From assembly GCA_945875845.1 (NCBI GenBank), contig CAMCMB010000037.1, positions 1-64,000 on the forward strand: 64,000 nucleotides of DNA. The letters run 5' to 3'. The DNA comes from Pirellula staleyi DSM 6068. GTDB lineage: Bacteria > Planctomycetota > Planctomycetia > Pirellulales > Pirellulaceae. Position numbers and translations under genes: made by a program. Shown piece by piece: positions 1 through 64,000 of the stretch; the first letter of the stretch is position 1; each line of letters opens with the position of its first letter. Under the pieces are notes generated by a model. It did not search any database, was not told the DNA's origin, and saw nothing but the letters and a program-made list of their open reading frames with translations.

Positions 1-180
1 CGGTCGTGCAAATCGCAACCAACCATGATAACCTTAGACATAATTCGGCCCTCGTTGGAGAATGAAGTAATTTGGTATTCCCAACGAGTGTGCCGGATTT
101 TTTTCTTGATGCAACCCTACATAGTTTCTCCGCGAAAGATGCGTTCTCCATCGGATAGGCTATGGTAACCCGTGCCCGTG

Positions 181-340
181 AGCGAGGGATTGAAGTCGGC
201 CCCTCGCTTACCGGCTTGTTGATTTAGTGAAGTCGTTATTGGGTAAGGGAGGTAAGACGGACTTCCAAGTCCGTCAATGGGGAATTCGACGGACTAGGAA
301 GTCCGTCGTACCATTAAAGCAACAAGCCGTTACGCGTCGG
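181..340. repeat. Dispersed composite hairpin repeat, family A copy 1
   Basis: Hairpin agcgaggg..ccctcgct (181-209), then ggcttgttgatttagtga ... gcaacaagcc (213-328) enclosing gacggacttccaagtccgtc / gacggactaggaagtccgtc; same unit at 19704, 53251 and 60832. Confidence 0.85.
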
Positions 341-570
341 TTTGCCAAACTGTCGCCAAAAAGTAGTCGATCCAAAAGTTCACAGCCTCTCCGCAAAAGA
401 ACTCGGCAATCACGTTTCTTTTGCGGAGCAAAAGGCGACGATGTCGAGCGAGCGTACGCTGCACTCATCGATCTTGACTTTGCTTCGCTCATTCTGCGAT
501 AAGCGAAGGAGCGCGTAGTGAATCTGCGCCAATGAGATCCATCGACTGACGACACAGAGCCAATGGGAAA

Positions 571-1983
571 ATGACTTCGAAAATTCGAAAAACGTTTGCT
601 CACCCCCTTCCTGATAGGATCTTCGTCGATGCTTCGCACACTTGCGCGTCGGGCAAGAATTCGGGAATTGAAAGGGTTGTACGAAGCCTGCTTGCTGAAT
701 TTGGGCTTTCGTGTGCGTCCGACGGTCTCCCAGTCCCTCAGCCGGTGACACACCATGCCGGCCAATTTTTTCGCATTGAAAATCAGGTTGAAGAACAGTT
801 CACGCATATCGCTTCGCTTGAGGCGAACGTCCGAAGAAAACTGCCGAGCTGGTATTTGAGGCTTGCCGAACGCATTTGCAAAAGTTTGAACTCACGTAAA
901 TTGAGGAAGTGGTTACTGCCAGAGGCGGGTCACTTGGGTTTGTTCAAAGTGCCGCACAATTTGTACGACTCTTGGATTCGCCGAAATCTACGTTTCCATT
1001 CCCGTGCTGTCGTTCCAACGACCGAGGATTTGTTTCTGTTGCCAGACGCTTACTGGACAAAACGCGGTGTTTGGAAAGCCTCCGCAGCGGCACGCGCGCA
1101 AGGTGCAACCATTGCGACGTTGATTTACGACCTGATCCCGTTAACGCACCCTCAGTATGTGGGTACCAAACGCAAAGAAGGATTCCGACGCTACCTTCAT
1201 CAGGCCATTGAGCATTCCGATTTGATCGTTGCGATATCGCGCACCGTTCAAGAAGATGTCGAGGCCTATATCCGCGATCATCGTTGTCAATTCAAACGTG
1301 TTCCGGCAGAAGTCCAACATTTTACATTAGGGGCCGAACTGAGCTTGGTCCAAGGGGAAGTGCGGCCAGCTGTACTTGATCTCTTTTCGGCGGAAGCTGC
1401 AGTACGAAACCAAAAGAACCCTTACTTGATGGTCGCGACCTTCGATCCACGCAAGAATCACCATTACTTGCTCGATGCTTTCGATCTACTTTGGAGAGAT
1501 CGCTCGGACGTACGGTTGTGTCTGATAGGTCGAGTTGGATCGCTGTGCGAGGATGTGATTCAGCGAATTCGAAATCATCCGGCCTTGAACAAGCAACTGT
1601 TCGCATTTTATGACATCCAGGACTCAGAACTTCAACATTGCTACCAGACTTGTCGAGGAGTTATTTTTCCGTCGATCGTCGAGGGCTTTGGGCTACCGAT
1701 CGTCGAATCCCTTTGGTTTGGGAAACGAACATTTGCCAGCAACACGCCGATCCATCGGGAAGTAGGAAAAACCGATTGTGTCTATTTTGACTTGGAATCG
1801 CCAAGTTCGCTCGCAACCGAAATTGAGAAATGGGAATTGATTGCGGACATGCCTGCCATTCAACTTCCAACACGTAGGCCCACAACTTGGACGGAGAGCA
1901 GCAAGCAATTAATGACGCACTGCTTAAACACGTATCGTACGCTTCGGACCGACTCGGACAGAGTGCATAACAAAGCAGCTTGA
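571..1983 (+). CDS. Glycosyltransferase family 4/1
   Basis: 470 aa; YLMVATFDPRKNHHYLLDAF and GVIFPSIVEGFGLPIVESLWFGK motifs typical of GT4. Confidence 0.88.
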   Translation: MTSKIRKTFAHPLPDRIFVDASHTCASGKNSGIERVVRSLLAEFGLSCASDGLPVPQPVTHHAGQFFRIENQVEEQFTHIASLEANVRRKLPSWYLRLAERICKSLNSRKLRKWLLPEAGHLGLFKVPHNLYDSWIRRNLRFHSRAVVPTTEDLFLLPDAYWTKRGVWKASAAARAQGATIATLIYDLIPLTHPQYVGTKRKEGFRRYLHQAIEHSDLIVAISRTVQEDVEAYIRDHRCQFKRVPAEVQHFTLGAELSLVQGEVRPAVLDLFSAEAAVRNQKNPYLMVATFDPRKNHHYLLDAFDLLWRDRSDVRLCLIGRVGSLCEDVIQRIRNHPALNKQLFAFYDIQDSELQHCYQTCRGVIFPSIVEGFGLPIVESLWFGKRTFASNTPIHREVGKTDCVYFDLESPSSLATEIEKWELIADMPAIQLPTRRPTTWTESSKQLMTHCLNTYRTLRTDSDRVHNKAA

Positions 1984-1992
1984 TTTAGGCAT

Positions 1993-2020
1993 TGTCAGTT
2001 GTCATTTGTCAGTTGTCATT
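1993..2020. repeat. 2 x 14-bp perfect tandem repeat (tgtcagttgtcatt)
   Basis: Read directly just downstream of the glycosyltransferase stop. Confidence 0.8.
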
Positions 2021-2064
2021 TGTTGGCCACCCCCTGAGAATTTCCTCCCCTCGCCCCGGTACTC

Positions 2065-2191
2065 GAGACTGCTGATTTAATCCGCATTAATCCCAACCCG
2101 ACGCGTGAGCGAGGGATGGTCTGCCCCTCGCTAACGCTTCGGGTTGTGATAGAGCCTTTGACTGCGGCAAATCCACTAAATCAGCAGTCTC
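2065..2191. mobile_element. MITE-like element with perfect 15-bp terminal inverted repeats
   Basis: gagactgctgattta (2065) and taaatcagcagtctc (ends 2191) are exact reverse complements; flanked by tactc on the left and ta-tactc on the right; no internal ORF. Confidence 0.6.
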
Positions 2192-2291
2192 TATACTCCG
2201 GGGAGAGGGGGTAGGAGGGTGAGGGGCGAACCACGTATCATCCCCAGGATACAACGGCGATTCCAATGCACTCAGCCCCTCATCCCCAGCC

Positions 2292-2318
2292 CTTCTCCCC
2301 GGAGTACCGGGGAGAAGG
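2292..2318. repeat. Palindromic hairpin cttctccccggagtaccggggagaag
   Basis: Near-perfect palindrome; same motif, interrupted by the 2065-2191 element, flanks that element. Confidence 0.75.
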
Positions 2319-2366
2319 GAGCAAGAATCTATTGGTAATTGTCAGTCGGCAGTCGGGACGGCTAGC

Positions 2367-2420
2367 CTAACTAAGAACTAAGAACTAAGAACCAAGAACC
2401 AAGAACCAAGAACCAAGAAC
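2367..2420. repeat. Octamer tandem array (aagaacta/aagaacca, about 6-7 units)
   Basis: ctaactaagaactaagaactaagaaccaagaaccaagaaccaagaaccaagaac. Confidence 0.85.
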
Positions 2421-2507
2421 AACTGCCCACACTGGCAAGCATGGCTAGACTCGGATAAAGTGCTTAAGTGTTTGTTCGCCCACTGCTCTACGATAGGAAA
2501 TTGAATT

Positions 2508-3305
2508 TTGCGAGTTGTGATTCTAGACTCTTCTGATCAAGTGACGAACTTCGCGGCCGACATGGTATGCGAAGTGATCAAAAACCAAACTCAACGCAGT
2601 GCGCCAGCAGTTCTGGGGCTAGCAACCGGCGGAACTCCGTTGGGACTCTATCGCGAACTCATCCGCCGTTGCACCAACGGGGAGGTCTCCTTCCAAAATG
2701 TGGAGACTTTCAACCTGGATGAGTACGTTGGTGTTGAGCCGTCCCGCCCGCAAAGCTACCACTATTACATGCTTGAAAATCTATTCTCGCATGTCGACAT
2801 CGACTTAACACGTACGCACGTCCCCGAAACGTGGAACGTAGATCTTAATCAGAGCGCAATCCAGTTTGAACGAAAAATCGAGCAAGCGGGTGGCATCGAG
2901 TTGCAGATACTCGGTATTGGTTCCGATGCGCACATCGGATTCAACGAAATTGGATCTTCGCTAGGCTCGCGAACTCGGGTGAAGACGTTGACACAGCGAA
3001 CTCGCGATGACAACGCTCGTTACTTCGACCACGCGGACCATGTTCCGCGAACCGCCCTGACCATGGGAATTCAAACGATTCTCGAAAGCCAATCGATTTT
3101 GCTGATGGCGACAGGCGCGAGCAAATCACGTGCGATTCGCAATACCGTCGAAGGGCCTATCACCGCATCGGTACCTGCAAGCGTCTTGCAACTTCACCCC
3201 AATGTCACGCTCGTCATCGATCAGCCAGCATCGGTCGAGCTTGCCAATCGAGACTACTACTTGGAGTCCGAGCGCAATCGAACCGGCTTTTCTCGGTCGT
3301 CTTGA
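2508..3305 (+). CDS. nagB: Glucosamine-6-phosphate deaminase
   Basis: 265 aa, TTG start; LATGGTPLGLYRELI, FNLDEYVGV, ILGIGSDAHIGFNEIGS. Confidence 0.9.
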   Translation: MRVVILDSSDQVTNFAADMVCEVIKNQTQRSAPAVLGLATGGTPLGLYRELIRRCTNGEVSFQNVETFNLDEYVGVEPSRPQSYHYYMLENLFSHVDIDLTRTHVPETWNVDLNQSAIQFERKIEQAGGIELQILGIGSDAHIGFNEIGSSLGSRTRVKTLTQRTRDDNARYFDHADHVPRTALTMGIQTILESQSILLMATGASKSRAIRNTVEGPITASVPASVLQLHPNVTLVIDQPASVELANRDYYLESERNRTGFSRSS

Positions 3306-5791
3306 AGCACTTCGTCAGTGCTTTCGGGATCGACTTTACGGCAGCATTCGGTGAGCCGTTCGACCAAGGCATCGAGCGGCACTTCCCATGTTTCCGGCGT
3401 ACTGTTTTCTGGAGCAATCTGGCTGATTTCTTCGACGAGCAGAATGAATCGGAGCACATGCCGAAACAACATCCCTTCTTGCTTCTGAAAACCGCGAGCC
3501 GCGATGTACTTGTGAAACTCGCAGTTGAACTCAAGCAATTCACCGACCACCCAAACACCACGTGTGTAAACATCGTGAACACGGGGGAAGTCATAATTGA
3601 ATAGCCGCCGCATCTTTTCTGCCAACGAGATTGGTCGGGGCGGCGGCGGCCTGAATCGATCATCGCTATAACGCGAACGCGTTGTCCCGCCTGCCGTTGC
3701 CGCTAATGTTTCTGCGTCTGGCTCCTCTTCCTCGTCCGGCCATTGACCCGTCAACTCCGAAGCGCCTGCCAGTCCGAGTTCAAGCAGTTTTGGATGCAAG
3801 ATTTCCGTCGCAAGCGGGCCGAACGGCATTACCTCCAGCGATGGAACCTGCACCAATTTAGAAATGTTGGCAGGAAGTTCGAGAACGCTCTCCAAGGCTT
3901 GAATCCGTTCGGCTTCGTTGGCATACTGGAGGAGATTGATCATGAAAAGTCCGTAAAGTGGATTCATGCTCCGGAGTTGCGAAACAAGTTCCAATCGGTC
4001 GGTCGGTTCTGCACGATCGGGCCGATAGGTATCCAAATCGTACCCGCGTCCGGCTTGCTCATTGGCGATAATTTGTGCCATTTCTGCCGCAGACGCTTCG
4101 GAGTCGTCCTCGTCGTCGCCCGTTTCGAGTGATTCATTCGGCGAAGCGGTTCCGGCTTGGCTGGCGGGTTGTACCGAGTACGCAATCCAGGGCTTACGCT
4201 CAGGAACTGCATTGGCTTTTTCCTTTTCCGCAATTTCCTTGCGGGCCACTTCGACCGAAGGCGCTGGCCTTGGATGCAAGTTGACAAACCCGGCGGTCCA
4301 TAGCGTGATGAGCATTTGGTTCAAATCGCGTTGTGCCTGAGCGATTTCATTGTTGGGAAGCAATCGCCTGCCAACCAAATCTCGCAACGGCTGGACATTC
4401 GAATCGTTGAGCAACACATAGGCCAGTAGTCGCCAAGGGAGCAGCCCTTTGCTAGCGAGCCGTGCCGCAGGAGCAAGACAAAGTTTTTCAAACTGCTCGC
4501 GGGTCCAATAGGTTTCACCCGCTCGCTTGGTCGGCATCTTCTTCTTCAATTGCTTTTTCGCCCGGAGCAAGTTTGGGTCCTTGGTGTCCTCGGGGATCAA
4601 GTCGTATTGCTTTCGCCATCTCAAATACTTGACATCATCTTCGTGAGCCAAAACGTAGACGAAACCCTTCGCGTCGAATTGCGGTCTGCCGGCTCGGCCG
4701 AAGATTTGCTGAGCGGAACTTGGCTCGATAATTTTCTTCTTGCCGAAGGGGCCTTTGACCATGCTCGGCAAAATGACACTTCGAGCGGGGAGGTTGATGC
4801 CAGCCGAGAGCGTTTCGGTGCATACCGTAATACTAAGCAACTTCTCTTGGAACAATTGCTCGACAATTCGGCGGTATCGGGGCATAAGGCCCGCGTGATG
4901 GACCCCCACACCTCGAATCAAGATCTGTTTCAGTTTGGGCCCCGCACCCTGCGTAAAGTCGAACGCCTCAAGTCGCTTGGTGAGAAATGCTTGACGTTCT
5001 TTGTCGATCAACTTTTTCCCTTTGAGCAACTCAGCAACTTGCCAGCATTGATCGCGGTTAAAACAAAAGACCAAACCAGGCGTTCGACGTTTGGCCTCGT
5101 CCCCTTCGGCAATGCGTTCCAAGTGCTCATCCAGATAGGCATCATCCACCCACTCAAATTGCAATGGCACTTTTCGGTCCGAACTCTGAACCAATTCGAG
5201 GCTGCGTCCATGCGCTCGCATCAACCAACTACAAAATTCGACGCTGTTACCAATCGTTGCCGATAGCAACATGATCCTCGTATGACGCGGCAGCATACCA
5301 AGGCTGAGTTCCCACACAATGCCTCTTTCTGGATCATTGAACGAGTGGAACTCATCCATCACAACGGAGGATACCGACGCGAAGGAATCGGGATCCTGCA
5401 TCAAACGATTGAGCAAAATTTCGGCCACAACGACTAATACGGGAGCATCTGGATTGACGCGTCGATTGCCCGTGACAAGGCCGATACTGGAAGCGGGAAA
5501 TCCCCATCGTACAGCCGCTTCCTGAATCTCGGTGAGTTTTTGGTCGGTGAGTGCAATGAGCGGAGTCGTGTAGTAGCACTGCTTGCCCGTTCGAAGCGCC
5601 TCATAAATGGCGGACTCCGCGATCAGCGTTTTACCGGTGCCGGTCGGAGCGCAAACGAGGACCCCTTGTTCGCACGAGAACCAAGCATAGAGAGCTTCCT
5701 CTTGGACGGGATAGGGAGTGAAGATTAGTCGCTCGAAGTACTCGGCGGCTATTGTATCACGATCGATAGGTGGACTTGATGGAGCATTCAT
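3257..5791 (-). CDS. Ski2-like DEAD/DEAH-box helicase
   Basis: CAPTGTGKTLIAESAIYEAL (motif I), VVMDEFHSF (motif II), LLSATI, QIFGRAGRPQFD (motif VI); ORF opens at 5977 but MNAPSSPP at 5791 is the likelier start because the extra N-terminus is repeat-derived. Confidence 0.87.
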   Translation of the reverse strand: MNAPSSPPIDRDTIAAEYFERLIFTPYPVQEEALYAWFSCEQGVLVCAPTGTGKTLIAESAIYEALRTGKQCYYTTPLIALTDQKLTEIQEAAVRWGFPASSIGLVTGNRRVNPDAPVLVVVAEILLNRLMQDPDSFASVSSVVMDEFHSFNDPERGIVWELSLGMLPRHTRIMLLSATIGNSVEFCSWLMRAHGRSLELVQSSDRKVPLQFEWVDDAYLDEHLERIAEGDEAKRRTPGLVFCFNRDQCWQVAELLKGKKLIDKERQAFLTKRLEAFDFTQGAGPKLKQILIRGVGVHHAGLMPRYRRIVEQLFQEKLLSITVCTETLSAGINLPARSVILPSMVKGPFGKKKIIEPSSAQQIFGRAGRPQFDAKGFVYVLAHEDDVKYLRWRKQYDLIPEDTKDPNLLRAKKQLKKKMPTKRAGETYWTREQFEKLCLAPAARLASKGLLPWRLLAYVLLNDSNVQPLRDLVGRRLLPNNEIAQAQRDLNQMLITLWTAGFVNLHPRPAPSVEVARKEIAEKEKANAVPERKPWIAYSVQPASQAGTASPNESLETGDDEDDSEASAAEMAQIIANEQAGRGYDLDTYRPDRAEPTDRLELVSQLRSMNPLYGLFMINLLQYANEAERIQALESVLELPANISKLVQVPSLEVMPFGPLATEILHPKLLELGLAGASELTGQWPDEEEEPDAETLAATAGGTTRSRYSDDRFRPPPPRPISLAEKMRRLFNYDFPRVHDVYTRGVWVVGELLEFNCEFHKYIAARGFQKQEGMLFRHVLRFILLVEEISQIAPENSTPETWEVPLDALVERLTECCRKVDPESTDEVLQDDREKPVRLRSDSK

Positions 5792-5889
5792 AGGGCTAGC
5801 ATTGTACGGACAAATCGCGTTTGGGCGCACCACCGAATAAAAAAGGGTGTAGAGGGCTGGGGATGAGGGACAAAGAGCGTTGCTGCCCA

Positions 5890-6245
5890 TTCGGGGCGAA
5901 AGGATTGATAGCCCAACGGGCTTAAATATTGCAGCCCAGGGCAAAGCGAAGCGCCGCCCTGGGTCTACATCCCACACAAGGCAGATTGCCCTGAAGGGGC
6001 CACATCATGCATCTATCGTTGACGGACGCATTCTGTTTTGCCCTTTCAGGGCGACGATTGGGCGCTTTGCAGTACCCAGGGCGGCGCTTCGCGACGTTCC
6101 GTCGCTGCACTCTGCCCTGGGCTAAAATGTTGCTGCCCCATTCGGGGCGAAATACGTTGCTGCCCCGTTGTTGCCATTCGGGGCGAAATACGTTGCTGCC
6201 CCGTTGTTGCCATTCGGGGCGAAATGCGTTGCGGCCCTGGGCTAC
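5890..6245. repeat. Complex repeat region (inverted arms plus 36-bp tandem units)
   Basis: cccagggcaaagcgaagcgccgccctggg opposed by cccagggcggcgcttcgc...; cgttgctgccccgttgttgccattcggggcgaaata repeated twice at 6155-6226 with partial units on both sides. Confidence 0.85.
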
Positions 6246-6419
6246 GATTCGGCGATTCCTGTCATGCAGCCCTCGAAAAAACAAACTTGAAATTGATCTT
6301 TCTTTTTTGATAGGTGTCCGTGTAGCATCGATCGGTTGGTCGAGCAGTGTTTTGTTTGGGGGTCACCTTTGACGGCCCAAACATGACGGTCGCACCAGGG
6401 CTGGAAGGACTTCACGGCG

Positions 6420-7313
6420 ATGGCAGTATTTGGACGCCAGAAACGGCAATCTCGATTCTACTGGGCAGAACTTGGCTTTATGGCTCTAGGTCTGCTCGGC
6501 CTTCAACCAAGCTTATTTACAAGTTTGTTTACCGGCTTTAAAGCAAAGACAGCCAGCTACGCGGATCAAAACTACCCTTCCACTCAACCTCAGTCGCTGG
6601 ATTTCTATCGAGACTGGGCCGCGTTCCAGCTTGCCTCGTTAATGACACAACCGCAATCCGGACCCATCAGCACACCCAACGGATGGGCGCCCGCGCCTGT
6701 CAATGGATCTCAAGTTTTATCCTCGGCTTACGTTCAACCTGGCTACGCCGCGCCACACTATTCATCGGCTCCATCCTACGGGTCATCGGCTCCATCCTAC
6801 GGGACGCCTCAGTACGCAGCGCAAAATTATCCAGCGCAAAACTATGTTCCTAACCAAACCAACCCGGTCCAGTTCAATGGTCCCGCAAGCTCTTATCCGC
6901 AGAATTTGGCGCAACCCAATTATGCCCCGCAGCAGCAACCGTATGCCCAATCCGCTTATAGCCAAATGCAACCTTCGAGCAACGGGGCTTACTCACCCAC
7001 TTTCTCGACCGCAGCGAACCCTAACAACCAGTCAGCGCATATGGCCCAGTCGACGATAGCCAACCCATATGGTTATCCGAATCAAGCAACCAATGCGAAC
7101 GGCTATGGGGCTTCTTCCAATGGTTCGCAGCCCCAATACCTTCCGAATTCCTCGTACAGCACAGGGTACGGCGTACCGACAGCAAACAACGCGAATCCCT
7201 ACGGGAACGGTTTAAGAACGGGAACCTACTCCAATCCGCAATCCAACACCGGAGTTAGCTCAGGAACCTGGCAGCGCTATCAGGCACCCACAAGTTCGAC
7301 GTATTACAGGTAG
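6420..7313 (+). CDS. Hypothetical protein with N-terminal hydrophobic segment and long S/Y/Q/N/P/A-rich low-complexity region
   Basis: 297 aa; FYWAELGFMALGLLGL then HYSSAPSYGSSAPSYGTPQYAAQNYPAQNY... Confidence 0.7.
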   Translation: MAVFGRQKRQSRFYWAELGFMALGLLGLQPSLFTSLFTGFKAKTASYADQNYPSTQPQSLDFYRDWAAFQLASLMTQPQSGPISTPNGWAPAPVNGSQVLSSAYVQPGYAAPHYSSAPSYGSSAPSYGTPQYAAQNYPAQNYVPNQTNPVQFNGPASSYPQNLAQPNYAPQQQPYAQSAYSQMQPSSNGAYSPTFSTAANPNNQSAHMAQSTIANPYGYPNQATNANGYGASSNGSQPQYLPNSSYSTGYGVPTANNANPYGNGLRTGTYSNPQSNTGVSSGTWQRYQAPTSSTYYR

Positions 7314-7355
7314 ACGATCCAAGGTCGAAGGAGAGCTTTGGAGATTGGGAAAAAT

Positions 7356-7416
7356 GGGAGGGCGAGGCTCCTGCCGAGCTTACGACGCAATGGTTCGGCA
7401 GGAGCCTCACCCTCCC
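7356..7416. repeat. Dispersed hairpin repeat, family B copy 1
   Basis: gggagggcgaggctcctgccgagcttacgacgcaatggttcggcaggagcctcaccctccc. Confidence 0.88.
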
Positions 7417-7472
7417 AAGAAATGAATTTGGTAGGCAAAGCCCATGAAAACCTGATTCGGATCGCTCTTAGA

Positions 7473-8828
7473 TTAAACTTTCAGGCGAGGCAAGAGTTCG
7501 CGTTCGACCCACTTGGTGTCGACGGTGCCGGCAGCAAACTCGGGTTGCTTCAACACCGTTTGGTGGAAGCTTGCGGTTGTTTTGATCCCGGTAATGCGAA
7601 GCTCACTGAGGCTTCTCAGCATGCATTCGATGGCTTGATCACGCGTTGGTTTATGAACAATGATTTTCGCGATCATCGAATCATAATAGGGTGGCACGCT
7701 GTAGCCTGCGTGCGCGTGTGAATCGACGCGAACGCCCAATCCTCCTGGAATAAACATTTTTTCAATGCGACCTGGGCAAGGCTGAAAGTTCTTGTCGGGA
7801 TCCTCCGCATTGATACGGCACTCGATCGCTGCGCCATAGGGCTTGATATCGGACTGGGAAAACGTCAAAGGTTGGTTTGCAGCGACCAAGATTTGTGACT
7901 TGATCAGGTCCACTCCCGAGATCATTTCGCTCACGGGATGCTCAACCTGGATTCGGGCATTGACCTCGATGAAATAGAACTGATCGTTTTGGTCCACAAT
8001 AAATTCCACTGTGGCTGCATTGAAGTAATTGGCTTGCCGGATCAGTCGTACAGCCGCATCGCACATTGCTTTACGAGTGGATTCGGGCAGCCTCGGTGAG
8101 GGACTCTCTTCGATCAGTTTTTGATGCCTTCGTTGAACCGAACAGTCTCGTTCGTGCAAATGGACTACGTTTCCATGTTGATCCGCGATGATCTGCACTT
8201 CGACGTGCCTCGGACGATCCACGTAGCGTTCCAGGTAGACGCCTCCGTTACCAAACGCAGCTTTGGCTTCGGTTTGTGCTTGCAGAAGGGATGTTTGCAA
8301 CGACGCTTCGTCTAGCGCAACTCGCATTCCTTTGCCGCCGCCGCCGGCTGTAGCCTTAATCAAAACCGGGAAACCGATTTTGCGAGCCGCAGCGAGCGCG
8401 TCGGATTCGGATTCAAGCAATCCATCGCTACCTGGCACGACCGGCACGCCAGCCGCCACGGCCATTTCGCGAGCCGCATTCTTATCGCCAAGTTTCTGCA
8501 TGGCTTCGGGAGAGGGGCCGATAAACTCGAAATTGCAACTACGACACACTTCGTTGAACTCGGCGTTTTCCGCCAAAAAACCGTATCCCGGGTGGATGGC
8601 GTCGGCATTTCCGATTTCGGCAGCAGCGATGACGCGATCAAACCGGAGGTAGCTTTCCATCGATTTGGCTGGACCAATGCAAATCGCTTGATCTGCCAGG
8701 TCCAAGTATTGCGAGCCCCGATCCGCCTCACTGAAGATGGCGACCGTTTCGATGCCTAGCTCTTTGCACGCTCGAATGACACGGAGAGCTATCTCGCCGC
8801 GATTGGCGATAAGAATACGACTAAACAT
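7473..8828 (-). CDS. accC: Acetyl-CoA carboxylase biotin carboxylase subunit
   Basis: 451 aa; [63 protein letters not shown]. Confidence 0.97.
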
Positions 8829-8833
8829 GTGCT

Positions 8834-9340
8834 CTATCCTCGTGTGTCGATTTTGAAGAGAGGCTTGCCGAAATCAACAGCTTCCTCATTCTTGACAAGC
8901 ACTTGGATCACCTTGCCTCGCGTTTCTGCTGGGATTTCGTTAAAGACCTTCATGGCTTCGATAATGCAAATCACTGTGTCGTTTTGCACGGTAGAACCAA
9001 CCTCGACAAAGTTCTTGGACGTCGGGTTTGCTTTGGAATAATACGTACCCACCATCGGTGACTTGATGAATGCAATATGGGGGCCATCGGCTTCCACTGC
9101 GGGAGCGGCCGCCGCGACGGGTGCAATGGCGGGGGCGGGCGCAGGGGCCGCGGGTATTTGGGCCATTGGCGGGGCGCTCGCAAAGACTGGTTGCCCCTGG
9201 CCAACGCCGCACAGCCTAATCCTTTGGTTTTCCTGGCGAAGGTCGATTTCGCCAAGCTCGTATTCCTTCATTAACTGGATCAACTTGCGAATACGATCGA
9301 TATCGAAGACGTCGTCCGCTCGTTTGGTCGAGTCAGCCAT
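8834..9340 (-). CDS. accB: Biotin carboxyl carrier protein of acetyl-CoA carboxylase
   Basis: C-terminal [15 protein letters not shown] biotinyl motif, Ala/Pro hinge; 5 bp upstream of accC. Confidence 0.95.
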
Positions 9341-9459
9341 CGCGTTGGGGCCTTTCGGAATGAATGCGTTCAAAGGAAACTAGTGAGTGGCATCGTTTTA
9401 TACATTCCAGGCGATAGACCTGGAAGCCCCGAAAGCATGTTGATTTTCTGCCCAATCGT

Positions 9460-9990
9460 ATGAATTGCCTGCTGGTCGTCACAACTGAACTCCCCGAAAA
9501 TGCCTTGCAAACCGCCTCATTGTGGGCCATTCGCATCGCGATGCTGTTGCTGGTCTTGGTATTAGCCGCTGAAATTCTGGGGAAAAAGAAAACAAACCCG
9601 GCGTGGGCCAGTCTCTGGTTGCTAGGTGCCATTCTGTCTTTGTGTCACAGTCTGGGTGCGTTGATCGCCTTTCACCATTCAAGTCAAGCCGAAGCCCTTG
9701 AATCGACGGCGCAACAAACGGAAGAACTTCTCGGCTTCCGATTCGGGGCTGGCCTTTACGTAAACTACGCCTTCGTCGCTATCTGGCTGTTCGATGCCGT
9801 TCTAAGGATTGCGATGCCGACCAAGTATGAACAATTCCCAAAGTTATATGGTCGTCTTGTTTACGCGTTCTTGATCTTCATCGCAATCAATGGCGCGATC
9901 GTTTTCAAATCGGGAACCGTACGCAGCGTAGGAATCGTCAGCCTATCGATTCTCCTTTTGTTGTTAGCGTCGAAGTATCGGCGGTCCTGA
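9460..9990 (+). CDS. Conserved-type integral membrane protein of unknown function
   Basis: 176 aa with four predicted hydrophobic segments. Confidence 0.6.
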   Translation: MNCLLVVTTELPENALQTASLWAIRIAMLLLVLVLAAEILGKKKTNPAWASLWLLGAILSLCHSLGALIAFHHSSQAEALESTAQQTEELLGFRFGAGLYVNYAFVAIWLFDAVLRIAMPTKYEQFPKLYGRLVYAFLIFIAINGAIVFKSGTVRSVGIVSLSILLLLLASKYRRS

Positions 9991-10001
9991 TTTTGCAACG
10001 T

Positions 10002-11279
10002 CTAAAACAAAGAGCTTGAAATCTTTGGCTCAACTTCGCGAACTGGATTCAGCGAAGGGATCAAGCCTCGCAACCTGAGTTCGCAAACGATTCCAATCAG
10101 CAAGATTGGGACGATAGGAATTTGGAAATATTCTTGCATTTGGGGAGCGACCGCTAAGCCTACTGCCAACATTCCGTAATATGCGAAGCCGTATTTGGGC
10201 GCCGTGGCCACCAACCACAAGATGGGCAACAGCAGTACACAGAGATCGTAGTGGTACGTATGTGGGCTGATCAGGAGCGTTGTCGCGAGTAGCATCAAGG
10301 CTTTCTCCGGCGATTCGACCGAGTAGGACTTGTCCTCGAACACGCAATACAGCAAGTAAATGGCGAGCGGCAAACAAATGGCCCATTTGCACCACTGCAT
10401 GGCCTCGGCCGGTACGCTGTAAGCCATGGTCATGAGATTGCAGGACCAGTCCAGGCGATAACCGGAATTCTCGGCATAGCTCCCGACCGATTGAAGCCCA
10501 CTCCCAACAAATGCGATCCAAGTATCCATTGGGACGAAGCATGCCGTAGCACCCCAGATTGTGCAGACACTCAGACTGGAACCGACGAAGAATCGCCATC
10601 GCATGTTTCGAAGCATGACGATAGGAAACAAAAAGAATAACGTTGGCTTGATCGAAAGTAAGCCGAAAACCATGCCGGCCGAGTAATCCCGATGCGACTG
10701 CAAAAAACGCCAAGTCATACAGACGATGAGCAGCCAATAGACGCTCTTTTGGCCAAGCGTGATGGAAAACAAAAGCGAAGGGAAGAGTAGCATTGCGATC
10801 CAAAGATACTCCGTTTTGGCTTTCGTCTCGTGCCCTTCATCGGCACCAAGATTGGCTGCATGATGCATGGCGCTATCCACGATCAGTTTTGCCGATCCGA
10901 GTGCTGCGACGATCAAGGACGCCAGCCAGACCAAAGCCGCCCATCGATAAGGAATACAAGCCAAAGGGCTAAACAAAACATAGTGCGGCGGCGGATAGAC
11001 CGGTGGAAAATATTGGTCCGAGGGCCACTCAAAGCCCACGATGCGAGAATCATGTTGCCATGCACGAAACATGTCGACGTCGTAGAGGTGCGAGACGTTG
11101 CCCGTGACCACCATTCTTGCCCCTACCCACTCTTGCAAGAAATCCGCACCATAGGGCGTGTCGGAGGATTGCTGCGTCCAATCGTAGTTAGGAGCGAAAA
11201 ACAAATACGAACCAAAGATGGCTAGAAAGGCACAGAACATAAGCCACATGGTTCGCGATTTCGAATGGGTTTCTTGCAT
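10002..11279 (-). CDS. GT87/DUF2029-like polytopic membrane glycosyltransferase
   Basis: 425 aa multi-spanning; early acidic periplasmic loop (YGADFLQEWVGARMV) and FPPVYPPPHYVLFSPLACIPY. Confidence 0.7.
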   Translation of the reverse strand: MQETHSKSRTMWLMFCAFLAIFGSYLFFAPNYDWTQQSSDTPYGADFLQEWVGARMVVTGNVSHLYDVDMFRAWQHDSRIVGFEWPSDQYFPPVYPPPHYVLFSPLACIPYRWAALVWLASLIVAALGSAKLIVDSAMHHAANLGADEGHETKAKTEYLWIAMLLFPSLLFSITLGQKSVYWLLIVCMTWRFLQSHRDYSAGMVFGLLSIKPTLFFLFPIVMLRNMRWRFFVGSSLSVCTIWGATACFVPMDTWIAFVGSGLQSVGSYAENSGYRLDWSCNLMTMAYSVPAEAMQWCKWAICLPLAIYLLYCVFEDKSYSVESPEKALMLLATTLLISPHTYHYDLCVLLLPILWLVATAPKYGFAYYGMLAVGLAVAPQMQEYFQIPIVPILLIGIVCELRLRGLIPSLNPVREVEPKISSSLF

Positions 11280-11529
11280 CGCTTAGACTGCCACCGCTGA
11301 CGGAACGGTTTGTTGTTTGCCGCCAATTGCGACTCGATACGGTGATTCCGCGATGAAACGAGCCAAAATACTGTGGGCCAAGCTTCGTGCGGAATAAAGG
11401 AGGACCTGGGGAAAAGTGCCGTCAAAATTCTCCGAGTGCGTAGGAAGTACCTCTTGTAGCGATCTTGCCGTTTCGGTGCCTCCTCCGAGGTCGCCTCGCT
11501 TTTGGACCAACAAATCATTGGTAAAAATT

Positions 11530-11660
11530 GGGAGAGCGAGGCTCCTGCCGAGCTTACGACGCAATGGTTCGGCAGGAGCCTCACCCTCCCAAGCAAAGAA
11601 TGGATTGGGAAAAGTCGAGGAAAACATGTTTACAGGGGTGGAGCCTCGCACTCCCGATGA
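11530..11660. repeat. Dispersed hairpin repeat, family B copy 2 (extended form)
   Basis: gggagagcgaggctcctgccgagcttacgacgcaatggttcggcaggagcctcaccctccc then aatggattgggaaaagtcgaggaaaacatgtttacaggggtgg. Confidence 0.88.
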
Positions 11661-11723
11661 AACTGCAAGCAATTCCAATAAAGAAAGCAAGACGGCCCCC
11701 GCTCCCCCGATGTTGGGGGAAAC

Positions 11724-13574
11724 CTAAGAAAAGTCGTCTTTGCTGATTCCGAAGGTCTCAAGTTTTCGGTACAAAGTGGCTCGCGAGATTCCGAGCAACT
11801 CGGCCGCCTCTGGCATGTTCGCCTTGGTTCGTCGCAGGGCCTCTTGAATCAGCCGCTGCTCCCATTGCTCAATGTTGAGCGTGTCGAAAATTTCCGTTTT
11901 GGATTCATGCAGCGTGATGTCCGTCGCACGAATTTCGTCTCCAGTCGCCAGGACGACAGCACTATCGATCAAATTGCGCAATTGACGCACATTTCCTGGC
12001 CAACTGTATTCGAGCATGCGTTTTCTAGCCGCATCGCTGAGCTTCAATTGCATCCGACCATGTTGTCGACCGAAGTGCTCCAAGAAATGGTCGACAAGTA
12101 ATCCGATATCATCCCCTCGTTGTCGGAGCGGCGGCACGTTGATTTCGAAGACGGACAAACGATAGTAAAGATCCTCTCGAAAACGCTTGTCGGAAACAAA
12201 CTCGCTCAAATCACGATTGGTGGCTGTTAGGACGCGCACATCCACTCGCACTTCTTTCCGCCCCCCTACTGGCAAAAATGGATGTCCCTCGAGAATCCGC
12301 AATAGTTTGGCTTGACCGGCCAATGTCATCTCGCCGATCTCATCGAGAAACAGAGTTCCGCCATGGGCTTGTTGAAACCAGCCCACATGATCCTTGTCCG
12401 CTCCCGTGAAGGCACCCTTGACGTGCCCAAACAATTGGCTTTCCATCAGTTCGCTTGGCATGGCAGCACAATTGACACTCAGCATAGGGCGGTCCGCTCG
12501 CATGCTGGCTCGATGGATCGCTCTGGCGACGAGTTCTTTGCCCGAACCGCTCTCGCCCCGAATGAGAATGCTGCCCGATGCCTTGGCGACTCGAACGATG
12601 CGCTCTTTGAGTTCAACCATCGGTCGACTCTCGCCGAGCAGCTCGTCGAAGTCTGCATTTTTGTCTTGAAGCCGTTCGTTTTTGATGCGCAGTGACGACT
12701 CATTGCGCGCGCGGACGAGCGATGCCGCAATGAAACTTGCCGCTGCAATGGTGAAGTCGAATGAGTGCTTTTCGAAGACTTCTTTTTCACGGTACAGATG
12801 AATGACGCCGATCGTGTTGCCCTCATTCAGCAGCGGAACGCAGATCGCGTCTGCATAGTGGCGCAGCGGCGTGTCGCCGATCTGGCGAGTCTCATTTTTG
12901 ACCCAGACGGCGGTCGCCTGTTTGCACACCATTTCGGTCAACTTGTCGCTTAACAGAGCTCGACCATCATTTGTATTGGGGTATTTTCGTTGAACGATGA
13001 GTTTTCCATCGTTGTCTGCAAACAACAATGCAACGAATGTTGCTTGTGTGCGATTACGAAGTACATCGATGGCCAATTCGCTCACTTGTTCGGGAGTCGA
13101 TAGCGTTATGCAGCGAATGGATAATTGATGTAGGTCGGAAAGATCCTCCGATCGTCCCGCTTTCCGCAGAGACAAAAAAGCCGACATGCCGGAGGCCGAA
13201 CCATCCGCAACGGCCCCAAGTTTATCACCGCGAAGGTCGTGGGACAGATTGATTCGTTCGATCGTCAAGTCTTCGGTGATCGTATCGTCGACAAACTCGA
13301 GTTCGGTGTTGCCGATTCGTATTTTGTTGCCGCTAGCTAAAATCGCAACATCGATCTTGGAACCGTTGAGCAACGTTCCGTTGCGTGAGCCGGCGTCCGA
13401 AACATGCCATTGCGAATCTTTGAAAAAGAGCTTGGCGTGAACGCGCGAGGACAGAGGGTCATTGAGCTGGACTTGGCATTCCAGCCCGCGTCCCATTTTA
13501 TTGTCTTGTGTCTTATCTAGCGAGTAACGAACATCCTGCTCGCGTCCCCTTGTGATGACTAAATACGTCGACAT
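11724..13574 (-). CDS. Sigma-54-dependent activator with FHA and GAF domains
   Basis: FHA-like GRGLECQVQLNDPLSSRVHAKLFF...SRNGTLLNG; AAA+ GESGSGKELVARAIH, GAFTGADKDHVGWFQQAHGGTLFLDEIGEM; C-terminal Fis-type HTH. Confidence 0.93.
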   Translation of the reverse strand: MSTYLVITRGREQDVRYSLDKTQDNKMGRGLECQVQLNDPLSSRVHAKLFFKDSQWHVSDAGSRNGTLLNGSKIDVAILASGNKIRIGNTELEFVDDTITEDLTIERINLSHDLRGDKLGAVADGSASGMSAFLSLRKAGRSEDLSDLHQLSIRCITLSTPEQVSELAIDVLRNRTQATFVALLFADNDGKLIVQRKYPNTNDGRALLSDKLTEMVCKQATAVWVKNETRQIGDTPLRHYADAICVPLLNEGNTIGVIHLYREKEVFEKHSFDFTIAAASFIAASLVRARNESSLRIKNERLQDKNADFDELLGESRPMVELKERIVRVAKASGSILIRGESGSGKELVARAIHRASMRADRPMLSVNCAAMPSELMESQLFGHVKGAFTGADKDHVGWFQQAHGGTLFLDEIGEMTLAGQAKLLRILEGHPFLPVGGRKEVRVDVRVLTATNRDLSEFVSDKRFREDLYYRLSVFEINVPPLRQRGDDIGLLVDHFLEHFGRQHGRMQLKLSDAARKRMLEYSWPGNVRQLRNLIDSAVVLATGDEIRATDITLHESKTEIFDTLNIEQWEQRLIQEALRRTKANMPEAAELLGISRATLYRKLETFGISKDDFS

Positions 13575-13724
13575 AGGTGTTTCGAAAAGCGGTAGTTGTG
13601 TGGTGACGACCAGTATAAACCGGCTTGTCTCGATTCGCTACCGCGCTCGGAAGGTGTGTAAAGTTACCCGTCAATGGGTGGCAACTGCATATGAGTCACT
13701 CTCGAACCTGTTTGTTGAACGATC

Positions 13725-15194
13725 CTAGGCCAAGGTTTCGATTCCCAGTTTCTTCATCTTTTTGTAGAGCGTGGTTCGATTGATTCCTAGTTGGTCTGCA
13801 GTGATGTTTCGGTTCCAATCGTTTGCCTTGAGCACTTGCAAAATGATGCAGCGTTCCGGGCCTTCCAACGCTTCGCTCAACGTTGGATTTGCAGTGGACA
13901 GTCGTTTTTTCCCGAACGAATCGTTGGGTGAGATCGAAGAGAGCGAGGAAAAAGAATGGATTTCGTTTGAGTGCGTTGGCTGAACTGTCGTGTGTCCGCG
14001 ACCATGAATCGAGGGGGGCAAGACGTCGATGTCAATATTTTTGGATTTGGTTAGCAAAACAGATCTCTGAATTGCATTTTCCAGTTCTCGGATATTTCCT
14101 GGCCACGCGTAGGTTAGCATGGCATTCATAGCCGATGTCGAGAAACCTTGAACGTCGCGAGAGTATTCGGTACATGCACATCGCAAGAAATGGTTAGCAA
14201 GCAGCGGAATATCGTCGGGTCGCTCGCGAAGGGATGGTAACTCAATATGGATGACGTTGATTCGGTAGAACAGATCTCGTCGAAATCGACCCTGGGCTAT
14301 AGCGGACTCAAGATTCTCGTTTGTGGCGAGAATGGCTCTCACGTCGACCGACACTGTCTCCGTTCCACCGAGTGGTTCAAATTGAAGTTCTTGAAGCACG
14401 CGGAGCAATTTAACTTGAAGAGCCTGGCTGGCCGTCCCGATCTCGTCCAAAAAAATCGAACCTTTGTCGGACTGTTGAAATCTACCGATTTTGTTCTGCG
14501 TGGCGCCAGTGAAGGAACCGGCCATGTGCCCGAACAGTTCACTTTCAAGCAGAGTATCCGGTAAAGCGCCGCAGGCAACTTCAACGAACGGCGCATCTCG
14601 ACGAGTCGACTTCGTGTGAATGGCTCGCGCGATCATGCTTTTTCCCGTACCGTTTTCGCCGGTGATCAAAATCGTGGCTCGCGAGTCTGCAACGTTTTCG
14701 ATCATTTCAAAGATTTTGAGCATTCGTAGGTCGTGACTCACGAAGCTTTCTAATCGAAAACGTTGGTCGAGGGCTTCCTTGAGCCTCGCATTTTCTTCTG
14801 TGATGCTCTTTTGCTTCAAAGCTCGCTGGATCGCAGTCTGAAGTTCATCGTCGATAATCGGCTTAGTGAGCATCTCAAATGCACCTGCGGCGATCGACTC
14901 TCGAGCAGCGTCCGGGCCAGCGTAGCCAGTCATCATCAGGATCGGCAGCTCGGGGAATCGTTTCCTGGCTTTCCGCAGCAAATTCAATCCGTCTCCATCG
15001 TCAAATCGGACGTCGCACAGTAAGAGATCGAACGATTCGCGGGCCAGTAGCTTGGTTGTTTCCGCGACGCTGCCAGCCTTTTGGACCGAGTAGCCCTCGC
15101 TCGCAAGCCAATCGCCCATCGATTCGAGCAGCCAACGATCATCGTCAGCGACAAGGATCCTGGCTTTGGTTTCTTTGCGTTGAGTTGTTGCCAT
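13725..15194 (-). CDS. NtrC-family sigma-54-dependent response regulator
   Basis: Receiver (RILVADDDRWLLESM, LLLCDVRFDDGDG), AAA+ GENGTGKSMIARAIH, GSFTGA loop, HTH QLGINRTTLYKKMKKLG; start MATTQRKETK preferred. Confidence 0.92.
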   Translation of the reverse strand: MATTQRKETKARILVADDDRWLLESMGDWLASEGYSVQKAGSVAETTKLLARESFDLLLCDVRFDDGDGLNLLRKARKRFPELPILMMTGYAGPDAARESIAAGAFEMLTKPIIDDELQTAIQRALKQKSITEENARLKEALDQRFRLESFVSHDLRMLKIFEMIENVADSRATILITGENGTGKSMIARAIHTKSTRRDAPFVEVACGALPDTLLESELFGHMAGSFTGATQNKIGRFQQSDKGSIFLDEIGTASQALQVKLLRVLQELQFEPLGGTETVSVDVRAILATNENLESAIAQGRFRRDLFYRINVIHIELPSLRERPDDIPLLANHFLRCACTEYSRDVQGFSTSAMNAMLTYAWPGNIRELENAIQRSVLLTKSKNIDIDVLPPSIHGRGHTTVQPTHSNEIHSFSSLSSISPNDSFGKKRLSTANPTLSEALEGPERCIILQVLKANDWNRNITADQLGINRTTLYKKMKKLGIETLA

Positions 15195-15511
15195 TTCAGT
15201 AGTCACCAAGTCCGGAAGCGTGCGAGTCAAAATGGTTGTTACGTTTTTTCCGGTGCAGTTCACAGGATCGAAGGCGGCTAACAACTTCTTCGGTTAGCAA
15301 ACATAGGTTGACTTTTCGCAACGTGACGCCGAAATGAAATGTTTCTTACAAGCTACATCGATTCTTCGTGTGATTAGCGTTGTTTCAACCACAAAATCGT
15401 TAAAATCGGACCCATTATGGGCAAACTCGGACTGCACTTGGAATATCCTAGAGTTTGGTGCAAGGCACACAAGTTTGTCTTCTCGATTGACGCGTTTTGG
15501 GAGTGTAGATT

Positions 15512-17368
15512 TTGTCATCACAGATTTGGCAGCGATTGATGAGGCAGATCAAGGCTCCGGAAACTTTGTGGGCCGTATGGGTGTTCGGGATCCTCGCAGG
15601 CATACTGGTACCTTTGTTGCTTGTTCTGGGGGGAGTGCTCATTCAGTTATTGCTGGAAGGACAGCAAGGACTTTCTCGCGATTCTTCGAATCCCTTGCCC
15701 GAACAGCTTACGGTCGGAGCATTTTTTCACTTGCCTACGGTTTGGCTGAACACCGGCGGAAGCGCTCTGCGTGGCGTTTTAGGCGTCGTGGTTTTAGTAG
15801 TCATCTTGATCGCACTTGAGTGCATCTCATTGTTGATTTGTTATCGAGCCGCATTGCACACTTCCTTGGAGATCGCAGTTGAGGTGCAACGTAAGCTATT
15901 CGAAAAATCCGGCGCGTTAGCCATTGGACAAGGATTGTCGGGGCAGCAAGAAGCCTTGAGGGACATGATGTTTATCCACGTTCCTCAAACGCGTGAAGCT
16001 GCTAGTCAATGGTACCGCGTGTTTCCAAGGCATCCTGTCCAGTCGTTGCTCCTGATTGCATTAGCATGCTCTATTCAACTTTCCGTCACGGTGTTGGCAT
16101 TGGTTTGTGCACTGGTACTTTGGCTGCTTTTTAGCAACTTGGATGTCACGCGTCGCAAGCGACGCCCCGTCTTGTTCGAGCGAGCGCGAGAATCGAGCGA
16201 GCAGCTTGCCTACCTTTGCGAAACGGCGCCTTTGCTTGCATCCGTACACGATCAAGAAGATACCAAACTCAACTATGAGGGCCAATTGAATACGTATCGA
16301 CAATCTCAATTGCAGCTTTCCGATGGTGGTGTTTGGAAATCTCCAACAATGCTCATCATCGGAACTTTGCTCGCAGCTTTTTTGATGGTTGTGATTTCGA
16401 TTCGCTTTTTGGACAGTCCGAGCAGCCTCCATTTTAGTGAGCTTGCCACATTGTGTGCAGCGGTTGTGCTGTCGGTAGCAGGCATGCATCGGTTTTCGCG
16501 CGCGTATCGACGGTACAAATCAACCGAGCAAGCCGTGAACGAACTCGCTACCTACCTTGAACAACCCATGTTGGACAAGAGCAGCCTACAACGCACTCAG
16601 TCTGTCGATATGCTTCTTCAAATTGACTTGGATCATGTGACGATTCGAAATAGTTCGGGCCGGAAACTTCTTGAGGACATTTCAGCGACGATACGATCCG
16701 GTGACTTAACAGCCATTGTGGCAAGCGAGTCCGTACAAGCGAGCGCGTTTGCCGAACTGATTTTGGGATTTGGTCGACCTGCGAGTGGACGCATTCTGAT
16801 TGACGATCTGGATTCCACCGATGTTGATCCGACCACCATTCGAAGGTCGTCTTTGTGGGTCGCTGCCCGAGGTCCATTGGTTCATGGTACGTTGGAGGAA
16901 AACCTGTGGGCTGGCGTCGACCACGATGCGTCGGTTGATCTGATGTCCTATGCCAAAAGGATGCATGTGTCCGAGGCGATTCTAAATCTTCCAGACGGTT
17001 TGGTGACGTTGGTTACACCCAACGAAGATCGTATCCTTCCCGATCATCTGTTCCGGTTAGGGTTGACGCGAGGGCTTATTAAAAAGCCTAAGTTGATTGT
17101 GGCACAAGAACCTGAGCTGCGCGTCAAAGCATCGACCGAGGCCGAAACGCTCGATGCCATACTTCAGCTCAAATCAACAACGACCATGCTGGTCGTATTG
17201 GCGGAACGTCTGTCCACTCTGCGAGCGGCTGACCAAATTATCGTGCTGCATGAACATCGCATTGCGGCTGTCGGTACCCACGACGAGCTTTTAGAGCAAA
17301 GCGAGATCTATCGCCACCTCAACTACATCCAGTTTTCGCCTTTCAGTGAATCCGGACAATCCAACTAG
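15512..17368 (+). CDS. ABC-exporter-like membrane protein with degenerate nucleotide-binding domain
   Basis: 618 aa; N-terminal TM region; C-terminal ABC-like fold (SGRILIDDLDSTDVDPTTIRRSSLWV, HGTLEENLWAG, AADQIIVLHEHRIAAVGTHDELL) without consensus catalytic motifs; internal ATG at 15539 is an alternative start. Confidence 0.85.
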   Translation: MSSQIWQRLMRQIKAPETLWAVWVFGILAGILVPLLLVLGGVLIQLLLEGQQGLSRDSSNPLPEQLTVGAFFHLPTVWLNTGGSALRGVLGVVVLVVILIALECISLLICYRAALHTSLEIAVEVQRKLFEKSGALAIGQGLSGQQEALRDMMFIHVPQTREAASQWYRVFPRHPVQSLLLIALACSIQLSVTVLALVCALVLWLLFSNLDVTRRKRRPVLFERARESSEQLAYLCETAPLLASVHDQEDTKLNYEGQLNTYRQSQLQLSDGGVWKSPTMLIIGTLLAAFLMVVISIRFLDSPSSLHFSELATLCAAVVLSVAGMHRFSRAYRRYKSTEQAVNELATYLEQPMLDKSSLQRTQSVDMLLQIDLDHVTIRNSSGRKLLEDISATIRSGDLTAIVASESVQASAFAELILGFGRPASGRILIDDLDSTDVDPTTIRRSSLWVAARGPLVHGTLEENLWAGVDHDASVDLMSYAKRMHVSEAILNLPDGLVTLVTPNEDRILPDHLFRLGLTRGLIKKPKLIVAQEPELRVKASTEAETLDAILQLKSTTTMLVVLAERLSTLRAADQIIVLHEHRIAAVGTHDELLEQSEIYRHLNYIQFSPFSESGQSN

Positions 17369-17442
17369 TGGTTCGCTTCGAATATCCCCTCGCGTGACCT
17401 GTTGTGTTACCGAGAAAAGCGGTTGACCGCAATGCACAACCA

Positions 17443-18570
17443 TTAGATTCGGCCACGCCACTTGGTTGTTAGACCGAGCTGTTTGCGGAACAACGCAACC
17501 CATTGAAGGGATACAAACCAAAGGGTTCCAATTGGGTGGACCAACGCTCCAAAAGGGGACTGTTTAAACCGGATGCTCGCAATCACACGCGGCACGAACG
17601 AAATCAAGAACGCAATGGCCAGCAATGTGAGAGGCAACCACGCGATGCCGAGAACCAAGCCAACCAACAAAGACAAACCCGGCAGCACCGAACCTCCCAA
17701 TAACAGGATGGAAAAGGGGACGATGAGCTTTGGGTTTGCAATCCCTTCCGTCGCATTTTTGAGCAGGCCGTTGCACACCTGGGTCGTTGAGGTGTACATG
17801 CGACAACGGGCGATATCCGTTGCGTCGAATATATCCGTGCGGAATCCCGCTGTTCGAAAAGCCCTTGGCAATTGAATTCCATCGTGGCGCGAGGACTGTA
17901 TCGCCGCATGTCCACCTGATTGGAGGTATGCCTCTTTTTCTGCGAGAAAAAGCTGGCCGCAACCAGCGGCAAGTCCCACTCCGAGTGTCGAACGCATACG
18001 GTCGATTGGTAAATAGCCTAGCAACACGTAGTGCATGAGCGGGATCAGCATTTTTTCGGCGAACGTGCCGGTCTCTTGCATTGGAAAGCCACTTACGAGC
18101 GGAGCTTTTTGTAGCTGTTGCTCAGCCAAACAACGACCGATGGCGTCGCTCGAAAGTCGAACATCCGCGTCGAGAAACAACAACCGATCATAGCTGGCCG
18201 CATTCGCAAGTTGCCAGCAAGCGTGTTGCTTGCCGTTCCAGCCCTCTGGCAATTCCTTTGACTGCAATAGCTTGACTCGCGGGTCGCGCGATGCGATCGA
18301 TTGAACAATATTGGCCGTCGCATCTTCGGAATGGTCGTCTAAAACCAAGACCTCGAATCGTGGGTGAGCTGAGGACAAGATGGAATCGAGTGCGGGGCGG
18401 ATACTTTCGGCTTCATTCCTGGCGGGAATCAACACACTCACTTGGAATGGCTTTACCAAGGAGAGCAAACCCAAATCGCGTGACGCTGGCAAAAACTGCG
18501 TTCCATTTTTCAGGAACATGAGCACAGGCAATAAGGCGATCAGCAGAATAAGAATGGAGTAGAAAATCAT
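17443..18570 (-). CDS. Glycosyltransferase family 2, membrane-associated
   Basis: 375 aa; VSVLIPARNEAESIRPALDSIL, LLFLDADVRLS; N- and C-terminal TM segments. Confidence 0.88.
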   Translation of the reverse strand: MIFYSILILLIALLPVLMFLKNGTQFLPASRDLGLLSLVKPFQVSVLIPARNEAESIRPALDSILSSAHPRFEVLVLDDHSEDATANIVQSIASRDPRVKLLQSKELPEGWNGKQHACWQLANAASYDRLLFLDADVRLSSDAIGRCLAEQQLQKAPLVSGFPMQETGTFAEKMLIPLMHYVLLGYLPIDRMRSTLGVGLAAGCGQLFLAEKEAYLQSGGHAAIQSSRHDGIQLPRAFRTAGFRTDIFDATDIARCRMYTSTTQVCNGLLKNATEGIANPKLIVPFSILLLGGSVLPGLSLLVGLVLGIAWLPLTLLAIAFLISFVPRVIASIRFKQSPFGALVHPIGTLWFVSLQWVALFRKQLGLTTKWRGRI

Positions 18571-18588
18571 GAATTGTCTGAAATGGGT

Positions 18589-19527
18589 TCACCGCGTCGT
18601 TTCGCGATAGTAGGCGATCGTTCGTTTGATACCTTCTTCGAGCCGAACTTGGGGTTCGTAGCCGAGCAGTTTGCGAGCCAAACTGATATCAGCTAGGCTA
18701 TCGCGAACATCTCCGGCACGAGCAGGTTGAAAGTCGGGCTCAACTGGCTTGCCGAGCAACTGGCTCAAAATTTTGAGAAGCTGCAAAAGAGTCGTTTGGC
18801 CTCCGTCGGCAACGTTGATAACGCGACCACCTATATTTGGGCGTTCGGCAGCCAATAGATTTCCGTGCACGACATTCGAAACGTACGTAAAGTCACGCGA
18901 CTGGAGTCCATCACCAAAGATGATAGGACTCTTGCTCGATAGGATTCGGTTAACGAACAGCGGGATGACTGCGGAATACGGACTGTCCGGGTCTTGTCTT
19001 GGGCCGAAGACATTAAAGTAACGTATCCCCACCGTCTCCAAACCGAAACTATGAAAATACGCTTGGCAATAAAATTCGCCCGCAAGTTTTGCGACCGCGT
19101 AGGGAGAGAGCGGCATGGGCAAATCGGTTTCGCGTTTCGATGAAGTCGGTTGGTCGCCGTAGGCGCTGCTGCTAGCTGCATAGACAAATCGCTTCACTCC
19201 CGCTTCAACACTCTGATGGAGCATGTTGAGAGTGCCCGTCGCGCAGGCATGGTGCGTGTCGAGGGGACGCTCCAGCGACCGTGGGACCGATGCCAATGCA
19301 GCTTGATGAAAGACGCGCTCAATACCGGACAACGCCTCGCGAACGGAGATGCTGTCGCAAATGTCCCCTTCGACAAACTCAATCCGGTCGGAAACTTCTT
19401 CAAGGTTCTTGCGATTGCCCGTGCAAAGATTGTCGATCACCCGCACTTTGTGACCGGCATCCAACAGCCCACGCACAATATGGGAGCCGATGAAGCCTGC
19501 ACCACCGGTGACTAAACAACGAACCAT
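18589..19527 (-). CDS. NAD-dependent epimerase/dehydratase (UDP-glucose 4-epimerase-like SDR)
   Basis: MVRCLVTGGAGFIGSHIVRGLLDAGHKVRVIDNL, YAASSSAYG, YAVAKLAGEFY, RYFNVFGPRQDP; ORF N-terminal extension to 19782 runs through repeat A. Confidence 0.92.
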   Translation of the reverse strand: MVRCLVTGGAGFIGSHIVRGLLDAGHKVRVIDNLCTGNRKNLEEVSDRIEFVEGDICDSISVREALSGIERVFHQAALASVPRSLERPLDTHHACATGTLNMLHQSVEAGVKRFVYAASSSAYGDQPTSSKRETDLPMPLSPYAVAKLAGEFYCQAYFHSFGLETVGIRYFNVFGPRQDPDSPYSAVIPLFVNRILSSKSPIIFGDGLQSRDFTYVSNVVHGNLLAAERPNIGGRVINVADGGQTTLLQLLKILSQLLGKPVEPDFQPARAGDVRDSLADISLARKLLGYEPQVRLEEGIKRTIAYYRETTR

Positions 19528-19703
19528 AGCGACCTTTCCTTGTCGGAATTCGGGAACTGAGCCCCGATGCGTTAGGTTCGCATGTGAGCCGATTTGTCTA
19601 AAGTCTATTGCACACTCGGCACCAACGCAACGCAACGTGCTGGTGCTCATGTTTAGTCCGAAGGACAGTGCTCGTACGGTTTTCCATAAACCGGACACAA
19701 CCA

Positions 19704-19818
19704 GGCTGTTGATTTTATGGTACGACGGACTTCCTAGTCCGTCGAATTCCCCATTGGCGGACTTGGAAGTCCGTCGTCTCACCCTTACCCAAACAACGAT
19801 TTCACTAAATCAATAGCC
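19704..19818. repeat. Dispersed composite hairpin repeat, family A copy 2
   Basis: ggctgttgatttt..tacgacggacttcctagtccgtcgaattccccattggcggacttggaagtccgtcg..cactaaatcaatagcc. Confidence 0.87.
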
Positions 19819-19876
19819 CGCTTGTGCGTTGCGGCTGACCAGACAAAAAATACGGATGTTCGTTTAATCAGAAAAT

Positions 19877-20530
19877 TCAGCCTGCGAGCGATCTCGGGTG
19901 GTACTCAAGTGCCCAAGCTCCGATGATTTTGATTCTTTGGCTTTGCAGTTTTTTGAGAACTTGGATTGTGCTTCGTGCGTCCGAAGCGGGATGCATTTGA
20001 ATCACAATGCCATTGCAAAGTCTGCCCATTCGCGACATGGCGGGAGAGCCTGCGTCCCCCAAGTCGAACAAAATGAGTCCAAACTCTTTTTTCCACTCGA
20101 GTAGGTTGGCAAGTTGGCCATTCCAACGCCTTTTTTCTTCTTGCGATTCTCCGAAACCCGACCAATGGATTTGGGCGTAAGACCCGCCGTGCACGAGTCC
20201 TTTCGAGATTGCGATATCATGATCTGGCGTACCGGATCGAAGTCGTACAACAAGAGTGTTTCGGCTGGTTTTCTGTCCGCAGCGAAGGGCTACGTCCGAA
20301 ACGATGCGTTCTACGAGCGCGTGGTCGCAAAATCCGGTTGTCCCAAGCCCCAGCAAGTATGGCTTTGTCTTCAGAATACTTGCAATAATCTCGTCGACGG
20401 GCAATTGCACGAGTGGCGGTGACATGGCCTCGCGTGGTTCAGGAGCGATAGAGACGACGTCTGGTACTCCTGTTTTCGAGCTCAACCCATTTTGGACGCG
20501 ATCGATGGGTGCATCGTCGTTGAGATTCAT
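19877..20530 (-). CDS. Hypothetical protein, possibly degenerate MinD/BY-kinase-like fold
   Basis: 217 aa; FGLILFDLGDAGSPAMSRMGRLCNGIVIQMHP resembles the Walker A'/post-A' region of CpsD/MinD; no Walker A; 4-bp overlap with upstream gene. Confidence 0.6.
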   Translation of the reverse strand: MNLNDDAPIDRVQNGLSSKTGVPDVVSIAPEPREAMSPPLVQLPVDEIIASILKTKPYLLGLGTTGFCDHALVERIVSDVALRCGQKTSRNTLVVRLRSGTPDHDIAISKGLVHGGSYAQIHWSGFGESQEEKRRWNGQLANLLEWKKEFGLILFDLGDAGSPAMSRMGRLCNGIVIQMHPASDARSTIQVLKKLQSQRIKIIGAWALEYHPRSLAG

Positions 20531-22431
20531 GAGTTTCTCAATTTGGTAAAGAGCTTGGCGTACGGATGCAACACAGCTCGACTACTGACGGCTGTCTCTT
20601 GCTGAGCCCCGGCTGGAAGGGATTCCAGATCGTCCTCAATCACGAGCAGATCTCGATCATCGCTCATGGCAGAACGCGCACTGAGCGAATCCGAATTCGA
20701 TTGTGCTGGCTCCAATCCATCTGAGCTGTTTCGTAGGCCCGAAAACGAGACGACATCGCCATGAGCTTGATGCGAAAGCCGTATCCCATCATAGCGATTC
20801 TGCTCATCGTGCGATTCGTACGAAAACCCAGGTTGACCAGCAAACGCATCGATTGACGTGGCAGGATCAAAGCTCATCGCACTCAGGTTGAGCACGGACA
20901 CTAACTCACGCATTTCCTCCTCGATTTGTCGTTCGAGATTGGCTGCCTGTCTCGGCGAGATATTGGAAATCGGTTCGGAATACTCGGAATACTCGAATTC
21001 GGTCGATCCATCCTCAAAGGACTTCGCGACGGGTGCAGCGAAGGACTCGGAGAGTCGGTTTCGTTGCGTCCCAATCGTTCTATTCAAGAACTCATTTCCT
21101 TCCTCGAGTTCCAAATGTTGAACCCGTTGGCTTGCGTCGGCAGTGGTGCCGGCAGTGGTGGTGCCGGCAGTGGTGGTGCCGGCAGTGGTGCCGAAGCTGT
21201 CAAGGTCATGATTGAGATTGCCGTAGGCTGCACCCGAATAGGCTTCGTAGCTGCGGGATGTCTGAACTGGGATCGAAAATTCTTCGTCGAAGTCGCCCGC
21301 AAATACGTCTAGAAGATTTTTCTTGGCCGGTTGTTGGATGTCGGTTGCTGGTGGCGCCTGCGAAGCGACCGCTCGCAATGAGGAATTCTTGCTGGACGGA
21401 GTATCCGATTCGAACTCCTCGTCCAACTGTCCAAATTCAATTGCGGGTTGCGAAGCGGCAATCGCAATGCTGTTTGGAGCGGAGATACTAATGGGTTGCG
21501 GAAACGCAGTCGGAACGTTGCTTGCAACAACATTGACGTTCGTAGTGGTCGATGGAGTTACCGAAGGGAGACTCGTCGAATCAGATTTCGCAATGGATTC
21601 TGGCTCACTCCAAGGATTTGGGAGTTGCTGGAGCACACACCAAGCGCGGCCAACCATCGCTGCCGAAACAGGCCGTTCACGATCGTGGTAAGCCAATAGC
21701 AGCGATTGGTCGGTAAGCTGATCGATCAAACGCGGGATTCCATCCGAACCTCGGTAGATAGCTTCGAGGGCATCGCGAGTCATCACATTGGAACTTGTTG
21801 CGCCGCTCAATTCTATTTTGTGAGTCACATACTGTGCCGTCTCTTGCATGCTCAGAGGGGTCAAATAGCAACGAGCAGCGAGTCGTTGATTCATCGATTC
21901 CATGTGGGGATGAGATAGGCAATCCTCCAATCGCATCGTTCCGCACAGCACCAATCGAACGCGAGGTAGACCATTTCGGACAACGTTCGTCAGCAGACGA
22001 AGCTCGTCGAGTAGCTTCATGGAGAGTGTTTGGGCCTCGTCGACGATCAAAACCAAGCCATCGTTTGGGTTTTCGACGGAGGGCTGAATGCGGTTCATCA
22101 GAGTCAATCGCAGTTCACCCTCGGACATGTCTCGGTAGGGCATCCGCAACTCGAACAGCAGACTTTGCAACAGTGCACGTCTTGTGATCAATTGTGAGCT
22201 TGCCAGCGTTACAACTTCGAAATTGCGTTGGAAGTTTTCGGCGATTCGCAAGCAGCACATGGTCTTGCCCAAACCGGTGCCACCGAAAATAGCGACAGGA
22301 CCTTCACCGCGCTGAATCGCACGCGAAGTTGTTTGGAAGGCTTGTTCGATACTAGTGGCTGGGAAATAGCGGTCGAGTGTGGATACGGCAAGAAAAGGCC
22401 TTTTGACAAATCCAAAAAATGTTTCGTACAT
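20527..22431 (-). CDS. ExeA/GspA-like AAA ATPase with long C-terminal low-complexity extension
   Basis: MYETFFGFVKRPFLAVSTLDRYFPATSIEQAF, IFGGTGLGKTMCCLRIAENF, LVLIVDEAQTLSMKLLDELRLLTN; start at 22431 preferred to 22617. Confidence 0.88.
   Translation of the reverse strand: MYETFFGFVKRPFLAVSTLDRYFPATSIEQAFQTTSRAIQRGEGPVAIFGGTGLGKTMCCLRIAENFQRNFEVVTLASSQLITRRALLQSLLFELRMPYRDMSEGELRLTLMNRIQPSVENPNDGLVLIVDEAQTLSMKLLDELRLLTNVVRNGLPRVRLVLCGTMRLEDCLSHPHMESMNQRLAARCYLTPLSMQETAQYVTHKIELSGATSSNVMTRDALEAIYRGSDGIPRLIDQLTDQSLLLAYHDRERPVSAAMVGRAWCVLQQLPNPWSEPESIAKSDSTSLPSVTPSTTTNVNVVASNVPTAFPQPISISAPNSIAIAASQPAIEFGQLDEEFESDTPSSKNSSLRAVASQAPPATDIQQPAKKNLLDVFAGDFDEEFSIPVQTSRSYEAYSGAAYGNLNHDLDSFGTTAGTTTAGTTTAGTTADASQRVQHLELEEGNEFLNRTIGTQRNRLSESFAAPVAKSFEDGSTEFEYSEYSEPISNISPRQAANLERQIEEEMRELVSVLNLSAMSFDPATSIDAFAGQPGFSYESHDEQNRYDGIRLSHQAHGDVVSFSGLRNSSDGLEPAQSNSDSLSARSAMSDDRDLLVIEDDLESLPAGAQQETAVSSRAVLHPYAKLFTKLRNS
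21139..21192. repeat. 12/15-bp tandem repeat inside the AAA ATPase gene
   Basis: ggcagtggtgcc ggcagtggtggtgcc ggcagtggtggtgcc ggcagtggtgcc; encodes TTAGTTTAGTTTAGTTA. Confidence 0.85.
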
Positions 22432-22546
22432 CCGTTCGGTTCCGTAAGTGAAGTGGCCTTCGCGATCTTTAAACTGTAGTCGTTGTATCGTCTGATTCGC
22501 CGTGAAGGCATTAGACTTATCGCTACAATCCGCAAAGATTACCGCG

Positions 22547-23386
22547 TCACTTGAGCCGTTCGACTTTTCCGCCCTTGAGCCGAACCAGCGCGTCGCATTG
22601 CATCGCGATGTTCTCATCGTGCGTGACCATGACGATCGTCAGCCCAGATTCTTGGTTTAGGTTTCTGAGAAGTTGCAAAATGGATTGACCCGATTCTTGG
22701 TCCAGGTTTCCGGTGGGCTCATCGGCCAACAGCAATTTCGGGTCGGTGATCAAGGCGCGCGCGATGGCGGTCCTCTGCATCTCACCACCGGAAAGCTGAC
22801 TCGGTTTGTGATTGAGCCGGTGCGAAAGTCCCACCATCTCGGCGAGTTCCTTGGCTCGTTTCAAGATGGACGAGCGATTTCGGAAATAGGAAAGGATGCT
22901 CTGACCAATCATGGCTGGGGCGATCACGTTTTCGAGTAAAGTGAGTTCCGGCAGCAGGTGATAGAACTGAAAGATCATTCCCAATTGCTGGTTTCGAAAT
23001 GCGTCTCGCTTTCTTGCGGGCAGGTTGTCGATCCGCTGATTCGCGAAATGGATTTCGCCGCTATCTGGACGGTCCAGGGTCCCCAACAAATGTAGCAATG
23101 TGCTTTTTCCGGAGCCACTTTGCCCCACGATCGCAGTCATCTTGCCATGCTCCGCCGAGAAATCAACTCCCTTGAGAACAGCGACGCTGGTTTTGTGGCG
23201 GCGGTAGGATTTCGTGACTCCACGTGCATCCACCATCGATTCACTCGAGAACGATTGCGGCGACGTCGAATGGGTTTTTTCCGCGTGTCCTGATTCGTTA
23301 TCCGTTTCGGGGCGCACCACACGGAGCTGGTTTGCCGCGGATGTTATTGGTTTTGCAAGCGACTTTGCTGGCGTAGAATTATTCAT
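22547..23386 (-). CDS. ABC transporter ATP-binding protein, LolD/MacB type
   Basis: VGQSGSGKSTLLHLLGTLDRPDSG, LSGGEMQRTAIARALITDPKLLLADEPTGNLD. Confidence 0.93.
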   Translation of the reverse strand: MNNSTPAKSLAKPITSAANQLRVVRPETDNESGHAEKTHSTSPQSFSSESMVDARGVTKSYRRHKTSVAVLKGVDFSAEHGKMTAIVGQSGSGKSTLLHLLGTLDRPDSGEIHFANQRIDNLPARKRDAFRNQQLGMIFQFYHLLPELTLLENVIAPAMIGQSILSYFRNRSSILKRAKELAEMVGLSHRLNHKPSQLSGGEMQRTAIARALITDPKLLLADEPTGNLDQESGQSILQLLRNLNQESGLTIVMVTHDENIAMQCDALVRLKGGKVERLK

Positions 23387-25007
23387 AGCGCAGGGCCTCC
23401 ACGGGATGCATTCGAGCTGCTCGGATCGACGGCAATACGCTTGCCAAGATAGCGATCAGCACAGCGCCGATACTAACCCAAACGATCGTAAACGGATGGA
23501 TGACGGTTGGAATGGTGTCGAAGTAATAGACCGTCGGGTCAAATACTTCGCGACCCGTTATCCATTCCAAGACTCGAGCGATTTCATTAATTTTCCAGAC
23601 AAATGCCAATCCGCACAGGACTCCCACTCCAGATCCTACCGAGCCTAGCAACACTCCATACCCAAGAAAGATAGAAGCGATACCGCTTCCGGGCGCTCCC
23701 AACGATTTAAGGACACCGATGTCGCGCGTTTTCTCCACAACGATCATGAAGAAGGTCGCTAGAATCCCAAATCCAGCAACTGCAATAATCATGAACAGTA
23801 AAACATTCAAGATCGTGGTTTCGAGTTGCACGGCTGCTAATAGTGGTCCCTGTGTATCGCGCCATGAGTTCACTTGAACATACGATTCGGAGGGTGGAAA
23901 CTCGTCTCGAAGCGAGTCTCGAGCGGAGTTCAAATCGGTTCCGCGTGCCAGCTTGATCTGAATAGACGTAACCGCACCTTGTTTGGATACCGGATCGAAC
24001 ATTCCACGTGCGCGTTGCAAGGCTTCGATGGGAACGAATGCAAACGTTCCATCGTATTCACTCATCTTGCTTTCATAAAAATCCACGACCGTAAAGAGTT
24101 CGTCGATGGCCCGTGGAGGCGAACCTGCGTTGGGAAAGGCAATACTAACGTCATCGCCAGGTCGAATGAAGAAATAGTCTTTGACTTGACCCTCCGCATC
24201 TCGACCGCGAACGCTGCCGATTCCAATTCCCAGAACAATGCCGATGCGTTGCTCTACGGAGGCGTCGAATACGCGTCCACCCCCGCCGTTTTGGATCGGT
24301 TGAATCGCGGGGCCTCCAAGCAAATCCAAATTGCTTTCCGCTTGTTGGGTGGCATCTTCCTTGGCTTGGGAATCGGCTCCCTGGTCGGTGGTCGAATCGC
24401 TCAAGGGTTGAGAGTCTTTGGCGATCTGGGTTTGCTGCTCTTCGGAAATTTTCGCTTGAAGTTGTCGATACCGCTCTAACTCAGTCTGGCGATCTTTTTT
24501 GAGTTGCTCGACCCGGCTTCGATACTCCCAGCCCGATGGCTGCAGGGCTTCTCGCTCAGGAGCATATCCATTGCGTTTGAGAATGAAATCCAGTTGCTGC
24601 TTGTTGTCAGGGTGGAGAAGATACTTGCTAAAATCGCTGACACTTGCATAGGTCGTCTGGTCGATCCCGATGAGATTGATTTGTTGCGTATGAGCGTTTC
24701 CGTTGTGATGAAAAGTCATCATGGCTGGCAACGTGACAACGGTGGTGATTCCATCTACGGAATCTCCGAGTCGGGCTCGAATGCGGTCGATGTACCAACT
24801 GGGTTCCGCGATACCGTTGGTGGCTCGGGTTTCGACGACGAGATCGCTGAGAATCCCGTGCATTCGATCCTGCATCTGGGACGTGAAGCCGTCCATGACA
24901 CTATTAACCACGATCAACGTAGCAACACCCAAGGTGACCGACACGATGGATGCCAGGGCGATCCAACGCGTTTTCAAGTAACGCCAACACAACAATACCT
25001 TGTACAT
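23379..25007 (-). CDS. ABC transporter permease, LolC/LolE-like (FtsX domain)
   Basis: MYKVLLCWRYLKTRWIALASIVSVTLGVATLIVVNSVMDGF; C-terminal FtsX TMs (VVEKTRDIGVLKSLGAPGSGIASIFLGYG...SIRAARMHPVEALRYE); overlaps the ATPase gene by 8 bp. Confidence 0.88.
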   Translation of the reverse strand: MYKVLLCWRYLKTRWIALASIVSVTLGVATLIVVNSVMDGFTSQMQDRMHGILSDLVVETRATNGIAEPSWYIDRIRARLGDSVDGITTVVTLPAMMTFHHNGNAHTQQINLIGIDQTTYASVSDFSKYLLHPDNKQQLDFILKRNGYAPEREALQPSGWEYRSRVEQLKKDRQTELERYRQLQAKISEEQQTQIAKDSQPLSDSTTDQGADSQAKEDATQQAESNLDLLGGPAIQPIQNGGGGRVFDASVEQRIGIVLGIGIGSVRGRDAEGQVKDYFFIRPGDDVSIAFPNAGSPPRAIDELFTVVDFYESKMSEYDGTFAFVPIEALQRARGMFDPVSKQGAVTSIQIKLARGTDLNSARDSLRDEFPPSESYVQVNSWRDTQGPLLAAVQLETTILNVLLFMIIAVAGFGILATFFMIVVEKTRDIGVLKSLGAPGSGIASIFLGYGVLLGSVGSGVGVLCGLAFVWKINEIARVLEWITGREVFDPTVYYFDTIPTVIHPFTIVWVSIGAVLIAILASVLPSIRAARMHPVEALRYE

Positions 25008-25460
25008 TCCGCGTTCCTTTGCATGTACCGTTCGACGATGTCGACCCATCCGTTGGCCTACAAGGGTTCGTAAATAGCATTCTTGGTCCATCGGATGCCA
25101 TAGCATTCCCGTTTTTCTGTCGGTTCGGGTTCATGTCAGCCATGTCGCGTTCCCAAAATTCGTAGAAAACGTCACAGGACAATCCATGAGCTTCGCCATT
25201 AGCCATCATTTTGAATTCGCGATGAATATCTGCCGTCGCTTTGCGACGAATCCAGAGCGACGCAACTCGGAGTCGCGAAGCTGCGGCATGGGGCACAGCA
25301 CATTTACTTGGGATGGCCGCGCGTACTGGTTCGTCCGTAACGTAATAACGTGGTCGGAATAGTCTAAAGTGCCGAAAACCAGTGTCGATGAGCGAAACGG
25401 GGCATTGCAATCCGGCTGTACCTAGTTGAGTTCTTAGTTGACATTGTTAAACTAACAACG

Positions 25461-27119
25461 GTGTTTTCTACTCCATTGGGCGTCGGAGAAGTCAGCGTGA
25501 AGCGATATCAGATGTTTCAGAAAGTCGTCTGTGGATTGATGGCGACTTTCATGATCATGTCTGTGCTGAATGCGGACGAGCGTCTCTTGCCTGCGCAATT
25601 GGACGAACGGGTTGCTGTGGGATTTGCCGGGCAACCGCCTGCTCCGCTAGCGGACGACGCGGAGTTTCTCAGACGCATTTGGCTGGATTTGGCCGGGTGC
25701 ATTCCGACGTCGAATGATGCTCGTCACTTTCTAGACGATACCGATCCCGGCAAACGGTCGCGAATGATTGAGCAACTGTTGGCTGCCCCGACGTATGCAC
25801 AGCGGATGCAGGAACTGTTCCATGTCGTGCTGATGGAACGTCGTGGCGACCATGAGAAGTGGAAGCAATACCTTTACAACGCATTTGAACGGAACAAACC
25901 CTGGGATCAGATGGTTCGCGAAGTCCTGAACCCCGATCCGCAAGATGAAAATCGTCGCGGCGCGGCATTTTTCTATGCCAAACGCATCGAGGCGAATGGG
26001 CAGAACCCAATCGATCATCCGGGACTCACGCGAGATGTGGGTCGATTGTTTCTCGGAGCCGATCTGCAATGCGCTCAGTGCCATGATCATCTGTTCATCG
26101 ATGACTACAAGCAACGAGACTTCCAGGGACTGTATTCCGTGTACCTTAATCTTGCGGCAAAAAGTTCTCCGGACATTCCCGCCGTGACGGAAAAGCCCAT
26201 GAAAAAAAAGCTCGAATTTATTTCCGTCTTCGATCCGACGCAGAACGAAACGGGACCGCGTATTCCGTTTGGTTTGGAGATACCAATCCCTGAGCAAGGA
26301 AAAGACGCCGCGCCGGTTAGTTTGCTGGCGGTGCTGGCCAGTGAGTTGCCCACAGCTCAGAACGCATTGTTTTCCAGGAATATCGCCAATCGTTTATGGT
26401 TTGTGATGATGGGCCGAGGCCTCGTGCATCCGCTGGATCTGCATCATTCCGACAACCCGCCGTCGCATCCGGAAGTGCTGGACCTGTTGGCGTCTGAATT
26501 TGTCGCCCATCAATACGACATCAAATGGATGCTGCGACAATTGGCACTCAGCCAGACTTATCAGCGAAGCAGCCGTTACCCGGTTGCTTCTGCCAATGCT
26601 GCCAGCGCGGCGGCGTCTGTGAATGTTGAGCAGGTCCGTCCGCAGAGTTACCTGTTGGCCAATGAAAAGCGAATGATGGCCGAGCAACTGCTGCATAGCA
26701 CGCTCAGGGCGACGGGTAATTTAGAACGTCTACAGCAGGCGACGGTGGACGGAAAACCCAATGCAGAACTTACCGAACTGACCAAACGATTTGTGGCCGC
26801 CTTTGCCAATGAACCTCGCGAACCTGAAGACCAGATCAACCCGTCCGTCAAAGGTGCGCTGTTCAGTCTGAACGACGATTTGGTGCTGCAACTGGTGTCG
26901 CGCCAATCCGGTAATCTGATCGACCGACTGCTGGCGATGACCAGCGATGAACTTCTGGCGGATGAGTTGTATCTGTCCGTGTTCACTCGCCGACCCAATA
27001 ACGAAGAACGCAACGAACTTGCCGCATGGCTAACGAAGCACAACGACCGTCGCGAAAAAGCGATCGCGAACTGGGTTTGGTCAATGCTTACCTCGATGGA
27101 ATTTGTGGTCAATCACTGA
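25461..27119 (+). CDS. DUF1549/DUF1553 domain protein
   Basis: 552 aa; signal peptide, DDAEFLRRIWLDLAGCIPT, DLQCAQCHDHLFIDDYKQRDFQGLYS, NRLWFVMMGRGLVHPLDLHHSDNPPSHPEVLDLLA; alternative ATG at 25512. Confidence 0.92.
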   Translation: MFSTPLGVGEVSVKRYQMFQKVVCGLMATFMIMSVLNADERLLPAQLDERVAVGFAGQPPAPLADDAEFLRRIWLDLAGCIPTSNDARHFLDDTDPGKRSRMIEQLLAAPTYAQRMQELFHVVLMERRGDHEKWKQYLYNAFERNKPWDQMVREVLNPDPQDENRRGAAFFYAKRIEANGQNPIDHPGLTRDVGRLFLGADLQCAQCHDHLFIDDYKQRDFQGLYSVYLNLAAKSSPDIPAVTEKPMKKKLEFISVFDPTQNETGPRIPFGLEIPIPEQGKDAAPVSLLAVLASELPTAQNALFSRNIANRLWFVMMGRGLVHPLDLHHSDNPPSHPEVLDLLASEFVAHQYDIKWMLRQLALSQTYQRSSRYPVASANAASAAASVNVEQVRPQSYLLANEKRMMAEQLLHSTLRATGNLERLQQATVDGKPNAELTELTKRFVAAFANEPREPEDQINPSVKGALFSLNDDLVLQLVSRQSGNLIDRLLAMTSDELLADELYLSVFTRRPNNEERNELAAWLTKHNDRREKAIANWVWSMLTSMEFVVNH

Positions 27120-27139
27120 TAACGAAAGCGGACGTCGCA

Positions 27140-28420
27140 ATGAATCAACGACAACTTTGCAAACCATGGGAACATCGGCTTTCAAGGCGACAGATGCTCG
27201 GCGCAGCGGCAGCGGGAGGACTCGGCTTGGGCACATTTTTGCAACCTTGCGTGGCCGATGAACTGGCAAAGAACGACAAGCAGGTTCTACTGATCTGGCT
27301 CGATGGTGGCATGAGTCAACTGGAAAGCTGGGACCCGAAGCCGAACACGGAATTCGGAGGTCCGTTCCGGGCGATCCCGACTTCCGTGCCGGGGATTCAT
27401 GTGTGCGAGTTGCTTAAGCACACGGCCAAACAAATGCATCACCTAGCCGTGCTGCGCAGCGTCTGTACTCAGGACAACAGCCATTCTGCAGGCGTCGCTA
27501 GAATGAATCGCGGGGATCCGAAAAATCGAGGTGTGGAGTATCCTTATCTGGGTTCGGCGGTGGCCAAACTACTTGGGCCGACTAGCAGCGGCATGCCTCC
27601 TTATATCTGGATCAAACCCAATAGCGGTGGTTTTAAGGCAAGCGATGCCGGGTTTCTGGGAGCAAAGTACGGTGCTCTGGCCTTAGGGGACGGTAAGCCA
27701 CCGGACAATTTGCTGCTAAACAAATCCATCAGCCCGGAGGAAGACGAACTTCGCAATGAACTGCGCCGAAAGTTTAATGATCGGTACGCTGTCGGACGTC
27801 GAACGCAATGGACCGACGCCAACAGCTATGTCTATGAACTGGCTCAGAAACTCATGAAACGCGACGACCTGTTTGACGAATCCTCCTTCACAGACAAGGA
27901 TCGCCAGCGGTACGGGACTCACGAACTTGGTCGTCATCTGTTGCTGGCTCGGCGAACTCTGGAAACCGGCGTGCGGTTCGTGAAGGTCAATTCGTATCAT
28001 TGGGACAGTCACGGCGACAACTTCAACGCTAGTGAAAGTTTGATCAGCCAGTTTGATCAGCCGTTTGCAGCACTCATCGAAGACCTGCACCAGCGCACTA
28101 TGCTGGACAATGTACTGGTGATTGTGATGAGCGAGTTTGGGAGAACTCCAAAAATCAATTCGCACGTCGGTCGCGACCACTGGCCGGAAGCGTGGTCGAT
28201 CGCCATGGCCGGTGCGGGAATCAGGAAAGGCGTGGTTGTTGGTAAGACCAATGACCAGGGAACCTTTGTCGAAGACAAGCCCTATGACATCGGGCATCTT
28301 TTTCATACTTGGTTCAAAGCCATGGGAGTGCCTCCTGACAAAATGGAATACGACAACCAGGGTCAGCCACTTCCGGTTGCCCACGACGATTGCGGCCCGA
28401 TTGATGAGTTACTGGTGTGA
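27140..28420 (+). CDS. DUF1501 domain protein with Tat-like signal
   Basis: RLSRRQMLGAAAAGGLGLGTF; LIWLDGGMSQLESWDPKPNTEFGGPFRAI; VIVMSEFGRTPKIN. Confidence 0.92.
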   Translation: MNQRQLCKPWEHRLSRRQMLGAAAAGGLGLGTFLQPCVADELAKNDKQVLLIWLDGGMSQLESWDPKPNTEFGGPFRAIPTSVPGIHVCELLKHTAKQMHHLAVLRSVCTQDNSHSAGVARMNRGDPKNRGVEYPYLGSAVAKLLGPTSSGMPPYIWIKPNSGGFKASDAGFLGAKYGALALGDGKPPDNLLLNKSISPEEDELRNELRRKFNDRYAVGRRTQWTDANSYVYELAQKLMKRDDLFDESSFTDKDRQRYGTHELGRHLLLARRTLETGVRFVKVNSYHWDSHGDNFNASESLISQFDQPFAALIEDLHQRTMLDNVLVIVMSEFGRTPKINSHVGRDHWPEAWSIAMAGAGIRKGVVVGKTNDQGTFVEDKPYDIGHLFHTWFKAMGVPPDKMEYDNQGQPLPVAHDDCGPIDELLV

Positions 28421-28438
28421 GCCTTGCGGAGCTATTCA

Positions 28439-29491
28439 ATGGACAACACAACCTTGCTTTCCGAATTCCAACCGAAGCCCACAAAGCAGGTCATCGAATA
28501 TGAACGGCAGCTCTTTCAGGCCAGGTTCAGCCCGTGCGGAAAGTTCCTCCTTGCCAGCGGATACGATGCCACCATCCAGCGCTGGGATGTGAGCGGTAGT
28601 GAATCCAAGCGTCTGAATCCGTGCTTGGGCCATCACGCCTGGGTACCGTGCCTGGCATTTATTCCGACAACCGAACGCATCGTTTCGGCCGATTCATGGG
28701 GACAGATCGCTGTCTGGCGATACGCAGACGAAACTCCATCGCCGGTCTGGAAAAACGATACTGCTCACGATGGCTGGGTGCGAGCTGTGGCCGTCAGCCC
28801 GGATGGACAACGGATTGCCTCGGGCGGCAACGATCGTATGCTGCGCATGTGGTCGGCTGCCGATGGCAAGTTGCTTAAGGAGTGGCCTCATCCCGAAAAG
28901 ATCTTCAGCCTTTGCTTTCATCCAAGCGGATCATCGCTGGTGTCCGGCGATCTGAAAGGGGTAATTCGCGACTGGGACATTGACACCGCCACGGTTCGCC
29001 GCGAACTTGATGCTCGTGTTCTCTATCAGTTGGATAAGATTCAGGAGTGCGGTGGAGTTCGTCATCTAAGCTTCAACCACGACGGCAAGCGATTGGCCTG
29101 CGCGGGCCAGAAGACTCCTGGAGGCGGATTCTCTACCGGTTTTCCTTGCGTGCTGGTCTTTGACTGGGATGATGGCCAGCTTTTGCGAGAAATGCAGATG
29201 GGCAAGAATGACGATGGTTTCGCTTACGACGCCATCTTCCACCCAGCAGGATTCGTGATGGCTACGAGTTGTGCGTTTCCGGGCAAAGGATTTGTCTGGT
29301 GTTGGACGCCACAAAACGAAAAGCCATTTTTTGAAAGCACTTCGATTCCAAACGGTCGCAGCCTAAGCCTGCATCCCGATGGCCGCCGCATCGCTCTGCT
29401 GGTCTCGAAGTCTGCCAACGGTAATGGACGAGTTCTTGTGCAGGGAGTTTACCAAGGAGGATCGGCCCAAATCCACATTTTGGAGTTTTAG
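28439..29491 (+). CDS. WD40 repeat protein
   Basis: Repeated ..DGQRIASGGNDRMLRMWSAADGKLLKEW..-type blades; immediately downstream of the DUF1501 gene. Confidence 0.88.
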   Translation: MDNTTLLSEFQPKPTKQVIEYERQLFQARFSPCGKFLLASGYDATIQRWDVSGSESKRLNPCLGHHAWVPCLAFIPTTERIVSADSWGQIAVWRYADETPSPVWKNDTAHDGWVRAVAVSPDGQRIASGGNDRMLRMWSAADGKLLKEWPHPEKIFSLCFHPSGSSLVSGDLKGVIRDWDIDTATVRRELDARVLYQLDKIQECGGVRHLSFNHDGKRLACAGQKTPGGGFSTGFPCVLVFDWDDGQLLREMQMGKNDDGFAYDAIFHPAGFVMATSCAFPGKGFVWCWTPQNEKPFFESTSIPNGRSLSLHPDGRRIALLVSKSANGNGRVLVQGVYQGGSAQIHILEF

Positions 29492-30221
29492 GTAAAATTC
29501 GCGATTTGGCGGAAACCACTCCGGTGTTGTTTCTAAAAAGGATGTCTCCGGAGACGGAAATGCAACCGGCGAAGTCGGTCTTTAATGCTTAGCAGCCCGC
29601 CGAGTCGCTCGTCAAAATCGAATGTCGCTCCGTCGGATTTTATCGGGCGCACGAGTCGTGCGCTTTTTGCGAGGTAGATTCACGATAAGACAGTTGCCGA
29701 GGGCAAGTTGGGATGTGCGAGAGAATTCGATGGGTCGTCCGCTGGGTCTGGATTTGAACAGCGACCCTCATTTGCTCTTTGCACAACCGATCAACGTTCG
29801 TGCTTGGCTAGCCACTCGATGCTAACCGCCAAAAACTTTCAGCCACCTGTCAACCGTAAACCAACCAGTAGATCAAACAAGCCAAGAAACTCGGTTGGAG
29901 TCAGACGGGGTTTCCCGTTTTCGATTTCATTGAATTCGCTGGTATCCGGTGGTGGCAGTCATTGGGCCATCATTTTCAAGGAGCAAGGAAGTTTTGGAAT
30001 CGCGGAAGCTGCGGACTGCTATAATCGGATAGGCATTCGCGAGGGGGACCGGGCGTGAGTGCCTGGGTTGCGGGAAGAGTTTGCAATTTGGTTGAAGCGT
30101 TCAATCGCAAAAAAGAGTAGTATTCATGGTTTAGCATCGACTTTACGGAAATCACTGTGTGTTGGTGGATTTTGCTTCCCCCTCGGCTTCGAAAGCCAAT
30201 TTTGGAACGTGCAGAGGTCTC

Positions 30222-30854
30222 ATGACAAATAGAATATTGTTCGTTGACGATCATGAACTAGTACGGCTGGGTTTGCGGCAGATGTTGTCGAATTCGGAAT
30301 ACGAGATCTCTGAGGAAGCTCTCACAGCCGAGCAGGGTTTCAACAAGTTCGTGGCTGGAAAGTTTCATTTGGTCATCGCGGATGTTCGAATGCCTGGCGT
30401 CGATGGCCTGCAACTCTTAGGCAAAATCAAGACCCACACGCCCGCCCAGCCCGTGTTGATTTTTTCAACTTACGACAATCCGACGTATGCCGCGCGGGCG
30501 GTCGCACTTGGGGCAAACGGATATTTGTTGAAAACGGATTCGCAGGAAAAGATTGTAGATGCGATCAGCCGAACTGCCAAAGGTGAGAGCATTTGGAGCC
30601 GCGAGGAGCTTCGGCGTGTCACGGGTGCACTTGCAGCGATGCGAGTGGGAAGCGACTGCGAGATACCGCTGACCCAGCGCGAGGGCGAGGTGCTAAAGCA
30701 ACTCGCCAATGGGCTTACCAACAAGGAGATCGCGATGTTGCTGGGTATCAGTTACGAAACGGTTAAGGAACATGTGCAGCATATTTTGCGCAAAATCGGC
30801 GTATCGGATCGAACCCAAGCCGCCGTTTGGGCGGTGCGCAAGAACTTGGTTTAG
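30222..30854 (+). CDS. NarL/FixJ-type response regulator (receiver + LuxR HTH)
   Basis: MTNRILFVDDHELVRLGLRQML, VIADVRMPGVDGLQLL, LTQREGEVLKQLANGLTNKEIAMLLGISYETVKEHVQHIL. Confidence 0.95.
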   Translation: MTNRILFVDDHELVRLGLRQMLSNSEYEISEEALTAEQGFNKFVAGKFHLVIADVRMPGVDGLQLLGKIKTHTPAQPVLIFSTYDNPTYAARAVALGANGYLLKTDSQEKIVDAISRTAKGESIWSREELRRVTGALAAMRVGSDCEIPLTQREGEVLKQLANGLTNKEIAMLLGISYETVKEHVQHILRKIGVSDRTQAAVWAVRKNLV

Positions 30855-30867
30855 CCATTGCAGTTAA

Positions 30868-31083
30868 ATCGGGAGGGTGAGGGCCTCGCTCTAAACATCT
30901 TTGCACTGGCGAATGAATTGGAAACCAATGGGAGGGCGAGGAAACCAATGGGAGGGCGAGGCTCCTGCCGAGCTTACGACGCAATGGTTCGGCAGGAGCC
31001 TCACCCTCCCGAGCAAGGAATGGATTGGGCAAAGTCGAGGAAAACATGTTTAGAGGGGTGGGGTGAGGGCCTCGCTCTCCCAT
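30868..31083. repeat. Dispersed hairpin repeat, family B copy 3 (extended, internal 20-bp duplication)
   Basis: gaaaccaatgggagggcgag x2 at 30921-30960, core hairpin 30950-31010, then aatggattgggcaaagtcgaggaaaacatgtttagaggggtgg. Confidence 0.88.
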
Positions 31084-31257
31084 TTTTCCGAATGATTTGT
31101 TGGGGCCAAAAGCGAGATGGTCGCCGCACTTGAAATCACCTCACAATTGCACTGCACCCTGAAGGTCCAAAATCAAGATTACTTTTTCGCGGGCGACTGC
31201 GATAATAGAAGGCAAGCTTCATTTCAGAAATCTCGCCCAACAACCACGTGTTTTTCC

Positions 31258-33426
31258 ATGAGCTATCAACTTCTGTTTTTCACCGCAACACTTTTGCTGG
31301 CTAGCCAATGGCTTGGGGAACCAGTCAGGGGCGCGAACCAGGCGGGCCCCGAAACTCGGCTGGCTACGCTTGTCCCGGTTGAATTCCCACTTACTGCCTC
31401 GAACGAAACACGCTTGCTGGAAACTCTGGAACGCATTGGCAATCGGTCGAGCGGAACGGACCGCCCATTGGTCGTACTTGAGTTCCTCTCCGGTCGCAGT
31501 CCGAACAACAACAATGAGGATAATGCGATTGGCCGCGGCACGTCGTTCGAGCGAGCGCTCGGATTGGCCCGCTGGCTTAGTGGTCCAAAGGGGAGCCGCA
31601 TTCGGAGCGTTGCCTATCTGCCGAATTCTATCAGTGGCCATGCGGTATTAGTCGCATTAGGGTGCGAGGAGATCGCGATCGCAGCGACGTCAGAAATTGG
31701 GCGAGCTGGGATCGACGAAGCGGCCATCGATGCGACGGTCCGGCAGGCGTACTTAGACGTTTCCGCTCGGCGCAGTGCCTTTCCTGCCGCGGCGGTCCTG
31801 TCCCTCATCGATCCCTTGGAGTCCCTCGTGCGAATCGAAATGGTCGGCGGTGCCACGGACTACACGACCGCACCACAGCTTGCTCAAAAGAAACGTGGAG
31901 AAACCACCTGGAATGAAACTCAGCTTGTACCAGCCAATCAGATGGCCGTCTTCGTTGGGCAGGAACTGAGAACGTGGCGATGGGTTGCGCACATTGCAAA
32001 CGACCGAGAGCAACTTGCTCAAGCCTTGAAACTAGGTCGCCCCCTCACCGAACAAACCGTCTTTGAAGGTGAGCGAGTGGCAATTCGTCTGCATCTCAGG
32101 GGCATTGTCTCAACGCGACAAGTGAATCGCAATATTCGGGCGATCGAGGAAGGGTTGAATCGAAAAGAGGTCAACTTGATCTTGATCGAGATTGATTCGT
32201 CAGGCGGTAACCTAAGTGAAAGTCTCCGATTGGCGCAGTATCTGGCGGACATCCCGTCGGATCGAGCTGAAGTCGTTAGCTACATTAGCGGTTCAGCGCT
32301 GGGCGATGCCGCTTTGATTCCGTTGGCAAGCGATACCATCCTGATGCATCCGGACGCAAAACTGGGCGGCCCTGGAGAAGCAACGATTTCGCCAGCGATT
32401 TGCAAAGAACAAAAGTCTGTCTTGAAGGAGTTTGCGAAATCCGCAGGTAGATCGGACGGCGAAGTACTCGGCTGCATTTGTCCTGAAATGCAGATCTTTG
32501 AATACAATGCGTTCGACGGTCGCAAACAGTGGTCCAATCCAGAATGGCTTGCTGACGCTCCCGACTTTCCTCAATGGAATCAGGGAGAACCGATTTCCTT
32601 TCAGAACGGCCTGAGTTTTGACAAAGCGAATGAGATTGGGCTCGTGGCTGACAAGGCGATTTCGTTGGAAGCTGTCGGGAACCGATTCGGAATAGATGAG
32701 TTGCCAAAAGAAGTGCAAACGAACGCCACCGAACAATACGTCGAATGGCTGGCGGGTCAAGGTTGGTTATCGATGTTGTTGTTCCTCGTTGGAATTGTAT
32801 GCCTTAGCGCCGAGCTAAGCACGCCTGGCCTGGGGGTCGCAGGCTTAATGTCCGCCGTTTGCTTCTTGCTGTTTTTTTGGATCCATCTCTTTCAAGGGAC
32901 TGTGGAGTGGCTTGAAATCCTTCTCATTGCAGCGGGCGTGGTTTGTCTGGCACTCGAAATGTTCGTTCTTCCAGGCTTTGGTCTCTTTGGAATCACCGGC
33001 ATTGTTTTGCTAGCGGTAGGATTATTGCTTGCTGGGCAAACGTTTGTGTTTCCCACCAACGAATACCAGTGGCAACGTACAGCCACAGGAATCGGCCAGC
33101 TTGGTCTGATTGTTCTTACGCTCATGGTAGCTGCGATCGTATTCCGAAAGCAGCTTGCCAACTTGCCTATGGTGAGATGGTTTGCACTTCAACCCCCCAA
33201 AGAAGACAAGGAGCTTATCGCATTGGAGCAAGCGGACGAGGAGATGCGGTCTCTGATGGGTTGGCATGGACTTACTGTGTCCCGATGCAATCCCTCCGGC
33301 AAAGCCACGATTGGCAATCGCATTTACGGAGTAGCCAGCCAAGATGTTTGGATTGATGAGGACACAGACATCGAAGTCGTGGGTCTTCAAGGGCATACGC
33401 TCATCGTAAAGCAGCGCGCAACGTAA
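31258..33426 (+). CDS. NfeD-like membrane protein with ClpP/crotonase-like domains
   Basis: Signal peptide; two ClpP-like segments; TM region LLFLVGIVCLSAELSTPGLGVAGLMSAVCF; C-terminal NfeD OB-like LMGWHGLTVSRCNPSGKATIGNRIYGV. Confidence 0.87.
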   Translation: MSYQLLFFTATLLLASQWLGEPVRGANQAGPETRLATLVPVEFPLTASNETRLLETLERIGNRSSGTDRPLVVLEFLSGRSPNNNNEDNAIGRGTSFERALGLARWLSGPKGSRIRSVAYLPNSISGHAVLVALGCEEIAIAATSEIGRAGIDEAAIDATVRQAYLDVSARRSAFPAAAVLSLIDPLESLVRIEMVGGATDYTTAPQLAQKKRGETTWNETQLVPANQMAVFVGQELRTWRWVAHIANDREQLAQALKLGRPLTEQTVFEGERVAIRLHLRGIVSTRQVNRNIRAIEEGLNRKEVNLILIEIDSSGGNLSESLRLAQYLADIPSDRAEVVSYISGSALGDAALIPLASDTILMHPDAKLGGPGEATISPAICKEQKSVLKEFAKSAGRSDGEVLGCICPEMQIFEYNAFDGRKQWSNPEWLADAPDFPQWNQGEPISFQNGLSFDKANEIGLVADKAISLEAVGNRFGIDELPKEVQTNATEQYVEWLAGQGWLSMLLFLVGIVCLSAELSTPGLGVAGLMSAVCFLLFFWIHLFQGTVEWLEILLIAAGVVCLALEMFVLPGFGLFGITGIVLLAVGLLLAGQTFVFPTNEYQWQRTATGIGQLGLIVLTLMVAAIVFRKQLANLPMVRWFALQPPKEDKELIALEQADEEMRSLMGWHGLTVSRCNPSGKATIGNRIYGVASQDVWIDEDTDIEVVGLQGHTLIVKQRAT

Positions 33427-33452
33427 CGACGGTCGCAGTGGTATTCACTTGA

Positions 33453-33533
33453 TAGCGGAACAGCGCAAGCTGTCCGGTGACCATTCGCAAATCACGCGGG
33501 AAGTCACCGGGCGGCTCGCGCCGCTCCGCTACC
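33453..33533. repeat. Dispersed inverted repeat, family C copy 1
   Basis: tagcggaacagcgcaagctgtccggtga...tcaccgggcggctcgcgccgctccgcta; second copy at 46656. Confidence 0.82.
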
Positions 33534-33546
33534 CTTGAAACGATCC

Positions 33547-33852
33547 TTAGGCGGCTCGTTTCATTTGTTGGTAGGTCAAGAGGACTTCGTACAGATCCCG
33601 GGTGATGACGACCGGGTCGTCAGCGAAGTCGCTTACCCAGTTGAGACGATTGACGCTCGATTGCAGGAGTGCTGGCACTATGTCACGGACTCGAACGGAG
33701 ACGGTTTCGAAAGTCGCAGTTGGCGGTGGCGAGTAGAGCTTGACACCATGCATGTCAATTGAGGCAGGTTGGGTGGTCGTTTCCGTGCCAAAGTAATCTG
33801 CATCGCACGTGGCATGATCCAAACCGACGACTCGAAAAACGGGCTTGTTCAT
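33547..33852 (-). CDS. Small hypothetical protein
   Basis: MNKPVFRVVGLDHATCDADYFGTETTTQPASIDMHGVKLYSPPP...; plausible composition; no family recognised. Confidence 0.45.
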   Translation of the reverse strand: MNKPVFRVVGLDHATCDADYFGTETTTQPASIDMHGVKLYSPPPTATFETVSVRVRDIVPALLQSSVNRLNWVSDFADDPVVITRDLYEVLLTYQQMKRAA

Positions 33853-34231
33853 AAGCAAAGGACTTCCGGAATTGGCGAAATCAAACCGCAAATAAATACA
33901 ACACACCGCGGTTTACATCGACTGCGTTGACTTTAACGCTTGAGTCCTTTTTCCTAAATTGTGGAGTTTCGTCACCCTAAAAGCCCTGGAAGAGGTATTT
34001 CGCGGCATCAATTGGGCTCGTTCTTGCTGTAGAACGGCCGAAAGCTTGACAATTGAGTGCGACTCCCCTAGATTCCCATTCTTGTTTGGATGCATTCATC
34101 CCATTGCACCGGTAGTGCGTTACGTCTCCCTTAACGTGAAGGACTTCAAACTTCGATTTCGGACTCTGAATCAAACGACGCCCTCGTGGATTTAGAGCCA
34201 ACATGATTCGCAGATTGAACCAGTTTGACCT

Positions 34232-37200
34232 ATGAAAGATATTCAAGCGATCGCGCGTTATATGCGCCTTCCCGAAGACCAACTCAAGTTTCCGATCGAG
34301 TTGCTCAATCAAGGTTACGAACCAAACTATCTAGCAAACTATCGGCCGGACGAACTTGGGAATATTGATGAGCAGACTCTTTCGATTCTACGTCGTGCGC
34401 TGAACTACTCGGAATCGCTCAAGCTCCACAAGGAAAAAGTCCAGCAAACGCTTGAGCGCGAACAGCAATGGAACGAAACCGTTTCATCCGTGATTTCGCA
34501 AGCAAATACGATTTCTCAAGTGGACACGGTCATCCGACATCTAAGGGCGAGGCGTAACTCTCGGAGTATTGCCGAGAAGTGCCCCCAGGTGGAGTTGGTT
34601 GGGCAAGCGATTTTGACGATGCAGGGAGACCCACCCAAGGATATTTTGGCCTGGGTCGCCGAAACGGCCTCTGTGCCCTTGGAGCAGGCTGCCGATGTGC
34701 TTGAGAACACCAAGCGATGGATGGTCCAACTCTTGAGCGAAGACGTTAGGTTAATGCAAGACCTACAGCTTACGATTCTTAAGAGAGCGGGTATTTCAGT
34801 CAAAGTCCTTCCAGACCCGCCCAGGGGGAGCGACGAAGAAAAACAACTTGAGCACTTCGAGAACGCGTCGCCTCTTCCGCAGAATGCTGCGGCCACGGTC
34901 GCCGTGGTCGAATCAGCATCACCCTCGCCGATCCTCGCCGATGACGTTGCTCACCCGTCACCCGAGATAAGCACATCCGAGATAAGCAAACCCGAGATAA
35001 GCGAGCAAGCCGACAGCGATGAGGCGAAAACAGAACGAACCGCAGACGTTCAAGTCATTGGTGATTCCAAGAACCTAGAGCCGATAAACCCTTCGTCAAC
35101 CGACGTCAAGTCTGAGGAACGAACTGCTACGACACCAGACGAGGGCATGGTTGACAGCAGCGAGGTCATCGGCGACGAACCATCACAAGAATCGGCTAAT
35201 GTGGCTTCGACGGCACCTTTAATCGTGGATTTTCAGCAAGGTAAAAAACCGGGTAAGGGGCTAAAAACCAAGACCCTTTCCGACAAGCAATTGTCGCCAC
35301 GGCAACGTCGACGAAAGTGGTTGCGAAGCATCTTGGAATCCTACTCCAAACTTCGAAAGCCTCTATCGGCTCTAACTCCGTATCAAATCCTGATGCTCTC
35401 TCGAGGGCAACGTTCACAGATCATTTCGATTCAGTTTCACTACGACGAAAAACCGTTGGTTCAAGTCTGCCGAGAGTCGCTTTGTCCTGGGCGTCATCCG
35501 ATGCACTATTGGCTTGTTGAAATTGCAGAAGAAGGCTTGCGAAGCCATATCTTGCCGCGATTGCATCAAGACGTTTTTGCCATACTAGAAGAAGACGCAC
35601 ACACCGACCTTACCGAAGCCGCGGTTGTGCATTTGCAAGCGTCCCTGCTGCAACGGCCTGTTCGCGGACATCGCATTTTGGTTATCGATGCGATCGGTCC
35701 CAAGATGGCTGCCGTTGCGATCGTGGATGCGGACGGAAATGTGATCTTCACCAACGAGATCGCTTGCAACAGCAATCGTGCGGATGTCGTTGCTCAGAAC
35801 GTGGTTTCCCTTGGACAATGGATCCATGAGCACAAGGTGACGCTGTTGGCGCTGTCGAACGGACCGGCACGTCGCTACTTGATTCACACGGTTTCCGAAT
35901 TGCTCAAGCAGTCCGCCGAGGGTTCGCTTTATTGGACAATGGTCGACCGAGCGGGTGCGGACGGATATTGCATGTCTCGTGGATGCCTGGTCGAATTACC
36001 ACGCATCTCGCGTCGACATCGCGCGGCTACTTGGCTGGCTTGGAGGCTCCAAGATCCGCTCAGGCAAATCCTGAAGGTCGACCCAGTCCGACTGCGATTA
36101 GGATCGTATCAACGCGAATTGCCGCAACGCGAACTTGAGGCTGCGCTTCAAGATGCCGTTTCTGCCGCCATCACGCAAGCTGGCGTGGACGTGTTTCACG
36201 CCAATACCGACGTGCTCAAACGTATTCCGGGAATGACCGCAGATGCTGCGAAGGCCGTCGTGCAAGCTTGTCACGACGACAAGATCACGAACCGGGAAAC
36301 ACTCATGAGCGTACTTCGCGAACACTTGTCGGAGATGCATGCCCGACAAGCAATCGGTTTCCTGAAAGTGTATGGCAGCAGCAATACGCTTGATGGAACC
36401 ACCGTACATCCCGATGATTACAGGCTGGCTGAGCGCTTGGTTGCTCATGCAAACTTAGCGGTGCCCGCTTCGGCTCCTGAAAATTGGACCAAGCCAAACT
36501 ACGCAGAGCTCGATGTTGCACATGCTGCAGCAACGATTGCACATGCCAAGCAAGTCACCGAAGAACCTTTCGCCGCTTCCATAGAACTTGACGACGCAAC
36601 GGGTGAAATTATCTCGGAAGAGGCTAGTCAATCCTCCGATGCGTCCCCGACGAATAACGGTGCCGCCGAAACCGAAACACAGCTCGACACCGTCCCGATC
36701 GAAACTGCAACTGCTGACACGGCAGCGGCTGACACGGCAACGGCTGACACGGCAACGGCTGACACGGCAGCGGCTGACACTGCAACGGCTGACACGGGTG
36801 AAACGAAGGACGCGTTGGTTTTATCGACTCCTCGCAGTTCCGTTCCGATGCCTCCGATCCCGACGTCCGCCATGGAACGACCAACGCTGTCGATCGACGT
36901 CGAACGCCTTGCGAGAAGTTGGCAAGTAGGTCGAGAGAAGATGAAGCGTGTCGCAAACTGTTTGCAGTTCTCTTTCGCAGACAGTCGAGATTTTCAATTC
37001 CCTTTGCCCCTTCTCAGCAAAGTGCCGCGACTGGACAACCTCCAAAGTGGCATGATGCTTCAGGCTCTCGTGATTGGTGTGGCCGACTTTGGCGTGTTTG
37101 TGGACCTTGGTCCTGAGTGCAGCGGCCTGATTCATATCAGCCGGCTAGCCCCTGACTTCATTGAGGATCCGCATCAGTTCGTTCAAGTTGGGGACCTTGT

Positions 37201-37912
37201 ACCCGTCTGGGTGCTCAACGTTGACGAAAAGAAGAAACGAGTTTCGTTAACCGCCATACCACCCGGAACACCGTCGCGGCGCAGCGAGCAAGGTTCGTCA
37301 GGGCCCAACGAGGGGTCGCATGACCGTGGCAGCCAAGGACGTGGCAATCAAGCGGGAGGCGACAACCGAAATCAACGGAACGATCGAAATCAGACCGGCG
37401 CTCGCGATAGCGGACCACGCCAAAATCAACCTCAATCTGCGAACAGGACCAGCCAGCCAGCTGGTACTGGTACTGGGGGGGATCGCAGTCGAAGCTCGGG
37501 CGGAGATAGCCGCAGCAGTCGTGGCGGCGACAATCGTGGCGGCGACAATCGTGCCGGCGGAACTCGTGGTGGCAAGTCGTTTGGACGCGATGGCAATCGC
37601 GACCGAGGTCGAAGCCATTCGGAATCCGGCGATTCATCCCAGTCTCGCCGACCAACGCGAGTGGATCCACCCAAGCCGGTGACCCCGCTTACCGACGCCA
37701 TGCAACAGGGGAAAGAACCATTGCGATCTTTCTCCGACCTTCTCCAGTTTATCAAGAAGTCCAAAGATGAACCCACGGAAGAACAAACACCTGCACCAAA
37801 GTTGGAGACAAGCGTTCGTTCTACAGACGCACAAAACGAAACGCCGGTAGAGACCAAGTCGCAAGGCGTTGAAACTACCGATCGCGGAGAGGCGTCGGCA
37901 CCCTCCGCCTGA
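34232..37912 (+). CDS. Tex-like RNA-binding protein with S1 domain and RGG-like C-terminal tail
   Basis: RHRAATWLAWRLQDPLRQILKVDPVRLRLGSYQRELPQRELEAAL...AGVDVFHANTDVLKRIPGM (Tex YqgF/HhH region); S1: LQSGMMLQALVIGVADFGVFVDLGPECSGLIHISRL. Confidence 0.87.
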   Translation: MKDIQAIARYMRLPEDQLKFPIELLNQGYEPNYLANYRPDELGNIDEQTLSILRRALNYSESLKLHKEKVQQTLEREQQWNETVSSVISQANTISQVDTVIRHLRARRNSRSIAEKCPQVELVGQAILTMQGDPPKDILAWVAETASVPLEQAADVLENTKRWMVQLLSEDVRLMQDLQLTILKRAGISVKVLPDPPRGSDEEKQLEHFENASPLPQNAAATVAVVESASPSPILADDVAHPSPEISTSEISKPEISEQADSDEAKTERTADVQVIGDSKNLEPINPSSTDVKSEERTATTPDEGMVDSSEVIGDEPSQESANVASTAPLIVDFQQGKKPGKGLKTKTLSDKQLSPRQRRRKWLRSILESYSKLRKPLSALTPYQILMLSRGQRSQIISIQFHYDEKPLVQVCRESLCPGRHPMHYWLVEIAEEGLRSHILPRLHQDVFAILEEDAHTDLTEAAVVHLQASLLQRPVRGHRILVIDAIGPKMAAVAIVDADGNVIFTNEIACNSNRADVVAQNVVSLGQWIHEHKVTLLALSNGPARRYLIHTVSELLKQSAEGSLYWTMVDRAGADGYCMSRGCLVELPRISRRHRAATWLAWRLQDPLRQILKVDPVRLRLGSYQRELPQRELEAALQDAVSAAITQAGVDVFHANTDVLKRIPGMTADAAKAVVQACHDDKITNRETLMSVLREHLSEMHARQAIGFLKVYGSSNTLDGTTVHPDDYRLAERLVAHANLAVPASAPENWTKPNYAELDVAHAAATIAHAKQVTEEPFAASIELDDATGEIISEEASQSSDASPTNNGAAETETQLDTVPIETATADTAAADTATADTATADTAAADTATADTGETKDALVLSTPRSSVPMPPIPTSAMERPTLSIDVERLARSWQVGREKMKRVANCLQFSFADSRDFQFPLPLLSKVPRLDNLQSGMMLQALVIGVADFGVFVDLGPECSGLIHISRLAPDFIEDPHQFVQVGDLVPVWVLNVDEKKKRVSLTAIPPGTPSRRSEQGSSGPNEGSHDRGSQGRGNQAGGDNRNQRNDRNQTGARDSGPRQNQPQSANRTSQPAGTGTGGDRSRSSGGDSRSSRGGDNRGGDNRAGGTRGGKSFGRDGNRDRGRSHSESGDSSQSRRPTRVDPPKPVTPLTDAMQQGKEPLRSFSDLLQFIKKSKDEPTEEQTPAPKLETSVRSTDAQNETPVETKSQGVETTDRGEASAPSA
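34962..35006. repeat. 3 x 15-bp in-frame tandem repeat (ccgagataagcNNNN)
   Basis: Encodes PEISTSEISKPEISEQ in the Tex-like gene. Confidence 0.8.
36713..36796. repeat. 15-bp in-frame tandem array (gctgacacggcaacg)
   Basis: Encodes TADTAAADTATADTATADTAAADTATADT. Confidence 0.88.
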
Positions 37913-37919
37913 GAATGAT

Positions 37920-38405
37920 ATGTCTGATTTTGACGACAAGCTAAAGCAAGCCGCTGCCCGCGGAGCAAACAGGGCAAATTCATCCCAATCGGAAGCGGAG
38001 CGGAAGCGGATAGAGGCTGAGGAGTTTCGCGCTCTCCATTCTAGAATTCGATTGGAGCTCTCCGAACGTATCGAAACGGTCATGAAGAAGATCGCGGATC
38101 TGTTTCCCGGCTTTCGATACCAGACCGTGTTCGGGGATGCCGGCTGGGGCGGTGCGTGTGTGAGAGATGATTTGTTCATCGAACGGGGCCGCCGCGAGAA
38201 CAAGTACAGTCGATTCGAGATGGCTGTCCGGCCCATTAACGAATTTAACATCTTGGACTTGCAAGCCAAAGGAACGATCGCGAATCGGGAGCTGTTGACC
38301 CGAACTTTTTATCAGCCGCTGGGTGAAGTAGATCTGGTCAAGTTTCGAGATCTCATCGACAGTTGGGCGTTGACCTATGCCGAACTCTACGCGGCAAACC
38401 GATAG
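37920..38405 (+). CDS. Hypothetical protein
   Basis: 161 aa from MSDFDDKLKQAAARG; starts 7 bp after the Tex-like stop. Confidence 0.65.
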   Translation: MSDFDDKLKQAAARGANRANSSQSEAERKRIEAEEFRALHSRIRLELSERIETVMKKIADLFPGFRYQTVFGDAGWGGACVRDDLFIERGRRENKYSRFEMAVRPINEFNILDLQAKGTIANRELLTRTFYQPLGEVDLVKFRDLIDSWALTYAELYAANR

Positions 38406-38423
38406 ACCGTACCAAAGTGGGAT

Positions 38424-38467
38424 AGGCTTCCAGCCTGTCTTTTCTCGGCTAGACAGGTTGAAGCCCC
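38424..38467. terminator. Hairpin between convergent genes (candidate bidirectional terminator / repeat)
   Basis: aggcttccagcctgtc...gacaggttgaagccc stem between stops at 38405 (+) and 38491 (-). Confidence 0.5.
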
Positions 38468-38490
38468 CACAAATGGATTGATCGCCCCTC

Positions 38491-41187
38491 TTAGAGTTTT
38501 TCCCAATGGTCGACGACCCAGTGTTTCGTATCGATGGACCCATCTCCATCAATCTCGATTCGAATGGCATGGTCGCGGGCCGTCACAAGCACTTGGCGAT
38601 GTTTGGCTGCGAACGCGTCCAACACGCGAGTCGATTGGGCTCGATTCGCACCGCTGATCACGATGATTTCGGGGGCGCACCAATCCAACAGGGCTTCCGA
38701 TTTCGCATTGAGCGAACCATGGTGGGGAGCCATCATGACATCCACTTTCGTCGCGTCTTGCGCGACAAGCATTTGCATTCCAGGCGGTTCTAAATCCCCG
38801 GGAAGCAGAATGCGTCGCCCTGCGTATTCCATCATCACACAAAGACTGTTGGCGTTGTCGGTTCCAACCACACCTTGGTCGGGCGGATGCAGGGCTAACA
38901 TGCTCCAACCCTCGCCTTGATGCACGTCCCCTTTTTTCCAAGCCACCATGCGAGCACCACGACCGCCAACCACACGCAGGTTTTGCTTCAACAAGGGGCT
39001 TCGATGCTCAAAGACTTGTCGAGTTGAGATCAATTTCTCAATGGCAAACCGTTTGGCAATCCCCTCGAGGCCGTTGTAATGATCGGAGTCGGCATGCGAG
39101 AGAATGACGCCGTCAATCCTTGGCTTGTTCAACGCCCACAATGCCTCAACCATGACCTGGTAACTGCGCTGATGGTCACCTAATCGACCGGCGTCGTACA
39201 GCCAAGCTTGCTGGTCGGGAGTTTCAATGAGAATGTTGGTGCCGTGTCCAACATCGATGAACGTAAGGGACAGTTTGGGATCGCGCCCGGTCATGGCAGA
39301 CCGATAAAAGTCCATCGTCGGCTGAATCGTCAAACCGAAAACGAACCATATTCCCAACACCCGAACGAGCAATCGGCGACTGGCGGATCGTTTGACGCCA
39401 CCTAGGATCGCGGTGATGATCCCGAGAGCATAAAAGCTGTGTAACCACCAAGAAGGCGGGGCTCTCAACCAAAAGTGACCCAATGGAATTTGCTCGCCCA
39501 ATCCGACGATCCATTGCACCATCCATAACGAAACGCCGCAAACCAAACCGAGCGGCCAAGCGAAGACCGGGAACCATCCAAAGGCAATCAGGCCAAGGCC
39601 AGCCATCAAAGCAAACAACATCGGCAACCATAGTAGTAGATTGAGCGCGATTGCGATCGGACTAACCACATGGAAACTGCTCCACACTAAGGGGGCGGTG
39701 ACGAACCAGACCCAGAAACTCGTGCGGATCATCTCGCGCGCCCAAGTCCCAATGCGGCGAAGATTTTTGCTCCAACGGCTCGATTTCGATTCGATCAACC
39801 GCGCAAGTGGCGAAATTCGAGGAGCGCCGGAACGGTGCGACAGAATCAAAACCGCAACCGCCATGAACGACAGTTGCGTTCCCGTCTCAAAGACCACGGT
39901 GGTTCGGTGCAATATCAATGCAAACCCGGCGAAGGCGAGGATGTTTGCACTGGAAAATCTCCACCCATTCCACTTCGCGAGACAAAGTCCGGCAAGCATC
40001 ATCGTCGCACGTGCAACCGGCGGATTGGCTCCGCAAAGAAGCGCGTAACCGATGACGATCAAACAGATACCCAACAGCATCGGCTTACGCGGCAATTGAA
40101 GAAATGTTCCGATCAGCCACAGTGTCAAGGCAACCATTTCGATATGCATCCCTGAAATCGACAGCATGTGGATCGTCCCAGTCGCTAACAATTCTTCTTG
40201 CAATCGCCATTCCGCTTGTTCCCGTTGGCCCAGAACCAATGCTGCGGTCAATTCGGATTGGCCGAGGATGACATAGCGCTCGATTGCCCACAGGGCTTTC
40301 GCGGAGACCATTGCAAGGTAGCGATCGACTCGAAGGCGAGAGATTCTGTCAATTCTTGTGAGTTGCGATTCGGAGTCGGCTCGTGCTTGAGCCGAATAGC
40401 CCTGTTCCGCGTAGCGACGCGACTGATTGAACTGGCCAGGATTCGACGGCTTGCCGGGCAATCGCCATTGACCGTAGAGTTCGATTGCATCGCCAGGGTA
40501 ATAGCCAGATAACTTTCCATTGATGGTGAGTGGTATCAAAAGCGAGACGGGAGACCACTGTCCACCGATTCGGATTTCAAAGACACGCAGAACGGTCAGC
40601 GTTTGCCAACCGACTTCACCCAGGTCGGTATTTCCCCCCGGGATGGTTGCTTTTCGATATCGCAACGACGAATCGACAGTCCCTCGGCATGCAATGGGAT
40701 TCCAAGGAGCGGTCCCGAGCTCTTCTTTTCCCGTGATTTCCATGAGAGTGGACTCCCAATTGGCTAGACGCTCCCGGGAATCTTGCTGCCCCAACGAGTG
40801 GAAGTAGCTGATGACTAGACCGATTGTGAGCGCGATGCTCAGAACAGCCCAGGCAGAATGACGGGTGGGGCGAAATTTCCAATGCCACAACGTTGCCACG
40901 CCCGAGGTCAAAATGCCGAAAAAAAGCAGTGCACACCAAGCATTTCCAAACGACTCTTGCATTGAAATCGCCAAAAGCGAGATTGCAAGGATTGCAACCA
41001 TTGGATAACGGGCCCACAGCCTGATAGCTCGGTTCCGAAGCCGCAAATAAACCGTGTTAGAAACGTTGATTTTCGGCAACATGTAGCGATTGGGCAACGT
41101 ATTGGGGTAGAGTTTCGACATCATGTCTCGCATGAGAAACCGAGCGAAATTAAATTCTATCAACGAATTCACAGGGGAAAGCGACAC
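38491..41187 (-). CDS. comEC: ComEC/Rec2-family DNA uptake protein
   Basis: 898 aa; competence TM domain (LSISGMHIEMVALTLWLIG...LCGANPPVARATMM) and C-terminal metallo-beta-lactamase (FIDVGHGTNILIETPDQQ, LSHADSDHYNGLEGI, MAPHHGS). Confidence 0.93.
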   Translation of the reverse strand: MSLSPVNSLIEFNFARFLMRDMMSKLYPNTLPNRYMLPKINVSNTVYLRLRNRAIRLWARYPMVAILAISLLAISMQESFGNAWCALLFFGILTSGVATLWHWKFRPTRHSAWAVLSIALTIGLVISYFHSLGQQDSRERLANWESTLMEITGKEELGTAPWNPIACRGTVDSSLRYRKATIPGGNTDLGEVGWQTLTVLRVFEIRIGGQWSPVSLLIPLTINGKLSGYYPGDAIELYGQWRLPGKPSNPGQFNQSRRYAEQGYSAQARADSESQLTRIDRISRLRVDRYLAMVSAKALWAIERYVILGQSELTAALVLGQREQAEWRLQEELLATGTIHMLSISGMHIEMVALTLWLIGTFLQLPRKPMLLGICLIVIGYALLCGANPPVARATMMLAGLCLAKWNGWRFSSANILAFAGFALILHRTTVVFETGTQLSFMAVAVLILSHRSGAPRISPLARLIESKSSRWSKNLRRIGTWAREMIRTSFWVWFVTAPLVWSSFHVVSPIAIALNLLLWLPMLFALMAGLGLIAFGWFPVFAWPLGLVCGVSLWMVQWIVGLGEQIPLGHFWLRAPPSWWLHSFYALGIITAILGGVKRSASRRLLVRVLGIWFVFGLTIQPTMDFYRSAMTGRDPKLSLTFIDVGHGTNILIETPDQQAWLYDAGRLGDHQRSYQVMVEALWALNKPRIDGVILSHADSDHYNGLEGIAKRFAIEKLISTRQVFEHRSPLLKQNLRVVGGRGARMVAWKKGDVHQGEGWSMLALHPPDQGVVGTDNANSLCVMMEYAGRRILLPGDLEPPGMQMLVAQDATKVDVMMAPHHGSLNAKSEALLDWCAPEIIVISGANRAQSTRVLDAFAAKHRQVLVTARDHAIRIEIDGDGSIDTKHWVVDHWEKL

Positions 41188-41306
41188 ATCGGGTCAGACC
41201 CTAGTCAACCGGCACACGGAATGCAACTGAATTCTTTTTATCCGTCGGAACTCGATGTGAAACCGGCGCATCTAACTCAGTTACCTTCCACGAGACGTCT
41301 CCAGTT

Positions 41307-42962
41307 ATGTCCAAGCGATCCAATCGTCGAACCTTGAAAAACGCGGATAAAAAATCGGGCTATTCGTATATTAACGAAGACTGTGAATTCGCGGGGGACG
41401 TGGTCGCAGGTTTTGGATATGAAGAAGAAGAAGAAGAGGACGTCGACGCGGAACCCCATGTAGACGAAGACGCGCTGGGGGACGACGATGGCGACGGCTA
41501 CTTTCCTCAAAATGAGGATAATGAAGTTGTGGATGCAACCGATGATCCGGTTCGCATGTACCTGATGCAAATGGGCGAAATTCCATTGCTGACTCGCCAA
41601 CAAGAAGTCAGCGCCGCCCAACACATCGAAATCACTCGCACCCATTACCGCCAATGGATGCTGGCGTCCGATTTTGTACTCCAAGGAGCTACGAAACTGC
41701 TGGAGCAAGTTCGCGACAGCAAGTTGCGATTAGACCGAACTATTGAGGTTAGCGTGACGAACGCGACCGAAAAAGTCGCAATCATGCGACGCATTGGTCC
41801 AAATATCAAAACCCTCCGACATCTGTTGTTGAGAAATCACGGTGACTACCACGTCGCTATCAACAAGAGCGTTACGATGGACGAACGCCGCTCTGCTTGG
41901 AAGCGATTGGTTTGTCGACGCAACAAAGCTGTTCGCTTGATCGAAGAAATGAATTTGCGAACCAATCGCTTGGAGCCTATTTTCCTTAAGCTCCACACCA
42001 TCGCTAGCCAAATGGCAACACTGAAAGATCGAATCGCCATCGCACAAGAGACCGGCTTCTCGGATTGCACACCGATCGCGAAGCTCAAAGAAGAGTTGCG
42101 ATACTTGATGAGAATCACTTACGAAACACCGAGCACGCTGGCTCGCCGTTGCCAACGAGTCAAAACACACCGACTCGAATACGACGCGGCCAAACGTGAG
42201 CTCTCCGCTGGAAACCTGCGATTGGTGGTTTCGATTGCCAAGAAGTATCGCAATCGTGGACTCAGTTTCCTCGATTTGATCCAAGAGGGAAACACAGGCT
42301 TAATGCGTGCCGTAGACAAATTCGAATACGAACGCGGATTTAAGTTTTCCACGTATGCAACTTGGTGGATTCGACAAGCCATCACACGAGCTATTGCGGA
42401 CCAAAGCCGAACGATTCGGGTACCTGTCCACATGATTGACACAATGAGTAAGGTGCGACAAGTGACTCGCGATTTGATCCAAGAACTGGGTCGAGAACCC
42501 TCTGTTGAAGAGACAGCCGAACGAGCAGGTCTTTCGCTCGATGATGCTCGAGTTGTCATCAAAATGGCGCGTCAACCGTTGTCGCTCGATCAACCCGTTG
42601 GCGATCATGAAGACAGTTTCTTCGGCGAGTTTCTGGAAGACTATCGAGACGATGATCCCCTCTACGAAACCAATCAACAAACGCTCAAGGAGCAAATCCA
42701 TGAAGCCATGCAAACGTTGAACTACCGTGAACGCGAGATCCTCAAATTGCGATACGGCTTGGCAGACGGATACGCCTACACGTTAGAAGAAGTGGGCAAG
42801 ATATTTCAAGTGACCCGTGAACGCGTTCGTCAAATCGAGAGCAAGGCGGTCAAAAAGCTACAACATCCACAACGCAGCAAATCGCTCACGAGCTTCATCG
42901 ACGGCCTAGACATGACTCCCTATCAGGACGCAGCCCTCAACGGCAGCGACCGACCCATGTAG
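41307..42962 (+). CDS. RNA polymerase sigma-70 family factor, RpoD/SigA type
   Basis: [22 protein letters not shown] (1.2), [105 protein letters not shown]. Confidence 0.96.
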
Positions 42963-42987
42963 AGCGACAGAGCCAAACCCGCCTGAC

Positions 42988-43029
42988 AGCGAGTGATGTT
43001 AAGCGAGTGATGTTAAGCGAGTGATGTTA
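42988..43029. repeat. 3 x 14-bp perfect tandem repeat (agcgagtgatgtta)
   Basis: Read directly downstream of the sigma gene stop. Confidence 0.88.
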
Positions 43030-43117
43030 CAAGAATAGGCGTTGTCCTTAGTTGGAAGATAATTTGATTTGAGAGGGGCGCGTTTTGGTTGTGTGATTGC
43101 ACCACGAGTAGGGGATA

Positions 43118-43215
43118 CGACGCGGAGCGTCGTACAACGAATTTGCCTTTTTTGTTGCACGACGCTCCGCCGTCGTGATTCTGTCTGTGCGACGACGCGG
43201 AGCGTCGTGCAACGA
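43118..43215. repeat. Dispersed palindromic repeat, family D, three arms
   Basis: cgacgcggagcgtcgtacaacga / tgttgcacgacgctccgccgtcg / gcgacgacgcggagcgtcgtgcaacga. Confidence 0.85.
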
Positions 43216-43287
43216 AGGTGCACTTGGATGACTTTCCGTCAACGGAAGTTCAACGACGGGAGATGGGACACGGGGAGGTGGTGGAAT

Positions 43288-44709
43288 CTAGAGTTGTCCC
43301 TGGAACACTTTTAACAGGCGGTTCTTTTCTTCTGTGATCAACCAGCCGTCGAGCTTGTTGATTCGCAGGGCAAGATGCGGCTTGCCTTTTGCCGCCGCCG
43401 ACAATACGTCGCGAATCGATTGAAGCTCGTCTTTCAACTGGGCAATCGATTTCTTGATGTCTACGTTTCCTCCAGCGTTCTCTTTCTTAATGTCTTCCAG
43501 CAAGTCCAGCTGTGTCCGGAATTCGGTCAACTGTTTCTCTTGCTCGGTCCGCTGCTGGCTCAGTAGGCGACGACGTTCGGTATCTTGACGCGACCATTCG
43601 GCAAAGTTCTTTTGATACTGTTGATAGAACGACATTTGAGTGTTGTAGAACGACATTTGACCTTGATAAATGGAGTCCCGTTCGGCCTCAACATCATAAA
43701 TGGGTCTGCGCTCTTGCACTTGATAATCGTAGCGCCGACCGTTGATGAACTCCGTCACAATTCTCACTTGAAAGAGATCGACGTAGATAAGTTCTCGACG
43801 CGGCAGGATTGGCATCGCAACCGCTGCCGGCATTCCAGGCGTCGAAAGCGCCCATTGTCTTTCAATGTCGCGAATCCTTTCGCGAACGACTGCCATTTGG
43901 CTTTTTAATGCTTTGACAGCCGCGAGGTTTTCGTCAGAAAACGCTCGTTTCTCTTTGACCGCAACCGACAAGTCCTTTTCCAACTCCATCCATTGCATTT
44001 CCATTGCGAACTCAAGCTCTTTCATGGCTGCGTCACCCAGTTGAAGGTAACGGTTGAGTGCCACTCGTATTTTTTCCGATCTTGCTCGGGCCAAACCGTA
44101 TTGATGCTCATAGGCGTTTGCGATCGACGCCTCGGGAGTTGCAACCATCGTTCGTCTGGCCGATTCGAGTGTTTCTTGATCGATGGGCGATTGAGATTCT
44201 TCGCAATTAAGCGTACCGATGATCTCCCCTAGCCACTCGGCACAGGACTTCCTCACCGGGGCGGAGATGGATTCGCGCTGGCTCGCATCCAACAACTGCT
44301 TGAACAATTTATTGGCAAGTTCTTTGTCGTTCGTATTGATGGCGCACAGCAGCTTGAACTTGCCGACCGTGGAGCGGGTGAACTCCGAAGACTCCTTGGT
44401 GCTCGCCAGATTCAACGATTGCAGTGCTTTCTCAAAGTCGAGCATTCGAACTTGGAGAATGGCCAACACGCAATACGCAAGCGAGTCGTCCGGCTTATTG
44501 GCGATCTGTATTTCCAGGAATGAACTCGCCCATTCCAGGTCTTTTTCGCTCGGAGAATCCACAGCTCGGATGGCGTCGATCACCGTGCGTTTATTGGGAG
44601 CGATGATTGTTTTTTCCTGCGCATGCGCACCGCTGAAACCCGACCCTGTGCCATTCGTAATGGCAAAAAGTGCAAACGCAACATTCGAAGCGCAACGAAA
44701 AGATCTCAC
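43288..44709 (-). CDS. Secreted hypothetical protein, TPR-like N-terminus and coiled-coil-like segment
   Basis: 473 aa; signal peptide MRSFRCASNVAFALFAITNGTGSGFSGAHAQ; Q/E/R-rich YNTQMSFYQQYQKNFAEWSRQDTERRRLLSQQRTEQEKQL. Confidence 0.7.
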   Translation of the reverse strand: MRSFRCASNVAFALFAITNGTGSGFSGAHAQEKTIIAPNKRTVIDAIRAVDSPSEKDLEWASSFLEIQIANKPDDSLAYCVLAILQVRMLDFEKALQSLNLASTKESSEFTRSTVGKFKLLCAINTNDKELANKLFKQLLDASQRESISAPVRKSCAEWLGEIIGTLNCEESQSPIDQETLESARRTMVATPEASIANAYEHQYGLARARSEKIRVALNRYLQLGDAAMKELEFAMEMQWMELEKDLSVAVKEKRAFSDENLAAVKALKSQMAVVRERIRDIERQWALSTPGMPAAVAMPILPRRELIYVDLFQVRIVTEFINGRRYDYQVQERRPIYDVEAERDSIYQGQMSFYNTQMSFYQQYQKNFAEWSRQDTERRRLLSQQRTEQEKQLTEFRTQLDLLEDIKKENAGGNVDIKKSIAQLKDELQSIRDVLSAAAKGKPHLALRINKLDGWLITEEKNRLLKVFQGQL

Positions 44710-44876
44710 GATTTCTCTCCAAAGACGAGATAAGTTGAACTCCTGTTATACACGAATGATGGACAGAAATAAATTGTTTTCGCCGCAAGCCGTTCCGCCT
44801 TGAGATAGAGAAAGCGCATCGTAACGGACTACGCGAGGGACAAGTAGCTACGCAAGTCGACATCCAGCCCAGCGAG

Positions 44877-44910
44877 GGTTCCCAGATCTTAGGCAAGCAG
44901 GCTGGGAACC
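44877..44910. repeat. Strong hairpin upstream of the NUDIX gene
   Basis: ggttcccagatcttaggcaagcaggctgggaacc, perfect 9-bp stem, followed by tatgctttttttgg. Confidence 0.55.
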
Positions 44911-44965
44911 TATGCTTTTTTTGGTAAAACTTGTCGACGACCCCCTGTGAATTGTCCCCCTCTCC

Positions 44966-45565
44966 ATGAGCGATTCCCGTATGGCTTTGCCAAATGACCA
45001 CGAACTTCGAACCAAAATCCATGGGCCTTGGCAGATTGTTCGTCGCAATGAAATTTATCAAGACGCGTGGCTTCACATGCGAATGGATGACGTGCTTCGG
45101 CCTGACGGGAAACCCGGAACGTATTCGACCGTCCGCATCAAGCCAGGAGTTTGCGTCATTCCCGTTGCTGCCGATGGTACCTGCTACTTGACCAAAGAGT
45201 TTCACTACGCGGTTGGTCGTGAAACGATCGAAGGCATTAGCGGAGGAATCGAAGTCGGCGAATCCGCCGAAGTCGCCGCGACTCGAGAGCTTCAAGAAGA
45301 AGTGGGGATCGTTGCCCAGCATCTACATCCGCTCGGAGTCGTCGATCCGTTGACGGCAGCCTTGTGTTCTCCGACCGCCATCTTTTTAGCGACGGATCTT
45401 AGCTTCACGACAACGAATATGGAAAGCACGGAATGTATCGAACGCGTCGCAATGCCGTTTGAAGATGTGGTTCGGATGGTGATCCGGAGCGAGATCACGC
45501 ATGGCCCTTCTTGTGTCGCAATCCTAAAAGCGAATCTAATCCTAACGAATTTGCTAGAATCATGA
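44966..45565 (+). CDS. NUDIX hydrolase (ADP-ribose pyrophosphatase-like)
   Basis: GGIEVGESAEVAATRELQEEVGI Nudix box. Confidence 0.93.
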   Translation: MSDSRMALPNDHELRTKIHGPWQIVRRNEIYQDAWLHMRMDDVLRPDGKPGTYSTVRIKPGVCVIPVAADGTCYLTKEFHYAVGRETIEGISGGIEVGESAEVAATRELQEEVGIVAQHLHPLGVVDPLTAALCSPTAIFLATDLSFTTTNMESTECIERVAMPFEDVVRMVIRSEITHGPSCVAILKANLILTNLLES

Positions 45566-46653
45566 AACCCAAGAGGATTCTTAAACGGAGGCGATCGCAA
45601 AACCCTCGGCGTCGATCGATTCCCGGCAGTGCACCAGGTTTGATGAATGTCGATCCGAGCGCGAACCCAACTACGATCCGGGTGATGGCATTTAATGGAG
45701 CGGAATTGCTCGAAAAAGAAATCATCGATATCGATGAAATACGAGCCATTCGGGTCGCATTCCGAAACGTCTGGATCGATGTGACTGGGCTTGGAAGTGA
45801 AGACAAGCTCCGGGGAATCGCTCAGTTGCTGCAGTTGCATCCGTTAGCGATGGAGGATGTCGTCAATGTTCATCAGCGTTCGAAAGTGGATGAGTTCCCC
45901 GACTCCATTTTCGTTGTTGCACGGATGATCGATGGTGACGATGCACTGCAATCGGAACAGCTATCTTTCTTTCTCATGCATCAAGTGCTGCTTTCCTTTC
46001 AAGAGAGGCCGGGCGACTGTTGGGATCCGGTTCGGCAACGTATTCGGACGCATCGCGGAAAACTCAGCGACTCAGGTGTCGATTACTTACTTTATGCTTT
46101 GTTGGATGCGGTGATCGATAGTTATTTTCCGGTCATGGAAAAATTGGCAGAGCAAGTCGATACGGTCGAAGCGGAGATTGTCGAAAACCTGGACCCGGAT
46201 CAAATGCGGCGAATCCATCATTTGCGTGGCCAGTTATTATCCATGCGACGGTCCATTCGTCCGCATCGAGAAATGATCAACGAGCTCGTTCGAGATACGC
46301 TGCCGCACATGGGTCCAGAGGCCCGCGTTCACTTGAGAGACTGTTATGATCACGTCGTGCAAGTTGTGGATGCGGTGGATACGTATCGCGAATTGACATC
46401 TGACATGCGGGATTTTTACTTGTCCAGTGTCAGCAATAGCATGAACGAAGTGATGAAAGTTCTCACGATCATTTCGACGATTTTCATGCCACTCTCGTTT
46501 GTGGCGGGCCTGTACGGAATGAACTTTAGCGATCAATCCCCGTGGAACATGCCCGAACTCGGCTGGTACTATGGATATCCCTTTGCGTTGGGATTGATGT
46601 TCGTGGTTGCGTGTGGACTGTTGGTGTTCTTTCGAAAGAAACGCTGGATTTAG
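45562..46653 (+). CDS. corA: CorA-family magnesium/cobalt transporter
   Basis: LQLHPLAMEDVVN..., C-terminal IISTIFMPLSFVAGLYGMNF; ATGA overlap with NUDIX gene. Confidence 0.94.
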   Translation: MKPKRILKRRRSQNPRRRSIPGSAPGLMNVDPSANPTTIRVMAFNGAELLEKEIIDIDEIRAIRVAFRNVWIDVTGLGSEDKLRGIAQLLQLHPLAMEDVVNVHQRSKVDEFPDSIFVVARMIDGDDALQSEQLSFFLMHQVLLSFQERPGDCWDPVRQRIRTHRGKLSDSGVDYLLYALLDAVIDSYFPVMEKLAEQVDTVEAEIVENLDPDQMRRIHHLRGQLLSMRRSIRPHREMINELVRDTLPHMGPEARVHLRDCYDHVVQVVDAVDTYRELTSDMRDFYLSSVSNSMNEVMKVLTIISTIFMPLSFVAGLYGMNFSDQSPWNMPELGWYYGYPFALGLMFVVACGLLVFFRKKRWI

Positions 46654-46655
46654 TG

Positions 46656-46733
46656 GTAGCGGAACAGCCCAAGCTGTCCGGTGAGGATTTGATTACGTGG
46701 GAATTCACCGGGCGTCTCGCGCCGCTCCGCTAC
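46656..46733. repeat. Dispersed inverted repeat, family C copy 2
   Basis: gtagcggaacagcccaagctgtccggtga...ttcaccgggcgtctcgcgccgctccgctac between convergent genes. Confidence 0.82.
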
Positions 46734-46739
46734 AAGTTG

Positions 46740-48506
46740 TTAGTCGCCGGAAAAATCGCCTTCGAATCCCATTTCTGTGGACGGGCTGATGCGACCTGCG
46801 AGGACACCGAGCTGGTTAAAAATAAAGAACGCAAAGAACGGCAAGACAAGTCCGCAGACGATATCGCCTCCCACTCCCCGGAGAGATGCGACCGCCATGA
46901 AAATAAAGAACAAGGCGTAACCCAATCCAGATTGAATGTACATGGCCCCCCATGCATCGCCATAATTCCTGATGGAGCCGAAGACAGCTTTCGAGTAGGG
47001 CTCGAATACAGAAGTATTGTTGATCATGCTCAAGAGCAGAATCGGCGAGAGACCCCATATGCCGAACATGACCATTCCGGCAGCAATCATGGGGTTGGCC
47101 CCTAACGAGGTTGTTATGGCTCCTAGCATCCCTCCTGGTATGCTTGCGATCACGAGAGTCACGATCACCATCATGCATTCACCGATGGCTTCTCCAAGTC
47201 GGTTGAATGGCCATTCCGCAACTCTCGGTGCACGATTGGCAGCCATAACTAGAACAGGCAGACCACATAAGCAGATGAGGCCACCGACTGGGAGCAAGAA
47301 CACGGCAAAGATTATGACTCTCGCCACATAAGCCGTTTTTTCGCTTGCCTCAATCACGGAGCCAACCGCTGCCATGGAAAAGAGCCAGGCACTCGATACC
47401 AAGCCAAGAACGACGATCGCCGCCACGACCAAGGGGTCCCTCAAAAATCCGAGAATGAGGCCCATCCAACGTTTGGTGTCGAAGACGAAATCAATGTCCT
47501 GTAGTTCCTCGCGCTCGCGGTCCACTTCCACTTTGGCTCGATCGAGTATCTCTCGCGTATTGACATTTTGATGCGAGGAGGTTTTCGAGTTTTCTGCATC
47601 GATTGGAGAAAACCTTAGGCTTGGCATTTCATCAAGCTTGACCTCTTTCGGTATCGGCTTGACGAAGGGTTTTGGGACAACGAATTGGGAATGGCAGTCC
47701 GGGCATCGCATCTTGCTTCCGATTCGCGATTTGTTAGCGTATAGAAAAGTACCGCAAATCTTGCAGGCAAATCGAAACTCTTCGTCCTTCGGAACGACGA
47801 AGCTATCGCCAAGAGCCGGCGCTTCCAAAATCAGTTCATCCAGGGAACCCACCAAGAGAGGTTTGGAGTCGGTGGAGTTGGAGCTGGGCTTGCGTTTCAC
47901 GTTCCCGGAAGAGCTTGGTTGACTTTTGGGCTCGGTTTTTTTCTTTGCAGAGGGGATGGCATCTATTTTGGAGGGACGCGCTGAGAGTGAAGGGGACGAA
48001 TCGATTGGTAATACGTCGGGAAAATCCTCTTCAAATGCGCTTCGCGACACTTTGCTTGGAGGGCTTAGGGGTTCGAGTCTAAACTCGTCGTCATCATTCT
48101 GCGTGTCGGCATTCTGTGTGTCGGGTTGCTTCCCAACGCCGGCCGCCGTTCCAGGCTTGGCCGATGTTCCAGCGTTGGTGGCGACGTTAGTCCCTGCCGT
48201 TGGCGAAGGGGCTGCCGCCTTGGAAGGAGCGATTGCTGTCGCTGGGTTCGTCTTAGCATCACGAACAGGTTTTGGAGTGGGCTGTTCATCGACCGATTCC
48301 GCCATGTCCAGTTTCAGCCAATCATCCTCTTCGTTGTTGGCACTGATAACTCCCGGCACTCGGATCGATGCAGAGCACTGAGGGCAAGCCAATTTTTGTC
48401 CTGCGAGCGATTGGGGGGCTCGCAATTTCTTTTGGCATTGGGGGCAGGCAAAGTTTAACAATTCGGGACGATCGTTGGACAAACGCAAACCCTCGATCTG
48501 TTGCAT
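46740..48506 (-). CDS. Membrane protein with two zinc-ribbon motifs and disordered linker
   Basis: FACPQCQKKLRAPQSLAGQKLACPQCSASIRVPG and FACKICGTFLYANKSRIGSKMRCPDCHSQFVVP; C-terminal multi-TM. Confidence 0.82.
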   Translation of the reverse strand: MQQIEGLRLSNDRPELLNFACPQCQKKLRAPQSLAGQKLACPQCSASIRVPGVISANNEEDDWLKLDMAESVDEQPTPKPVRDAKTNPATAIAPSKAAAPSPTAGTNVATNAGTSAKPGTAAGVGKQPDTQNADTQNDDDEFRLEPLSPPSKVSRSAFEEDFPDVLPIDSSPSLSARPSKIDAIPSAKKKTEPKSQPSSSGNVKRKPSSNSTDSKPLLVGSLDELILEAPALGDSFVVPKDEEFRFACKICGTFLYANKSRIGSKMRCPDCHSQFVVPKPFVKPIPKEVKLDEMPSLRFSPIDAENSKTSSHQNVNTREILDRAKVEVDREREELQDIDFVFDTKRWMGLILGFLRDPLVVAAIVVLGLVSSAWLFSMAAVGSVIEASEKTAYVARVIIFAVFLLPVGGLICLCGLPVLVMAANRAPRVAEWPFNRLGEAIGECMMVIVTLVIASIPGGMLGAITTSLGANPMIAAGMVMFGIWGLSPILLLSMINNTSVFEPYSKAVFGSIRNYGDAWGAMYIQSGLGYALFFIFMAVASLRGVGGDIVCGLVLPFFAFFIFNQLGVLAGRISPSTEMGFEGDFSGD

Positions 48507-48573
48507 CGGAGAAAGTAATCATGGGACGACGGCTACCATTATAGCCGCCACCCGTGTTTTTTCGGTCTTTGGA

Positions 48574-49611
48574 TCAGTTTAGTTGCGTTGATGTTTTGGC
48601 AAAAACTTGATAATGTTCATCGCCGACTGTCTGAGTCCATGCGTTGCGGTGCAGTACGACTCGGTAGAGCATGTGCATCGATTGGCCGGGTTGGAGCATG
48701 TAGCCACCTTCTTTTTTCGTGGCATCTGGATTGACTTCAAGAAAGTGCTTCACCCCTATCGGATTGTGAGCAAAGAGGCCGTAAGTTCGAACGTGCCAAT
48801 ATCCAGTTCTCCCGAAACTCTTGGGATGGATGAGGATTGCAATCCCGTGTTCTTGTTTTGCGTCGATGGTTGCTTTTCCAGCATAGTCGACCCAGTCCGC
48901 TGGCTTCCCCCACGTTTTTCCATCTTTTAGGCCGCTGCTATTGAGGATATGTCCACTGGCTTTGTCGACCTTCATCGTTTCCGGAACACGGATGGCAAAC
49001 ATTCCTTCTTTGGTATCTCCGAAATGGATCGGATTCTTGGAGGCAGGGTCGGCGTGTTTGAGAATGTACTCGCAGTCGATGATGCGTTCCTCTGGCGTAC
49101 CGGAAACTGTGTATTTGCAAAGCTCTTGAAGAAAAGGCTTGGCTTCAATGGTTTGCCAAATGTGGCGAGCTTCCACCGAGGCTGAAGTATCGGATTGAGC
49201 GGTGGCGACGACTTCGGAATGAACCACTTCGCCGTGGTTTTTACCTTCGGCCCAAAAGTCAACATCGTTCACTTCGCCAAATGTCATCCAAAGTGAGCGG
49301 TGGTGAGGGTGATCGTGAGCTTCATTCGTACTGTCGGGAACCATAGGGTATTCACGGGACATTCGCAAATTGTCTGGACCCATCAACGGCCATAAGATTG
49401 GCTTGGTACCCGATTTGAAACGATAACTCGTAATCAATTTGCCAGCCTGCATTAGATCGACGCGATCCGATTCACGTTTGGCTTGGAAATCTTGGCCCAA
49501 GCTTGGGATGGAAAAGGCAGATGCCATGATCCCGAGAGCGATCGCGTTTTTTGTCGCTTGGACAGCAGATCGCAATGTGTTAGAGCGAATGAGAGGCAGG
49601 AACGCTTGCAT
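48574..49611 (-). CDS. PmoA-like (DUF6807) family protein, secreted
   Basis: 345 aa; KPILWPLMGPDNLRMSREYPMVPDSTNEAHDHPHHRSLWMTFGEVNDVDFW. Confidence 0.85.
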   Translation of the reverse strand: MQAFLPLIRSNTLRSAVQATKNAIALGIMASAFSIPSLGQDFQAKRESDRVDLMQAGKLITSYRFKSGTKPILWPLMGPDNLRMSREYPMVPDSTNEAHDHPHHRSLWMTFGEVNDVDFWAEGKNHGEVVHSEVVATAQSDTSASVEARHIWQTIEAKPFLQELCKYTVSGTPEERIIDCEYILKHADPASKNPIHFGDTKEGMFAIRVPETMKVDKASGHILNSSGLKDGKTWGKPADWVDYAGKATIDAKQEHGIAILIHPKSFGRTGYWHVRTYGLFAHNPIGVKHFLEVNPDATKKEGGYMLQPGQSMHMLYRVVLHRNAWTQTVGDEHYQVFAKTSTQLN

Positions 49612-49763
49612 AGTTTTGTCGACCCTTCAGAAGGTTTGAGCCATCGGTAAGTGAGAGGAAAATAGGATTTTTACTAGAGGTTTGATGATTCGGGCTTTTC
49701 AATTTTACAAATGCACTAATATTACATGGTGGGTACGTTAGCAGCTTTCTTGCCCCATTTCTT

Positions 49764-52700
49764 ATGTTTTGTAGGTCAGGAGTTACAGCAGTGTTTTTGT
49801 TGTTGCGAGGGAGTCAGGTTTGGACCTTCCCAATTTCGGTCGCTTTTGTATTGCTTCATGGCTTGGCAAGCAACACTTTGGCGATCGAAGAGGTTCCCCC
49901 GTTTACTGTGCCAGATGGTTTTTCGGTCCAGAAAGTTGCCGATGACTCGTTGGTTCATGATTGCTTTTGCATGACGCTGGATGGACTTGGACGGCCCGTT
50001 GTTTCCGGGCCCGGATACATTCGAACTTTATTGGACGACAACTCGGACGGGCAATTTGAGCGAAGCGTTCTATGGTCTAATTTACCCAAGCAAGGCGCTC
50101 AAGGGTTATGGGCTGAGGGAATAAAGCTCTATTTCGTTAGCGAAGGTGGGCTTTGGATGACCGAGGATTCCGATGGCGATCTTGTAGCGGATGCCAATGC
50201 GAAACGCGTTTTGGATCTACCAACCGGTTCGGAGCACGATTCGCACGCCCTCCGCAAGGGGCCCGATGGATATTGGTACCTCATCGCCGGCAATTTTGCC
50301 CGCGATATCTCGAAAATGCAAAATGATCCGAACAGTCCCGTTCAACGGAGCCGAAGTGGGACACTGTGGCGTATTAGTCCTGATTTTTCAACCCGAAGCG
50401 TTTGGGCACACGGAATGCGCAATTGCTATGACTTTGACTTCCTGCCGAATGGACAGATTGTCACTTTCGACAGCGATTGTGAGCGAGAAGCGACTCTACC
50501 GTGGTATCGACCGACTCGCGTTATGGTTCTTGGGCCCGGTGCCGATGCGGGCTGGTGCGGGCAAGCCTGGAAGGATGAGGATCACCGAATCACGATGCCA
50601 TTAACCCTGGCGCAATTGGGGCGTGGATCTCCAACTGGGGTCGCGGTCTATCGGCACCGCGCGTTTCCAAAGAAATATCACGATGCCATTTTTGCTCTGG
50701 ACTGGACGTTCGGGCGTGTTCTCGCCATTTATCCCTCGAGCAATCTGGACGAATCCAAACGGATTCCAAACAAAATCCCAGCGGAAATATTTATGCAACC
50801 GAGCGGTATGGCTGGGTTCGCTCCAACGGATGTTTGTGTGGCCCCAGACGGTAGCTTGCTGATTTGTATCGGAGGTCGCGGCACCACCGGCGCGGTCTAT
50901 CGCGTGACTTCGAACGAGAGCATCCAAGCGAAATCGCCTAGTTGGTTCACCGATTCGATCGCCTCCGGGCAACTCCAAGCCGAACAAGCTGAGGCGCTCG
51001 AGAGCTTGCTCAGAGCGAATTCTCCGTTGGACAGTTGGTCCGAAGCCAAGTGGCGCCCCAATTTGGAAAAAGTTGGCATTTCGACCCTGCTAGCGATCAT
51101 CGCAGGAACTATCCCGATTTCCGCGGAGCCGGATGTTGTCGCGGAAGCGAAATTGAAAGGTGCTCAATTTCTGACGCGTATCAATGCAAACGTCCCTTTC
51201 GCCAGCATCCAACGCATTCTCCTCTCGCCATCTCAGTCGTCAAGAGCGTCTGGTTGGTGGCTAGTTGGTCGCGGCCGTCTTAGTTTAAAGCCACAGGAAA
51301 CAAAGTGGATCGAATCGCTTGCCGCCACAGATTACTCGCTGCCTGAATCCACCCCGAACCAAGAGGATGCGTCCAGTTGGGAACCGCATCTTGGTCGGGA
51401 CGACGAACGGCTTCGATGGGAAGCATTCGGTATTCGCAAATGGAATTTGAGTTCGGCCGAAAGTCGACCTGTTACGGACAACGATGCCGGAAATGCGCTG
51501 CGGCGCACTTGGCTTTGGGCGCTATCGCGTTCACCAGCCCCCCTTGCGGCAAAGTCGAGTCGGAACGGGCTAGACACTCTCATTGCAAGGCAATTGTTCA
51601 ACACGAGCCAGACCGGCATTAATTCACCGCTGTTAGATGCCTTGGCAACGTGGGTACCAGCCAACCAAGCCACATTGACGACTCGCGATAAACTCGAGCT
51701 TCTGACGCTTTTGCAATCTGCGCTCGGAGATAGACGTTATAGCTTGCCGCAGCAATTGGATCCGCCACAGCCTGATGTGCTCGATGGGTATCGAGGTCTG
51801 AGCTCAGCTCGCTTGCCCGACAATGTACGAACCGCTTGGATCGGTTGGGCAACGTATTTTGCAAAGTTAGCTTTGAAACAAAATAGTCCGTTGGTTCAGC
51901 TCGAAGCGACACGAACGATGGCCATGCTGGAACCCAAGGATCAATGTTCACTTGAGTTACTATTGAGTCAAATCGACCAAAAAAGTCATCCAACCTCGGA
52001 TATTCATTGGTTGTGTTGCTTGGCCAACTGCAGTAGTCCGAGAACGTCCGACATGACTCGTGCAACGGCGGCTGCTCTTTCGGGACTCGTTCGCAAAGTA
52101 AAATTGCGAGGTCTGTATACCGACAATCAATGGCCGACGCGATTGCAACAGCTCGTCAATGCATTGACGAAACGGGATTCTCGTCTTGGTAAAGCATTCG
52201 TAGAACTGCCTGTCCCATGCTGCCCGGAAGACATTGTTCTGATTTCGTCATTCCCAGTCGATGTGCAAAAAGAAGCCCGCAAGAAGATGCGAGAACATCT
52301 GATTGCAACGGCGCCCACCGAATGGCAGCCAGTCATTGTGCGTTATGCTTGCCAACTCGGCATTGATGAGAGTTTTGCCAACTCGATTCGCAAGTCTGCG
52401 ATTGAACCCAACAATCGATCCCTTGCAACAGAAATGTTATCGTCTCTCGGGGAGCAAGCGGATTACGAGCTGTTTCTTGCCGCTCTGGACTCCAGCGATC
52501 GAAACCAATGGCCATTTGGATGGAAGGGCATCAGTACGTTGCCGGTACTCGACCCTGCGCAGGAATGGAAATCCATCCCTCAGATCGTTTCCAACGTCAT
52601 CAACACAACCATCGCGCTGCCTCGGACTGCTGTTCTCAATCGAGCCAGAACGATTGCCGCAAAATTGAAGATGGAAAAAGTCCCGACTACGGAGCAATGG

Positions 52701-53216
52701 TCCGACTGGGATCGTTTCTTCCAAGGCAGTTTGGATGAAGCAGCTTACGCGAAACTGCGCCTTCCCTCGACAAACTCCGACTGGCGAGCCATCGTACTTT
52801 CCGCGAGTTCCCTCGCAGGCGATCTTCAAGTCGGTAAGTCACTATACGAGCAGAAGTGTGGACTTTGCCATGGCGGGCAGAGCGCACTAGGTCCAAGTCT
52901 TTTAGGCGTAGCGAAACGATTCTCTCGCGAGGATTTGTCGAAAGCGATCTTTGAACCTAGTCGAGACATTTCGGATCGCTATCGATCGATTCGAGTGCTG
53001 ACGATGGATGGCGAGATTTTCACGGGCATGATCATTTACAATGCGGCCGATGGAACGACTTTGCAGACGGCCGATGGGAACTTGGTTCGAATCAATCAGG
53101 ACAACATCGAGGACAAAGCGTATTCGACCGAATCCTTGATGCCAAGCGGGCTCTTGGATGATCGCTCCCCAGCGGAGGTCGCGAGCCTGTACGCGTACCT
53201 TGGAACACTACAGTAG
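49764..53216 (+). CDS. PVC-type haem-binding protein with C-terminal cytochrome c motif
   Basis: 1150 aa; PPFTVPDGFSVQKVADDSLVHDCFCMTLDGLGRPVVSGPGYI, SEHDSHALRKGPDGYWYLIAGN, C-terminal KCGLCHGGQSALGPSLLGVAKRFSREDLSKAIFEPSRDI. Confidence 0.9.
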   Translation: MFCRSGVTAVFLLLRGSQVWTFPISVAFVLLHGLASNTLAIEEVPPFTVPDGFSVQKVADDSLVHDCFCMTLDGLGRPVVSGPGYIRTLLDDNSDGQFERSVLWSNLPKQGAQGLWAEGIKLYFVSEGGLWMTEDSDGDLVADANAKRVLDLPTGSEHDSHALRKGPDGYWYLIAGNFARDISKMQNDPNSPVQRSRSGTLWRISPDFSTRSVWAHGMRNCYDFDFLPNGQIVTFDSDCEREATLPWYRPTRVMVLGPGADAGWCGQAWKDEDHRITMPLTLAQLGRGSPTGVAVYRHRAFPKKYHDAIFALDWTFGRVLAIYPSSNLDESKRIPNKIPAEIFMQPSGMAGFAPTDVCVAPDGSLLICIGGRGTTGAVYRVTSNESIQAKSPSWFTDSIASGQLQAEQAEALESLLRANSPLDSWSEAKWRPNLEKVGISTLLAIIAGTIPISAEPDVVAEAKLKGAQFLTRINANVPFASIQRILLSPSQSSRASGWWLVGRGRLSLKPQETKWIESLAATDYSLPESTPNQEDASSWEPHLGRDDERLRWEAFGIRKWNLSSAESRPVTDNDAGNALRRTWLWALSRSPAPLAAKSSRNGLDTLIARQLFNTSQTGINSPLLDALATWVPANQATLTTRDKLELLTLLQSALGDRRYSLPQQLDPPQPDVLDGYRGLSSARLPDNVRTAWIGWATYFAKLALKQNSPLVQLEATRTMAMLEPKDQCSLELLLSQIDQKSHPTSDIHWLCCLANCSSPRTSDMTRATAAALSGLVRKVKLRGLYTDNQWPTRLQQLVNALTKRDSRLGKAFVELPVPCCPEDIVLISSFPVDVQKEARKKMREHLIATAPTEWQPVIVRYACQLGIDESFANSIRKSAIEPNNRSLATEMLSSLGEQADYELFLAALDSSDRNQWPFGWKGISTLPVLDPAQEWKSIPQIVSNVINTTIALPRTAVLNRARTIAAKLKMEKVPTTEQWSDWDRFFQGSLDEAAYAKLRLPSTNSDWRAIVLSASSLAGDLQVGKSLYEQKCGLCHGGQSALGPSLLGVAKRFSREDLSKAIFEPSRDISDRYRSIRVLTMDGEIFTGMIIYNAADGTTLQTADGNLVRINQDNIEDKAYSTESLMPSGLLDDRSPAEVASLYAYLGTLQ

Positions 53217-53250
53217 CGTATCGCGATACGTAGTTTGCTCCTCGCTTACG

Positions 53251-53366
53251 GGCTTGTTGATTTCATGGTACGACGGACTTCCTAGTCCGTCGAATTCCCC
53301 ATTGACGGACTTGGAAGTCCGTCATACCGCCCTTAACCAATAACGACCTCACTAAATCAACAAGCC
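53251..53366. repeat. Dispersed composite hairpin repeat, family A copy 3
   Basis: ggcttgttgatttcatggtacgacggacttcctagtccgtcgaattccccattgacggacttggaagtccgtcataccg...tcactaaatcaacaagcc. Confidence 0.9.
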
Positions 53367-53452
53367 GCTACGCGTCGGGTTACCAAACCGCGAATAAATC
53401 CACATCCGCAGAGCGTTGCCACCCTGCGGACGAATGGAATTATCGAATTTTC

Positions 53453-54772
53453 CTAATGCGAGGGAGCGGAAACGGTAACATCTTCGGTGCCGCTTTTGGG
53501 TGGGTGAAAGAAGATCGCGAGCGCGATTGCCGCTACGGTTGCAACGAAGCAAGGAACCAGAAATAAACCGCGGAAATCTGTTTTCGAATTCTGCGTGAAT
53601 ACTTCTTGAAACAACCAAGGGCAAATCGAATTCGCAACCAACGCGCCAACACCCAGAATCATGACATTGAACAATCCTTGCGCACTATTGCGAACGTTCT
53701 TTGGAAAATAGGCATCCACAAAGATGTACACGGTTGCGAAGAAAAACGCGTAGCAAATACCGTGAAGCATCTGCACAAGAATGATCACGACAGGATATTG
53801 TGGCAGAAATGCGTAGACAGCAAATCTGGCTGCGTGCCCAAGGATGCCGACGATCATCGTCGTTCGCCATCCCAGGTTTTTGAGTGTTGCGCCTAGGACA
53901 AACATCGTGAGAATCTCAAACAATTGACCAACGCTCATGACAGGCATAATCCAATTGCCAGGAATACCTACACCACCCGACTCTTGAGGCGTACCTAGGA
54001 ATTGACCTGTCCAATTGAAATAGCAGTTGTGCACAAACGAATCCAAGAACGTTACCAACCAAAGGACAAGCACGAAGGGATGCTTCAAGAGTTTAACAGC
54101 CTCAAACCATGCAAACGTTTCCTCACCCTTTTCCGCTTTTTTTGCTGGGGTGTGGGGCAACACTAGACTGAATGCGGCTAACAGCAGGGAGGCAATCCCC
54201 GCGACCACAAATGTCCATTTCGTCGCACTCTTGAGTGCTTCACCTTGCAAGGGGTTTGCCAGTGCAGACCCAATCCATCCGACAATCCCCTCGGGGTTGG
54301 ATGCCTCAACCGCTGCCCAGTTAACAAAAATAAACGTAAATGGCCAGGCTGCCAAAATCCAGCCGATCGTTCCTCCCATGCGTACAATCCCAAATTCGTT
54401 TTGGGCATCTTTCATGTTCGCAAACGCAATCGAGTTGGTGATCGAAATGGTGGGGACGTAAAGCAAGCAGTGAATCAGCATCAAAACAAAAAATGTTGTG
54501 AAATCCGTTACGAACCCACATCCCAAAATTGCCAGTCCCCCCACCAAATGGCTAAATGCCAAAAACTTTTCGGCAGCAAAATTTCGATCGGCAAACTGAT
54601 TGCTGAAGAACATCCCGACGATTGCCGCGACCGGGAACGCGTTGAGAATCATGGACTGCTGCCATGGGGCAAATCCAAGTCCTGGCAAATAACCGAAAAT
54701 CAGCGGTAGCCAAGCGCCCCAGATGAAGAACTGCAGGACCATCATTACGAACAGTTTCAACCGCACTCCCAT
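53453..54772 (-). CDS. MFS transporter, nucleoside permease (NupG)-like
   Basis: MGVRLKLFVMMVLQFFIWGAWLPLIFGYLPGLGF; 12-TM-like; start at 54772 preferred. Confidence 0.85.
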   Translation of the reverse strand: MGVRLKLFVMMVLQFFIWGAWLPLIFGYLPGLGFAPWQQSMILNAFPVAAIVGMFFSNQFADRNFAAEKFLAFSHLVGGLAILGCGFVTDFTTFFVLMLIHCLLYVPTISITNSIAFANMKDAQNEFGIVRMGGTIGWILAAWPFTFIFVNWAAVEASNPEGIVGWIGSALANPLQGEALKSATKWTFVVAGIASLLLAAFSLVLPHTPAKKAEKGEETFAWFEAVKLLKHPFVLVLWLVTFLDSFVHNCYFNWTGQFLGTPQESGGVGIPGNWIMPVMSVGQLFEILTMFVLGATLKNLGWRTTMIVGILGHAARFAVYAFLPQYPVVIILVQMLHGICYAFFFATVYIFVDAYFPKNVRNSAQGLFNVMILGVGALVANSICPWLFQEVFTQNSKTDFRGLFLVPCFVATVAAIALAIFFHPPKSGTEDVTVSAPSH

Positions 54773-55059
54773 GAGTCTCTCCGCAAACGTGTGAAATAAA
54801 TGTTTAGTAGATTGGTGTCCGTAGCGTAACCAATCCCCGGGAGAAAACAATCGACAAACATCTTTGCGGTGTCTAAGGGATTGAAAATCAACGGGAGGGC
54901 GATGCTTTTGGCCGTTTTGCCCCTCACGGGCCTTGTGTCGTGGGTCGTTCCAGTTTCGAACGTCGCGGGGCCGAGGGAACTTTCCTCACCCATGTGGCAA
55001 GCACATGGGGCCGGGACCGCTTCGCGGTTTTGGCTGGTCGATGCTAGAATGGCGATACT

Positions 55060-57963
55060 ATGTTAACCAACGACAATCCAACGCTTGGCATGATTTCGCT
55101 ACGAGGTGCCCGCCAGAATAATCTCCAAGGCATTGATCTGGACTTTCCGCTTGGCAAACTGACCGTCATTTGCGGCGTTAGCGGTAGCGGTAAGACATCG
55201 TTGGCGTTGGACACGCTGTATGCGGAAGGGCAACGACGTTACATCGAAAGTTTTTCCGCCTACACCCGCCAATACCTGCAACGAATCGATAAGCCTCAAT
55301 TCGATTCACTCACCAACCTACCTCCCTCGATCGCAATTACTCGAGAACAGCGATCTCGCAACAATCGAAGCACTGTGGGAACCGCGAGCGAAATGCTGGA
55401 ATACTTGCGGATCGTGTTTGCCAAACACGCAGAGCTGAACTGTTATCAGTGCCATCGAAAAATTGAGCCACACACTCCCAAGACGGTAACAGACTTCTTT
55501 CGCAATCGCGCAGTGAGTCGGGCGATGATCGGTTTCGAGATTTCTTGGAGCACGAAAAGTGATTTATCCGAGCAACTGTTTGACCTTCAAACCGATGGTT
55601 TTGTGCGCTTGGTGGCACGCGAAAAGACGATTCATCTCGCGGACGACGATCGGCAACGCTTAGCGGAGCATTTCACGGATCAGGGATTCGCATTCGTCAT
55701 CGTGGATCGGGTGAAGTTAGGTGGCGAGGAAACGCCGCCCGATCGAGTGGGTCAATCCTTGGAAATCGCGTTCGAACACGCCGATCGTAACGGCAGGCAC
55801 TGCGCGATCATTTTGAGCGAAGTTTCCGAGGCAAGTTCCATTTCGCAAAGCTCACCTGTAGCAAGTGAATCCAATGAAGAGCATTGTGTGGATGGAACTC
55901 AGTATCGCGTTCATCGATTTTCCAGGGAACTTCGGTGCGAGCATTGCAAGATCGATTATCCAGCCAGCGAGCCAAGGCTCTTTAGCTTTAACAATCCGAT
56001 CGGTGCATGCGAATCATGCGAAGGATTTGGTGAGACGGTTTCGATCGATATGGCCAAAGTCATACCCGACAAATCACTGAGCGTGCGTGAAGGAGCCATA
56101 GCCGCTTGGCGAACTCCTGCCTATTCGCATGAATTGGAGGAATTGCTGGCGATTGCGGCGGAATACTCGATACCCGTGGATGTTCCTGTCTCGAAGATCA
56201 AAGACAAGCAATGGAAGCTGATCCGGGAGGGAGTTCCAGAAAAGAACTTCGGTGGACTCAACGGATTTTTTGCGTGGTTGGAGCGCAAAAAATACAAAAT
56301 GCACGTGCGGGCCTTTCTGTCTCGATGGCGTACGTATTCGACCTGTTCCGCTTGTGGTGGCCAACGACTGAATCGCGGGGCGTTGGCGTATCGTATGGGA
56401 GATAAAACATTCGCCGCGCTTTGCGATTTGACGATCGACTCGTTAGGGGCCGTGGTTTCGAACGCAGAATCCAACACGCCCAAGCGTGTTGCGCTAAGGG
56501 ATGAAAGCGAAAATCAAGAAACGGGCGAATCGCTCGCGTCGCTGGCCGCCGAGGGAAAATCGCAGTACATGGCCTCGGAACCCATGCGTCAGGTCGCTTC
56601 CCGGATCGAATACCTCAAAGCGGTCGGCTTAGGATATGTTAGTTTGTCGCGTCCTATGCATACTCTCAGCAGTGGCGAAGCGCAGCGGGTGATGATGACG
56701 ACGCTGCTCGGTTCAAGCCTCGTGGACATGCTTTACGTATTTGATGAGCCAACCGTCGGTCTGCATCCGCAGGACACGGAGAGAATGGCAAACGCAATCT
56801 TGGGGCTACGAGATCGAGGTAACACGGTGATCTTAGTGGAACATGAGCCGTATCTTATGCGGATCGCAGACGTGGTCATCGAAATAGGTCCCCAGGCTGG
56901 CGAACTTGGTGGCCAGGTCACATTTCATGGAACACCGACTGAGCTGCTCAAGAGCAGTACTGAGACAGGTCGCTTTTTGAGTGGCGAACGAACAACCCGG
57001 AGGCACTTTCGCAGCCCGAGCGACCGATGGACTGAGTTGCAAGGCGCGAGCGGTCGCAATCTCCAAAGTGTCGATTTGCGAATTCCGCTCGGATGCTTGA
57101 CCGTGATGACCGGGCCAAGCGGCGCAGGCAAGAGCACGTTGGTTTTGGACACTTTGTGCCCTGCCATCCGCCATGCCTTCGGAGACGATTCCACAGAGGC
57201 ACTGCCCTTCGTTGGGCTCAAAGGGGCTGATCAAATCCTCGGTTGTGTCGCGATCGACCAAAGCCCCATCCAGCGTTCGTCGCGAAGCTGTCCGGCCACG
57301 TATGCCAAGGCAATGGATGACATTCGAAAGGTGTTTGCGGAAACACCCGACGCAAAATCGCAACGATTCGGAGCCGGGCACTTCAGTTTCAATAGCGAAA
57401 TCGGGCGATGTGCGACGTGCGAGGGGCTTGGATTCACGACGGTGGACATGCAGTTCTTGGCAGACGTGCAATTGCCTTGTACGGATTGCGATGGCAAAAG
57501 ATTTCGTTCCGAAGTACTCGATGTTCGCTATCGCGACCTCAACATCGCCGAGGTGTTAGCGATGAGTGTCGCGAAAGCTCACTTGTTTTTTCGTGGTTGC
57601 GGAAACGTGCAAAACAAGTTGAAGCCGTTGCTGGATCTGGGACTAGGATACCTGCCGTTGGGGCAAAATTTGGGGTCCATCTCAGCGGGCGAATCGATGA
57701 GGCTCAAGCTCGCGAGCCATTTGGAATCGAGGGCGGAAGGCAACGCGATAGGTAGTTTGATCGTGATGGATGAACCGACGACGGGCTTGCATTTTAGCGA
57801 TGTGGAGCGCCTGATCCTTTGCATCGACATGCTCATCGATGGAGGGAATTCGGTGTTGGTCATCGAACACAATGAGCAGCTGATTCAATGTGCGGATCAT
57901 CTTATCGAGATGGGGCCCGGCGCAGGTGCTCATGGCGGACGCATCGTGAAGATCTCCCGATAA
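55060..57963 (+). CDS. uvrA: UvrA-family ABC ATPase (excinuclease subunit A or paralogue)
   Basis: GVSGSGKTSLALDTLYAEGQRRYIESFSAYTRQYL, GPSGAGKSTLVLDTLCPA, CxxC zinc modules, DEPTVGLHPQD and DEPTTGLHFSD. Confidence 0.92.
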   Translation: MLTNDNPTLGMISLRGARQNNLQGIDLDFPLGKLTVICGVSGSGKTSLALDTLYAEGQRRYIESFSAYTRQYLQRIDKPQFDSLTNLPPSIAITREQRSRNNRSTVGTASEMLEYLRIVFAKHAELNCYQCHRKIEPHTPKTVTDFFRNRAVSRAMIGFEISWSTKSDLSEQLFDLQTDGFVRLVAREKTIHLADDDRQRLAEHFTDQGFAFVIVDRVKLGGEETPPDRVGQSLEIAFEHADRNGRHCAIILSEVSEASSISQSSPVASESNEEHCVDGTQYRVHRFSRELRCEHCKIDYPASEPRLFSFNNPIGACESCEGFGETVSIDMAKVIPDKSLSVREGAIAAWRTPAYSHELEELLAIAAEYSIPVDVPVSKIKDKQWKLIREGVPEKNFGGLNGFFAWLERKKYKMHVRAFLSRWRTYSTCSACGGQRLNRGALAYRMGDKTFAALCDLTIDSLGAVVSNAESNTPKRVALRDESENQETGESLASLAAEGKSQYMASEPMRQVASRIEYLKAVGLGYVSLSRPMHTLSSGEAQRVMMTTLLGSSLVDMLYVFDEPTVGLHPQDTERMANAILGLRDRGNTVILVEHEPYLMRIADVVIEIGPQAGELGGQVTFHGTPTELLKSSTETGRFLSGERTTRRHFRSPSDRWTELQGASGRNLQSVDLRIPLGCLTVMTGPSGAGKSTLVLDTLCPAIRHAFGDDSTEALPFVGLKGADQILGCVAIDQSPIQRSSRSCPATYAKAMDDIRKVFAETPDAKSQRFGAGHFSFNSEIGRCATCEGLGFTTVDMQFLADVQLPCTDCDGKRFRSEVLDVRYRDLNIAEVLAMSVAKAHLFFRGCGNVQNKLKPLLDLGLGYLPLGQNLGSISAGESMRLKLASHLESRAEGNAIGSLIVMDEPTTGLHFSDVERLILCIDMLIDGGNSVLVIEHNEQLIQCADHLIEMGPGAGAHGGRIVKISR

Positions 57964-58305
57964 ATCGTGCTCGTCGCCCTTGCTTAGCGGCCGCCGGCCA
58001 CTCGGATTGTGGTCGCTGTGATGTACGAAGCCGCATCCATACACCGATCCTACCCAGGGCTAAGTGTTATTCGACGAAAAACGCTTTCATTGAATGTGCC
58101 AGTGGTGTCCCGCGTGTCCAGTACCGTAGGTCATTCTTGCCGAGAGTGACTTGCGTTGCCCTTTCGATGAACTCGAGAGCATGTCGGGGACGCAGATTTG
58201 GATTACAATACGCTCCTTCCGGCATTGCGTGTTTTTACATTTCGCACTCCGTGAAGAGCACAGACACAAACCCATCCTCCTCCATTCTCTCAAGGAAATG
58301 CAGAC

Positions 58306-58938
58306 ATGATTCGCAACGTTCGATGGCTAACTTCAATGACGCTGGGCCTTTTCGCCCTGGTCGCTTCGGGAAATTTAATGGCACAGGAAGCCAAGTGGGT
58401 GCCTTTGTTCGACGGCAAGTCGTTGGAGGGATGGGAGAAAGTTGGCAAAGAAGATAGCGTTTGGCAAGTTACAGACGGTGCGCTCGCAGGTTCGGGAGCG
58501 GCTTCGATGCTGGTATGCACCAAGGGTCCTTACAAGAATTTTAAGTATCGGGCTGAGGTCAAGATCAACGACAAGGGAAACTCGGGACTCTATTTCCGTA
58601 CGACCCGTAAGCCAGGCTTTAGCGATGGCTACGAGGCCCAGATTGATAGTACGCATACCGACCCGATTCGGACCGGATCGCTTTACGGAATGTGCCACGT
58701 TTACAAACGATTGGTGGAACCGGACGCTTGGTTCGTCTATGAACTCGAAGTTCGCGATGATGTGTGGCGGGGCAAAAACCTGACCCGCATCAAAATTACC
58801 ATCGATGGCAATGAGTTGTTTGAGTACATGGACTTCAACATGACGTTCAAAGAAGGGCACTTTGCTTTTCAGCAACATGATCCCGGCAGCAAAGTCATGA
58901 TCCGCAAAGTTGAGGTCATGGAGTTGCCTGCGAAGTAA
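58306..58938 (+). CDS. DUF1080 (3-keto-disaccharide hydrolase-like) secreted protein
   Basis: 210 aa; WVPLFDGKSLEGWEKVGKEDSVWQVTDGALAGSG, GNSGLYFRTTRKPGFSDGYEAQID. Confidence 0.93.
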   Translation: MIRNVRWLTSMTLGLFALVASGNLMAQEAKWVPLFDGKSLEGWEKVGKEDSVWQVTDGALAGSGAASMLVCTKGPYKNFKYRAEVKINDKGNSGLYFRTTRKPGFSDGYEAQIDSTHTDPIRTGSLYGMCHVYKRLVEPDAWFVYELEVRDDVWRGKNLTRIKITIDGNELFEYMDFNMTFKEGHFAFQQHDPGSKVMIRKVEVMELPAK

Positions 58939-58948
58939 ACAGAGCTAC

Positions 58949-59566
58949 TTAGAATACTCCATCGCCGAACGAACGTTTATCAATCTTAGGATCGGTATTC
59001 CCATTCGATTCGGCGGCTTGTGGGTTTCTAGGTTCCAAGAAGTGAGGTTTGGGTACCGCACCGCTCTGTGGAACAGGAACTGCGGTCTGTGGAACAGGAA
59101 CTGCGACTGGGGATATTTCGGAATGTCCCGTTGAGGTTCCGATCTCGACATATTCGTCGTCGTACCGGGACTTGTATCCTGGTTGCTTGGCGCGTTCGAG
59201 TTCATCCGAGTATTCGCGAATGACTGAATTTTGGATCAAATCGCGGCATATTTGATTGATAGGATGAGCGATATCGGCATACATCTTATTGGAGTTGCTG
59301 CCCTCAGAATCATGCACGTCTTGCGGCCCTCGAAGCCGTGCACCGCACTGATTGCAGTAATGACTGCGCAAATAATTCTTGTTTCCGCATTTCCCGCATC
59401 TGGCCGTCATCTTGCGGCTTGGCATCGCGACGAAGGGGCCGTTGACTCCTTCGATGATCTTAAGATCTCGAATGACAAAACAATGATCGATCGTGATCGA
59501 GCAAAAAGCGCGGAGGCGGTCTTCCGATGCCTCCATCAGCTTTATCCGTACCTCGGTGATTTCCAT
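58949..59566 (-). CDS. spoVG: SpoVG-family protein with inserted zinc ribbon
   Basis: MEITEVRIKLMEASEDRLRAFCSITIDHCFVIRDLKIIEGVNGPFVAMPSRKMTARCGKCGNKNYLRSHYCNQCGARL...YADIAHPINQICRDLIQNSVIREY. Confidence 0.88.
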   Translation of the reverse strand: MEITEVRIKLMEASEDRLRAFCSITIDHCFVIRDLKIIEGVNGPFVAMPSRKMTARCGKCGNKNYLRSHYCNQCGARLRGPQDVHDSEGSNSNKMYADIAHPINQICRDLIQNSVIREYSDELERAKQPGYKSRYDDEYVEIGTSTGHSEISPVAVPVPQTAVPVPQSGAVPKPHFLEPRNPQAAESNGNTDPKIDKRSFGDGVF

Positions 59567-59610
59567 GGCGAAAATTCCAATCCCTTTTTTGACTTGAGTT
59601 CAAAAACTCT

Positions 59611-60594
59611 TCATCCGTTTCGAATTCTTATGATCTGCTCTTCGATCGAGGGCGACTGCCACGATTGAACGCAGTATGCCCGCATTTCTCCCTGCAACCG
59701 TATTTCACTAGCTATCTTCTCGGCTTGTTCGCGGGTTGTGCACAAACAAAATCTAGCCGAACCGCTCCCGGACAGGCACTGACCGTGATGGTCGTATCGG
59801 TTGATCTGCCTTCTCGACCGATCGATCCAATCTGTTGTGCCCTCCGCAGCCTGTTCCAGCCGATTCGTAAGCGTTTCGCCAATGGTTTTTATATTCCCTT
59901 GCTCGAGAGCTTGGATAAGTTTATCCGGATTGGCCAACACGCGGGGCGATGGTTCGAGTCGCAACGCGTCAAAGACTTCTTTCGTGCCGCACCCTCGCGG
60001 CGGATGTACCACGACCAAATGCAGCGGTTTCTTGCATTGCAAGCTTTCGATTTTTTCTCCTCGGCCTGTGCATCTCGCCAGCCAAAAGCCGTCGCGATGG
60101 GACTCGAGGAAAAAATTAACGTCGCTTCCAAGTTCGCTTGCAACCGTCGAAAATTGATCCAATTTCAGATGCTCCGTCCATAACAAGGTACCGAGAACGA
60201 GTGCCGCAGCAGCATCAGCGCTTCCGCCACCCAGTCCTGCCATGGCAGGTACGTGTTTGATCAGACGGATATTTGCGCCGTAATGGGGCTGTCCCAAAAA
60301 AACGCGGAACCGTTCCAACGCCCGTAAAATCAAATTGCTTTGGTCGGCGGGAATTGCCCACGCCAGATCCTCTTCATCAAGATTTTGACAGGAACGCTCT
60401 GGCAGTTCGACACTGAGAAGCAGTCGTCCATCATCTCGATGGCTAATCTCCAACTCGTCAGCGAGTGAGACCGCCATCATCACGGTATCAAGCGAATGAT
60501 AGCCATCTACTCTCTTGCCCAACACTTCCAAGAACAAGTTCACTTTGCATGGGACCGTGACTCGAAATCCGTCTTTAGACCTTTCGACGATCAT
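59611..60594 (-). CDS. ispE: 4-diphosphocytidyl-2-C-methyl-D-erythritol kinase
   Basis: VPCKVNLFLEVLGKRVDGYHSLDTVMMAVSL; HVPAMAGLGGGSADAAAALV (GHMP motif). Confidence 0.94.
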   Translation of the reverse strand: MIVERSKDGFRVTVPCKVNLFLEVLGKRVDGYHSLDTVMMAVSLADELEISHRDDGRLLLSVELPERSCQNLDEEDLAWAIPADQSNLILRALERFRVFLGQPHYGANIRLIKHVPAMAGLGGGSADAAAALVLGTLLWTEHLKLDQFSTVASELGSDVNFFLESHRDGFWLARCTGRGEKIESLQCKKPLHLVVVHPPRGCGTKEVFDALRLEPSPRVLANPDKLIQALEQGNIKTIGETLTNRLEQAAEGTTDWIDRSRRQINRYDHHGQCLSGSGSARFCLCTTREQAEKIASEIRLQGEMRAYCVQSWQSPSIEEQIIRIRNG

Positions 60595-60831
60595 GGATTG
60601 AATGTGACTTGATTTCCTAGGTGTCGGGCGATGCTAACTCTTCTCCCAATGTACGGCCTTTGCGCAGTCTGGTCAATCGACCACGGCTTTTGGCAAGAGT
60701 GGAAAAGAAGAGGGCCTTAAGCACGAGCGGCCCCGGATTGAACCCGGACGGAAATCCCACATGGGGGGACATGGGACACTGCTGCTTGCGCAGACCGTTT
60801 CGCCCGTTTCGCCCCTTCCCCCCGGGGCTAC

Positions 60832-60953
60832 GCCTGCTTGTTGTTGACCTAACGGTACGACGGACTTCCTAGTCCGTCGAATTCTCCATTGACCGACTTG
60901 GAAGTCCGTCGTACCGCCTTTACCCAAACAACGACTTCACTACATCAACAGCC
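60832..60953. repeat. Dispersed composite hairpin repeat, family A copy 4
   Basis: gcttgttgttgacctaacggtacgacggacttcctagtccgtcgaattctccattgaccgacttggaagtccgtcgtaccg...cactacatcaacagcc. Confidence 0.87.
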
Positions 60954-60974
60954 TGCGGAAGGGAACAATGACCC

Positions 60975-61355
60975 TTACTGCTTTATCTCGATGGGATAAT
61001 CGGCTTCGGTCCAGCTTCGCCAGCCGCCATCGACACTTACTACGTTTCGATATCCCATTCGTTGTAGGTTGTCGGCAGCCAAGGCAGATCGAAATCCCCC
61101 ACCGCAGTAGAGCAGGATTTCCTGGTTTGGGTCTGGAACTACGGTTTCGATGTCCCTTTCGATAATGCCTTTGCTCAGATGAATGGCATTGGGAATGTGT
61201 CCTGCCATAAATTCGCTATCTTCGCGCACATCCACCAAGGTCAGCGTTTCGCCTTGATCCATGCGTGTTTTCAGTTCTTGGATCGTGCACTCTTGAATGC
61301 GAGCTTTCGTTTCGTTAGCGATTGCTAGAAACCTTGGTGAATGTTGTTTGGCCAT
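60975..61355 (-). CDS. Rhodanese-like domain protein
   Basis: LTLVDVREDSEFMAGHIPNAIHLSKG, ILLYCGGGFRSALAADNLQRMGYRNVVSVDGGW. Confidence 0.93.
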   Translation of the reverse strand: MAKQHSPRFLAIANETKARIQECTIQELKTRMDQGETLTLVDVREDSEFMAGHIPNAIHLSKGIIERDIETVVPDPNQEILLYCGGGFRSALAADNLQRMGYRNVVSVDGGWRSWTEADYPIEIKQ

Positions 61356-61564
61356 AATCTTGTTGGGATGGAGGGACTGGGATGAATTGCATTTGTATAT
61401 TCGAAAATAACTTGAATTTTTTTGCAACAGGGTGGAGAAACCGCTCAGTCGTTGCCGATCGTAGTGCTGTGGCGAGGTGCCTTCCGAAACAGCGTGCGAA
61501 ATTGCGTCGATCGGAAGTCTTCGTCGAGTGTCCGACCAAAGGGATTTCTCTTCGGTTTAGTATC

Positions 61565-61841
61565 TATGGAACCCCCTTCCCCAGCGAACACTTCGTTGGG
61601 ACATTCGTTTTCAGCATGTTTTGGTTGCATCGCTTTATCGACCACGATCCTTCTTGGTCTTTTAAGCGGTGAAACGACAGAATCCATCTTGACTCGATGC
61701 CTGATCTTAACTGCAACCTTTGCAGCAATGGGTTGGTTGTTTGGGCAAATTGCGGATTCTGTCATCAGGCAAAGTGTGGAAATGAATGATCGGGGCAAGT
61801 TCGAAAAGATACGTGAGAAGCGGAAGAATACGGAAGATTAG
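61565..61841 (+). CDS. Small two-TM hypothetical protein
   Basis: MEPPSPANTSLGHSFSACFGCIALSTTILLGLL...LILTATFAAMGWLFGQIADSVIRQ; upstream of the fliA-like sigma gene; start uncertain (ORF opens at 61422). Confidence 0.5.
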
Positions 61842-62165
61842 TTGGTTTTGAGACGTTGCTCCTCGCGCTTTCAGTACTCCGGAGAGTTGGAAGTCCGAAC
61901 GATAGGCAATCTAGCAAAGACAGCGAGTGATCCATGTAATTCTTTGCTCAATTGATGTGGAATTAACAGTTCCAAGTCGGTAGAGTCCGCCTCCCAGGAC
62001 ACAAGCCGCAATGTCAATCAGGACGATTGACGGCGTGGAAGTGTGTTACAAACGGAATGGTTGCACACATTGCTTCGCTTGCGGAGCATACCAGGTTACA
62101 CGATTCATTGATTCCCTGTGCCCCAGGGAGTCATTGCCCTTGCCATGTCAGTCACGGAGGTTCGG

Positions 62166-62951
62166 ATGGCGACGACCGTAGCATCGAACATCGACATTGT
62201 TGATGTATGGAATAAATACAAAGCGGATTCAACAAGCGTCGATTTGAGGAATATTCTCATTGAGCGCTACATGCCTCTTGTTCGTTTCAATGGCGAACGG
62301 CTTAGAGCTAAACTACCAGAGGGGGTCGAACTCGACGACCTTGTCAGCGCTGGCATCTTTGGCTTGATGGATGCAATCGATGCGTTCGATTTGGAGCGAG
62401 GTGTCAAGTTTGAGACCTACTGCGTACCTCGAATACGCGGAGCAATGCTCGACGAATTGCGAACGATGGACTGGGTGCCGCGATTGGTGCGCAGCAAGGC
62501 AAGCAAGTTAAACGAAGCCACAAAGCTTCTCGAAGCCAAGTACGGTCGCGCTCCAAGCACCCACGAAATCTCCCAATTCATGGGTATTTCGATCGATGAA
62601 CTGGAAAAGATGAAAAGCGACGCCTCCGCGGTCGGCTTGGTTTCACTCAACAAGAAGTGGTACGAGACCGACAGCTACAAAGACGTTCGCGAGATCGATG
62701 TCCTGGAAGACAAACGCAGCGAAGATCCGACTCGCCGGGTGAACAAGAGCGACCTCATGCGATTGGTCACCAAAGGCCTAAACCGCAACGAACGCCTCAT
62801 CATCATTCTCTATTATTACGAGGAATTGACGATGAAGGAAATTGGCGCAACGCTCGATCTGAGCGAAAGCCGGGTTAGCCAAATGCACACGAGTATCGTG
62901 CAGCGACTTCAAGAGCAATTAGGGCGGCATCGCCCGGAATTTGGGACCTAG
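62166..62951 (+). CDS. fliA: FliA/WhiG-type sigma factor
   Basis: LVRFNGERLRAKLPEGVELDDLVSAGIFGLMDAIDAFDLERGVKFETYCVPRIRGAMLDELRTMDWVPR; YYYEELTMKEIGATLDLSESRVSQMHTSIVQRLQEQL. Confidence 0.94.
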   Translation: MATTVASNIDIVDVWNKYKADSTSVDLRNILIERYMPLVRFNGERLRAKLPEGVELDDLVSAGIFGLMDAIDAFDLERGVKFETYCVPRIRGAMLDELRTMDWVPRLVRSKASKLNEATKLLEAKYGRAPSTHEISQFMGISIDELEKMKSDASAVGLVSLNKKWYETDSYKDVREIDVLEDKRSEDPTRRVNKSDLMRLVTKGLNRNERLIIILYYYEELTMKEIGATLDLSESRVSQMHTSIVQRLQEQLGRHRPEFGT

Positions 62952-63187
62952 CATTGGATCAAAGCTCCCTCATTAAGGTTGCTACGCTCGGACCATTCTG
63001 TCTCCAAGGCTGTGATTCCGTGAATCGTTAGAAAATCACAGACTATGCGCAGGACGAGCTTAGCTCCCGACCAAGCTGCGAAAGGGCGAAAAAATGCGTG
63101 GGTCACCAACATTGGGCTCGCCCTCTGTCGCTATACTGGTTGAGTGGACCGGCGCAAGTCAAACGGCACTCACTCTGGTGAATCGGC

Positions 63188-63499
63188 ATGACGAACAGAA
63201 AGCCTGCTCAACTCGAATTCACGGATTGTCTTGGATGTGGCAAGCGCGTTGCAACGAGCGCAACACTCTGCCGGCATTGCAACACAGTCAGACTTCCTGT
63301 CGGGGCAATCAAGCGAAAGAATGACGACGACGACGACTTGGAGTCGCACGCTGCACTAGGTTACGGCGGATATGACAGTTACGATCTCGATGAGGAAGAA
63401 GTCGATACAACAAAGAGCCAAAAGAACCTCTGGTGGTATGTGGCTTGGATGTTGGTCGTCGTCTTTCTGCTCAGCGTGTTGGTCCCGTGGTGGCTTTGA
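63188..63499 (+). CDS. Small zinc-ribbon, single-TM protein
   Basis: DCLGCGKRVATSATLCRHCNTVRLP; acidic linker; C-terminal TM WWYVAWMLVVVFLLSVLVPWW. Confidence 0.7.
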   Translation: MTNRKPAQLEFTDCLGCGKRVATSATLCRHCNTVRLPVGAIKRKNDDDDDLESHAALGYGGYDSYDLDEEEVDTTKSQKNLWWYVAWMLVVVFLLSVLVPWWL

Positions 63500-63541
63500 C
63501 ACCACTCGTCAGCCTGCAAAGAATGTCTAGAATTCGGTTTT

Positions 63542-64000
63542 ATGGTAGGTGAATTCAAAAGCAACGATTTGCAGGCGACCGTTGACGAACTGCGCCGGCA
63601 ATACAACGAACTCGCGGAGTTAGCTGGTTCGTTGGCACATGAGATCAAGAATCCGCTTTCCGTAATTCACATGAATTCGGAGTTGCTCTGCGAAGAGCTT
63701 GAGGAAATCCAATGGCCGGGGCAACGCCGAGCGATTGCAAAAGTGGACATGATTCGCCAACAGTGCAATCGACTCGAAAACCTGCTTCGGGATTTCTTGC
63801 GATTTGCCCGAATGCGCGATCTCGACATGACTCCGGGCTCGTTGAACGACAACATCGAAGCCGTGCTTCGTCTCTATCAAGCTCAAGCAGACCGATCGTG
63901 TATTCGGCTTCAAAAGTACCTTGACCCCAATTTGCCGCATATCATGCTGCATAGCGATTCTCTCCAAGCTGCTTTGCTCAATCTCGTCAAAAATGCGCTC
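63542..64000 (+). CDS. Sensor histidine kinase (truncated at window edge)
   Basis: Translated by hand: MVGEFKSNDLQATVDELRRQYNELAELAGSLAHEIKNPLSVIHMNSELL...SLQAALLNLVKNAL; H-box and N-box motifs; missing from ORF track because no stop is in the window. Confidence 0.92.
   Translation, partial: MVGEFKSNDLQATVDELRRQYNELAELAGSLAHEIKNPLSVIHMNSELLCEELEEIQWPGQRRAIAKVDMIRQQCNRLENLLRDFLRFARMRDLDMTPGSLNDNIEAVLRLYQAQADRSCIRLQKYLDPNLPHIMLHSDSLQAALLNLVKNAL

Follow-up and report, generated by a model that had tools for sequence, protein, structure and literature searches.

An exporter-like ABC protein of Planctomycetia with a degenerate nucleotide-binding domain, and the NosY-like permease encoded beside it in much of the class

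What is left for an ABC exporter to do when the residues of its motor are gone? This question is raised by a gene from a Pirellula-type genome of 7.0 Mb (Pirellulaceae, Planctomycetia), the named relatives of which are mostly Pirellula metagenome bins. The window, that is, the whole stretch of 64,000 nucleotides that was analysed, carries this gene next to two regulatory genes on the opposite strand. A sequence-only reading had described its product as an exporter-like protein whose nucleotide-binding domain (NBD) has lost every catalytic motif. The gene and its protein, here called PsE, and the surrounding features are the following:

15512..17368, plus strand: pseudo-ABC exporter PsE (618 amino acids, TTG start, coordinates including the stop codon)
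15512..16558, plus strand: PsE transmembrane domain (TMD), residues 1-349, long helices in the ABC-exporter arrangement (AlphaFold model, Foldseek)
13725..15284, minus strand: divergent sigma-54 response regulator with receiver, AAA+ and HTH_8 domains
11724..13574, minus strand: second sigma-54 activator with FHA, GAF, AAA+ and HTH_8 domains

The frame is indeed open over its 618 codons, with zero internal stops, and in the relatives L002-L006 the start is the corresponding TTG, followed by an N-terminus like that of PsE. The divergent position of two sigma-54 activators, also part of the earlier description, is equally correct, as their domain compositions testify (FHA-GAF-AAA-HTH_8 and receiver-AAA-HTH_8). 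Six Pirellula-type loci have a gene of the same cluster as the response regulator divergently upstream of PsE; among the 39 loci compared, this arrangement was seen in the genus of the query only. When a -24/-12 sigma-54 promoter was sought between regulator and PsE, a weak partial match was all that emerged, and nothing convincing.

With regard to the fold, several lines of evidence agree. A phmmer comparison with the PDB gave E = 7e-40 and aligned residues 90-608, nearly the full length, with TM287 and Sav1866; the Pfam ABC_tran profile scores 16.4 bits on PsE, below its 25-bit cut-off. The AlphaFold model, built from an alignment of 85 rows, has a mean pLDDT of 92 over the whole protein and a pTM of 0.83, and Foldseek matched it to MsbA, TM287/288 and BmrA (E about 3e-26, best TM 0.71, whole protein). 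In the phmmer alignment and in the model the exporter order, TMD and then NBD, is respected. The recognisable exporter fold proposed at the outset is thereby confirmed, and, as judged from sequence and predicted structure, PsE belongs by fold and ancestry to the type IV ABC exporters, with homology far beyond chance. With MsbA, Sav1866, TM287/288 and BmrA it shares the overall fold, the domain order and the length, and it also keeps the structural residues of the NBD, the Walker B Glu and the RLST of the switch. Unlike them, it is devoid of the Walker A motif, the A-loop Tyr, the Q-loop Gln, the Walker B Asp, the signature and the H-loop His, and it bears a C-terminal hallmark of its own, YRHxxYxxFN.

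How far does the loss of motifs go in the query? Its motif regions (ASESVQAS, VAARGPL, RILPDHLFRLGL, LIVAQEP and AERLST) align in register with those of canonical exporters. The positions below were assigned by alignment, except for the last, which is defined by the conservation of H602 and Y605:

16715..16744, plus strand: Walker A position, residues 402-411, IVASESVQAS (ASESVQAS being residues 404-411), no GxxGxGKS
16856..16876, plus strand: Q-loop position, residues 449-455, WVAARGP, Ala452 for Gln
17030..17071, plus strand: signature position, residues 507-520, RILPDHLFRLGLTR, LSGGQ lost, Arg520 kept
17093..17113, plus strand: Walker B position, residues 528-534, LIVAQEP, Gln532 for Asp, Glu533 kept
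17198..17224, plus strand: H-loop position, residues 563-571, LAERLSTLR, Glu565 for His, Arg566 kept
17309..17338, plus strand: C-terminal family hallmark, residues 600-609, YRHLNYIQFS (family YRHxxYxxFN)

The substitutions first read in the Walker A, Q-loop, signature, Walker B and H-loop regions were therefore placed at the right positions. To these can be added the A-loop Tyr, replaced by Asn380, and the signature reads RILPDHLF instead of LSGGQ. The statement that every catalytic motif is lost needs to be tempered: the motifs are substituted, but Glu533 and the switch residues Arg566 and Thr569 are still in place, as is Arg520. Given the missing residues, canonical ATPase activity of the NBD is very unlikely in the PsE lineage.

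The same question can be asked of the whole family, for which 112 homologues from ten families of the class Planctomycetia were compared with 25 canonical exporters of the same phylum. The Walker A pattern GxxGxGK[ST] occurs in 0 of the 112 homologues and in 25 of the 25 canonical exporters; close relatives with an intact Walker A, which the sequence-only reading had proposed to look for, were thus not found, and its claim was not refuted. The Walker B Asp is kept in just 3 homologues and the Glu in all. The loss is graded between families (codes such as f1, f10 and f114 stand for families without names): the Walker A Lys, the Gln and the His are mostly or wholly gone in f1 and f21, both the Q-loop Gln and the H-loop His are kept in f10, f114, f118 and most of f115, and f114, f115 and f118 jointly retain the Lys in 10 of 14 sequences and the Gln and the His in 13 of 14 each. 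Lys, Gln and His thus survive in most sequences of these three outer families, so nucleotide binding is possible there. The signature is lost in most homologues, with remnants resembling LSAGQ or LSVGQ in L097, L099 and L132, and Arg520 and Arg566 are invariant. Conserved sites cluster in the NBD, and Pro534, His602, Tyr605 and Phe608 are specific to the family; H602 and Y605 are found in 96% of the homologues and are not typical of canonical exporters.

A separate observation concerns the Walker B Glu (within 17093-17113), normally the catalytic base. It is invariant in a site that has otherwise been lost, and a family-specific Pro comes right after it; perhaps its role is structural.

Where does the family occur, and is it maintained? 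With a PsE profile, a single gene of this kind is detected in 95 of the 201 genomes of the family Pirellulaceae and in 25 of its 69 genera, and PsE also occurs elsewhere in the order (families f2, f10, f16, f18) and in the class (f21, f114, f115, f116, f117, f118). In the remainder of the phylum, as far as it was sampled, the top matches score no better than canonical exporters, and the ones that were read completely carry intact motifs. In a quick tree, without bootstrap and with the motif columns left out, a branch with an SH-aLRT of 100 separates all canonical exporters from the PsE family, which agrees with a single origin of the latter. Pairwise dN/dS (Nei-Gojobori) is 0.02-0.14 in pairs with unsaturated synonymous sites; in nearly all of these pairs the NBD value is below that of the TMD, so that the NBD is constrained about as much as the TMD or more. 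Many of the genomes are metagenome bins, and a few homologue matches contain a stop codon, so one might think of a sequencing error, of recent decay or of a pseudogene. This idea is scarcely credible and was rejected: the frames are open in many genomes, single-contig ones included, ten families share the losses, and dN/dS is far below 1. The earlier view of a maintained pseudo-ABC protein, as opposed to a decayed pseudogene, is upheld by the many intact orthologues and these low ratios, and a maintained non-canonical ABC protein with a dead NBD is well supported.

The next clue comes from gene order. Directly upstream of PsE, on the same strand, 21 of the 39 loci carry the gene of a NosY-like ABC-2 permease, here called C1. 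By hand count of coordinates, the two genes are adjacent in 59 of the 95 PsE-bearing genomes of the family (19 of 25 genera) and, outside the family, in about 90% of the class genomes with PsE; C1 also lies upstream of PsE in 16 of 20 further class loci that were fetched. The gap between them has a median of about 100 bp, with two 4-bp overlaps, figures that rest on automatically chosen starts. C1 itself is present in 188 of the 201 family genomes, nearly always as a single copy; it accompanies PsE in 94 of the 95 genomes with that gene, and about half of the family genomes have C1 without PsE. It is not adjacent to PsE in the genus of the query and in five other genera of the family, and the Pirellula C1 lies on another contig than PsE (contig 103 of genome G000).

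The core of C1 resembles NosY of the NosDFY system (Foldseek E 7e-4, with TM values of up to 0.71 relative to the target; Pfam ABC2_membrane_2 matched; model pLDDT 82). Two differences set it apart: no NosF-type ATPase gene is conserved by C1, and the Pirellulaceae C1 is extended at its N-terminus by a long segment that includes a beta-rich domain. With regard to the first, no conserved ABC ATPase gene was found beside C1, in loci with PsE or without it, nor within 1.5 kb on either side of C1-like genes outside the class; the ATPase gene that serves C1 may lie elsewhere. As for the second, the extension amounts to about 250-300 residues (e.g., L216:6109-7866, minus strand), is absent from the short C1 of f21, and holds the beta-rich domain at residues 181-285 of the Pirellulaceae model. 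Outside Planctomycetia, the C1-like ABC-2 permeases of L296, L300, L302, L304, L305 and L308 adjoin ParA-/ParB-like and metallophosphatase-like genes, kinds that were judged by eye, and no ATPase gene was found within 1.5 kb of them.

What, then, could PsE do? Homology, fold, motif loss, separation on one branch, purifying selection and the gene order with C1 are all well supported. From that gene order we infer a partnership of PsE and C1, for which a role of scaffold or regulator would fit best. We judge it somewhat probable that PsE is a former exporter, non-hydrolysing, which now acts as a scaffold or regulatory membrane subunit of the C1 permease system. PsE preserves the membrane domain of an exporter together with the fold of the NBD, but in its lineage the residues needed to bind and hydrolyse ATP canonically are absent. 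It would dimerise in exporter style and would make physical contact with C1, perhaps docking it through its YRHxxYxxFN tail and the C-terminal half of its NBD, which is conserved. A wider proposal, namely that across the class these ATP-independent ex-exporters and the ATPase-less NosY-like permease form a two-protein complex with no ATP hydrolysis of its own, is rather doubtful and is offered as a tentative one. Several facts weigh against this reading: PsE and C1 stand apart in the genus of the query and in five other genera of the family; nucleotide binding is possible in the outer families; C1 is nearly universal, so that its co-occurrence with PsE by itself says little; and half or so of the family genomes have it alone, so that C1 does not need PsE. 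Given the many genomes of the last kind, PsE would be an accessory of C1, lost several times or variably kept.

Other roles can be imagined. Heterodimeric exporters commonly have one degenerate site (PMC7756269), and PsE could be the degenerate half of such a pair, like those of TM287/288 or TmrAB, with the active half encoded elsewhere; the same genomes carry many canonical half-exporters, and the signature remnants of L097, L099 and L132 would suit this idea. We find it unlikely. TmrAB, TAP, Pdr5 and CFTR share with PsE the conserved loss of catalytic residues, but in the known exporters of this sort one composite site has stayed canonical (PMC7756269), whereas PsE has none and no linked gene for an active partner. 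Walker A and signature are lost together in the query and in most homologues, so that the PsE NBD would form no composite ATP site with a partner half-exporter. Nor is the gene of an active half-exporter conserved next to PsE in the 39 neighbourhoods, so the suggestion in the sequence-only reading of an active half-transporter as partner was not supported; the conserved neighbour is C1. A secondary transporter driven by an ion gradient, in the manner of the SbmA/BacA peptide transporters (SLiPTs), deserves slightly more credit, though it too is improbable. The exporter membrane domain of PsE is intact in the AlphaFold and Foldseek results, and SbmA is a solved precedent for a proton-driven TMD of exporter type without an ATP engine (PMC13316013). 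SbmA, however, has lost the NBD and the coupling helices and uses a ladder of conserved glutamates (PMC13316013); PsE has retained its NBD under purifying selection, and no acidic residue of the TMD was found conserved in at least 50% of the family members. SbmA-like ion coupling was accordingly disfavoured.

Could the retained residues still handle ATP, or is C1 beside the point? Non-canonical binding or slow hydrolysis of ATP through Glu533 and the retained Arg residues would account for a Glu that is invariant in all homologues, and the Lys, Gln and His of f114, f115 and f118 point the same way. The query and its close relatives, however, lack the A-loop Tyr, the Walker A Gly and Lys, the Walker B Asp, the Gln and the His all together, and the equal invariance of Arg520 and Arg566 suggests that the Glu may have been kept for structural reasons; this option is quite unlikely. 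A shade less likely still is a role unrelated to C1, for instance as a sensor in the membrane that is governed by the divergent sigma-54 regulator; the operon would then be incidental. The six genera in which PsE stands apart from C1, and the regulator next to PsE in the genus of the query, would speak for it; the C1-PsE order is nevertheless kept across families of the class, the regulator was seen as a neighbour in one genus only, and the intergenic region lacks a convincing -24/-12 promoter.

Preferring, then, a subunit of the C1 system, what does the family add to the picture of ABC proteins? That one member of a pair can carry a degenerate ATP site is well established. In PsE both half-sites of a complete exporter chain are gone, selection nevertheless continues to act on the protein across a class of bacteria, and the intermediate stages in the outer families provide a natural series of the dismantling of an ABC motor with the structure kept. 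Exporter folds and degenerate sites are already known, but searches of the open-licence PMC text yielded no paper on a class-wide exporter family that has lost both half-sites and is kept next to an ATPase-less permease. A Tn-seq study of Planctopirus limnophila has been published (PMC10632474). On the practical side, planctomycete genes of the PsE family that are annotated as ABC transporter ATP-binding proteins may not be ATPases. The family also poses the question of what role a transporter-shaped protein without a motor can have, and it draws attention to the orphan NosY-like permease, nearly universal in the class.

Two minor observations concern the window itself. GAFTGA is the usual motif of sigma-54 activators; it is present in the second activator (11724-13574), and the response regulator (13725-15284, minus strand) has GSFTGA in its place. 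Further along, at 23379-25106 on the minus strand, there is an open reading frame for a permease of the FtsX/MacB type.
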